DNA from: Acidobacteriota bacterium
Lineage (GTDB): Bacteria > Acidobacteriota > Blastocatellia > Pyrinomonadales > Pyrinomonadaceae
Reading direction: 5' to 3'
NCBI GenBank assembly: GCA_003222895.1
Contig: QHXI01000122.1
Coordinates: 1-32,951, forward strand
DNA length: 32,951 bases
Shown: positions 1-32,951 of the stretch, in pieces
Layout: each line of letters starts with the position of its first letter
How positions within the stretch are numbered: the first letter of the stretch is position 1
Translations under genes and position numbers: made by a program
The notes under the pieces: generated by a model
The model's input: only the letters and a program-made list of their open reading frames with translations
Databases searched by the model: none
Told to the model about the DNA's origin: nothing

Positions 1-27
1 TAACACGGCGCTTCTTTTGTAATTCAT
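1..27 (-). CDS. Start of an unidentified leftward gene (partial)
   Basis: Only nine codons lie inside the window, beginning MNYKRSAVL on the minus strand and running off the left edge. A strong Shine-Dalgarno AAAGGAG sits five bases before the ATG, which is the main reason to believe the start. The gene has the same direction as the acyl-CoA ligase that ends at 554, but more than 500 bases separate them, so it probably has its own promoter. Nothing can be said about its product. Confidence 0.55.
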
Positions 28-553
28 AAATTCTCCTTTGTCATTATGTGAGTGGTCGTTATGAGAACCGACCGATTAACGGCGAAGACACTTCAACGCC
101 GAAAGAGTTTCAAAACCTAAAATTATTCGCGGGTGTCTTTCAGGAGAAGCGGCAAGCGGGCAAGAGAAACGTCTTGGGGGCTTTCGGCTTCTAACACCAC
201 ACGCACCGTCGGGTGTCCGCACCCAACCGGCGGTGGACTTATTGCTACAAGAGCGTGCGTACTCTATCCAGATAACTTAAGACTGTCAATCGCGTGGCTT
301 CTAAGGTACTGATCGTTTTAGAAGAGGTCCCGGCAATGCGAAAACAAAACTTTCCCTTAGCAAACTTTCAATGCCACCAATATTCCAGCCCACGGATCGT
401 TAGGTTTCGATCACTGCGAGCAACGGCTGTGCCTTTTGACGAAATCAATATTTCATAGAACTTCGGGCGCGGATTTGCGCAGCCGACCGGCTAATCGTGC
501 GAACTCACTCAGGACGATTGCGAAAAATTGTCGTCGTTGGCCGACGAGAGAAT
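28..553 (-). other. Long non-coding leader and promoter region
   Basis: No credible gene is seen here; short plus-strand open frames near 436-757 have no ribosome site and partly run antisense to the ligase. On the minus strand a promoter-like pair lies at 261-289 and nested hairpins at 204-235, so the 27-bp gene fragment to the left probably has a leader of more than 200 nt. The nested stems are CACCG (204-208) with CGGTG (231-235), enclosing GGGTG (211-215) with CACCC (220-224) around a TCCG loop. No known riboswitch consensus was recognised. Confidence 0.4.
261..289 (-). promoter_or_regulatory. Putative sigma70-type promoter for the leftward gene at 27
   Basis: On the minus strand TTGACA (289-284) is followed after 17 bases by TAGAGT (266-261), a perfect -35 and a four-of-six -10. 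It would start a transcript about 225 nt upstream of the ATG at 27. Box and spacing match only; no other support. Confidence 0.35.
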
Positions 554-2152
554 CTACTCAGCAGCAAAATAAGCTGTTGCGAGCTCTCGCTTCAGAAGCT
601 TGCCAGTCGGCCCTTTAGGAATATCGTTGACGATACGAATCGTCTTTGGGCACTTGTAATCGGCGAGCTCCGATTTGCAGTGATCGATCAATACTTCTTC
701 ATTGACTCTCATTCCATCTTTCAGTACGACGAAGGCTGCGACTTCTTCACCATATAAAGGATCGGGAACGCCAATCGTCGCGGCAGCGGCGACGGCAGGA
801 TGTTGATAGAGAACTTCATCGATCTCGCGTGGGTAAATGTTTTCACCGGCGCGAATGATCATGTCTGACTTCCGATCGACTATGAAGAAGAAACTATCCT
901 TGTCTCGATAGCCTATATCGCCCGTATGAAACCAACCGTTGCGAAATGCTTTTTCAGTTGCTTCGGAATTTTTGAAGTAACCTTTCAGAATATTTTCGCC
1001 GCGTAAGACGATCTCGCCGAGCCCGCCGTCTGGAACTTCATTGTCATCGTCGTCTACAACCTTCATTTCGTTACCAATCGGCAGACCGCACGAGCCTGCT
1101 CGCCGCCGCTCATCCGGAGGATTGAAAGTCGAGCGGCAGGTTGATTCGGACAAACCGTAACCTTCAATCACCGGGCAGTTGAAAGTCTGCTCGAACTTCT
1201 TCATTACTTCGGCCGGTACTGGCGCAGAGCCGCACATCGCAAAGCGAAGCCGATCAGTTTTCAATCCTGACGGCACTCCATCGGCATAGGTATTCAACAG
1301 CATCGACAACATCGTTGCGACCGACCCAAACGAAGTAATCTGATAATCCGAGATGATGTTCCAGAACTGCGACGCGGAAAACCTTGGACTTACGACCGTC
1401 GATCCGCCCGCATATAACGCCGACATTGTCGTGACCGAAACCGCGTTCATGTGAAAGAGCGGCATGATCGTCAGCAATCGATCGCTCGACGTGAAATTCA
1501 GCCACTCGCTAATCTGGCGCGCATTCGCGATGAGGTTTCCGTGAGTGAGTAAACAACCCTTTGGTTTTCCGGTGGTGCCTGAGGTGTAGATAATGATCGC
1601 ATCGTCATCGCGTGTAATGGTGTCAGAAACCCGCGCGTCAGCAAGGGCTTGTTCCGATTTGCCCCAGCCCAGTCGACCTGCTCGGCTGGGGAACCCGGAG
1701 TCGGGCTTCTGACACGAGAAGTCTCGCGCCGCTTTTTCTTCGTCATCAAACGTGATAATCGACTGCAGGTGTGGCAGCTGACTTCTAATCTCTTCGATTC
1801 GCTCGCGAAATTCCGGCGCTACCAGCATCGCCTTCGCTTCCGAATTATTCATGACGAATTCGATTTCGTGTTCTTTCAAAAGCGAATTCACGGGGCCGGC
1901 CAACGCTCCGAGCTTCCAACAGGCGAAGTACGCAATGATATATTCAGCGCTGTTCGGCATCAGCAGGCTAACGACATCGCCTTTGCTAATGTCATGGCTA
2001 GCGAGCATCGCCGCCGCGCGATCAACCGCGGCTTGAAATTCCGCGTAAGTAAACTGTCGCCCGCCCGCTTCAGAAAACAAGAAAGGTTTTTGCGTCGCCG
2101 CCGCGACTCTCTGTTGCAGCAAGTCGTAGATATTGCGAAATTCGCCCGTCAT
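554..2152 (-). CDS. AMP-forming acyl-CoA synthetase/ligase with an in-frame repeat insertion
   Basis: This 532-residue protein belongs to the class I adenylate-forming (ANL) family and should activate a carboxylic acid as an acyl-adenylate and transfer it to CoA. The phosphate-binding loop YTSGTTGKPKG is at residues 189-199. A GYGLSE motif follows, then the HTGD and DRKSD hinge region, and PTGK near the C-terminus with the catalytic lysine at about 518. These point to a medium/long-chain or aryl acyl-CoA ligase; the substrate cannot be read from sequence. Residues 146-177, just before the P-loop, are encoded by a 94-bp palindromic repeat (1621-1714) and look foreign to the family. The start has no clear ribosome site. 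The gene is divergent from the aldehyde dehydrogenase, sharing 165 bases of upstream DNA. Confidence 0.9.
   Translation of the reverse strand: MTGEFRNIYDLLQQRVAAATQKPFLFSEAGGRQFTYAEFQAAVDRAAAMLASHDISKGDVVSLLMPNSAEYIIAYFACWKLGALAGPVNSLLKEHEIEFVMNNSEAKAMLVAPEFRERIEEIRSQLPHLQSIITFDDEEKAARDFSCQKPDSGFPSRAGRLGWGKSEQALADARVSDTITRDDDAIIIYTSGTTGKPKGCLLTHGNLIANARQISEWLNFTSSDRLLTIMPLFHMNAVSVTTMSALYAGGSTVVSPRFSASQFWNIISDYQITSFGSVATMLSMLLNTYADGVPSGLKTDRLRFAMCGSAPVPAEVMKKFEQTFNCPVIEGYGLSESTCRSTFNPPDERRRAGSCGLPIGNEMKVVDDDDNEVPDGGLGEIVLRGENILKGYFKNSEATEKAFRNGWFHTGDIGYRDKDSFFFIVDRKSDMIIRAGENIYPREIDEVLYQHPAVAAAATIGVPDPLYGEEVAAFVVLKDGMRVNEEVLIDHCKSELADYKCPKTIRIVNDIPKGPTGKLLKRELATAYFAAE
1621..1714. repeat. 94-bp structured inverted-repeat cassette inside the ligase gene
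   Basis: The ends are TGTCAGAA (1621-1628) followed by ACCCG, and CGGGCTTCTGACA (1702-1714), an imperfect terminal inverted repeat. Inside is a further stem, CCCCAGCC (1662-1669) with GGCTGGGG (1684-1691). The same TGTCAGAACC type of end occurs in the cassette at 9911-9991, so this is a dispersed family. Here it is translated through without a stop. Confidence 0.7.
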
Positions 2153-2317
2153 TGGTTCGCAGTATAGTAATTTCTAGCGTCGATGATCCAAAGCGCGGTC
2201 GTCGGTCAGCATTCGGCCACAGGAATGCGCACGGTGTCCGGCCCGAATGAACACTGATCCCGCCGCAGGGTTCGTGATATAGTCAACCCTTTGAAAACCT
2301 GAACGAATCAGCGAAAT

Positions 2318-3796
2318 ATGGACACCTATAAGAATTTCATCGGCGGCAAATGGGTTGAGTCGACATCCTCGAAGACCGTCAACAATATCAATCCCGCAAA
2401 TATCGAAAACGTCATTGGAACGAATCGACAAGCCACGCGTGAAGAGGCGCGCGCCGCGGTCGAAGCAGCGGCCGAAGCCTTTCACGATTGGCGACGCACG
2501 CCTGCGCCCGCGCGTGGAAAGATCGTCGCCAAGGCTGCGCGTTTGATGGAAGCCGCGAAGGAAGAGCTGGCTACGATCCTGACGCATGAAGAAGGCAAAA
2601 CAATTTCGGAATCACGGGGTGAGCTGCAACGCTCGATCAACGTGGCTGAGTTCTGCGCCGGCGAATCGCGTCGCATGAATGGCGAAACGATTTTCTCCGA
2701 GCTGCCTTCGAATTTTGTTTACACGATCAAGCAGCCGCTCGGCGTTGTCGCGTGTGTCACCCCCTGGAATTTTCCGGTCGCGATTCCGACATGGAAGATT
2801 GCGCCGGCTCTGGTCGCGGGCAACACGGTTGTTTTCAAACCGGCGACGATTACTCCCGCGACTGCGGTTCGGATCATGCAGATATTTGAAGAGGCCGGTA
2901 TTCCGCCGGGCGTGCTCAACTTGATCCTCGGTTCAGGCTCTGACGCGGGCGACGAGATCGTCAATCATCCGGCGGTCAAAGCCGTCTCGTTCACGGGATC
3001 GAATCCGGTCGGCATTCGTCTGTACGAACAAGTATCGCGACGCGGCGGTAAGTGCCAGTGCGAAATGGGCGGGAAGAACCCGGTGGTGATCCTTGAAGAT
3101 GCTGATATGGACCTCGCGGTTGAGAACACGGCGCAAGGCGCATTCGGATCGTCTGGTCAACGCTGCACCGCTACGAGCCGCGCGGTGGTCGTCGATAAGA
3201 TCGCCGACGAGTTCGTCGCACGCGTCTCTAAGCGGGCGCAGTCGATGCGCATCGGCGATGGCATGGATCCGCAAACTGAAATGGGACCGAGCGTCGACGA
3301 AAGCCAATTCAAAACGGTGCTCGAATATCTCAACATTGGCCGCGAGGACGGCGCGACGCTTGTCTGCGGCGGGGAACGTGCAACCGGTAACGGCCTCGAC
3401 AAAGGTTTCTTCGTCAAGCCGACCGTTTTCGATCACGTGACGCCGGACATGCGCATCGCGCGCGAAGAAATCTTTGGACCAGTGTTGTCGGTGATGCGAG
3501 TAAAGGATTTCGAAGAAGCGATGCACGTCGCGAACGACACTGAATTTGGTTTGTCGTCCTCGATCTTCACCAACGACGCCGCGCGCATCTTTCGCTTTGT
3601 CGATGAAATCGAAACCGGCATGACGCACGTCAACTCGCCGACCACCGGTGGCGAGGCTCACATCCCTTTCGGCGGCATCAAAGGCACAGGCATCGGCGAT
3701 CGCGAACAGGGATCGACTGCGCTCGATTTCTACACCGAATTAAAAGTGGTGTACATTGATTACACCGGACGAAAGCGCGAAGGTAATCTTTATTAG
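2318..3796 (+). CDS. NAD(P)+-dependent aldehyde dehydrogenase (semialdehyde dehydrogenase-like)
   Basis: The 492-residue protein is a full-length aldehyde dehydrogenase that oxidises an aldehyde to its acid. The expected active-site residues are present: Asn151 in the TPWNFP motif, Lys174 in VVFKPA, Glu249 in EMGGKNP and the nucleophile Cys283 in SGQRCTA. The EEIFGPV motif follows further on. Overall wording resembles 2-oxoglutarate semialdehyde (2,5-dioxovalerate) and related dehydrogenases, but substrate assignment is only a guess. It is divergent from the acyl-CoA ligase. A role in oxidising semialdehydes made from beta-alanine is conceivable given the pyrimidine genes downstream, but several kilobases separate them. 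Confidence 0.92.
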   Translation: MDTYKNFIGGKWVESTSSKTVNNINPANIENVIGTNRQATREEARAAVEAAAEAFHDWRRTPAPARGKIVAKAARLMEAAKEELATILTHEEGKTISESRGELQRSINVAEFCAGESRRMNGETIFSELPSNFVYTIKQPLGVVACVTPWNFPVAIPTWKIAPALVAGNTVVFKPATITPATAVRIMQIFEEAGIPPGVLNLILGSGSDAGDEIVNHPAVKAVSFTGSNPVGIRLYEQVSRRGGKCQCEMGGKNPVVILEDADMDLAVENTAQGAFGSSGQRCTATSRAVVVDKIADEFVARVSKRAQSMRIGDGMDPQTEMGPSVDESQFKTVLEYLNIGREDGATLVCGGERATGNGLDKGFFVKPTVFDHVTPDMRIAREEIFGPVLSVMRVKDFEEAMHVANDTEFGLSSSIFTNDAARIFRFVDEIETGMTHVNSPTTGGEAHIPFGGIKGTGIGDREQGSTALDFYTELKVVYIDYTGRKREGNLY

Positions 3797-3890
3797 GTCA
3801 AAAAGGTACGCCCGCGATGAGTTCAAGCCAATTACAGCGCCGTATGCTAATGATATTCAACCTTCTATCAAATAGAGAAAGGAGAATCAG

Positions 3891-4010
3891 ATGCGAACGC
3901 TGAAATACACGGGGTCTCACCAGAAGCGAAGATCACCGGCCCTCGAAGTTTTAATATTGATATTTTCTCAAACGAAGACCACTGAAACTCTTTGCGCCTT
4001 GACGGCGTAA
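3891..4010 (+). CDS. Possible 39-residue small protein or gene remnant
   Basis: The short frame begins [14 protein letters not shown] and is preceded by an excellent Shine-Dalgarno, GAAAGGAG, seven bases from the ATG. It has no recognised family and its end (TAA at 4008) lies 56 bases before the S9 peptidase start. It may be a leader peptide, or the surviving start of a gene whose body was lost. The ribosome site is the only evidence. Confidence 0.3.
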
Positions 4011-4066
4011 ATACGTCGTGGTCTGTCGAACTACTCCACCCTATTCTTGAAAGAGGTTTTTGCAAT

Positions 4067-4411
4067 ATGAAATCCAGATTTACACTTGTTCGTCTCGAAC
4101 TCCAATTTGTCGTAGCGATTGCCGCGGTCGTTCTGTTCGCGGCGCCAATCTTCGCGCAGCCGAAAGGCCTGCCGCCAATCATCGATCGCGAATTGTTCTT
4201 TGGCGATCCGGAAATTTCCCGCGCGCAGATTTCGCCCGACGGAAAATTCATCGCGTTCGTTAAGCCCTTCAAAGGCACGCGTAACGTTTGGGTCAAGCGC
4301 GCGGTCTGTTCGTGCAGGACAAAGCCGGCGACGAAAACTATCTCGTCTACGCAGTCGATCCAAATGCGAGTCCTGCAAGCGGCCAGGACGTTCCCGCTGC
4401 GCGCAACCTGA
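4067..4411 (+). pseudogene. 5' fragment of the secreted S9 peptidase (signal peptide and first propeller strands)
   Basis: The frame opens at an ATG preceded by AAAGAGG and encodes a clear signal peptide ([14 protein letters not shown], then a hydrophobic stretch ending AAPIFAQ). It continues with the start of an S9 beta-propeller: a [26 protein letters not shown] pattern and GTRNVWVK. After about codon 76 the homology switches to another frame and this one reads nonsense until the stop at 4411. It is therefore the detached 5' end of the gene that continues in the frame ending at 6681. Confidence 0.75.
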
Positions 4412-6681
4412 CAGATGCGAAAGGCGTGCGCGCCGAAATCTATGCGGTGCCGCGCAATGATCCAGACGCGATCTATGTTGGCCTGAACGATCGCGACAAA
4501 TCCTGGCACGATCTCTACAAGGTAAAAATCTCAACTGGCGAGCGCACGCTCGTGCGTCAGAACACTGAGCGCATTGTCGGCTGGACTTTCGATCTCAAAG
4601 ATCAATTGCGGCTGGCGACGCGCGTGGCCGACAACGGCGACACTGAGGTTCTGCGCGTCGACGATAAAGGCTTCACGAAAGTCTATTCGTGCAACGTCTT
4701 CGAGGCATGCGGCCCCGTCCGCTATCACAAAGACGGGCAGCGTGTTTACTTCGAAACGAACAAAGGCGCAGGAAACGATCTGGTAAAGCTCGAGCTTTTC
4801 GATCCTTCCTCGGGCAAGGAAGAATTTGTTGAATCCGATCCATTGAAGCGCGTTGACCTCGGTAACGTTTCGTTCTCAGAAGTCACCGACGATATCGTAG
4901 CCACGTCTTACGAAGACGAACGCTCCCGGGTTTACTTCAAAGACAAATCCTATGAAGCCGATTACAACACGCTCAAAAAGCAGTTCCCGAAAATGGACAT
5001 CGATTTTGCCTCCGGCACAAAGGACGAGCGCCTTTGGTTAATCGACGTCGGCAGCGATACGGAACCCGATCAAACCTATCTGTTCGATCGCGGAACCAAG
5101 AAGCTCACGCTGCAATATCGCATTCGCGAAAAACTTAATCGCGATTATCTCGCCGAGGTGAAGCCGATTAAATACAAGTCTTCGGACGGTCTGGAAATTC
5201 CTGCGTACCTGACTTTGCCGAAAGGCGTTGAGGCGAAGAATCTTCCGCTGGTTGCGTTCCCGCACGGCGGTCCGTGGGCGCGTGATGACTGGGGCTATGA
5301 TTCATTCGCGCAGTTCTGGGCCAATCGCGGTTATGCCGTGCTGCAACCAAACTTCCGCGGCTCGACCGGTTACGGCAAGAAATTTATCGACGCCGGTAAT
5401 AAGCAATGGGGAGACAAGATGCAGGACGACATTACCTGGGGCGTGAAGTATCTGGTCGCGCAAGGTATCGCCGATCCGAAGCGCGTCGGCATCATGGGTG
5501 GATCGTACGGCGGTTACGCGACGCTCGCCGGGGTGACGTTCACGCCTGATTTGTACGCAGCGGCGGTTGATTATGTTGGGCCATCAAATCTCAACACGCT
5601 GCTGGAAACGATTCCGCCGTACTGGGAAGCAGGTCGCGAACTTTTCTATCAACGCATGGGTGATCCGCGCACGCCGGAAGGCAAGGCGCAACTCGATCGG
5701 CAATCGCCGCTGAATTCGGCGACTAAGATCAAGACGCCTTTGCTTGTGGTGCAGGGCGCAAACGATCCGCGTGTGAATAAACGCGAAGCGGATCAGATCG
5801 TCATCGCATTGCGCGATCGAGGTTTCCCGGTTGAGTACATCGTGGCTCCGGACGAAGGCCACGGCTTTCATCGTCCAGTGAATAATATGGCGATGTTTTC
5901 GCAGGCGGAAAAATTCTTTGCGAAGTATCTCAACGGAAGATTTCAAGACAGCACGACGCCGGAAGTGGCCGCGCGCTTGAAAGAAATCACGGTTGACGTG
6001 AAGGGCGTGACGATACCGAAGAAGGTTGAAGCAGCGGCGGGTGCGCCGAAGCCTGCGGTTGATCTCAACGCGGGAACTTATAAGTACAAAGCGACAATCG
6101 TTGCCGGCCCGCAAACAATTCCGCTGACCACGACGACAGAGATCAAGGAAGACGGCGGGTCGTGGGTTGCGACTGAAACCGCCGACACGCCTTTTGGAAA
6201 GATCGTCGACATCTCAACGATCGAGAAAGGCAGCCTCGCGCTTAAGCATCGTTCGATCAGTCAGGGCGATGTGATGATTGAACTCGACTTCAAAGACAAT
6301 AAAGCGAGTGGAACGATGACGCAGAACGGCCAGTCTAAACCGATCATGGTTGACGTCGGCGGAATTATTTTCGCGGACGGCGGCGGCGCGTTCGATGTGG
6401 TTGGGCGTTTGCCCTTGACTGCGGACTACAGCACAACCTTCCGCAACTTTGATGTGCAGAAGCAGAAGCCGCAGCTCAAAACTTTGAAAGTCATCGGCTC
6501 CGAAAGTATCACCGTTCCCGCCGGCACCTTTGACACTTACAAAGTTGAATTGGTCGCGGCCGACAATGACGCTGACAGACAGACCGTCTGGATCGCGAAG
6601 GACTCACACAAGGTCGTAAAGATCAGCGCGAGGCTGCCGAGTCTGGGCGGCGCGTTGTTGACGAGCGAGTTGCAGCAATAA
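4288..6681 (+). CDS. S9 family (prolyl oligopeptidase/dipeptidyl aminopeptidase-like) body with C-terminal DUF3108-like domain; frame-shifted from its 5' end
   Basis: This frame carries the rest of a secreted serine peptidase: propeller segments, then an alpha/beta hydrolase domain. That domain has the HGGPW oxyanion region, catalytic Ser in GGSYGGY (codon 5503-5505), Asp in the GANDPRV motif and His in DEGHGF. After the peptidase (about 5980) comes an extra domain of roughly 200 residues ending in an [16 protein letters not shown] pattern. It resembles DUF3108-type domains and is an unusual fusion. The frame opens only at a TTG with no ribosome site and its first internal Met is some 700 bases on, so it cannot start here naturally. 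The signal peptide and first strands are in another frame (4067-4411). Comparison with the family suggests a few dozen residues are missing at about 4290-4310. Confidence 0.85.
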
Positions 6682-6716
6682 AGACTAAAGGCTTTCGGCG
6701 CTTTGCCAATTTATTT

Positions 6717-6752
6717 CAACCGAGGTCCCCAGGATCTCGGTTGATTTATTTT
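6717..6752 (+). terminator. Rho-independent terminator after the S9 peptidase
   Basis: CAACCGAG (6717-6724) pairs perfectly with CTCGGTTG (6736-6743) and is followed by ATTTATTTT. It lies 36 bases after the stop codon. The right arm and tail (GGTTGATTTATT) also match the transposase-associated repeats at 7547-7558 and 7741-7752, so the terminator may derive from an old repeat copy. Confidence 0.65.
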
Positions 6753-6785
6753 GGAAGTAGCCATATAAGACACCTCGTTTCTGCG
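6727..6785. repeat. Diverged half-copy of the transposase-associated palindromic repeat
   Basis: The order GGTTGATTTATT, GTAG, ATATAAGACACCTCG here parallels GGTTGATTTATT, GTAG, CTATAAACATTTCG in the copy at 7547-7584. Similarity is partial and judged by eye. Confidence 0.4.
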
Positions 6786-6844
6786 TAGCGCGTTTACGGA
6801 TCTGCCGCCTGATGTGCGGAAAGGCTAAGCTGATTTCGCTCCGC

Positions 6845-6912
6845 CAGAAGCGACATGTTTATAGCAGAGGATTCCTGGTTTTATTTGGAGTTCCGTAGGG
6901 GCGTGACGTGAA
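6845..6912. repeat. Palindromic repeat half-copy directly before the transposase
   Basis: It contains GAAGCGACATGTTTATAGC and, 35 bases on, GAGTTCCGTAGGGGCGTGACGTGA. This parallels the left half of the copy at 7436-7510 (GCGCAATGTTTATGGC then GAGCTCCGTAGGAGCGTAATGTGA). The repeat runs to within a few bases of the transposase ATG. Confidence 0.6.
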
Positions 6913-6915
6913 CTC

Positions 6916-7377
6916 ATGGCCAACACCTTCTCACAAATCTATATTCAAACTGTCTTCGCTGTGAACAACCGCCAATCACTTATTGCGCCCGAATTCAAAG
7001 AAGAACTCTTCAAATACATTACAGGGATCGTCAGAAACCAAAAGCAGAAACTGATCGCCATCAATGGAATGCCTGACCACATCCACATCCTGATTGGACT
7101 GAGGCCAGCCATAGCGCTTGCTGATCTTGTTCAGGAAATCAAGGCTGATTCAACGAATTTCATCGATAAGAAGCAATTGGTCCACGGGCGATTCAGTTGG
7201 CAGGAAGGATACGGCGCGTTTTCGTACGGACATTCACAACTGAATACAATCATCCGATATATTCAGAATCAAGAGAGGCATCATCAGAAACGCTCATTCA
7301 AAGATGAATATCTAACCCTCCTGCGCAAGTTCGACATCGCATTCGACGATAAGTACGTGTTCAAATTTATCGGATAA
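6916..7377 (+). CDS. tnpA: IS200/IS605-family Y1 transposase (REP-associated-type)
   Basis: The 153-residue protein is a single-domain HUH endonuclease that would cut and rejoin single-stranded DNA at hairpin-bearing ends. The HUH motif is MPDHIHILIG, with His55 and His57. The likely nucleophile is Tyr115 in the RYIQNQERHH helix, and the QEGYGAFSY motif is also present. Length is normal for the family and the frame is intact, so the enzyme could be active. It has no accessory tnpB gene. Palindromic repeats of one family lie on both sides (6727-6912 and 7436-7781), and another copy is at 15668-15803, consistent with repeats it mobilises. The family is recognised from motifs; the link to these repeats is inferred from position. 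Confidence 0.9.
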   Translation: MANTFSQIYIQTVFAVNNRQSLIAPEFKEELFKYITGIVRNQKQKLIAINGMPDHIHILIGLRPAIALADLVQEIKADSTNFIDKKQLVHGRFSWQEGYGAFSYGHSQLNTIIRYIQNQERHHQKRSFKDEYLTLLRKFDIAFDDKYVFKFIG

Positions 7378-7435
7378 GATTGTTCACAGAATATGGTCGA
7401 ATGATTGGAGAGATGTGTCTGAGTTTGGCGTGATA

Positions 7436-7600
7436 GAGCCCCGTCAGGGGCGCAATGTTTATGGCAACCGATTGCTTTTTTTATTTCGAGCTCCGTAGGA
7501 GCGTAATGTGAGATCGATCATTTACATTGCGCTCCTAAAGGAGCTTGGTTGATTTATTCCGGTCGTAGTTCTATAAACATTTCGCTCCTAGCGGAGCGAA
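7436..7600. repeat. Nested palindromic repeat, complete copy A
   Basis: The outer arms are GCGCAATGTTTATGG (7451-7464) and CTATAAACATTTCGCTCC (7571-7588). The inner arms are GAGCTCCGTAGGAGCG and CGCTCCTAAAGGAGC, around TGAGATCGATCATTTA. The ends carry their own small hairpins (CCCCGTCAGGGG; CGCTCCTAGCGGAGCG). The element is non-coding. Confidence 0.75.
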
Positions 7601-7640
7601 AGCAAAACAGGAATTCTCAAGCCACGCGGCGCGCCGTTAG

Positions 7641-7781
7641 ACGCGCAATGTTTATAGACCCTGCCTGCTGCCCAATTCCACAAGCTCCTTTAGGAGCGCG
7701 ATGTGAGATCGATCATTTACCTGCGCTCCTAAAGGAGCTTGGTTGATTTATTTCTAGCAGGGTTCTATAAACATTTCGCTC
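7641..7781. repeat. Nested palindromic repeat, copy B, cut at its right end
   Basis: This copy has the arms CGCAATGTTTATAG (7645-7657) and CTATAAACATTTCGCTCC (7765-7781). Its inner 61 bases (7692-7752) are nearly identical to 7497-7558 of copy A, 195 bases away. The final hairpin present in copy A is missing: after CGCTCC the sequence switches at 7782 to TIR-domain codons. Confidence 0.75.
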
Positions 7782-8552
7782 CGATACTGGCTGCCGAAAG
7801 TGATTCAAGCTTTAGACCCTTGGATGTCGGCGGATGATATTGATAAGGGCACGCGCTGGAGATCAGGAATCGCGACGGAGTTGGAGCAATCCAGTGTTGG
7901 AATCATTTGTTTGACTCGCGAAAATCTCGACTCAACATGGATTCATTTCGAAGCTGGAGCCCTTTCAAAGCAACAGCAAAATACCTACGTGTGTACATTC
8001 CTTTTTGGTTTAGGGCCGACTGATATCAGAGAACCCCTTGCACAGTTTCAAGCCACCACCGACAAAAGGGAAGATGTACGTAAACTAATCTTCACCGTCA
8101 ATCGAAGCCTCAACGAATCGCAACTACCAGAGTCGGAGCTTAACGAGAGTTTTGCGGTTTGGTGGCCTAAGTTAGAGGAACGTCTGCGTTCGATTCCGAT
8201 CTCAAGTGGCGGCGTGAAAGAGCCTATACGTGAGGATAGAGAAATATTAGAAGAGATTTTGGAATTGGTACGCGGGCAAGGAAGGCAACTGTTCATACCA
8301 ATTGAGGCCGACTCCATAACCGGCGAAACCTTGAGCTGGCGTACTCAAGAACTCCTTGCTCAGGAACTTGGATTGCAACGTGAATTGATTCAGAAAATGA
8401 AGTTCAATCCAGACTTTATTCGTGCTTTTCGAAACAGAATACGACGGATCGACAACTCCAAGCTTGAACCGCAGGAAGCGACACTTAAACTCACTCAGGA
8501 TAACTTGGAAGTGAGATCAGATGAAGACCCAAATGAAAACTCTAATCCGTAA
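7782..8552 (+). pseudogene. TIR-domain protein lacking its N-terminus
   Basis: The frame reads WLPKVIQALDPWMS, then DIDKGTRW, GIICLTREN and WIHFEAGALSK, the hallmarks of a bacterial TIR-like (TIR_2) protein of about 260-270 residues. The glutamate in FEAG is the position expected for NAD-cleaving activity. Related proteins begin with about 15-20 residues (a first beta strand with an ISWSG-type motif) before the WLP helix. Here those residues are replaced by repeat copy B, which ends at 7781. The first usable start is a GTG at 7800 without a ribosome site, so the gene is probably dead or N-terminally truncated. Its end overlaps the dihydropyrimidinase start by 32 bases. Intact relatives are often linked to anti-phage defence; here that is background only. 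Confidence 0.75.
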
Positions 8553-9909
8553 CGGCCAAATCATCACCGCTACCGACAACTACAAGGCCGACATTTTCAT
8601 CGACGGCGAAACCATCACGACCATCGGGGCAAAGCTCGACATGGAGGCCGACGTCACAATCGACGCGAGCGGCAAACTCGTCATTCCCGGCGGCATCGAT
8701 CCGCACACACACATGGAGTTGCCGTTCGGCGGGACCACCGCAGCGGATGACTTTCGCACCGGAACGATCGCGGCTGCGCATGGCGGCACGACGACGATTA
8801 TCGACTTCGCGGTGCAATACAAAGGCGAGTCGCTGTTACAAGGCGTCGATAATTGGCACCAAAAAGCTGAAGGCAAGTGCGCGATCGATTACGGCTTTCA
8901 CTTGATTACGACCGAACTCGAAGACAAACAGATCGAAGAGATGTACACGGTCATGGACGAAGGCGTCACCAGCTTCAAGATGTTCATGGCGTATCCCGGA
9001 GTGTTTCTGGTAGACGACGCGACCATCTTTCGGGCTATGTCAGCGGCTGGCTCGCGCGGCGGATTGATTTGCATGCACGCCGAAAACGGCATCGTCATCA
9101 ACGAGATCATCAAAGACGCATTAGCTAAAGGTCACACCGCACCGAAGTATCACGCGCTCACGCGACCGACAATGGCCGAAGCCGAGGGCGTGCATCGCGC
9201 AATCGCGATTGCCGAAATGGCTGAGTCACCAGTTTACATTGTCCATCTTTCTTGCGCGGATGCTCTGAATCAAGTTCGGCAAGCGCGCGATCGCGGCATT
9301 CCTGCTTTCGCGGAAACTTGTCCGCAGTATCTCTTCCTCTCGATCGATGATTACGGTGACGGCTGGGATGGCGCGAAGTATGTAATGACGCCGCCGCTGC
9401 GCGAAAAATCGAACCAGGCCGAGCTTTGGAAAGGTTTGAAGATGGATGATCTCCAGATCATCTCAACCGATCATTGTCCGTTCTGCATGAAAGAGCAGAA
9501 GGAACTCGGTAAGGACGACTTCACCAAGATTCCAAACGGCGCGCCGGGCGTCGAGCATCGCGTCTCGCTGATCTACAACGGCGTGGTTGAGAATCGGATC
9601 TCACTAAATCGTTTTGTAGAACTCACGTCAACGGCTGCGGCAAAAATGTTCGGGCTGTTTCCGAAGAAAGGGACGATCGCGGTTGGCTCGGACGCCGACA
9701 TCGTCATCTTCGATGCTAATAAAGATCAGACAATCTCAGTTAATACTCACCACATGAATGTCGATTACAGCGCTTACGAAGGCAAGACAATCAAAGGCGT
9801 CGTCGAAACTGTGCTGTCGCGCGGCTCAATCGTGATTGATAAAGGCGAGTTCAAAGGCAAGTCCGGCAACGGGCAGTTCTTGAAGCGCGGCGAGTGCGTG
9901 AGTATCTGA
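8521..9909 (+). CDS. hydA: Dihydropyrimidinase (D-hydantoinase)
   Basis: This 462-residue metal-dependent cyclic amidohydrolase opens dihydrouracil or dihydrothymine to the N-carbamoyl amino acid, step two of reductive pyrimidine degradation. Metal ligands are all visible: His62 and His64 in DPHTHME, the carboxylated Lys153 in SFKMFMAY, His186 in CMHAENG, His242 in VHLSC and Asp317 in STDHCPF. The NGAPGVEHR motif is typical of dihydropyrimidinases rather than allantoinases or dihydroorotases. The ATG at 8521 has GGAAG nine bases upstream; an ATG at 8533 is the alternative. Partner enzymes lie downstream at 15857 and 18913 and a transporter at 14125. A palindromic cassette begins two bases after the stop. 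Confidence 0.95.
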   Translation: MKTQMKTLIRNGQIITATDNYKADIFIDGETITTIGAKLDMEADVTIDASGKLVIPGGIDPHTHMELPFGGTTAADDFRTGTIAAAHGGTTTIIDFAVQYKGESLLQGVDNWHQKAEGKCAIDYGFHLITTELEDKQIEEMYTVMDEGVTSFKMFMAYPGVFLVDDATIFRAMSAAGSRGGLICMHAENGIVINEIIKDALAKGHTAPKYHALTRPTMAEAEGVHRAIAIAEMAESPVYIVHLSCADALNQVRQARDRGIPAFAETCPQYLFLSIDDYGDGWDGAKYVMTPPLREKSNQAELWKGLKMDDLQIISTDHCPFCMKEQKELGKDDFTKIPNGAPGVEHRVSLIYNGVVENRISLNRFVELTSTAAAKMFGLFPKKGTIAVGSDADIVIFDANKDQTISVNTHHMNVDYSAYEGKTIKGVVETVLSRGSIVIDKGEFKGKSGNGQFLKRGECVSI

Positions 9910-9910
9910 G

Positions 9911-9991
9911 TGTCAGAACCGGGAGCGGTAGCGACCGGATCGCGCCACGAAGCGATTGATTGATCCCGTCGCTATTGCTCCGGGTTCTGAT
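9911..9991. repeat. Palindromic cassette with TGTCAGAACC-type ends
   Basis: The left arm TGTCAGAACCGGGAGC with GTAGCGACCGG pairs imperfectly with the right arm CCCGTCGCTATTGCTCC and GGGTTCTGATA. The ends match the family seen at 1621-1714. It lies immediately after hydA and could form a long stem in the mRNA, but it has no T-tract, so it is not called a terminator. Confidence 0.65.
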
Positions 9992-10013
9992 AATCTTTGA
10001 ATGAGGCAAGGTG

Positions 10014-10445
10014 ATGATGAAGACTTTTCTTCCGGCACTGTTGGTCATGTCGAGCATAAGTCTGACAACCCCGGCGCAAAACTCGAAAGTCGTCACCGCA
10101 CCCCAAGCGAATGGAGTCTATCGTTACTACGACAACGAGTTTCGCATTCTCGCTCTCGGCCACAACAAACTGAAGTTGCAGTTCGACGGCCTCTATCACA
10201 CGATGGCAAAGAGCGTGAACATCGGCTATGCCGGCGGTGAAGCAACGATCGAAGGGAATGTCGCGACGTTCGTTCCCGAAGACACGCAAGGCTGCAAAAT
10301 CACGATCACTTTTCTTCCGGGAAAGATCGTTGTCAAGCAGGACGGCGACGACGCGACGTGCGGCTTTGGTCACAACGTCTATTCAACTGGTACTTATCGA
10401 AAGGTTCGCGGCGGCAAACCAAAATTCGAGAATCCCTATCAATGA
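10014..10445 (+). CDS. Small secreted protein of unknown function
   Basis: The product has about 143 residues, with a signal peptide (MMKTFLPALLVMSSISL, cleaved near TPAQ) and then a compact, probably beta-rich domain containing VTAPQANGVYRYYDNEFRI. Two cysteines lie in the second half (GCKIT and ATCGF). GAGG seven bases upstream favours the ATG at 10014; a GTG at 10011 and an ATG at 10017 are alternatives. The stop overlaps the next start (ATGA), so the two are translationally coupled. The next product shares the VT.aQ.NGVY motif. No family was recognised. Confidence 0.65.
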   Translation: MMKTFLPALLVMSSISLTTPAQNSKVVTAPQANGVYRYYDNEFRILALGHNKLKLQFDGLYHTMAKSVNIGYAGGEATIEGNVATFVPEDTQGCKITITFLPGKIVVKQDGDDATCGFGHNVYSTGTYRKVRGGKPKFENPYQ

Positions 10446-10633
10446 GTTTCTCCGCATCGAGATTAATCAACGTTGCGTTTTGCTGCGCCTCCTTGTTTCT
10501 AAATCACGCCTTGCTCACATCTGCGCAATCCCTTCAGCGGAAAGTAACTCCCGCTCAAATCAACGGCGTTTACAAAGATGGCCGTAACGACTTTTCGCTA
10601 TTCCCCGTTAGCATCATCGCTCGCCGATCTTGA
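10442..10633 (+). CDS. Short secreted paralogue of the preceding protein, probably truncated
   Basis: The 63-residue product starts in the ATGA overlap with the previous gene. It has a signal peptide (MSFSASRLINVAFCCASLF to TSAQS), then KVTPAQINGVYKDGRNDFSL, which matches KVVTAPQANGVYRYYDNEFRI of the neighbour. It ends about 80 residues short of it. The sequence after the stop does not clearly resume the homology in another frame. A tandem duplicate that has decayed is the simplest reading. Confidence 0.5.
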   Translation: MSFSASRLINVAFCCASLFLNHALLTSAQSLQRKVTPAQINGVYKDGRNDFSLFPVSIIARRS

Positions 10634-10771
10634 ATATAAACCTGTGAACTTGTACTCGCATTCCGCGTATGACTGTGCAGGTGTGATATCTGTTAGAAGT
10701 ACTTCGCTGATGGATCACCTTTCCTCAATGACCGAGTCTCTGACTCAACCTCAACCAAAGGAGACCAGAAA

Positions 10772-11434
10772 ATGCAAAATCCAAACTTGAATTTGTCGTT
10801 CAGATCGCTGAGTCGTATGGTTGCCGGTTTTGTAAAAGCGCGCAAACAACTGCGGCCCGCACGGCTTGTCCTCGCATGTATCGCGCTCGTCGGCTTTAGT
10901 TTCGTTTTTGCCGGCAGGGCGAATGCTATGCCCTGCTGGGCCCTCACCAGCCCGAGCGCGACCTTGAGCCTCGGGCTTGGCGTTCCCAGCGTCGAGTCCA
11001 CGAGTAACGGCGGAATCTACGAGAAAAGTGGTTGTCATTACTGGGTGGTTGATATCTCCGTCCCAAGTAACTCGTCAGGAGGGCAAAACTCTATTCCATC
11101 GTTTGGCATTTACCTCGATACTTGGGGTCCCCACACGAAGGCCGGCTGTCAAACATATGAAGACTATTTCGTCGTCTTTGTGAAGCACCAAGGACAGGAT
11201 CAATTTGAAAGCACTCCTATAGCGCATGGGTCGAGAACAGGCGTTTGGAACCCAGGAAAGGACGCAATCCCTCTCTGCGGGTTGAAGGAGTCGAAAACAT
11301 ACGTGAATCTTTCCGATTCGCTTAACCCGCCCGCGAGCGGTACCGACGTGTACCGCGTCGCGGCTGCCGTCAGGTCAGGAAGCAAGTGGAAAACGGTTAA
11401 TGTCTTGGCCCAGCACGTAGTTATTCCTAGGTAG
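10772..11434 (+). CDS. Secreted protein of unknown function
   Basis: The 220-residue product has a strong ribosome site (AAAGGAG, nine bases before the ATG). A long N-region with a hydrophobic stretch (LVLACIALVGFSFVFAGRANA) suits export with cleavage near residue 52. The mature part holds several cysteines (PCWAL, SGCHYW, AGCQTY, PLCGL) suited to disulphides, and looks beta-rich. No motif was recognised. It is followed by a good terminator, so it is probably the end of a transcription unit. Confidence 0.65.
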   Translation: MQNPNLNLSFRSLSRMVAGFVKARKQLRPARLVLACIALVGFSFVFAGRANAMPCWALTSPSATLSLGLGVPSVESTSNGGIYEKSGCHYWVVDISVPSNSSGGQNSIPSFGIYLDTWGPHTKAGCQTYEDYFVVFVKHQGQDQFESTPIAHGSRTGVWNPGKDAIPLCGLKESKTYVNLSDSLNPPASGTDVYRVAAAVRSGSKWKTVNVLAQHVVIPR

Positions 11435-11448
11435 CCCCAAGCCAATAC

Positions 11449-11481
11449 GGTGGGCACAGATTTTATTGTGCCCACCATTTT
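11449..11481 (+). terminator. Rho-independent terminator
   Basis: GGTGGGCACA (11449-11458) pairs perfectly with TGTGCCCACC (11467-11476) around an eight-base loop, followed by ATTTT. It sits just after the secreted-protein gene ending at 11434. Confidence 0.75.
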
Positions 11482-11520
11482 ACCGAGCACCGCCTAACGA
11501 CCAGCGGTCGATCCGTATAT

Positions 11521-11606
11521 GCTCTCCTGTTGGGAGAGATGGGTGTTGGCGACGTAGTTACAGATACTCAAGCCCTCACCTTTACCCTCTTCCAAAGGGA
11601 GAGGGA
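11521..11606. repeat. Paired CTCTCC-palindrome repeat
   Basis: Two small palindromes face each other: CTCTCCTGTTGGGAGAG (11522-11538) followed by ATGGGTG, and CCTCACCTTTACCCTCTTCC with AAGGGAGAGGG. Together they form an imperfect inverted repeat about 85 bases long. Similar CCCTCTCC..GGGAGAGGG repeats are common REP-like elements in bacteria. The rest of the stretch 11435-11814 holds a terminator and the cassette at 11703, and no credible gene. Confidence 0.5.
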
Positions 11607-11702
11607 ATACCTTCAATTTCAATCTCCCGCGCCTCTCAACAAATCACTTGTCGCCTCACCTTGTTTGGCTTACTATGGCCGCCTTGCTGTTGCCAAAACG
11701 AC

Positions 11703-11787
11703 GTCAGTACCATCTGCATCAACAGATGGATCTTCGATCGACTTAACGTTTCAATTTGATCCATCCGCTAACGCGGATCGTAGCGAC
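11703..11787. repeat. Palindromic cassette with GTCAGTACC-type ends
   Basis: The 27-base left arm (11703-11729, GTCAGTACCATCTG start) and right arm (11761-11787, ending CGTAGCGAC) are imperfect inverted repeats. Each arm holds its own hairpin: CATCTG with CAGATG, and ATCCGC with GCGGAT. It lies 27 bases before the S10 peptidase start, in what should be its promoter or leader. Confidence 0.55.
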
Positions 11788-11814
11788 CCGACCGATGTGA
11801 AAGGTTAACCAACC

Positions 11815-13398
11815 ATGCTTGCAGCGATTCTGCTTTGCTTTGCGTTATTGTCTTTTGGCCAGGAAGATATTGGACAAGGACGGCGCCAACAACAGGGCGC
11901 GTCTCCTCAAGCGACACCCTCACCAACGTCGTCGACGCAAAGCGGCACAGGCCAAGCGCGCGGTCCGCAGGAACGACCGTCGCCGTCACCGGACGAGCCG
12001 CCGGTCATAACTCATCATCAGATTCAAGTCGGTGGCAAGACTCTGAGTTACACTGCGACCGCCGGCATGATGCCGCTCAAAAATCGTGAAGGTGAAACGG
12101 AAGGCCGGATCTTTTTCATGGCGTACACGCTGGACGATGCCGGAGTGCGCAATCGTCGGCCTCTGACTTTTTCCTTTAATGGTGGACCAGGGTCGGCGTC
12201 GGTATGGCTGCATCTCGGCGCGATTGGTCCGCGACGCGTGCCGATGAATCCGGACGGCACAATGCCGCCGCCACCTTATCAACTGGTCGACAACGAATAC
12301 ACTTGGCTGAATCAAACCGACCTAGTTTTCATTGATCCGGTTGGCACAGGATACAGCCGCGCCGCGCGGCCTGAACTTGCGGCAAGATTCTTTGGTCTGA
12401 ACGGTGACATCGAGTCAGTCGGCGAATTCATTCGCATGTACCTGACACGATACGAGCGTTGGACCTCTCCTTTGTTTCTGGCTGGCGAAAGTTACGGCAC
12501 CACGCGCGCGTCAGCGCTGTCCGGTTACTTGATCGATCGCGGCATCGCTTTCAACGGCATCATGCTGATCTCGACAATTATGAATTTCGAGACGACGGAT
12601 TTTGCTGCGGGAAACGATATCGCGTACGTAATGTATCTTCCGTCATACGCGGCGACCGCGTGGTATCACAAGAAATTGCCGCGGGATCTGCAATCAAAGC
12701 CGGTCCAGCAAGTCGTAAACGAAGCCGAGCAATGGGCGGCCAATGATTACATGCTGGCCCTGCAAAAGGGCGACCGGTTGGTCGGAAAGGATCGCGACGA
12801 TGTTATCGCCCAACTTGCTCGATTCACCGGCCTCGATAAGCAATTCATCGACAACGCAAACCTGCGAGTGTCTTTGAATTTCTTCCGCAAGGAACTGCTG
12901 CGTGATGAAAAGCGATCGATTGGACGGCTCGATGCTCGCTTCCGCGGATATGATTCAAGCTACGTGACGGCTGGTCCTGATTTCGACGCGAGCGAAGCAG
13001 CGATCCGTCCGCCATACACTTCGACCTTCAACAACTACGTTCGAAGTGAACTCAATTACAAGAGCGACCTCGAATACTACATTCTCGGCGGCGGTATCAC
13101 CTCACCATGGAACTGGGGAACGAACAACGGCTATGTCGACACGAGCCTCGCACTCCGAAATGCGCTGGCCAAGAATCCCTACCTGAAAGTTTTCGTGGCG
13201 ATGGGTTATTACGACATGGCGACACCTTACTTTGCGGTCGATTACACGCTGCATCACATCAGCCTCGATCCTGTGCTGCTGAAGAATTTTTCGACGGCGC
13301 ATTACGAAGCCGGACATATGATGTATATAGATGAGAAGTCTTTGGCTAAATTACGAAGCGATATTGGCAAGTTCATTGATGAAGCGCAGCGAAGATAA
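11815..13398 (+). CDS. Secreted S10 family serine carboxypeptidase-like peptidase
   Basis: The 527-residue product has a signal peptide (MLAAILLCFALLSFGQ) and a Gln/Pro/Ser-rich linker to about residue 60. A peptidase S10 alpha/beta hydrolase domain follows. It shows the oxyanion motif NGGPGSASVWLHLG, nucleophile Ser226 in AGESYGTTRA, Asp467 in GYYDMATPY and His501 in YEAGHMMY. It should release C-terminal residues from peptides outside the cytoplasm. It may serve amino-acid scavenging together with the S9 enzyme at 4067-6681. A palindromic cassette ends 27 bases before the start. Confidence 0.9.
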   Translation: MLAAILLCFALLSFGQEDIGQGRRQQQGASPQATPSPTSSTQSGTGQARGPQERPSPSPDEPPVITHHQIQVGGKTLSYTATAGMMPLKNREGETEGRIFFMAYTLDDAGVRNRRPLTFSFNGGPGSASVWLHLGAIGPRRVPMNPDGTMPPPPYQLVDNEYTWLNQTDLVFIDPVGTGYSRAARPELAARFFGLNGDIESVGEFIRMYLTRYERWTSPLFLAGESYGTTRASALSGYLIDRGIAFNGIMLISTIMNFETTDFAAGNDIAYVMYLPSYAATAWYHKKLPRDLQSKPVQQVVNEAEQWAANDYMLALQKGDRLVGKDRDDVIAQLARFTGLDKQFIDNANLRVSLNFFRKELLRDEKRSIGRLDARFRGYDSSYVTAGPDFDASEAAIRPPYTSTFNNYVRSELNYKSDLEYYILGGGITSPWNWGTNNGYVDTSLALRNALAKNPYLKVFVAMGYYDMATPYFAVDYTLHHISLDPVLLKNFSTAHYEAGHMMYIDEKSLAKLRSDIGKFIDEAQRR

Positions 13399-13404
13399 TG
13401 AATT

Positions 13405-13641
13405 ATGAATGACGATCTTTCTGATTTCCGTGAACAGTGCAGGCGTAGCTTGTGCCGCAGTGTAGAAGAGCGCATGCGCTACGGTTTCAATTACGTTTAT
13501 AAGCCTGTGCTTGATGACGCCGATTGGCGCTCGTTCAACTCAATGGAAGAATATCGCGAGTGGTGTCGGAAAAATCTGCCCGAGTACCTCGGGTATGGCG
13601 AATTGACCGAATTACAGCGACGGGTGCTGGATGAAGCGTGA
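13405..13641 (+). CDS. Small hypothetical protein paired with a nucleotidyltransferase
   Basis: The 78-residue charged soluble protein starts seven bases after the S10 stop. Its sequence is rich in Arg, Glu and Tyr (YREWCRKNLPEYLGYGEL). No family was recognised. Its last codons overlap the next gene by 11 bases, a tight coupling typical of two-gene modules such as toxin-antitoxin pairs. Which partner would be toxic cannot be told from sequence. Confidence 0.6.
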   Translation: MNDDLSDFREQCRRSLCRSVEERMRYGFNYVYKPVLDDADWRSFNSMEEYREWCRKNLPEYLGYGELTELQRRVLDEA

Positions 13642-14107
13642 AACTTTTAGTCCGCTGCAAGCACAGGAAGTTGCCGCAGCTTTCTCAAGACACCAGGTCG
13701 ATTACATGTTCATTGGTAAGAGCGGCGCGATTCTGCTCGGCTATCCGGGAACCACGCAGGATGTTGATGTTTTTCCGCGCAAGGACATGGACAATGGCAG
13801 ACGAATCGTCTCAGCGTTGTCCGATCTGGGTTTCGAAATCAACAACATAGTAGAAGCGGACATTCTTCGCGGCAAAGACTTCGTGCAAATTAAGAACGGC
13901 CCGTTCGACATTGATCTGGTGTTTGCTCCGGATGGCATCGAGAGCTATGACGAAGCGAAGGCCAGGATTGACATGTCAAGCGGGTTCCCGGTGGCAAATA
14001 TCAGAGACATCATCGAGAGCAAGCGTGCTGCGAAACGGCCAAGAGATGCTATTGAACTTCCTCAGCTACAGGCATTCCGAGAGGAGTATGAAAAAAAAGA
14101 GCATTAA
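13631..14107 (+). CDS. Nucleotidyltransferase-fold protein
   Basis: The 158-residue protein matches the minimal nucleotidyltransferase pattern (AbiEii/DUF6036-like). It has YMFIGKSGAILLGYPGTTQDVDVF with the paired aspartates Asp44 and Asp46, then FDIDLVFAP with Asp93 and Asp95 as third-carboxylate candidates. Such proteins often act as the nucleotidyl-transferring member of toxin-antitoxin or abortive-infection pairs. It overlaps the upstream 78-residue gene by 11 bases and sits 17 bases before the NCS1 transporter, so it may share that transcript. Family is fairly sure; function and target are not. Confidence 0.7.
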   Translation: MKRETFSPLQAQEVAAAFSRHQVDYMFIGKSGAILLGYPGTTQDVDVFPRKDMDNGRRIVSALSDLGFEINNIVEADILRGKDFVQIKNGPFDIDLVFAPDGIESYDEAKARIDMSSGFPVANIRDIIESKRAAKRPRDAIELPQLQAFREEYEKKEH

Positions 14108-14124
14108 CGTTTGATCTCCGCAGA

Positions 14125-15645
14125 ATGAAAAACGCCGAAACAATTCAATATCCGGACGGTCGCGTCGAGCTGAAGCCCGAGGCGTTTCAAGAAATCACCC
14201 AGAGCCCGCTGTTTAATCGCGACCTAGCGCCGGTCAAGGTTTCCGAGCGTAACTGGACCACTTACAACTATGCGGCGCTTTGGATCAGCATGGCGCATTG
14301 CATCCCGACTTATATGCTGTCGTCGGGCTTAATCAGCGCGGGGATGAACTGGTGGCAGGCGCTGATCACGATTCTACTCGGCAATACGATCGTTCTGATT
14401 CCAATCCTCCTCAACTCGCATCCCGGAACAAAGTATGGAATACCCTTTCCGGTTTTCGCGCGCGCTTCTTATGGAACCTATGGATCGAATTTGCCGGCGC
14501 TGATGCGCGCCATCGTCGCCTGTGGTTGGTTCGGCATTCAGGCATGGATTGGCGGCGAAGCTCTCAACACTCTGTTCGCCGCGATCATTCCAGGATGGAA
14601 TAACTTGCTCGGTGGTCCAATCGGCGGACATCCGCCAACGGAGTGGCTCTCGTTTCTCCTGTTCTGGGGATTGAATATTTTCATCATCTATCGCGGCATG
14701 GACTTGCTCAGAAAGGTCGAGAACTGGGCGGCTCCGTTCGTCCTGGTGATGACCACGCTGCTGCTGGGCTGGGCCATTTGGAAAGCCCACGGACTCGGTT
14801 ATTTGTTGAGCCAGCAAAGTAAGTTTCATAGCCTCGGTGAGTTCTGGCCCACCTTCATCATCTCACTGACCGGCATGATCGGATTTTGGGCCACGCTCTC
14901 GCTCAACATGCCGGATTTCACGCGCTTCGGTCATAGCCAGCGCGAGCAGGCCGTCGGACAGATCGTCGCGTTGCCGACAACGATGACAGTCTTCGCGGCG
15001 ATGGGCGTGATGATTACTTCAGCGGCGGTAATTATCTATCCGCAAATGCCGCCGGGCGATCTCTGGAATCCGATGAAGTTGGTCGGCCAATTTCATCAAG
15101 TGGTCGTCGTTGCGATTTCCATGTTCACCGTCGTCGTTGCTACGCTCGCTGTGAATATCGCCGCCAACGTAGTCTCTCCGGCCAATGATTTTGCGAATGC
15201 CTTCCCGAAATTGATTTCATTCCGCACCGGTGGATTGATCACCGGCATTATTGGCATCCTGATGCAGCCCTGGCGTCTACTCGCCGATCCATCCGGGTAT
15301 ATTTTTGACTGGCTGGTTGGCTACTCAGGCGGGCTCGGCTCGATCGCCGGTGTGCTAATAGCGGACTATTGGTTAGTGCGTCGTAAGAACCTGGCGCTGG
15401 GCGATCTTTATCGCGCGCGCGGCAACTACAAATATTTCGGCGGTTGGAACGTGCGCGCGGTCGCTGCTACTCTCTTGGGCTGTGCGCTGGCATGGAGTGG
15501 ACCAATATCGCATAAGTTGGGAATGTCGATTTGGTTATTCGACAGACTCTACAGCTATGCATGGTTCGTCGGATTCGGAGTCGCCGCTGTGGTGTACTTG
15601 ATCCTGATGAGAATTGCGCCGCCTAAGGCCGCGAGTTCAAGCTAA
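14125..15645 (+). CDS. NCS1-family nucleobase:cation symporter
   Basis: The 506-residue inner-membrane protein has about twelve hydrophobic segments. The family's early motif is SERNWTTYNYAALWISMAHCIPTYML, beginning around residue 40. The GTKYGIPFPVFARASYG loop, WFGIQAWIGGEAL and the later NIAANVVSPANDFAN segment are typical of the uracil/allantoin/hydantoin (PucI, Mhp1-like) transporters. With dihydropyrimidinase, ureidopropionase and PreA genes close by, uracil, thymine or a hydantoin is the likely cargo; this is inferred from context. No strong ribosome site is seen, and the closeness of the upstream gene suggests translational coupling. Confidence 0.9.
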   Translation: MKNAETIQYPDGRVELKPEAFQEITQSPLFNRDLAPVKVSERNWTTYNYAALWISMAHCIPTYMLSSGLISAGMNWWQALITILLGNTIVLIPILLNSHPGTKYGIPFPVFARASYGTYGSNLPALMRAIVACGWFGIQAWIGGEALNTLFAAIIPGWNNLLGGPIGGHPPTEWLSFLLFWGLNIFIIYRGMDLLRKVENWAAPFVLVMTTLLLGWAIWKAHGLGYLLSQQSKFHSLGEFWPTFIISLTGMIGFWATLSLNMPDFTRFGHSQREQAVGQIVALPTTMTVFAAMGVMITSAAVIIYPQMPPGDLWNPMKLVGQFHQVVVVAISMFTVVVATLAVNIAANVVSPANDFANAFPKLISFRTGGLITGIIGILMQPWRLLADPSGYIFDWLVGYSGGLGSIAGVLIADYWLVRRKNLALGDLYRARGNYKYFGGWNVRAVAATLLGCALAWSGPISHKLGMSIWLFDRLYSYAWFVGFGVAAVVYLILMRIAPPKAASSS

Positions 15646-15667
15646 ATGGGGAACGTCGTATTCGGGC

Positions 15668-15803
15668 TTCGTAGGAGCCAAATGTTTATAGCAGTCGACG
15701 GCTCTTAAGGAACAAGCTCGATCAGGAGCGATGGTTCGCTCCTGATCGAGCTTGAAATCAAAATGCGAAATCGCAAACTATAAATATTTCGTCCCTACGG
15801 GAC
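15668..15803. repeat. Solo copy of the transposase-associated nested palindrome
   Basis: The core is a perfect 18-bp stem: AAGCTCGATCAGGAGCGA (15714-15731) with TCGCTCCTGATCGAGCTT (15736-15753) around a TGGT loop. Outer arms GTAGGAGCCAAATGTTTATAG and CTATAAATATTTCGTCCCTACG match the family seen at 7436-7781. It lies between the transporter and the ureidopropionase, with no transposase gene of its own. Confidence 0.75.
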
Positions 15804-15856
15804 TCAGGCAGGCATTGTGATCCAACCTGCTCTGATCACTAACATGAGGAGCTTTT

Positions 15857-16726
15857 ATGGCACGAACAGTTAAATGTGGATTGATTCAAGCGAAGCACGC
15901 CGGTCCAACCGATGTCAGTATCGATGAAATCAAACGCGCCAACATTGAAAAGCATCTTTCGATGATTGAGGATGCGGCGAAACAAGGCGTGCAGATTCTC
16001 TGCATGCAGGAAGTTTTCACTACGCCTTACTTTTGCGCCGAGCAGCAGGTGCGTTGGTACGAAGCGGTCGAGAAAATCCCCGATGGCCCAACCACGAAGC
16101 TGATGCAGGAGACGGCGAAAAAACACAACATGGTGATCGTCGTGCCGATTTACGAAGAAGAAATCACGGGCGTCTACTACAACACCGCGGCCGTGATCGA
16201 CGCGGATGGGACCTATCTCGGCAAGTATCGCAAGCATCACATTCCGCACGTCAATCCGGGCTTCTGGGAAAAGTTTTATTTTAAGCCGGGCAATCTCGGC
16301 TTTCCGGCGTTCGATACGGCGTACGCGCGCATCGGCGTCTACATTTGCTATGACCGGCATTTTCCCGAAGGCGCGCGCGCGTTGGGATTGAACGGCGCAG
16401 AGATTGTTTTCAACCCCTCGGCAACGGTGGCGGGATTGTCGGAATATCTTTGGAAGCTGGAACAGCCGGCCCACGCCGTCGCGAATGGTTATTTCGTCGG
16501 CGCGATAAACCGGGTCGGCCACGAAATGCCCTGGGACATCGGCGAATTCTATGGCCAAAGTTACTTCTGCGATCCGCGCGGTCAAATCGTTGCTCAGGGG
16601 CCGCGCGATGAGGACGCGCTGGTCGTTGCCGATCTTGATCTCGACATGATTCGTGAAGTTCGCAACACCTGGCAGTTCTTCCGCGATCGCCGGCCGGAGA
16701 GTTACGGGCAGCTGGTGGCCGAGTGA
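15857..16726 (+). CDS. Nitrilase-superfamily amidohydrolase, probable beta-ureidopropionase
   Basis: The 289-residue enzyme carries the nitrilase triad: Glu52 in CMQEVFTTPYF, Lys126 in KYRKHHIPHV and Cys164 in YICYDRHFPEG. It most resembles N-carbamoyl-beta-alanine amidohydrolases, which split off CO2 and ammonia to leave beta-alanine (or the methyl analogue from thymine). That is the last step of the reductive pathway begun by PreA and HydA. N-carbamoylputrescine amidase is the main alternative; the neighbouring pyrimidine genes favour ureidopropionase. GAGGAG seven bases before the ATG fixes the start. The transposase-type palindrome lies just upstream and may separate it from the transporter transcript. 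Confidence 0.88.
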   Translation: MARTVKCGLIQAKHAGPTDVSIDEIKRANIEKHLSMIEDAAKQGVQILCMQEVFTTPYFCAEQQVRWYEAVEKIPDGPTTKLMQETAKKHNMVIVVPIYEEEITGVYYNTAAVIDADGTYLGKYRKHHIPHVNPGFWEKFYFKPGNLGFPAFDTAYARIGVYICYDRHFPEGARALGLNGAEIVFNPSATVAGLSEYLWKLEQPAHAVANGYFVGAINRVGHEMPWDIGEFYGQSYFCDPRGQIVAQGPRDEDALVVADLDLDMIREVRNTWQFFRDRRPESYGQLVAE

Positions 16727-16747
16727 TGTCAACCTGAGGTGAAACCG

Positions 16748-17056
16748 ATGATTGAGCGCAAGTCTGACATATTTGCACAATTGGCTAAGCATGAAGAGGA
16801 ACTCAAGAGCTTCGGAGTGAGGCGTTGGGGTCTCTTCGGTTCGTTTGTCAGTGGTCGGCAGAGCAACCGGAGTGACGTTGATATTCTCGTCGAGTTCGAA
16901 AGTGGCAAAAAGTCATTTGATAACTTCATGCACTTGGCCGATTTCCTTGAAAAACAAATTGGGCGACGCGTGGAGATACTAACCCCAGAGTCATTGAGTC
17001 CGCACATCGGCCCGCATATCTTGCGTGAAGTTGAATATGCCTCGAGTCGTAGCTGA
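16748..17056 (+). CDS. mntA: MntA-type minimal nucleotidyltransferase (antitoxin)
   Basis: The product has 102 residues with the minimal nucleotidyltransferase motif GLFGSFVSGRQSNRSDVDIL (catalytic Asp43 and Asp45). In known HEPN/MNT pairs this protein adds AMP to the partner HEPN toxin to silence it. GAGG eight bases upstream favours the ATG at 16748 over a GTG at 16739. It overlaps the HEPN gene that follows and begins 21 bases after the ureidopropionase stop, so the module sits directly inside the pyrimidine cluster. Confidence 0.85.
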   Translation: MIERKSDIFAQLAKHEEELKSFGVRRWGLFGSFVSGRQSNRSDVDILVEFESGKKSFDNFMHLADFLEKQIGRRVEILTPESLSPHIGPHILREVEYASSRS

Positions 17057-17387
17057 ATTTCTTGAGCACATTCTTGATGAGCTGAAGTACCTTACCAGGA
17101 AGGTGCGAGAAACCGACCTTGAGTCGTTTCTCCGTGATGAAACCCTGCAGCGATCCTTCGTCCGCAGTGTTGAAATCAATGGCGAGGCGACGAAGCAAAT
17201 ACCTGAATCGATACGTCAGCGATACCCGCTAATTCCTTGGCGCGATATGGCCGGAATGAGAGATAGATTGATTCACAGCTATTTTGGGGTCGACTATGAG
17301 ATCGTTTGGGATGTGGCAGCCAACAAAGCCCCGGAACTAATTCCAGAACTCACTACGATTCTTACTGAGGAACGAAATAAGGAATGA
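17037..17387 (+). CDS. hepT: HepT-type HEPN ribonuclease toxin (DUF86)
   Basis: The product is 116 residues, alpha-helical, with the HEPN active-site signature [10 protein letters not shown]. Arg75, His80 and Tyr82 give the R-x4-H-x-Y pattern, in which the tyrosine is the target of partner AMPylation. The [13 protein letters not shown] and [13 protein letters not shown] segments are classic DUF86. The start overlaps mntA by 20 bases; a GTG at 17025 is an alternative start. The stop overlaps the next gene (ATGA). Together with mntA this is a recognisable toxin-antitoxin pair, expected to act on RNA in the cytoplasm. Confidence 0.87.
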
Positions 17388-17770
17388 TGCCACGCGAACG
17401 CATCTCTTCCGGCGCCAGATGGGAATCAATCGTGGGCTACTCGCGCGCGATGAGAGTCGGGAACCGAATTTATGTTACCGGCACGACGGCCACCGGCGAT
17501 GACGGGGAGATAGTTGGACTCGGTGACGCTTACGAACAAGCGAAGCAATGCCTCCGAAATATCGAGAAAGCATTGAATCGACTCGGCGCAGGCCTCGAGC
17601 ACGTCGTACGCACGCGCATGTTCGTGACTGACATATCTCGCTGGGAAGAATATGGCCGCGCGCATGGAGAGTCTTTTCGAGAAATTTTGCCGGCGACTAC
17701 AATGGTCGAAATCAAAGCTTTAATTGATCCGCGAATGCTGATCGAAATCGAGGCCGATGCTGAACTGTAA
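17384..17770 (+). CDS. Rid-family (YjgF/YER057c) protein lacking the deaminase arginine
   Basis: The 128-residue protein has the Rid fold pattern: [13 protein letters not shown] near residue 25, [28 protein letters not shown], and [22 protein letters not shown]. RidA deaminases carry an arginine in the PARSCVEV motif (Arg105 in E. coli). Here the matching stretch is PATTMVEI with Thr105, so imine/enamine deaminase activity of the RidA kind is doubtful and a Rid4-7-like subgroup is likelier. The start ATG overlaps the hepT stop. Rid proteins do occur in pyrimidine catabolic operons (RutC), so it may belong functionally with the pyrimidine genes rather than with the toxin pair. Confidence 0.85.
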
Positions 17771-17832
17771 CGAAGTCAGCTGGAAACACATGGATTTTAG
17801 GTTCGAGGTAGTGAACAGGGGAATGAAAATCA

Positions 17833-18870
17833 ATGATACTTGGAAAGACAAGATTTGTTTGGGCGCTCGGAGTTCTGGTGGGCGCGACCGCAATGTTAAT
17901 GGGCCAGACGGCGGCGGGTGCGAAAGTTTACCGCGGCTCGGTTGGCGGAAGTAACTTTCAGATGCGTCTGAATGTTCAGGGCACGAACGTCAGCGGCGCG
18001 TACTCATATGACACCGTCGGTGAAGATATTAAGTTAACCGGATCTCTCGACGTTCAAGGCAAACTTAATTTGGCCGAATTCGATGATAAGGGAAAGCCTA
18101 CGGGTAAGTTTGTGTGTAAACAATTGGGCGCAGATGAACCCGACTGTATGTGGTCCAAGCCTGACGGAACGCGCGAAGCTTACGTTACCCTCGTAGAGCA
18201 GAACATTGGATCCGCTAATTTGAAAGTAGTGCCGAAGACAATCGCGAATCGCAGGGCCGGCGTCAAAGTCTCTTATCCGCAACTCACCGCCGATGGCGGC
18301 ACGTTGAACCCGGGCGCGGCGAGCTTTAACCGCAAGGTTCTCGCCATGACGCAGAAAGCCATCAAAGATTTCGAGCCGGGGCCTGAAGCGGGAAAGAATT
18401 CCTTCGAAAGAAGCTACAACGTCCTGCTCGCAAACGATGATCTAATCAGCGTCGAGCTGACGGAATACCAGTATTCAGGCGGCGCTCATCCGAACGATAG
18501 TTTTGCTTCGCTTACTTATGATCTTTCAGCCAACAAAGAACTTGAGTTGGACGAACTCTTTAAGCCAGGCAGCGATTACAAAACTGCGATCGCCAAGTAC
18601 GTGGTCGCTGACATCGAAAAGCGCGCCATCGCATTTGAAGAGGCGGACGCCAAATCAGAAGGACGCAAACCAGTTAAGCGTGACGACCCGATCGTGACCG
18701 AAGATCAATTGTCCGAAATCTCGAGCTGGGGGCTAACGCCCAAAGGCCTGGTGGTCTATTTCGATTTTGCCCATGTGATGGCTGCCTTTGATCGGACCGA
18801 GGTCCCTTACAGTGTCATCAGCCAATACCTGAAACCGAATAGCCCAGCCGCCCGATTCTACAAACACTAA
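17833..18870 (+). CDS. Secreted DUF3298/DUF4163-type protein
   Basis: The 345-residue product has a signal peptide (KTRFVWALGVLVGATAMLMG). Residues about 30-125 form a beta-rich domain (YRGSVGGSNFQMRLNVQG). The C-terminal two-thirds contain the YQYSGGAHPN motif with nearby DELFKPGSDY, typical of DUF3298/RsiV/PdaC-like extracytoplasmic domains. Exact role is unknown; relatives bind or modify cell-wall components or act in sigma-factor control. AGGGGA lies upstream of the ATG at 17833. It follows the Rid gene by 62 bases and precedes preA by 42. Confidence 0.75.
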   Translation: MILGKTRFVWALGVLVGATAMLMGQTAAGAKVYRGSVGGSNFQMRLNVQGTNVSGAYSYDTVGEDIKLTGSLDVQGKLNLAEFDDKGKPTGKFVCKQLGADEPDCMWSKPDGTREAYVTLVEQNIGSANLKVVPKTIANRRAGVKVSYPQLTADGGTLNPGAASFNRKVLAMTQKAIKDFEPGPEAGKNSFERSYNVLLANDDLISVELTEYQYSGGAHPNDSFASLTYDLSANKELELDELFKPGSDYKTAIAKYVVADIEKRAIAFEEADAKSEGRKPVKRDDPIVTEDQLSEISSWGLTPKGLVVYFDFAHVMAAFDRTEVPYSVISQYLKPNSPAARFYKH

Positions 18871-18912
18871 GTTTGGACTTGAAAAAAGCTGGTATCTTAC
18901 GAGGAGTGAATC

Positions 18913-20013
18913 ATGGATCTCTCGATCACAGTTAACGGCATCAAATTCCCCAATCCTTTTTTGCTCGGCTCAGGGCCGCCGGGAACGAACGCGCGCGTGC
19001 TGGCCAAATCTTTCGATGCCGGTTGGGGCGGCGCGGTAGCGAAGACTGTCAGCCTCGAATCCAGCAAAGTCGTCAACGTCGTGCCGCGTTACGGGAAACT
19101 CCGTTCACGCGAGACTAATGAAGTCATCGGCTTTCAAAATATCGAGTTGATTTCGGATCGGCCGATCGAAGTTTGGCTGGAAGAGTTTCGCCAGGTCAAA
19201 AAAGACTATCCGAATAATATACTCATCGCTTCGATCATGGAGGAATACACCAAAGAGCGTTGGCAGGAATTGACGAATATGGTTCAGGACACCGGCGTCG
19301 ATGCATTCGAGTTGAACTTCTCGTGTCCGCACGGCATGACAGAACGAAAGATGGGATCGGAGATGGGCGAGCATCCAGACCTCTGCGAGGAAGTGACTAG
19401 CTGGGTCACTGAAGTCGCTAAAATTCCGGTCTGGGCCAAGATGACGCCGAACATTACGAACATTAAGGAACCTTCACTCGCGGCGGTGCGCGGCGGGGCC
19501 GATGGTATTTCCGCAATCAACACAATTCTTTCTGTGATCGGCGTCAACCTCGATACACTGCGGCCGATGCCGACGGTTGAAGGCTACACGGTGCCGGGCG
19601 GCTATTCTGCCCAAGCGGTGAAGCCGATCGCGCTACGCATGGTAAGCCAGCTCGGGCTCGGCCTGCCGGACGGAATTACGATTAGCGGGATCGGCGGCGT
19701 TGAAAGTTCGCGCGATGCGATCGAATTCATGTTGCTCGGCGCGTCGACCGTGCAGGTTTGCACCGGCGTGATGCTCCAAGGCGTGAAGATGGTTGACGAG
19801 TTGCAGGAAGGCCTGGCTAAATTCATGACCGACAAAGGCTTCAACTCCGTACACGAGATCGTCGGCAAAAGTCTTCCTTATTTTTCGACTCACATGGAAC
19901 TTGTGAAGAAGATGAAGGAAGCGAAACGTCACAAAGCCGGCGAGGCCTCGCGCGACAATGAATGGGCGCAGAAAGATATTACTGAGAAGACGGCGGAACT
20001 GACTTCTGATTAA
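18913..20013 (+). CDS. preA: PreA-like dihydropyrimidine dehydrogenase subunit without ferredoxin domain
   Basis: The 366-residue FMN barrel belongs to the dihydroorotate/dihydropyrimidine dehydrogenase family and would reduce uracil or thymine, step one of the reductive pathway. Visible features are NPFLLGSGPPGTNA, AGWGGAVAKTVS, and NFSCPHGM with Cys138 as the active-site acid. WAKMTPNITNI, the ISAINT motif and SGIGGVESSRDAIEFM with VQVCTGVM (FMN phosphate site) follow. Family PreA proteins normally go on after the KGF... segment into two CxxCxxC clusters; here the tail is charged and has no cysteine pairs, ending QKDITEKTAELTSD. It therefore lacks its own Fe-S clusters and would need another electron donor; no PreT gene is in the window. 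GAGGAG six bases upstream fixes the start. Confidence 0.9.
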   Translation: MDLSITVNGIKFPNPFLLGSGPPGTNARVLAKSFDAGWGGAVAKTVSLESSKVVNVVPRYGKLRSRETNEVIGFQNIELISDRPIEVWLEEFRQVKKDYPNNILIASIMEEYTKERWQELTNMVQDTGVDAFELNFSCPHGMTERKMGSEMGEHPDLCEEVTSWVTEVAKIPVWAKMTPNITNIKEPSLAAVRGGADGISAINTILSVIGVNLDTLRPMPTVEGYTVPGGYSAQAVKPIALRMVSQLGLGLPDGITISGIGGVESSRDAIEFMLLGASTVQVCTGVMLQGVKMVDELQEGLAKFMTDKGFNSVHEIVGKSLPYFSTHMELVKKMKEAKRHKAGEASRDNEWAQKDITEKTAELTSD

Positions 20014-20026
20014 TTGCACACAATGA

Positions 20027-20055
20027 TTGACAATCTCTGATTGCGCGTCTATTGT
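20027..20055 (+). promoter_or_regulatory. Putative sigma70-type promoter for the small membrane protein
   Basis: A perfect TTGACA (20027-20032) is followed after 17 bases by TATTGT (20050-20055), about 75 bases before the start at 20132. Overlapping partial complementarity between CACACAAT and ATTGTGCG could also form a hairpin here. Confidence 0.45.
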
Positions 20056-20131
20056 GCGTGAATTCTGCTGACAGATTTTTTTGGCAAAGCTCTACGGCTT
20101 ATTCGATTAACGTTCGGAGGATCAACAAGAG

Positions 20132-20407
20132 ATGCTTTCAATTCTGGCTTTAGTGTGTAGCATTGCAAGTTTCGTCTGTTTCATCATCGTCCTGATCAAG
20201 CAGTTTCAGCAAGGTGGCGCCCTTCACGGGATCATCGGGATCATCACCTGCGGCATCTGGACCTTCATCTGGGGCTGGATGAATGGCGGTCGACTGAACA
20301 TCAAGAACATCATGATGATCTGGACGCTGCTGATCGTCGTGGGAATCATCTTAAATGTCTTGGGGGGCGGATTCCATTATTCATTTGGAACACCAACCAC
20401 GCCTTAA
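20132..20407 (+). CDS. Small membrane protein of unknown function
   Basis: The 91-residue product has three hydrophobic segments (residues about 2-22, 32-50 and 59-78) separated by short loops with IKQFQQGGALHG and NGGRLNIKN. GGAGG 12 bases upstream and the promoter-like pair at 20027 support it as a real, separately expressed gene. The GIWTFIWGW segment with its Trp-rich character recalls small superinfection-immunity-type membrane proteins, but no firm family match is claimed. It converges on the exonuclease III gene. Confidence 0.7.
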   Translation: MLSILALVCSIASFVCFIIVLIKQFQQGGALHGIIGIITCGIWTFIWGWMNGGRLNIKNIMMIWTLLIVVGIILNVLGGGFHYSFGTPTTP

Positions 20408-20458
20408 CGCCGGCAAAGTTGCGCGGCAGCACATCATACCCACGGGCAGCCAAACGGC

Positions 20459-21232
20459 TTAGATGTTTTCAAACTCCGCGATTACCGGAGCATGATCTGA
20501 CGGGCGCTCCCACGCTCTCGTCTCTTTATCAATCCAACATCTGAGGTTGCGCTGCGCGAGCGGCGGCGACACCCAAATGTGGTCGATGCGTAGTCCGAGA
20601 TTGCGGCGAAATCCGCCCGCGCGATAATCCCACCACGAATAATGTCCGCCTTCTTCGGTGTGCAGGCGAAACGTATCGGTGAAGCCCCAGTCCTTAATGT
20701 GCTGAAGCGCTGCTTTTTCCGGCTCGCTGAAAAGAATTCGGTTCCGCCAAAGCTGAGGATTGTGAACGTCGCGTTCTTCGGGAGCTACATTGAAATCTCC
20801 GCAAAGTAAAACCGGCGAATTCGGATCGTAATTCTGATCGAGAAACTCGCGCAGCCGTTTCATCCATCCCAGCTTGAATTGATATTTGTCTGAGCCGACG
20901 ATCTGGCCATTCGGAACATAGACATCAATGATTGAGGTGCCGGCGATGTCCGCCGCCAGCAAACGCGCGTGACTCTCGGCTGTGTCTTCGGGAAACCCGC
21001 GCACCACGTTCGCGCAATTGTTGCGCGCTACGATCGCGACGCCGTTGTAGCTCTGCTGGCCAAACAGTACACAGTCGTAGCCAACTGATTTCAATTCAAG
21101 CAGCGGAAACTTCTCGTCGGAGCATTTGGTTTCCTGAATGCAGAGGACGTCCGGCTTTTCTTTTTCGAGCCAGCGAGTAACCAGCGGCAGACGCGCAATG
21201 ATCGAGTTAACGTTCCAGGTAGCCAGTTTCAT
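20459..21232 (-). CDS. xth: Exodeoxyribonuclease III
   Basis: The 257-residue product is a full-length Xth-type apurinic/apyrimidinic endonuclease and 3'-5' exonuclease for base-excision repair. Motifs include ATWNVNSI with Asn7, CIQETKC with Glu34, IDVYVPNG, LCGDFNVAP, LRIDHIWVS and the terminal SDHAPV. The ATG lies at the edge of a heptamer-repeat array (21226-21291), so there is no normal ribosome site upstream. The gene follows the M20 peptidase by 63 bases and ends tail-to-tail with the small membrane protein gene. Confidence 0.95.
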   Translation of the reverse strand: MKLATWNVNSIIARLPLVTRWLEKEKPDVLCIQETKCSDEKFPLLELKSVGYDCVLFGQQSYNGVAIVARNNCANVVRGFPEDTAESHARLLAADIAGTSIIDVYVPNGQIVGSDKYQFKLGWMKRLREFLDQNYDPNSPVLLCGDFNVAPEERDVHNPQLWRNRILFSEPEKAALQHIKDWGFTDTFRLHTEEGGHYSWWDYRAGGFRRNLGLRIDHIWVSPPLAQRNLRCWIDKETRAWERPSDHAPVIAEFENI

Positions 21233-21291
21233 GTTTCAAGTTTCATGTTTCAAGTCTTCCAACCTGAAACTTGAAACCTGAAACCTGAAAC
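21226..21291. repeat. GTTTCA(A/G/T) heptamer array forming an inverted repeat
   Basis: Four or more tandem copies of GTTTCAAG/GTTTCATG (21226-21246) face CTTGAAACCTGAAACCTGAAAC on the other side of a short spacer (TCTTCCAACC). The array fills nearly the whole xth upstream gap and includes its start codon (GAAACATGAAAC read on the minus strand). Confidence 0.7.
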
Positions 21292-21295
21292 TCTC

Positions 21296-22465
21296 TCAGA
21301 GCGTCGCCATCAAAGCCGACAGCAGCGCTCCGCGAATTGGGATGTCGTCGCAAATGATATGTTCGTGCACCGCATGAGCGCCGTCGCCCTGCACGCCCAA
21401 TCCGTCCAACACCGGCACGCCGAGTGCAGCGACGAAGTTTCCATCTGAAGCTCCGCCTACGCTGGCCTCACCGAGATCAAAATCGATCAGCGTCGCGAGC
21501 GTCCGCGCGTGCAGGTAAAGCTCTTCAACTTTTTTCGTACGTTCAAGCGGCGGCCGATTTATTCCGCCGCTGACGGTCACCTGCGCGCGTGAATCGATCG
21601 CCTCCAGCATGCGAATGTTTCTTTCAACCAGCGCACCGGCGTCGGCAGAGCTGAATCGCATATCGACTTCAGCGCGCGCCTCAGCCGGAATCACGTTTGA
21701 ATGCGTGCCACCAGAGACTACGTTGACGGTGACCGTGGTTCCGTTCTGCGGATCATTCAATTCATGCAACCGAATTGTTTGCCGGGCGAGTTCAAGCACG
21801 GCGCTCACGCCCTTCTCAGGTTCCAATCCGGCATGTGCGGCGCGGCCTTCGACCTGAATCGTGAACATCCCCGTTCCCTTCCTCGACGTCTTAACACTTC
21901 CACCTGCGGCTGGTGGTTCGAGCACCAACACCGTCTGCGCGTTCTTTGCCTCAGCTTCGACGAGAGGTCGACCCGTCGGACTGCCAGTCTCTTCGTCACA
22001 CGTCAGCAAAATCGTGACCGGCAATCGCGGCCGGAGGCCGATGGCTTCGCACGCGCGCAAACTCTCCAGCGCGACCGCGCAGTTTGCCTTCATGTCGAAG
22101 ATGCCGGGACCAAAGACTCGATTAGCTTCGGTGCGCCACGGCCGTTCCTTAATCGCGCCGCGCGGATGAACGGTGTCGGTGTGACCGAGAATTATCAGGC
22201 TTTTTTCACTCGACGGGTCAGCGAAGGCGCGAATGCGCAAATGCTCGCCGAAATTTTCGCTGCTGATTCTCTCGATTGAATTGACCGAAGGGATGCTGCT
22301 TGCCGCGCTCGCAAGCAGCGAGACGACGGCGCTGCTTCCGTCTTTATCACCGGACGGCGATTCAGTTTCGACCAACGCGCACGTCAGCGCCAAAAGTTCA
22401 TGCTGGCGCGCGATAAAATGATCGCGCAACGCCTGCATCTTTTCTCTGGTGATCGGTTGAGACAT
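21296..22465 (-). CDS. M20 family metallopeptidase (CPG2/ArgE-like)
   Basis: The 389-residue zinc hydrolase removes an amino acid or acyl group from amide substrates. Metal and catalytic residues are complete: His95 and Asp97 in LGHTDTVH, Asp124 in GPGIFDMK, the general base Glu158 with Glu159 in CDEETGSP, Glu183 in VLEPP, and His367 near the C-terminus in GAHAVHEH. A dimerisation domain lies between, around residues 195-300. The wording fits glutamate carboxypeptidase (CPG2-like) or N-acyl-amino-acid deacylase. It overlaps the racemase/OSBS gene by one base (TAATG), so the two are co-translated, and deacylation of N-acyl amino acids is an attractive job. Confidence 0.9.
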   Translation of the reverse strand: MSQPITREKMQALRDHFIARQHELLALTCALVETESPSGDKDGSSAVVSLLASAASSIPSVNSIERISSENFGEHLRIRAFADPSSEKSLIILGHTDTVHPRGAIKERPWRTEANRVFGPGIFDMKANCAVALESLRACEAIGLRPRLPVTILLTCDEETGSPTGRPLVEAEAKNAQTVLVLEPPAAGGSVKTSRKGTGMFTIQVEGRAAHAGLEPEKGVSAVLELARQTIRLHELNDPQNGTTVTVNVVSGGTHSNVIPAEARAEVDMRFSSADAGALVERNIRMLEAIDSRAQVTVSGGINRPPLERTKKVEELYLHARTLATLIDFDLGEASVGGASDGNFVAALGVPVLDGLGVQGDGAHAVHEHIICDDIPIRGALLSALMATL

Positions 22466-23574
22466 TAATTCACTTGAGCTGATCGCACCGTAAGTTGATC
22501 GATCCGCGGGCGATTGATCTCAAACCCGATTCCCGGGTTGGACGGAGCGACGATCATCCCATTGGGTGTAACCGTAACTGGCGGCTCGATGATGTCTTCT
22601 TCCCAATAACGCGAACTTGCAGAAACGTCACCCGGTAAGGTGAAACCGGCGAGCGTGGCCATCGCGATATTATGCGCGCGGCCGATTCCTGATTCCAACA
22701 TCCCGCCACACCAGACCGGAATGTTTCGCTCCCGCGCGATTGCTTCGACACGCTTCGCCTGGGCGTGGCCGCCAACGCGGCCTAGCTTCACGTTAATTAT
22801 CCTGGACGCGCCGAGATCGATTGCATGAATAACATCGGCCGGCGTTTTGATCGATTCGTCCAGACACACTGGCGTTTGAATCTGCTTTTGCAGCTCTGCA
22901 TGATCGAAAATGTCATCGTAAGCCAACGGCTGCTCGAGCATCATCAGTTTGAATTCGTCCAGAGCTTTGAAGAGCGGAACATCTGCCAGCGTGTAAGCAG
23001 AATTCGCGTCACCCATCAAGCGGATCTCGGGGAAGCGTCCGCGAACTCGCCGGACGATTTCGAGATCCCAACCCCGTTTGATTTTGATCTTGATGCGTTG
23101 ATAACCAGCGGACAACTCCTGTTCGATCTTTTCGATCAGCTCTTCTGGCGAATTTTGTATCCCGATCGAAACGCCGCAGGGAATTTCGGTCTGGACGCCG
23201 CCCAAATATTTCCAAAGCGGAACATCCGATAGCCTGGCTTCCAAGTCCCAGCACGCAGTTTCGATTGCGGCCTTCGCCATGCGATGACCACGCACTCGCT
23301 TCATCAAATCGTAAATATGCGCGGCGCCTTCGACTTCGCGATTCACAACCATCGGCGCGAGGAAATCCTTCAGTGTAGGCCAGGCCGTCTCAACCCATTC
23401 ATCCGAATAGAACGGTCCTTCGCCAGCCGTGCATTCGCCCCAACCGTCCGCACCGTCACGATCGACAACTCGGACAAGAATGATTCGTCGCTCAGTCGTG
23501 CGTCCAAAACTGGTTTCGAAAAAATGAATTAGCGGCAGCCGAATTTCGCGCAGTTCGATAGAGGTGATGTTCAC
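22465..23574 (-). CDS. Enolase-superfamily N-acylamino acid racemase / o-succinylbenzoate synthase
   Basis: The 369-residue product is a muconate-lactonising subgroup enzyme. Catalytic lysines are Lys164 in the KIKIKRGWD motif and Lys263 in NVKLGRVGG. Metal ligands are Asp189 in GDANSAY, Glu214 in LEQPL and Asp239 in LDES. Spacing matches the NSAR/OSBS family, in which one protein may make o-succinylbenzoate for menaquinone or racemise N-succinyl amino acids. No other menaquinone genes are near, while an M20 hydrolase follows with a one-base overlap, favouring the racemase role by context. The start is GTG. It is the first gene of this leftward unit. Confidence 0.88.
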
Positions 23575-23888
23575 GAAGAGTGTCGCTCCGAAATTGACGA
23601 AGCGCCATTATGCATTGCCCGTATGAGATTGTCAGCCGGGACGTCAGCGCGAGGCAAAAAACGCAAACGCTCAGCGGCTGAGCGCGGGGCGTGCAATTCT
23701 TATATCAAGCCGAGAATTAATCTCGCCTTAACTCTTTTTAGCAGCGTCTGATATTGACCTTCGTATCAATAGTTTGGTATAAGACGCGTTCACATTACTG
23801 GTCACGTTTTTTTTCCCACCTAAGAGTTGCTTCACTCGCAAAGCCTGGCAGTGGAAAAAAGCTAGCTAATTACAGAGAGGAAGAATCA
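23575..23888. other. Intergenic region between divergent genes
   Basis: No gene is seen. It holds a perfect 7-bp hairpin CGCTCAG CGG CTGAGCG (23668-23684), a small hairpin CGAGA ATTAA TCTCG near 23711, and the rightward promoter at 23754. The open frame of the next gene extends back to 23754, but the promoter and ribosome site show that translation starts at 23889. Confidence 0.5.
23754..23783 (+). promoter_or_regulatory. Putative sigma70-type promoter for the large surface protein
   Basis: TTGACC (23754-23759) and TATAAG (23778-23783) are separated by 18 bases, about 105 bases before the start codon at 23889. Both boxes match the consensus at five of six positions. Confidence 0.5.
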
Positions 23889-26800
23889 ATGTCTAAGTCT
23901 AAGTCCAAAACCCCATTGCGCCTCGCGCTGTCCCTAGTCGTCGTCTTCGCGGCGATTTATTTTTCCGTGTCAGGTACCAAAGTACGCAGCGCTGGAAATC
24001 CGAGCGTTGTTGTTAATAAGTACTTCAACTCTGGAACGACGGCCGACATAGTCGAGTTGCTGGTGATTCAAAACAACCTCGATATGCGCGGCATGATCCT
24101 CAAAGACTTTTCTGCGAGCATGGTGAATGACGGTGGCGGCAAGTATCAGTTTACCAACAATTCTCTATGGAGTAGTGTGCGCTCGGGAACGCTGATCGTA
24201 TTGAGGAATAACAACAGTGCGGCCGATACGACCGTCGGAGGCGGCGATTTTAACTTAGATGTAGGGCTTCAAAACACGACTTACTTCACGAATGCCGGCG
24301 GAACGTTTGACATCGCGGCTGTCGAAGAAGTGATGATCAAGACCGCTGGCAGCGGCGCCACCGGCGTTACCGGAAGCATTCATGCTTTGGCAGGAGGCAC
24401 GGCCGGCGCTCAATTTACTGCGACGGCGGTCCCGAAACTTATCGCGACGGGCCAGTCGGGCACCAATCAATTCGTTTTTGCGAACAACAGCACGCAGAGC
24501 ATAAATGACTTTGACGGAACGGGTGCGACAGGCGCGGCAACTGGCTTGACGTTCGGCGTTGGAAACAATGCGAATAACACCGCATATATCAACTCTCTTC
24601 GCGGTACCACAAACTTCAGTCTGAATGTCAGTCCTAATGGAACCGGTACTGGCACCGTAACCAGTTCACCCGCCGGCATCAACTGCGGAGCGCAGTGCTC
24701 GGCCAGCTATGCCAGCGGAACGTCGGTGACTTTGACCGCAACGGCTGCGGGCGGTTCCACCTTTACTAGCTGGAGCGGATGCGATTCGACCTCTGGAAAT
24801 ACTTGCACTGTGTCGATGACTGCGAACCGCTCAGTGACCGCGACGTTCACTGCGGTGGCGCAAACGCTAAACGTGACTCGTAACGGAACCGGCACCGGCG
24901 CCGTAACTAGTTCACCCGCCGGCATCAACTGCGGCGCTACATGTTCAGCAACATATTCTAACGGAACTATCGTTACCTTAACGGCGGCCGCTGATGTGAA
25001 TTCGAATTTCTCAAGTTGGAGCGGTTGTGACTCCGTTTCAGGGAACACTTGCAACGTTACGATGAATGCAACTCGTAATGTGACGGCAACTTTTACCTCC
25101 ACCCAAAGAACACTGAGTGTCAGTCGCGCCGGAACCGGTAGCGGGACGGTGACCAGTTCACCTGCCGGCATTAACTGCGGCTCAACATGTACCGCCACTT
25201 ATACCGATGGAACTATAGTGACGTTAACGGCCACGCCCGACACCAGTTCGAGCTTCGCCGGCTGGAGCGGCGCCTGCTCGGGTACCGGCTCTTGTACGAT
25301 TACGATGGACGGCAATAAATCCGCCACCGCGACCTTTAACTTCGTACCACCGCCGACGACGGTAAAAATCAGTCAGGTCTATGGCGGCGGCGGCAACTCG
25401 GGCGCGACCTACCTCAACGACTTCGTTGAGCTTTACAACTCTGGTTCGACTCCGGTCGTGCTCGACGGCTGGAGCGTCCAGGCAACATCGGCAGCCGGCA
25501 CGTCGTGGACTGCGAACGGACCAGCAACAATTCTTGCCGGAACGATCCAGCCTGGCCACTATTATTTGGTTCAGGAATCCCAGGGAACGGGGGGCACTAC
25601 TCCGCTGCCGACAGCGGATGCGACCGGAGTGATCACGATGAGCGGCACGAACGCCAAGGTGGCGCTGGTCGCCAGCAGCGCGACGCTGAGCGGCTCATGT
25701 CCGCTCGGTGGTGTCGTCGTAGATTTTGTGGGCTATGGTACCGCCAACTGCTCGGAAGGCAACGCTCCTACCGGCACACTGAGTAACACCACCGCCGCCG
25801 TTCGACGAGGCAACGGCTGTCAGGATACCGATAACAACGCGAATGACTTTGTCACCGTTGGGCCTATCCCTCGCAATAGCACGTCACCGACGCATTCATG
25901 CGGTGGCGATCCGGCGCAACTTTCAGCTCTGGGCATTGGCTCTCCTGATTCAGTTGATCCGGCCAGCACAACTCTGTTGACGGTCGCAGTCACACCGGCA
26001 ACAATTCCGCCGAGCACCGGGATCGCAGTCAGCGCCGATCTAACCAGCATCGGTGGTCTAGCCTCACAAACGTTTTACGATGACGGCACTAACGGCGATA
26101 CCACCGCCGGCGATAACGTCTTTTCATACCGAGCGATCGTTGGCGCCGCCGTTACGACGGGTGTCAAGAATGTTGTCGCGACGGTAACAGACGCGCAGGC
26201 TCGTTCAATCAACGAATCGATTACGCTGACAGTGCAAAGCCCCTCCTGCGGGGTCGAACGTTGGTCAGTCAAGGTTGGCAGTGATCCCGATGCGAGTCTT
26301 GTGGATATCAATCATCCGGTTAACACTACGATTGCCGCTCTCGGCGCGATTCCTGCTCCAGCCGATCCTCCGGGACCGCCGGACAATGCTCGCGTAGCGC
26401 CGACTGAAACTACAGTCTATACGGTCTATGCGACGATGACTGTCTACAAAAAAGAGGCCGACGTCGATTATCACATCGTGCTTACGGACGATACTGGCCA
26501 CACAATGGTCGCCGAGATCCCGTCGCCGGCATGTATCCTGGCGCAGAATCCGAGTGGTCCTGGTCGCGTGCTGGTATCGAGTCCGTTTACTCAGGGAATT
26601 ATGGATTCGCGCGCGAAATTCGACTCGCGATTCACCGCAACATCCTTCTTCCAGACGGCCAATGTTCCGGTGCGCGTGACCGGCGTTGGCTTCTTTGACT
26701 TCATCCATGGTCAGACCGGCGTGGCTCCGAACGGCATCGAGCTGCACCCAATTCTTAGTATTGACTTCACCGCCAATACCAGCACGACACTGATGTCGAG

Positions 26801-27251
26801 CGCGAATCCGTCGCAATATGGTCAGTCGGTTTCCATTACGGCGACCGTGAGCAATGGAGGCGTCAGCACGCCGACGGGTAACCTCAACTTCTTTGACGGC
26901 GGAACACTGGTCGGGAGTCGCACTCTGGATCAGAACGGCCAGGCGACTTTCGAATCGAGCACGCTTTCAACTGGCTCGCATTCGATAACGGCGTCGTATG
27001 AAGGCGACACTACTTCTTCGCCAAGTACGTCAGCCGCTCTGGTTCAGGTAATTAACAAGGCCTCTTCGACGACCACGGTGACGTGTACGTCGAGCGAGAT
27101 CTATACAGGTGGGGCGATCGAACCGTGCTCAGCCATAGTCACGGGCGCGGGTGGCCTGAACCAAACCGTGCCGGTCACTTACTCACGGCAGCAGCACCTT
27201 CATGATCACGAAGGCTGCATCCACAACGACGGTCAACTGTCCAACGAATGA
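23889..27251 (+). CDS. Large secreted multidomain protein, 5' part (InlB-type repeats, lamin-tail and Ig-like domains)
   Basis: The start ATG follows AGAGAGGAAG. A signal peptide (MSKSKSKTPLRLALSLVVVF) leads to an N-terminal domain (NKYFNSGTTADIVELL). Three divergent InlB B-repeat units follow at about 24616-24855, 24862-25095 and 25110-25340, each with TVTSSPAGINCG, SWSGC or GWSGAC, and VTATF. A lamin-tail domain (VKISQVYGGGGNSG, NDFVELYN) begins near 25360. Next is a YDDGTNGDTTAGDNVFS domain, then an unassigned domain with ERWSVKVGSDPDA and VDYHIVLTDDTGHTMV. A bacterial Ig-like repeat (about 26776-27050) and one cut unit of a tandem repeat array come last. The frame is lost at about 27185 and stops at 27251; the rest continues in the frame ending at 28734. 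It is probably exported to the cell surface or medium, perhaps as an adhesin. Confidence 0.8.
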   Translation: MSKSKSKTPLRLALSLVVVFAAIYFSVSGTKVRSAGNPSVVVNKYFNSGTTADIVELLVIQNNLDMRGMILKDFSASMVNDGGGKYQFTNNSLWSSVRSGTLIVLRNNNSAADTTVGGGDFNLDVGLQNTTYFTNAGGTFDIAAVEEVMIKTAGSGATGVTGSIHALAGGTAGAQFTATAVPKLIATGQSGTNQFVFANNSTQSINDFDGTGATGAATGLTFGVGNNANNTAYINSLRGTTNFSLNVSPNGTGTGTVTSSPAGINCGAQCSASYASGTSVTLTATAAGGSTFTSWSGCDSTSGNTCTVSMTANRSVTATFTAVAQTLNVTRNGTGTGAVTSSPAGINCGATCSATYSNGTIVTLTAAADVNSNFSSWSGCDSVSGNTCNVTMNATRNVTATFTSTQRTLSVSRAGTGSGTVTSSPAGINCGSTCTATYTDGTIVTLTATPDTSSSFAGWSGACSGTGSCTITMDGNKSATATFNFVPPPTTVKISQVYGGGGNSGATYLNDFVELYNSGSTPVVLDGWSVQATSAAGTSWTANGPATILAGTIQPGHYYLVQESQGTGGTTPLPTADATGVITMSGTNAKVALVASSATLSGSCPLGGVVVDFVGYGTANCSEGNAPTGTLSNTTAAVRRGNGCQDTDNNANDFVTVGPIPRNSTSPTHSCGGDPAQLSALGIGSPDSVDPASTTLLTVAVTPATIPPSTGIAVSADLTSIGGLASQTFYDDGTNGDTTAGDNVFSYRAIVGAAVTTGVKNVVATVTDAQARSINESITLTVQSPSCGVERWSVKVGSDPDASLVDINHPVNTTIAALGAIPAPADPPGPPDNARVAPTETTVYTVYATMTVYKKEADVDYHIVLTDDTGHTMVAEIPSPACILAQNPSGPGRVLVSSPFTQGIMDSRAKFDSRFTATSFFQTANVPVRVTGVGFFDFIHGQTGVAPNGIELHPILSIDFTANTSTTLMSSANPSQYGQSVSITATVSNGGVSTPTGNLNFFDGGTLVGSRTLDQNGQATFESSTLSTGSHSITASYEGDTTSSPSTSAALVQVINKASSTTTVTCTSSEIYTGGAIEPCSAIVTGAGGLNQTVPVTYSRQQHLHDHEGCIHNDGQLSNE

Positions 27252-27891
27252 AACCTATACCAGCACGGCGATTGAACCGTGTACTGCCTCGTATTCCGGT
27301 GCAGGCGGACTCAGCGGGACGTTGACGCCGACCTATTCAAATAACATTAACGCCGGTCCGGCCACCGCGAATGCTACGTATGGCGGCGATGCGAATCACG
27401 AAGGCAGCACCGGAAGCAGCAGCTTCACGATCGACAAGGCTTCGTCATTTACGACGTTGAATTGCCCGGCAAGTGAAACGTTCACCGGGGTTTCGATCGA
27501 ACCGTGTACCGCGTCGGTGACCGGCGCCGGGGGACTCAACCAGGCGGTAACACCAGCTACCTACGCAAACAACATAAACGCGGGCTCTGCGACGGCAGCC
27601 GCAACTTACGCGGGCGACGCCAATCACGACACCAGCACCGGCAACGGTGGATTCACGATTACGAAGGCTACGTCGACAACGACGGTGAATTGTCCTGTGA
27701 TTGAGACCTACACCGGCGGTCCGATTGAACCTTGCACCGCAACCGTGACGGGCGTAGGTGGTCTGAACCAGTCAGTCACAGTGTCCTACACAAACAACAC
27801 GAACGCTGGAACGGCTACGGCGAACGCCACTTACGGTGGAGATGCGAATCACGATGGCAATTCCGGCAACGCCGCCTTCACCATCGCGAAG
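27060..27891 (+). repeat. Tandem array of four units, about 225 bp each, the first missing 71 bp
   Basis: Units begin at 27060, 27214, 27439 and 27667 and end at 27891; their lengths are 154, 225, 228 and 225 bases. Each normal unit encodes about 75 residues with TTTVNCP..ETYTG..IEPCTA, GAGGLNQ, NAGTATA.ATYGGDANH and TITKA. The first unit lacks the NAGTATA..GDANH part, and the 71-base deficit throws the reading frame. Confidence 0.85.
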
Positions 27892-28734
27892 GCTACGCCC
27901 GTAATCACGTGGAACGATCCTGCTGATATTGTTTACGGTACGGCGTTAGGCGCTGCTCAACTTAACGCTACCGCAAATGCGGCGGGGAGTTTCAGCTACA
28001 CGCCGGCCAGTGGAACGCTGCTCAATGCGGGGGCGGCACAACCGTTGCTCGCAAGCTTCACTCCAAATGACCCAGCGAACTACAACGCCACCAGCAAGAA
28101 TGTACAGATCAACGTGTTGAAGGCGACACCCGCTTTCAGCAATCTGAGTTCGCCTACAATCACAGCCGGGACCGCGACGACAATCCTTTCGGGCAAGATT
28201 AGCTTTGGATCTTTTGTTCCGACTGGAAACGTCGCGATCACTCTGAACAGCGTTACGCAGAATGCCGCGATTCAGGGAGACGGAACCTTCTCATCGGCTT
28301 TCGCAACTAATTCGTTGGCGGCGGGAACTTACACAATTGCATACAGCTTCGGCGGAGACGGCAATTTCAACTCTGCCAGTGGGGCCGGAACGCTGACGGT
28401 CGGATATGGGATCGTGGCGTTGTACGATCAGACGAAGGTACACCAGAGCGGAAGCACGATTCCCATCAAGCTGGCGATAACTGATGTCAATGGCAACAAC
28501 TTGTCTTCAGCCGGTACGATAGTAAACGCGGTCGGTATGTCTCTGGTGTCGACTACCGTTTACGGGCCGGTCGCCGACTCGGGAAATTCAAACCCCGATA
28601 ATAACTTCAGGTTCAGTGGAGACAGTTACATCTTCAACCTGCAGACTACGGGATTGGTAACCGGGATTTACAACCTGTACTTCAGAGTTGGCGCCGATCC
28701 GACGTTGCATACGGTGCAGTTTCAGGTTAAGTGA
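27202..28734 (+). CDS. Large secreted multidomain protein, 3' part (out of frame with its 5' part)
   Basis: The frame has no ribosome site of its own; its homology starts at about 27187 (GSSTFMITKA), before the first Met, so it is the displaced C-terminal half of the preceding gene. It holds three intact array units, each with the paired cysteines VNCP or LNCP and EPCTA. A segment TPVITWNDPADIVYGTALGAAQL (MBG-like) comes next, then an Ig-like domain (SPTITAGTATTILSG). The C-terminal domain contains GSTIPIKLAITD and ends TVQFQVK. The last domain type is frequent at the ends of secreted acidobacterial proteins. Without the upstream signal peptide this part cannot be exported. A good terminator follows. 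Confidence 0.75.
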   Translation: MITKAASTTTVNCPTNETYTSTAIEPCTASYSGAGGLSGTLTPTYSNNINAGPATANATYGGDANHEGSTGSSSFTIDKASSFTTLNCPASETFTGVSIEPCTASVTGAGGLNQAVTPATYANNINAGSATAAATYAGDANHDTSTGNGGFTITKATSTTTVNCPVIETYTGGPIEPCTATVTGVGGLNQSVTVSYTNNTNAGTATANATYGGDANHDGNSGNAAFTIAKATPVITWNDPADIVYGTALGAAQLNATANAAGSFSYTPASGTLLNAGAAQPLLASFTPNDPANYNATSKNVQINVLKATPAFSNLSSPTITAGTATTILSGKISFGSFVPTGNVAITLNSVTQNAAIQGDGTFSSAFATNSLAAGTYTIAYSFGGDGNFNSASGAGTLTVGYGIVALYDQTKVHQSGSTIPIKLAITDVNGNNLSSAGTIVNAVGMSLVSTTVYGPVADSGNSNPDNNFRFSGDSYIFNLQTTGLVTGIYNLYFRVGADPTLHTVQFQVK

Positions 28735-28777
28735 TCTCTGGAGTTAGCGACGGATCAGCCTTGACGGGTTGAAAAAC

Positions 28778-28808
28778 AAAGGCGGGGGCTTTAGGCCTCC
28801 GCCTTTTT
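28778..28808 (+). terminator. Rho-independent terminator after the large surface protein
   Basis: AAGGCGGGGGC (28779-28789) pairs with GCCTCCGCCTT (28795-28805), with one G-T wobble, and is followed by a T-tract. It ends about 70 bases after the stop at 28734. Confidence 0.75.
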
Positions 28809-28830
28809 ATTCATAGAAATTCGAGGAATG

Positions 28831-29376
28831 CTAGTCACTGCATTTCGACCTTGTGCTTCCAATCGGGCCATTTACATAACTGATTCTTGTCACCATGTCC
28901 TTCAGCCCAAGATAGATTGCTACTCCGCGCGCGCGGTACTCGACGATTACCAAAGGCCCGGTCGGTGATTCATAAATCGCTTCGGACTCTTCTTCGCTTA
29001 CGCAGGAATCAAACGCATACCTGGTGACAACATAGCCGGAACCAAAATGCGCGACGGCTTCCTGGCGCGAGAGCTTCGCAGGATAAAAATTGATTCTGGT
29101 GATTAGTCCGCTGCGAGTATCCGACACCACGGTCGTCAATCCTGCAAACTCGCCGACCTTATCGTAATTGGTCCAAGTGACCTGGCGTGCGTCTTCGTCT
29201 TCTGGTTTTGAATTGCCGGACCATCTGGGCTTGCCCCATGTGCGTAGCATGTCGGCATGTTTCGACTTGCCTACCGTCATACCGCGAAGGGTGCCCGCGT
29301 GCCATTGATCGACCTTTTGAGGAGTCGATACACCGGCACCTAGAAACACTAACGAAATTATTAACAGAAATTTCAT
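28831..29376 (-). CDS. Secreted protein of unknown function
   Basis: The 181-residue product has a short signal peptide (MKFLLIISLVFLGAGVS). The mature domain contains LRGMTVGKSKHADMLRTWGKP, a pattern seen in small periplasmic proteins where a GMT.G.S....V...G.P motif marks SmpA/OmlA-like or related folds. Two cysteines (DSCVSEE and the C-terminal SKCSD) could pair. It is the last gene of the leftward run, 49 bases after sufU. Function is not recognised. Confidence 0.65.
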   Translation of the reverse strand: MKFLLIISLVFLGAGVSTPQKVDQWHAGTLRGMTVGKSKHADMLRTWGKPRWSGNSKPEDEDARQVTWTNYDKVGEFAGLTTVVSDTRSGLITRINFYPAKLSRQEAVAHFGSGYVVTRYAFDSCVSEEESEAIYESPTGPLVIVEYRARGVAIYLGLKDMVTRISYVNGPIGSTRSKCSD

Positions 29377-29425
29377 CTCGACGCGGGGATCTGTCGGGTC
29401 TGGTCAACGCGGGCGTAAGACGTCT

Positions 29426-29874
29426 TCATTCAGTCGAAACTTTCTGTTGCTCGTTAAGCGCGGCGTGCATCGTATGCCATGAGAGCGTCGCGCATTTCAC
29501 CCGCGCCGGAAAGTCTCGGACGCCGGCGAAAATCGTCAGCTTGCCAAGATCATTCGGCTCAGTCTCTTCGTTCAGCTGGCCGGTGGCCATGCGATGAAAT
29601 TCGTTGAAGAGCTTTTCCGCTTCAGCCTTGGTTTTTCCCTTGACTGCCTGCGTCATCATGCTGGCGGACGCTTTGGAAATCGCGCAGCCGCTGCCTTCGA
29701 AGCTAACGTCCTTGACCTGATCGTCTTCGACGTGAAGATATACGTTGAGGTGATCACCGCACAGCGGGTTGAACCCTTCGGCCGAGTGATTCGCATTTTC
29801 GAGCTTGTGAAAATTGCGAGGCTTCTTGTTGTGATCGAGGATGACTTGCTGGTAAAGCTCGCTCAGTTCGGACA

Positions 29875-29875
<1 letters not shown>
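29426..29875 (-). CDS. sufU: SufU Fe-S cluster assembly protein / sulfur acceptor
   Basis: The 149-residue product receives persulphide sulphur from SufS and passes it to the SufBCD scaffold. The zinc/active-site residues are Cys39 and Asp41 in NPLCGDHL, Cys64 in GSGCAIS and Cys128 in RVKCATLSW. The LYQQVILDHNKKPRNF start is typical. Its ATG overlaps the sufS stop (TGATG), so the pair is translationally coupled. A TTG three bases earlier is an unlikely start. Confidence 0.95.
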
Positions 29876-31143
<1,268 letters not shown>

Positions 31144-31147
31144 TGTT

Positions 31148-31507
31148 TCACGTCGTTGACATAAGCGTCATCTGCGCCGGTTGTAATGAGCGCTCGAATG
31201 GATTGAAGACCAGCCCAAGTTCTTCAAGCGTCACTACACCCAACAAGGCAGTGTCTTTTTCTTCACCAAGGATTACCGGAGTATGCACTTCGCCTTGCGG
31301 TAACTTGATGAGACATTCCGAAATCTCTCGCGCTATCTCGGTGCCGTCGGCCAGGACAAAACGCATACTGCGTTTGGGTTCGAGGCCAATCTGCTTCCAC
31401 GTCGCGTTGGGCAACAATGTGTATCTCGCTCCGCTGTCGACGAGAAACTTTGCGGCGGCTTCCCCAGCAGGCCCGCTGACCTTTCCCTCGATGTAAGTGA
31501 TTCCCAT
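31148..31507 (-). CDS. Retropepsin-like (clan AA) aspartic protease domain protein
   Basis: The 119-residue single-domain product has the active-site motif FLVDSGARYTLLP, with the catalytic aspartate followed by Ser-Gly. A second-half hydrophobic pattern (TALLGVVTLEELGL) resembles the ILG flap-and-psi loop of retropepsins. One active-site aspartate implies a homodimer. No signal peptide is seen, so it is cytoplasmic. It lies between sufD and sufS with gaps of 10 and 4 bases, so it is transcribed with the Fe-S genes; such a gene is not a usual suf component. Its substrate is unknown. Confidence 0.8.
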   Translation of the reverse strand: MGITYIEGKVSGPAGEAAAKFLVDSGARYTLLPNATWKQIGLEPKRSMRFVLADGTEIAREISECLIKLPQGEVHTPVILGEEKDTALLGVVTLEELGLVFNPFERSLQPAQMTLMSTT

Positions 31508-31517
31508 TAGTTTGACC

Positions 31518-32870
31518 TTACAGATTCGTATGCAGCCGGTTCAGCACCGCCTCGTCCAGCTCGCGCTTGATCGATTCGATTTTAATCTTCTCGATTACTT
31601 CTTCTGCAAAGCCATAGGTCAACATGTTTCGCGCCAGCGCGGGGTTGATGCCGCGGCTCTCAAGATAAAACAACTCATCTTCCTCGAGTTGTCCGATCGC
31701 GGCGCCGTGCGCACACTTCACGTCGTCAGCGAAAATTTCAAGCTGCGGTTTCGTGTCAACTCGAGCTTCGTTCGAGAGCAACAGATTCTTGTTTGTTTGC
31801 TGCGCGACCGTTTGCTGCGCGCCATGACGAACAAATACTTTGCCGTTGAAGACCGCGCGTGACTTGCCGTCGAGAATTCCCTTGTAGAGCTGATGACTGC
31901 TGCAATGCGGCTGGCGATGATCGATTGTCGAGTGCGTGTCGGCGTGTTGATTGCCGTCGACCATGTAAAGGCCATCAACCGCGCATTCAGCCCCTTCGTG
32001 ATCCATCTGCACGTGGATATCGTGTCGGGAAAGCGCCGCACCAAAGTTGACCGTCGTCGTGTGATACGCCGAGTTCGGACCCAGCTCAGCTCTGGTCGCG
32101 GCGATGTGAAACGCACCCATACTCTCGCGCTGAATTTTGTAATGCTCCACGCGTGCGCCATCAGCGAGCGACAAGTCTACGATTGCATTAGTGAGATATA
32201 TACTGTCGTCGCTCGGGCTGACGTAACTCTCGATAATCGTGGCCGCGCTGTTCTCTTCGGCGACAATCATAATGCGGGGAAACGCCGCCGGCGGCGAACT
32301 CTTCGTAACTCCTTCGCCGACGAACAACAAATGAATCGGCGCTTCGATTGCGATGCCACGAGGAACCTTCAGGAACAGACCGCTGGTAAACAATGCTGTA
32401 TTCAGCGCCGCAAACCCGTTTGCCAATACGGGGTGCTCGAGATACTCGCGAACCGTCTTTTCGTACTGAGTGTTGTGTAGCGCGTCGCGCAAGTCCATCG
32501 CCACAACGTTCTCCGGGAAGGCTAACGTCGACGACCGTTCTGCGCGAAACATTCCATTCACAAACACCAGCCTGCTCTCACGCGTTTCCGTATAAGTGAA
32601 GGGCGCCAAACCGCCATGATCGCCATCTTTACTCAACTCGGTTCCATTGCTCTTCAGCACCGGGACGAAGTTTGCCTTGGCAATCGAGGTGACGTTGGTG
32701 TACTTCCAGTCTTCCTGTTTGACGTTTGGAAAACCGGCTTGCTCAAATTGCGCGAACGAGTTTTCGCGCAGACTTTGAAGCCACTCCGGTTCGTCGGCGC
32801 GGCGGCCCAGCGTTGCCTGGCGAAATGCCTCTTCATATCGACTTACTGCTGTGACTAATTCCGGTATCAT
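31518..32870 (-). CDS. sufD: SufD Fe-S cluster assembly scaffold subunit
   Basis: The 450-residue product forms the SufBC2D scaffold with SufB and SufC. Family signatures are FPNVKQEDWKYTNVTSIA near the N-terminus, the beta-helix core, and the C-terminal CAHGAAIGQLEEDELFYLESRGI followed by LTYGFAEEVI. The ATG at 32870 lies 13 bases after the sufC stop. An upstream ATG at 32924 in the same frame was not chosen because it would overlap the sufC coding end. Confidence 0.95.
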   Translation of the reverse strand: MIPELVTAVSRYEEAFRQATLGRRADEPEWLQSLRENSFAQFEQAGFPNVKQEDWKYTNVTSIAKANFVPVLKSNGTELSKDGDHGGLAPFTYTETRESRLVFVNGMFRAERSSTLAFPENVVAMDLRDALHNTQYEKTVREYLEHPVLANGFAALNTALFTSGLFLKVPRGIAIEAPIHLLFVGEGVTKSSPPAAFPRIMIVAEENSAATIIESYVSPSDDSIYLTNAIVDLSLADGARVEHYKIQRESMGAFHIAATRAELGPNSAYHTTTVNFGAALSRHDIHVQMDHEGAECAVDGLYMVDGNQHADTHSTIDHRQPHCSSHQLYKGILDGKSRAVFNGKVFVRHGAQQTVAQQTNKNLLLSNEARVDTKPQLEIFADDVKCAHGAAIGQLEEDELFYLESRGINPALARNMLTYGFAEEVIEKIKIESIKRELDEAVLNRLHTNL

Positions 32871-32883
32871 CGTCGTTTCACTG

Positions 32884-32951
32884 TTAACCAGCTTGAGGTG
32901 CAACGTTGGCGCTCTTTCCACCATTTGCAGTCTTCAACCAGTCGTAACCCT
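32884..32951 (-). CDS. sufC: C-terminal end of SufC ATPase (partial)
   Basis: Read leftward from the window edge, the frame gives GYDWLKTANGGKSANVAPQAG and then TAA. The GYDW motif close to the end is characteristic of SufC, the ABC-type ATPase of the SUF system, and the position just before sufD fits. Only the last 20-odd codons are inside the window. Confidence 0.75.
   Translation of the reverse strand, partial: GYDWLKTANGGKSANVAPQAG

What the first reader, a model, noticed from the sequence alone, without database searches (positions are those of the whole stretch)
1621..1714. 94-bp palindromic cassette translated in frame within an acyl-CoA ligase
Residues 146-177, just ahead of the ATP-binding loop, come from a cassette with TGTCAGAA inverted ends and an internal 8-bp stem. 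The same end type occurs in non-coding DNA at 9911. The ligase frame stays open and all catalytic motifs are intact, so a mobile repeat may have added a 31-32 residue loop to an enzyme.
Basis: partly seen in the sequence, partly recalled or inferred. Interest (0 to 1): 0.62.

Follow-up and report, generated by a model that had tools for sequence, protein, structure and literature searches.

The report
Mobile DNA palindrome translated inside enzyme
A bacterial fatty-acid-activating enzyme carries a floppy 32-residue loop that is a translated copy of a scattered, probably mobile, palindromic DNA repeat, and some relatives have different repeats in the same spot, so a few protein linkers seem to collect such DNA repeatedly.

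Summary
Window 1620-1715 (96 bp, 32 codons) is a palindromic element read in frame in a FadD-like acyl-CoA ligase (ORF 554-2152, minus strand). It belongs to a dispersed family: its 14-base end has 57+55 hits in the genome against 2+1 for the reversed control; 54 distinct two-ended copies were collected. Seven genes carry one in frame: the ligase, an AddB-like nuclease, pyruvate:ferredoxin oxidoreductase, an aconitase-type hydratase, a radical SAM protein, HutF and RsmE. AlphaFold leaves residues 147-173 disordered. No flanking duplication of 4 bases or more was found; 1 of 34 RAYT loci examined has both ends nearby.

Less expected: some orthologues carry unrelated palindromes in the same linker; two of those families are multicopy in their own genomes. 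In 50 ligases the 12 strongest inverted repeats fall in two sites. HutF and the radical SAM gene hold inserts at one site in several species, in differing forms.

In kind this matches Rickettsia palindromic elements and intragenic REPs. The family, its host group and the repeated use of one linker were not found described in the searches made.

The parts
554..2152 (-). FadD-like acyl-CoA ligase (532 aa) that carries the element in frame
   Evidence: ORF; Pfam AMP-binding and AMP-binding_C; NCBIfam NF004837 491.9 bits, cut-off 476
1620..1715 (-). palindromic element GTGTCAG...CTGACAC, 96 bp, residues 147-178
   Evidence: boundary from 54 copies; family in the genome; fold; residues 147-173 pLDDT under 50
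1620..1648 (+). Q-type arm of the element (slightly diverged)
   Evidence: against the arm consensus
1662..1691 (.). inner GC-rich hairpin (8-bp stem) that replaces the inner part of the P-type arm
   Evidence: the same variant at four other places of the genome, in P-arm context
1700..1715 (-). outer part of the P-type arm
   Evidence: against the arm consensus
9910..9992 (+). intergenic palindrome that shares the GTGTCAGAA end but has another body; possibly a related family

Best explanation
The segment is one copy of a short, non-autonomous, dispersed palindromic repeat: two inverted arms that begin GTGTCAGAA, with a variable spacer. Shown: over a hundred end matches in the genome; seven of 54 two-ended copies in frame in identifiable genes; a disordered loop predicted in the ligase; inserts at the same site in several species for HutF and the radical SAM gene. 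Inferred: copies land at many sites; those that break a gene are lost, while those that keep a reading frame and fall in a surface linker are tolerated and translated. At least two of three frames on each strand of each arm are open, which helps survival. Movement is probably in trans, by an enzyme that leaves no clear target duplication (a Y1/HUH-type transposase is the likeliest guess). The added peptide is most likely neutral. A few linkers, such as the one ahead of the ligase ATP-binding loop, tolerate inserts so well that unrelated repeat families have entered them repeatedly.
For: Genome-wide family over control: 57+55 against 2+1, 73+74 against 0+0 for a second pattern. 54 two-ended copies, 33 P-Q and 12 P-P. 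In-frame copies in seven genes, with gaps or breaks at or around the insert in alignments to solved homologues for four of them. A shorter copy of the same family in frame in the same linker of G006 and none in G002. RsmE insert in G000 only. Insert disordered in the model.
Against: No experiment; translation is inferred from open frames and homology. No mobiliser found. The ligase insertion is not clean (24 residues gained for 32 codons). Arm types differ between species at one site, which a single insertion plus point mutation does not explain. At 2-3 bases some flank identities exceed expectation slightly (for example 3 against 0.9), so a very short duplication is not excluded.
Confidence: 0.86

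Rival explanations
1. The element is a REPIN moved by one of the genome's own RAYT (Y1) transposases, so it belongs to the REP/RAYT system proper.
For: Two inverted REP-like arms, no target duplication of 4 bases or more, eight Y1_Tnp matches in the genome.
Against: Of 34 RAYT loci of the genus examined (of 85 matches listed), only L122, a partial RAYT, has both ends, about 1.1 kb away; five others have one lone hit with two mismatches. Some loci are cut by contig ends. The window's own RAYT has quite different repeats beside it.
Confidence: 0.3
2. The insert has been domesticated: the loop changes the activity, partners or stability of the ligase and is kept by selection.
For: G006 also has a copy in frame at this linker, and HutF and the radical SAM gene hold inserts across species.
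Against: G002 and G005 do without this element in the linker; the loop is predicted disordered; inserts of unrelated sequence occupy the same site, which argues against a specific peptide.
Confidence: 0.07
3. Assembly artefact: a dispersed repeat was joined wrongly into the gene.
For: The genomes are drafts; in G001 the sequence upstream of the element is not ligase and in G003 the contig starts at the linker.
Against: In G000 and G006 both halves of the ligase lie in one open frame with the element between them, and several species carry inserts at one site in HutF and in the radical SAM gene.
Confidence: 0.03
4. The hairpin works at the RNA level (for example as a pause for the ribosome between folding units) and the peptide is a by-product.
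For: Strong fold in the gene's sense strand; unrelated palindromes, not one peptide, recur at the site.
Against: Nothing here tests it; many orthologues have no strong inverted repeat there (6 of 50 at score 12 or more in that linker); no Rfam match in the window.
Confidence: 0.05

Closest known systems
Rickettsia palindromic elements (RPE) and Wolbachia WPE (Ogata and colleagues; known here only through passages of PMC2229807 and PMC10969869 and a reference list)
   Same: Short dispersed palindromes found in frame inside conserved protein genes as well as between genes; host proteins probably remain functional.
   Different: Another phylum, another sequence and shorter (27 of 54 copies are 72-74 bp; RPEs are given as 105-146 or about 150 bp in the reviews). 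Relatives carry unrelated repeats at the same protein site.
Intragenic GTAG- and CGTC-tagged REPs (Di Nocera et al. 2013, PMC3733652; passages seen)
   Same: REP dimers translated inside genes, proposed there to sit in flexible linkers; that paper already notes different REPs at about the same site of recB in two Xanthomonas species, and that CGTC REPs have no associated transposase.
   Different: The arm consensus starts GTGTCAGAA rather than with GTAG or CGTC. In the passages seen Acidobacteria appear only for tyrosine transposases with long inverted repeats, one such repeat family being multicopy in Koribacter versatilis. Same-site use seen here spans more families and species.
REPIN/RAYT systems
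   Same: Two inverted short arms; no clear target duplication; RAYTs present in the genome.
   Different: The arms do not flank the RAYTs examined, save one partial gene about 1.1 kb away.
MITEs moved by DDE transposases
   Same: Short, terminal inverted repeats, non-autonomous.
   Different: No target duplication of 4 bases or more; no parent transposon found, though none was searched for outside the loci held.

Membership tests
RPE-like protein-coding palindromes (as a kind) | dispersed palindromic repeat of about 50-200 bp | tested here: met
   54 two-ended copies of 52-194 bp, counting the outer G and C
RPE-like protein-coding palindromes (as a kind) | in-frame copies in conserved protein genes | tested here: met
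   7 of 54 copies; solved homologues
RPE-like protein-coding palindromes (as a kind) | translation and activity of the host protein | not testable with these tools
   open frames and a model only
Rickettsia RPE families | sequence similarity to RPE-1 to RPE-10 | not tested
   no RPE sequence was compared
REPIN/RAYT | two inverted REP arms | tested here: met
   45 of 54 copies are P-Q or P-P dimers, 9 unclear
REPIN/RAYT | RAYT gene flanked by the same REP | tested here: not met
   1 of 34 loci has both ends within about 1.5 kb, at a partial RAYT; the rest of the 85 matches were not examined
GTAG or CGTC REPs | GTAG or CGTC tetranucleotide at one end of the repeat | tested here: not met
   the ends read GTGTCAG in the 54 copies; the inner end of the arms reads GGGC
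DDE-type MITE | terminal inverted repeats | tested here: met
DDE-type MITE | target site duplication | tested here: inconclusive
   none of 4-9 bases in 54 copies at seven boundary offsets; slight excess at 2-3 bases
Known RNA families (Rfam 15) | match above gathering score in the window | tested here: not met
   0 matches

The most novel reading that the evidence does not exclude
Linkers of some enzymes act as landing pads: once one palindrome is tolerated there, later palindromes of the same or other families preferentially insert into it or replace it, so one protein site turns over repeat-derived peptides across a bacterial class, a standing source of new loops in otherwise conserved enzymes.
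Probability: 0.15. Interest if true: 0.78.

Novelty: new member of a known kind. Interest (0 to 1): 0.52.

Why it matters
Translated palindromes are best known from intracellular Rickettsia and Wolbachia; here they occur in core enzymes of Acidobacteriota whose record titles include groundwater and palsa samples. Orthologues with different repeats, or none, at one site form a natural series for asking whether such inserts are neutral, how they are replaced, and whether they ever become useful. The old question of selfish DNA as a source of new protein segments becomes testable by comparing orthologues with and without inserts.

Tried and rejected
One search listed 100 of its 112 hits; the 12 not listed were not fetched, so 54 is a lower bound. 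Single-ended copies were not assessed for coding.

Idea: TTCTGAC(AC) is a tag shared by several hairpin families. Exact inverted TGTCAGAA pairs in 117 loci not chosen for the element: 2 distinct, both the same G001 site in two records, against 0.03 for permuted tags. Hairpin followed by TTCTGAC in 107 loci outside the genus: 6, against a mean of 1.2 for 200 permuted tags, of which at least five reach 6-8. Inconclusive; left as a lead.

RAYT as mobiliser by adjacency: not supported. DDE-type MITE with a duplication of 4 bases or more: not supported. Rfam: nothing in the window. Nested insertion of a separate GC hairpin into the P arm: in the loci held it was found only in P-arm context (five places, the window's included), so it is better called an arm variant. 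Papers: the listings of searches show none on such elements in Pyrinomonadaceae or Blastocatellia; only passages of three papers were read. Ogata 2002 (PMC186582) is not held.

Rows dropped: 50 distinct ligase orthologues entered the repeat scan; duplicates, low-scoring, masked (X) and N-truncated ones were left out. L044, L163 and L172 had no recognisable ATP-binding motif. The two scan sites were chosen after seeing the positions, so the p-values are descriptive.

Full report
WHAT WAS CHECKED. The window holds a 532-aa acyl-CoA ligase ORF on the minus strand (554-2152), with AMP-binding and AMP-binding_C matched over their whole profiles or nearly so and best NCBIfam match NF004837 over its cut-off. 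Comparison of 54 copies extends it by one base on each side: GTGTCAG...CTGACAC, 1620-1715, 96 bp or 32 codons. The RNA folds at -49.4 kcal/mol, z -3.6.

A DISPERSED FAMILY. A search of the genome with the cassette and 10 bases either side gave 16 matches, 15 of them to parts of it elsewhere. The 14-mer GCGGGYTTCTGACA with one mismatch gives 57 forward and 55 reverse hits, against 2 and 1 for the pattern read backwards. Forty stretches around hits and the earlier loci yielded 54 distinct copies with both ends, plus a list of single ends. A copy is two inverted arms of about 28 bases, P (TGTCAGAAGCCCGACCGTNAGGGAGGGC) and Q (TGTCAGAAGCCCGCGCGTNAGCAAGGGC), around a variable spacer: 33 are P-Q, 12 P-P, none clearly Q-Q, 9 unclear; 27 of 54 are 72-74 bp long, counting the outer G and C. 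The ligase copy has a Q arm and a P arm whose inner part is a GC-rich hairpin; that variant was seen at four other places. No copy is flanked by identical bases of length 4 or more at any of seven boundary offsets; at lengths 2-3 there is a slight excess at some offsets.

WHO HAS IT. With CGGGCTTCTGACAC at one mismatch the seven genus genomes G000-G006 have 147, 139, 90, 195, 30, 12 and 115 hits, against 0-4 in the control. 91 of 116 genomes have at least one hit, most at the level of the control; several outside the genus are above it (for example G022, G079, G075, G077, G033, G037). The hits listed for G022, G079 and G075 are largely variant ends. The clade appears to be Pyrinomonadaceae (class Blastocatellia, phylum Acidobacteriota), judged from titles of records with the same or close ligases; the genome itself is unnamed.

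IN-FRAME COPIES. A frame and codon-usage test flagged five of the 54 copies; L002 and L096 fell short of the filter but have Pfam matches on both sides of the element or across it. The seven: the ligase; an AddB-like PD-(D/E)XK protein (L002, aa 501-536), with a decayed second copy of the GC-rich arm further upstream; pyruvate:ferredoxin oxidoreductase (L054, 71-91); an aconitase-type hydratase, between its small and large domains (L057, 256-280); a radical SAM protein (L067, 70-94); an HutF-type amidohydrolase (L092, 221-245); RsmE (L096, 211-234). Alignments to solved homologues have gaps or breaks at or around the insert for PFOR, HutF, RsmE and the hydratase. The other 47 copies are in no frame that passed; they were not proven intergenic one by one.

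THE LIGASE LINKER. G006 (83% identical) has a short P-P copy in frame at the same linker. G002 (85% over the part aligned) has none. G005 (80%) has a different inverted repeat there. G001 has the C-terminal part with an element at its edge and unrelated sequence upstream; G003's contig begins at the linker with a peptide that would fit an arm; G004 has no hit at the threshold; none of G001, G003 and G004 has an N-terminal hit at 1e-30. Between fixed motifs the linker has 44 residues here and 20 in G002 (my count), a gain of 24 for 32 codons of element. AlphaFold with 32 orthologues (mean pLDDT 78.9; the five models range from 56.1 to 78.9) has pLDDT under 50 at 147-173, the longest such stretch; 191-197, 333-340 and 392-395 are also low.

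OTHER FAMILIES AT THE SAME PLACE. Linkers of other orthologues contain other palindromes or repeat-like sequence, judged by eye and fold. Two types were tested for copy number. The type in G005 has 109 matches against 2 in the control with three mismatches, and is also above control in most other genus genomes. CCGCCCGCTGACGCAGGCGGTTCTGAC has 12-47 matches in each of eight genomes against 0; in L149, L155 and L150 it is read as PPADAGGSD in the linker, which may be one shared event. In 50 distinct orthologues 12 inverted repeats score 12 or more: 6 in the 60 residues before the ATP-binding motif, 6 at 100-125 residues after it, none elsewhere; codon-shuffled genes give 1.3 on average, range 0-3. 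Binomial p is 0.001 and 8e-6, for sites chosen after the fact and without correction for ancestry. The window's own copy scores 11 and is not among the 12. At a cut-off of 10 the picture is weaker: 27 repeats, 13 of them in the linker, against 11 in shuffled genes.

PERSISTENCE AND TURNOVER. In HutF an insert of this kind is readable at one site in six of seven genus genomes (for G001 and G004 from the protein alone), while G005 has another sequence there; in G006 part of it looks replaced by a repeat like that of G005. In the radical SAM gene G000, G001, G002 and G003 carry recognisable arms, G006 and G005 sequence too decayed to assign, and G004 an empty site; of 11 other genomes with the gene 10 are empty, and G013, of another genus, has a CCACC...GGTGG palindrome at the same point (its copy number in G013 was not tested). 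Arm combinations at that site differ (P-Q in G000, P-P in G003, Q-P in G002), which one insertion plus point mutation does not explain; gene conversion, inversion and reinsertion remain open. In RsmE only G000 has the element among the genomes aligned. In a tree of three proteins G001 and G003 group (100), G000 joins them (71), and the group with G006 has support 51 only, so a single ligase insertion before these four split is allowed but not shown.

MECHANISM. Shown: dispersed copies, in-frame copies, no duplication of 4 bases or more, repeated use of sites. Inferred: insertion at many places with loss of harmful ones, translation of the rest, neutrality, and a Y1/HUH-type enzyme acting in trans. 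Of 34 RAYT loci examined only one, a partial RAYT, has both ends nearby.

COMPARISON. Reviews seen in passages describe RPEs as palindromes fused in frame in many Rickettsia genes, with one tested enzyme still active (PMC2229807; PMC10969869). Di Nocera et al. describe GTAG and CGTC REPs inside genes, suggest flexible linkers, and note different REPs at about the same site of recB in two Xanthomonas species (PMC3733652, passages); so same-site use has a precedent. The present case works like these. It differs in its ends, its host group and the breadth of same-site use. The listings of searches show no report of it for this group.

VERDICT. The finding is real and is well explained as a new family of a known kind. 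The repeated occupation of the same linkers by unrelated palindromes is the part worth following.

Noticed in passing
window 6916-7377 (+), repeats at 6731-6879, 7437-7782 and 15673-15706: A RAYT-like Y1 transposase (Pfam Y1_Tnp, E 1.9e-26) with its own, different repeats (ATGTTTATAG/CTATAAACAT type) on both sides.
   Followed up: partly
window 21226-21291: A palindrome built of GTTTCA-like units; linkers of some class-level ligase orthologues (L031, L033, L034) hold inverted repeats of a similar tandem kind.
   Followed up: no
ligase orthologues L042, L146, L147, L149, L155, L160, 100-125 residues after the ATP-binding motif: A second site in the same enzyme where several unlike inverted repeats sit.
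   Followed up: partly
L027 (G001): The ligase sequence starts at the element; what lies upstream is unrelated, and no N-terminal half was found in G001 at 1e-30: a misassembly or a rearrangement at the repeat.
   Followed up: partly
window 24617-25270 and 27331-27922: Internal repeats of 246 and about 228 bases, about 70% alike, inside long ORFs.
   Followed up: no
L067/L225 downstream of the element: About 15 further residues that end in VPNGRGSDP look like a decayed second arm beside the first insert.
   Followed up: no
window 9910-9992: A strong palindrome with the same GTGTCAGAA end and another body; whether several families share this end could not be settled.
   Followed up: partly
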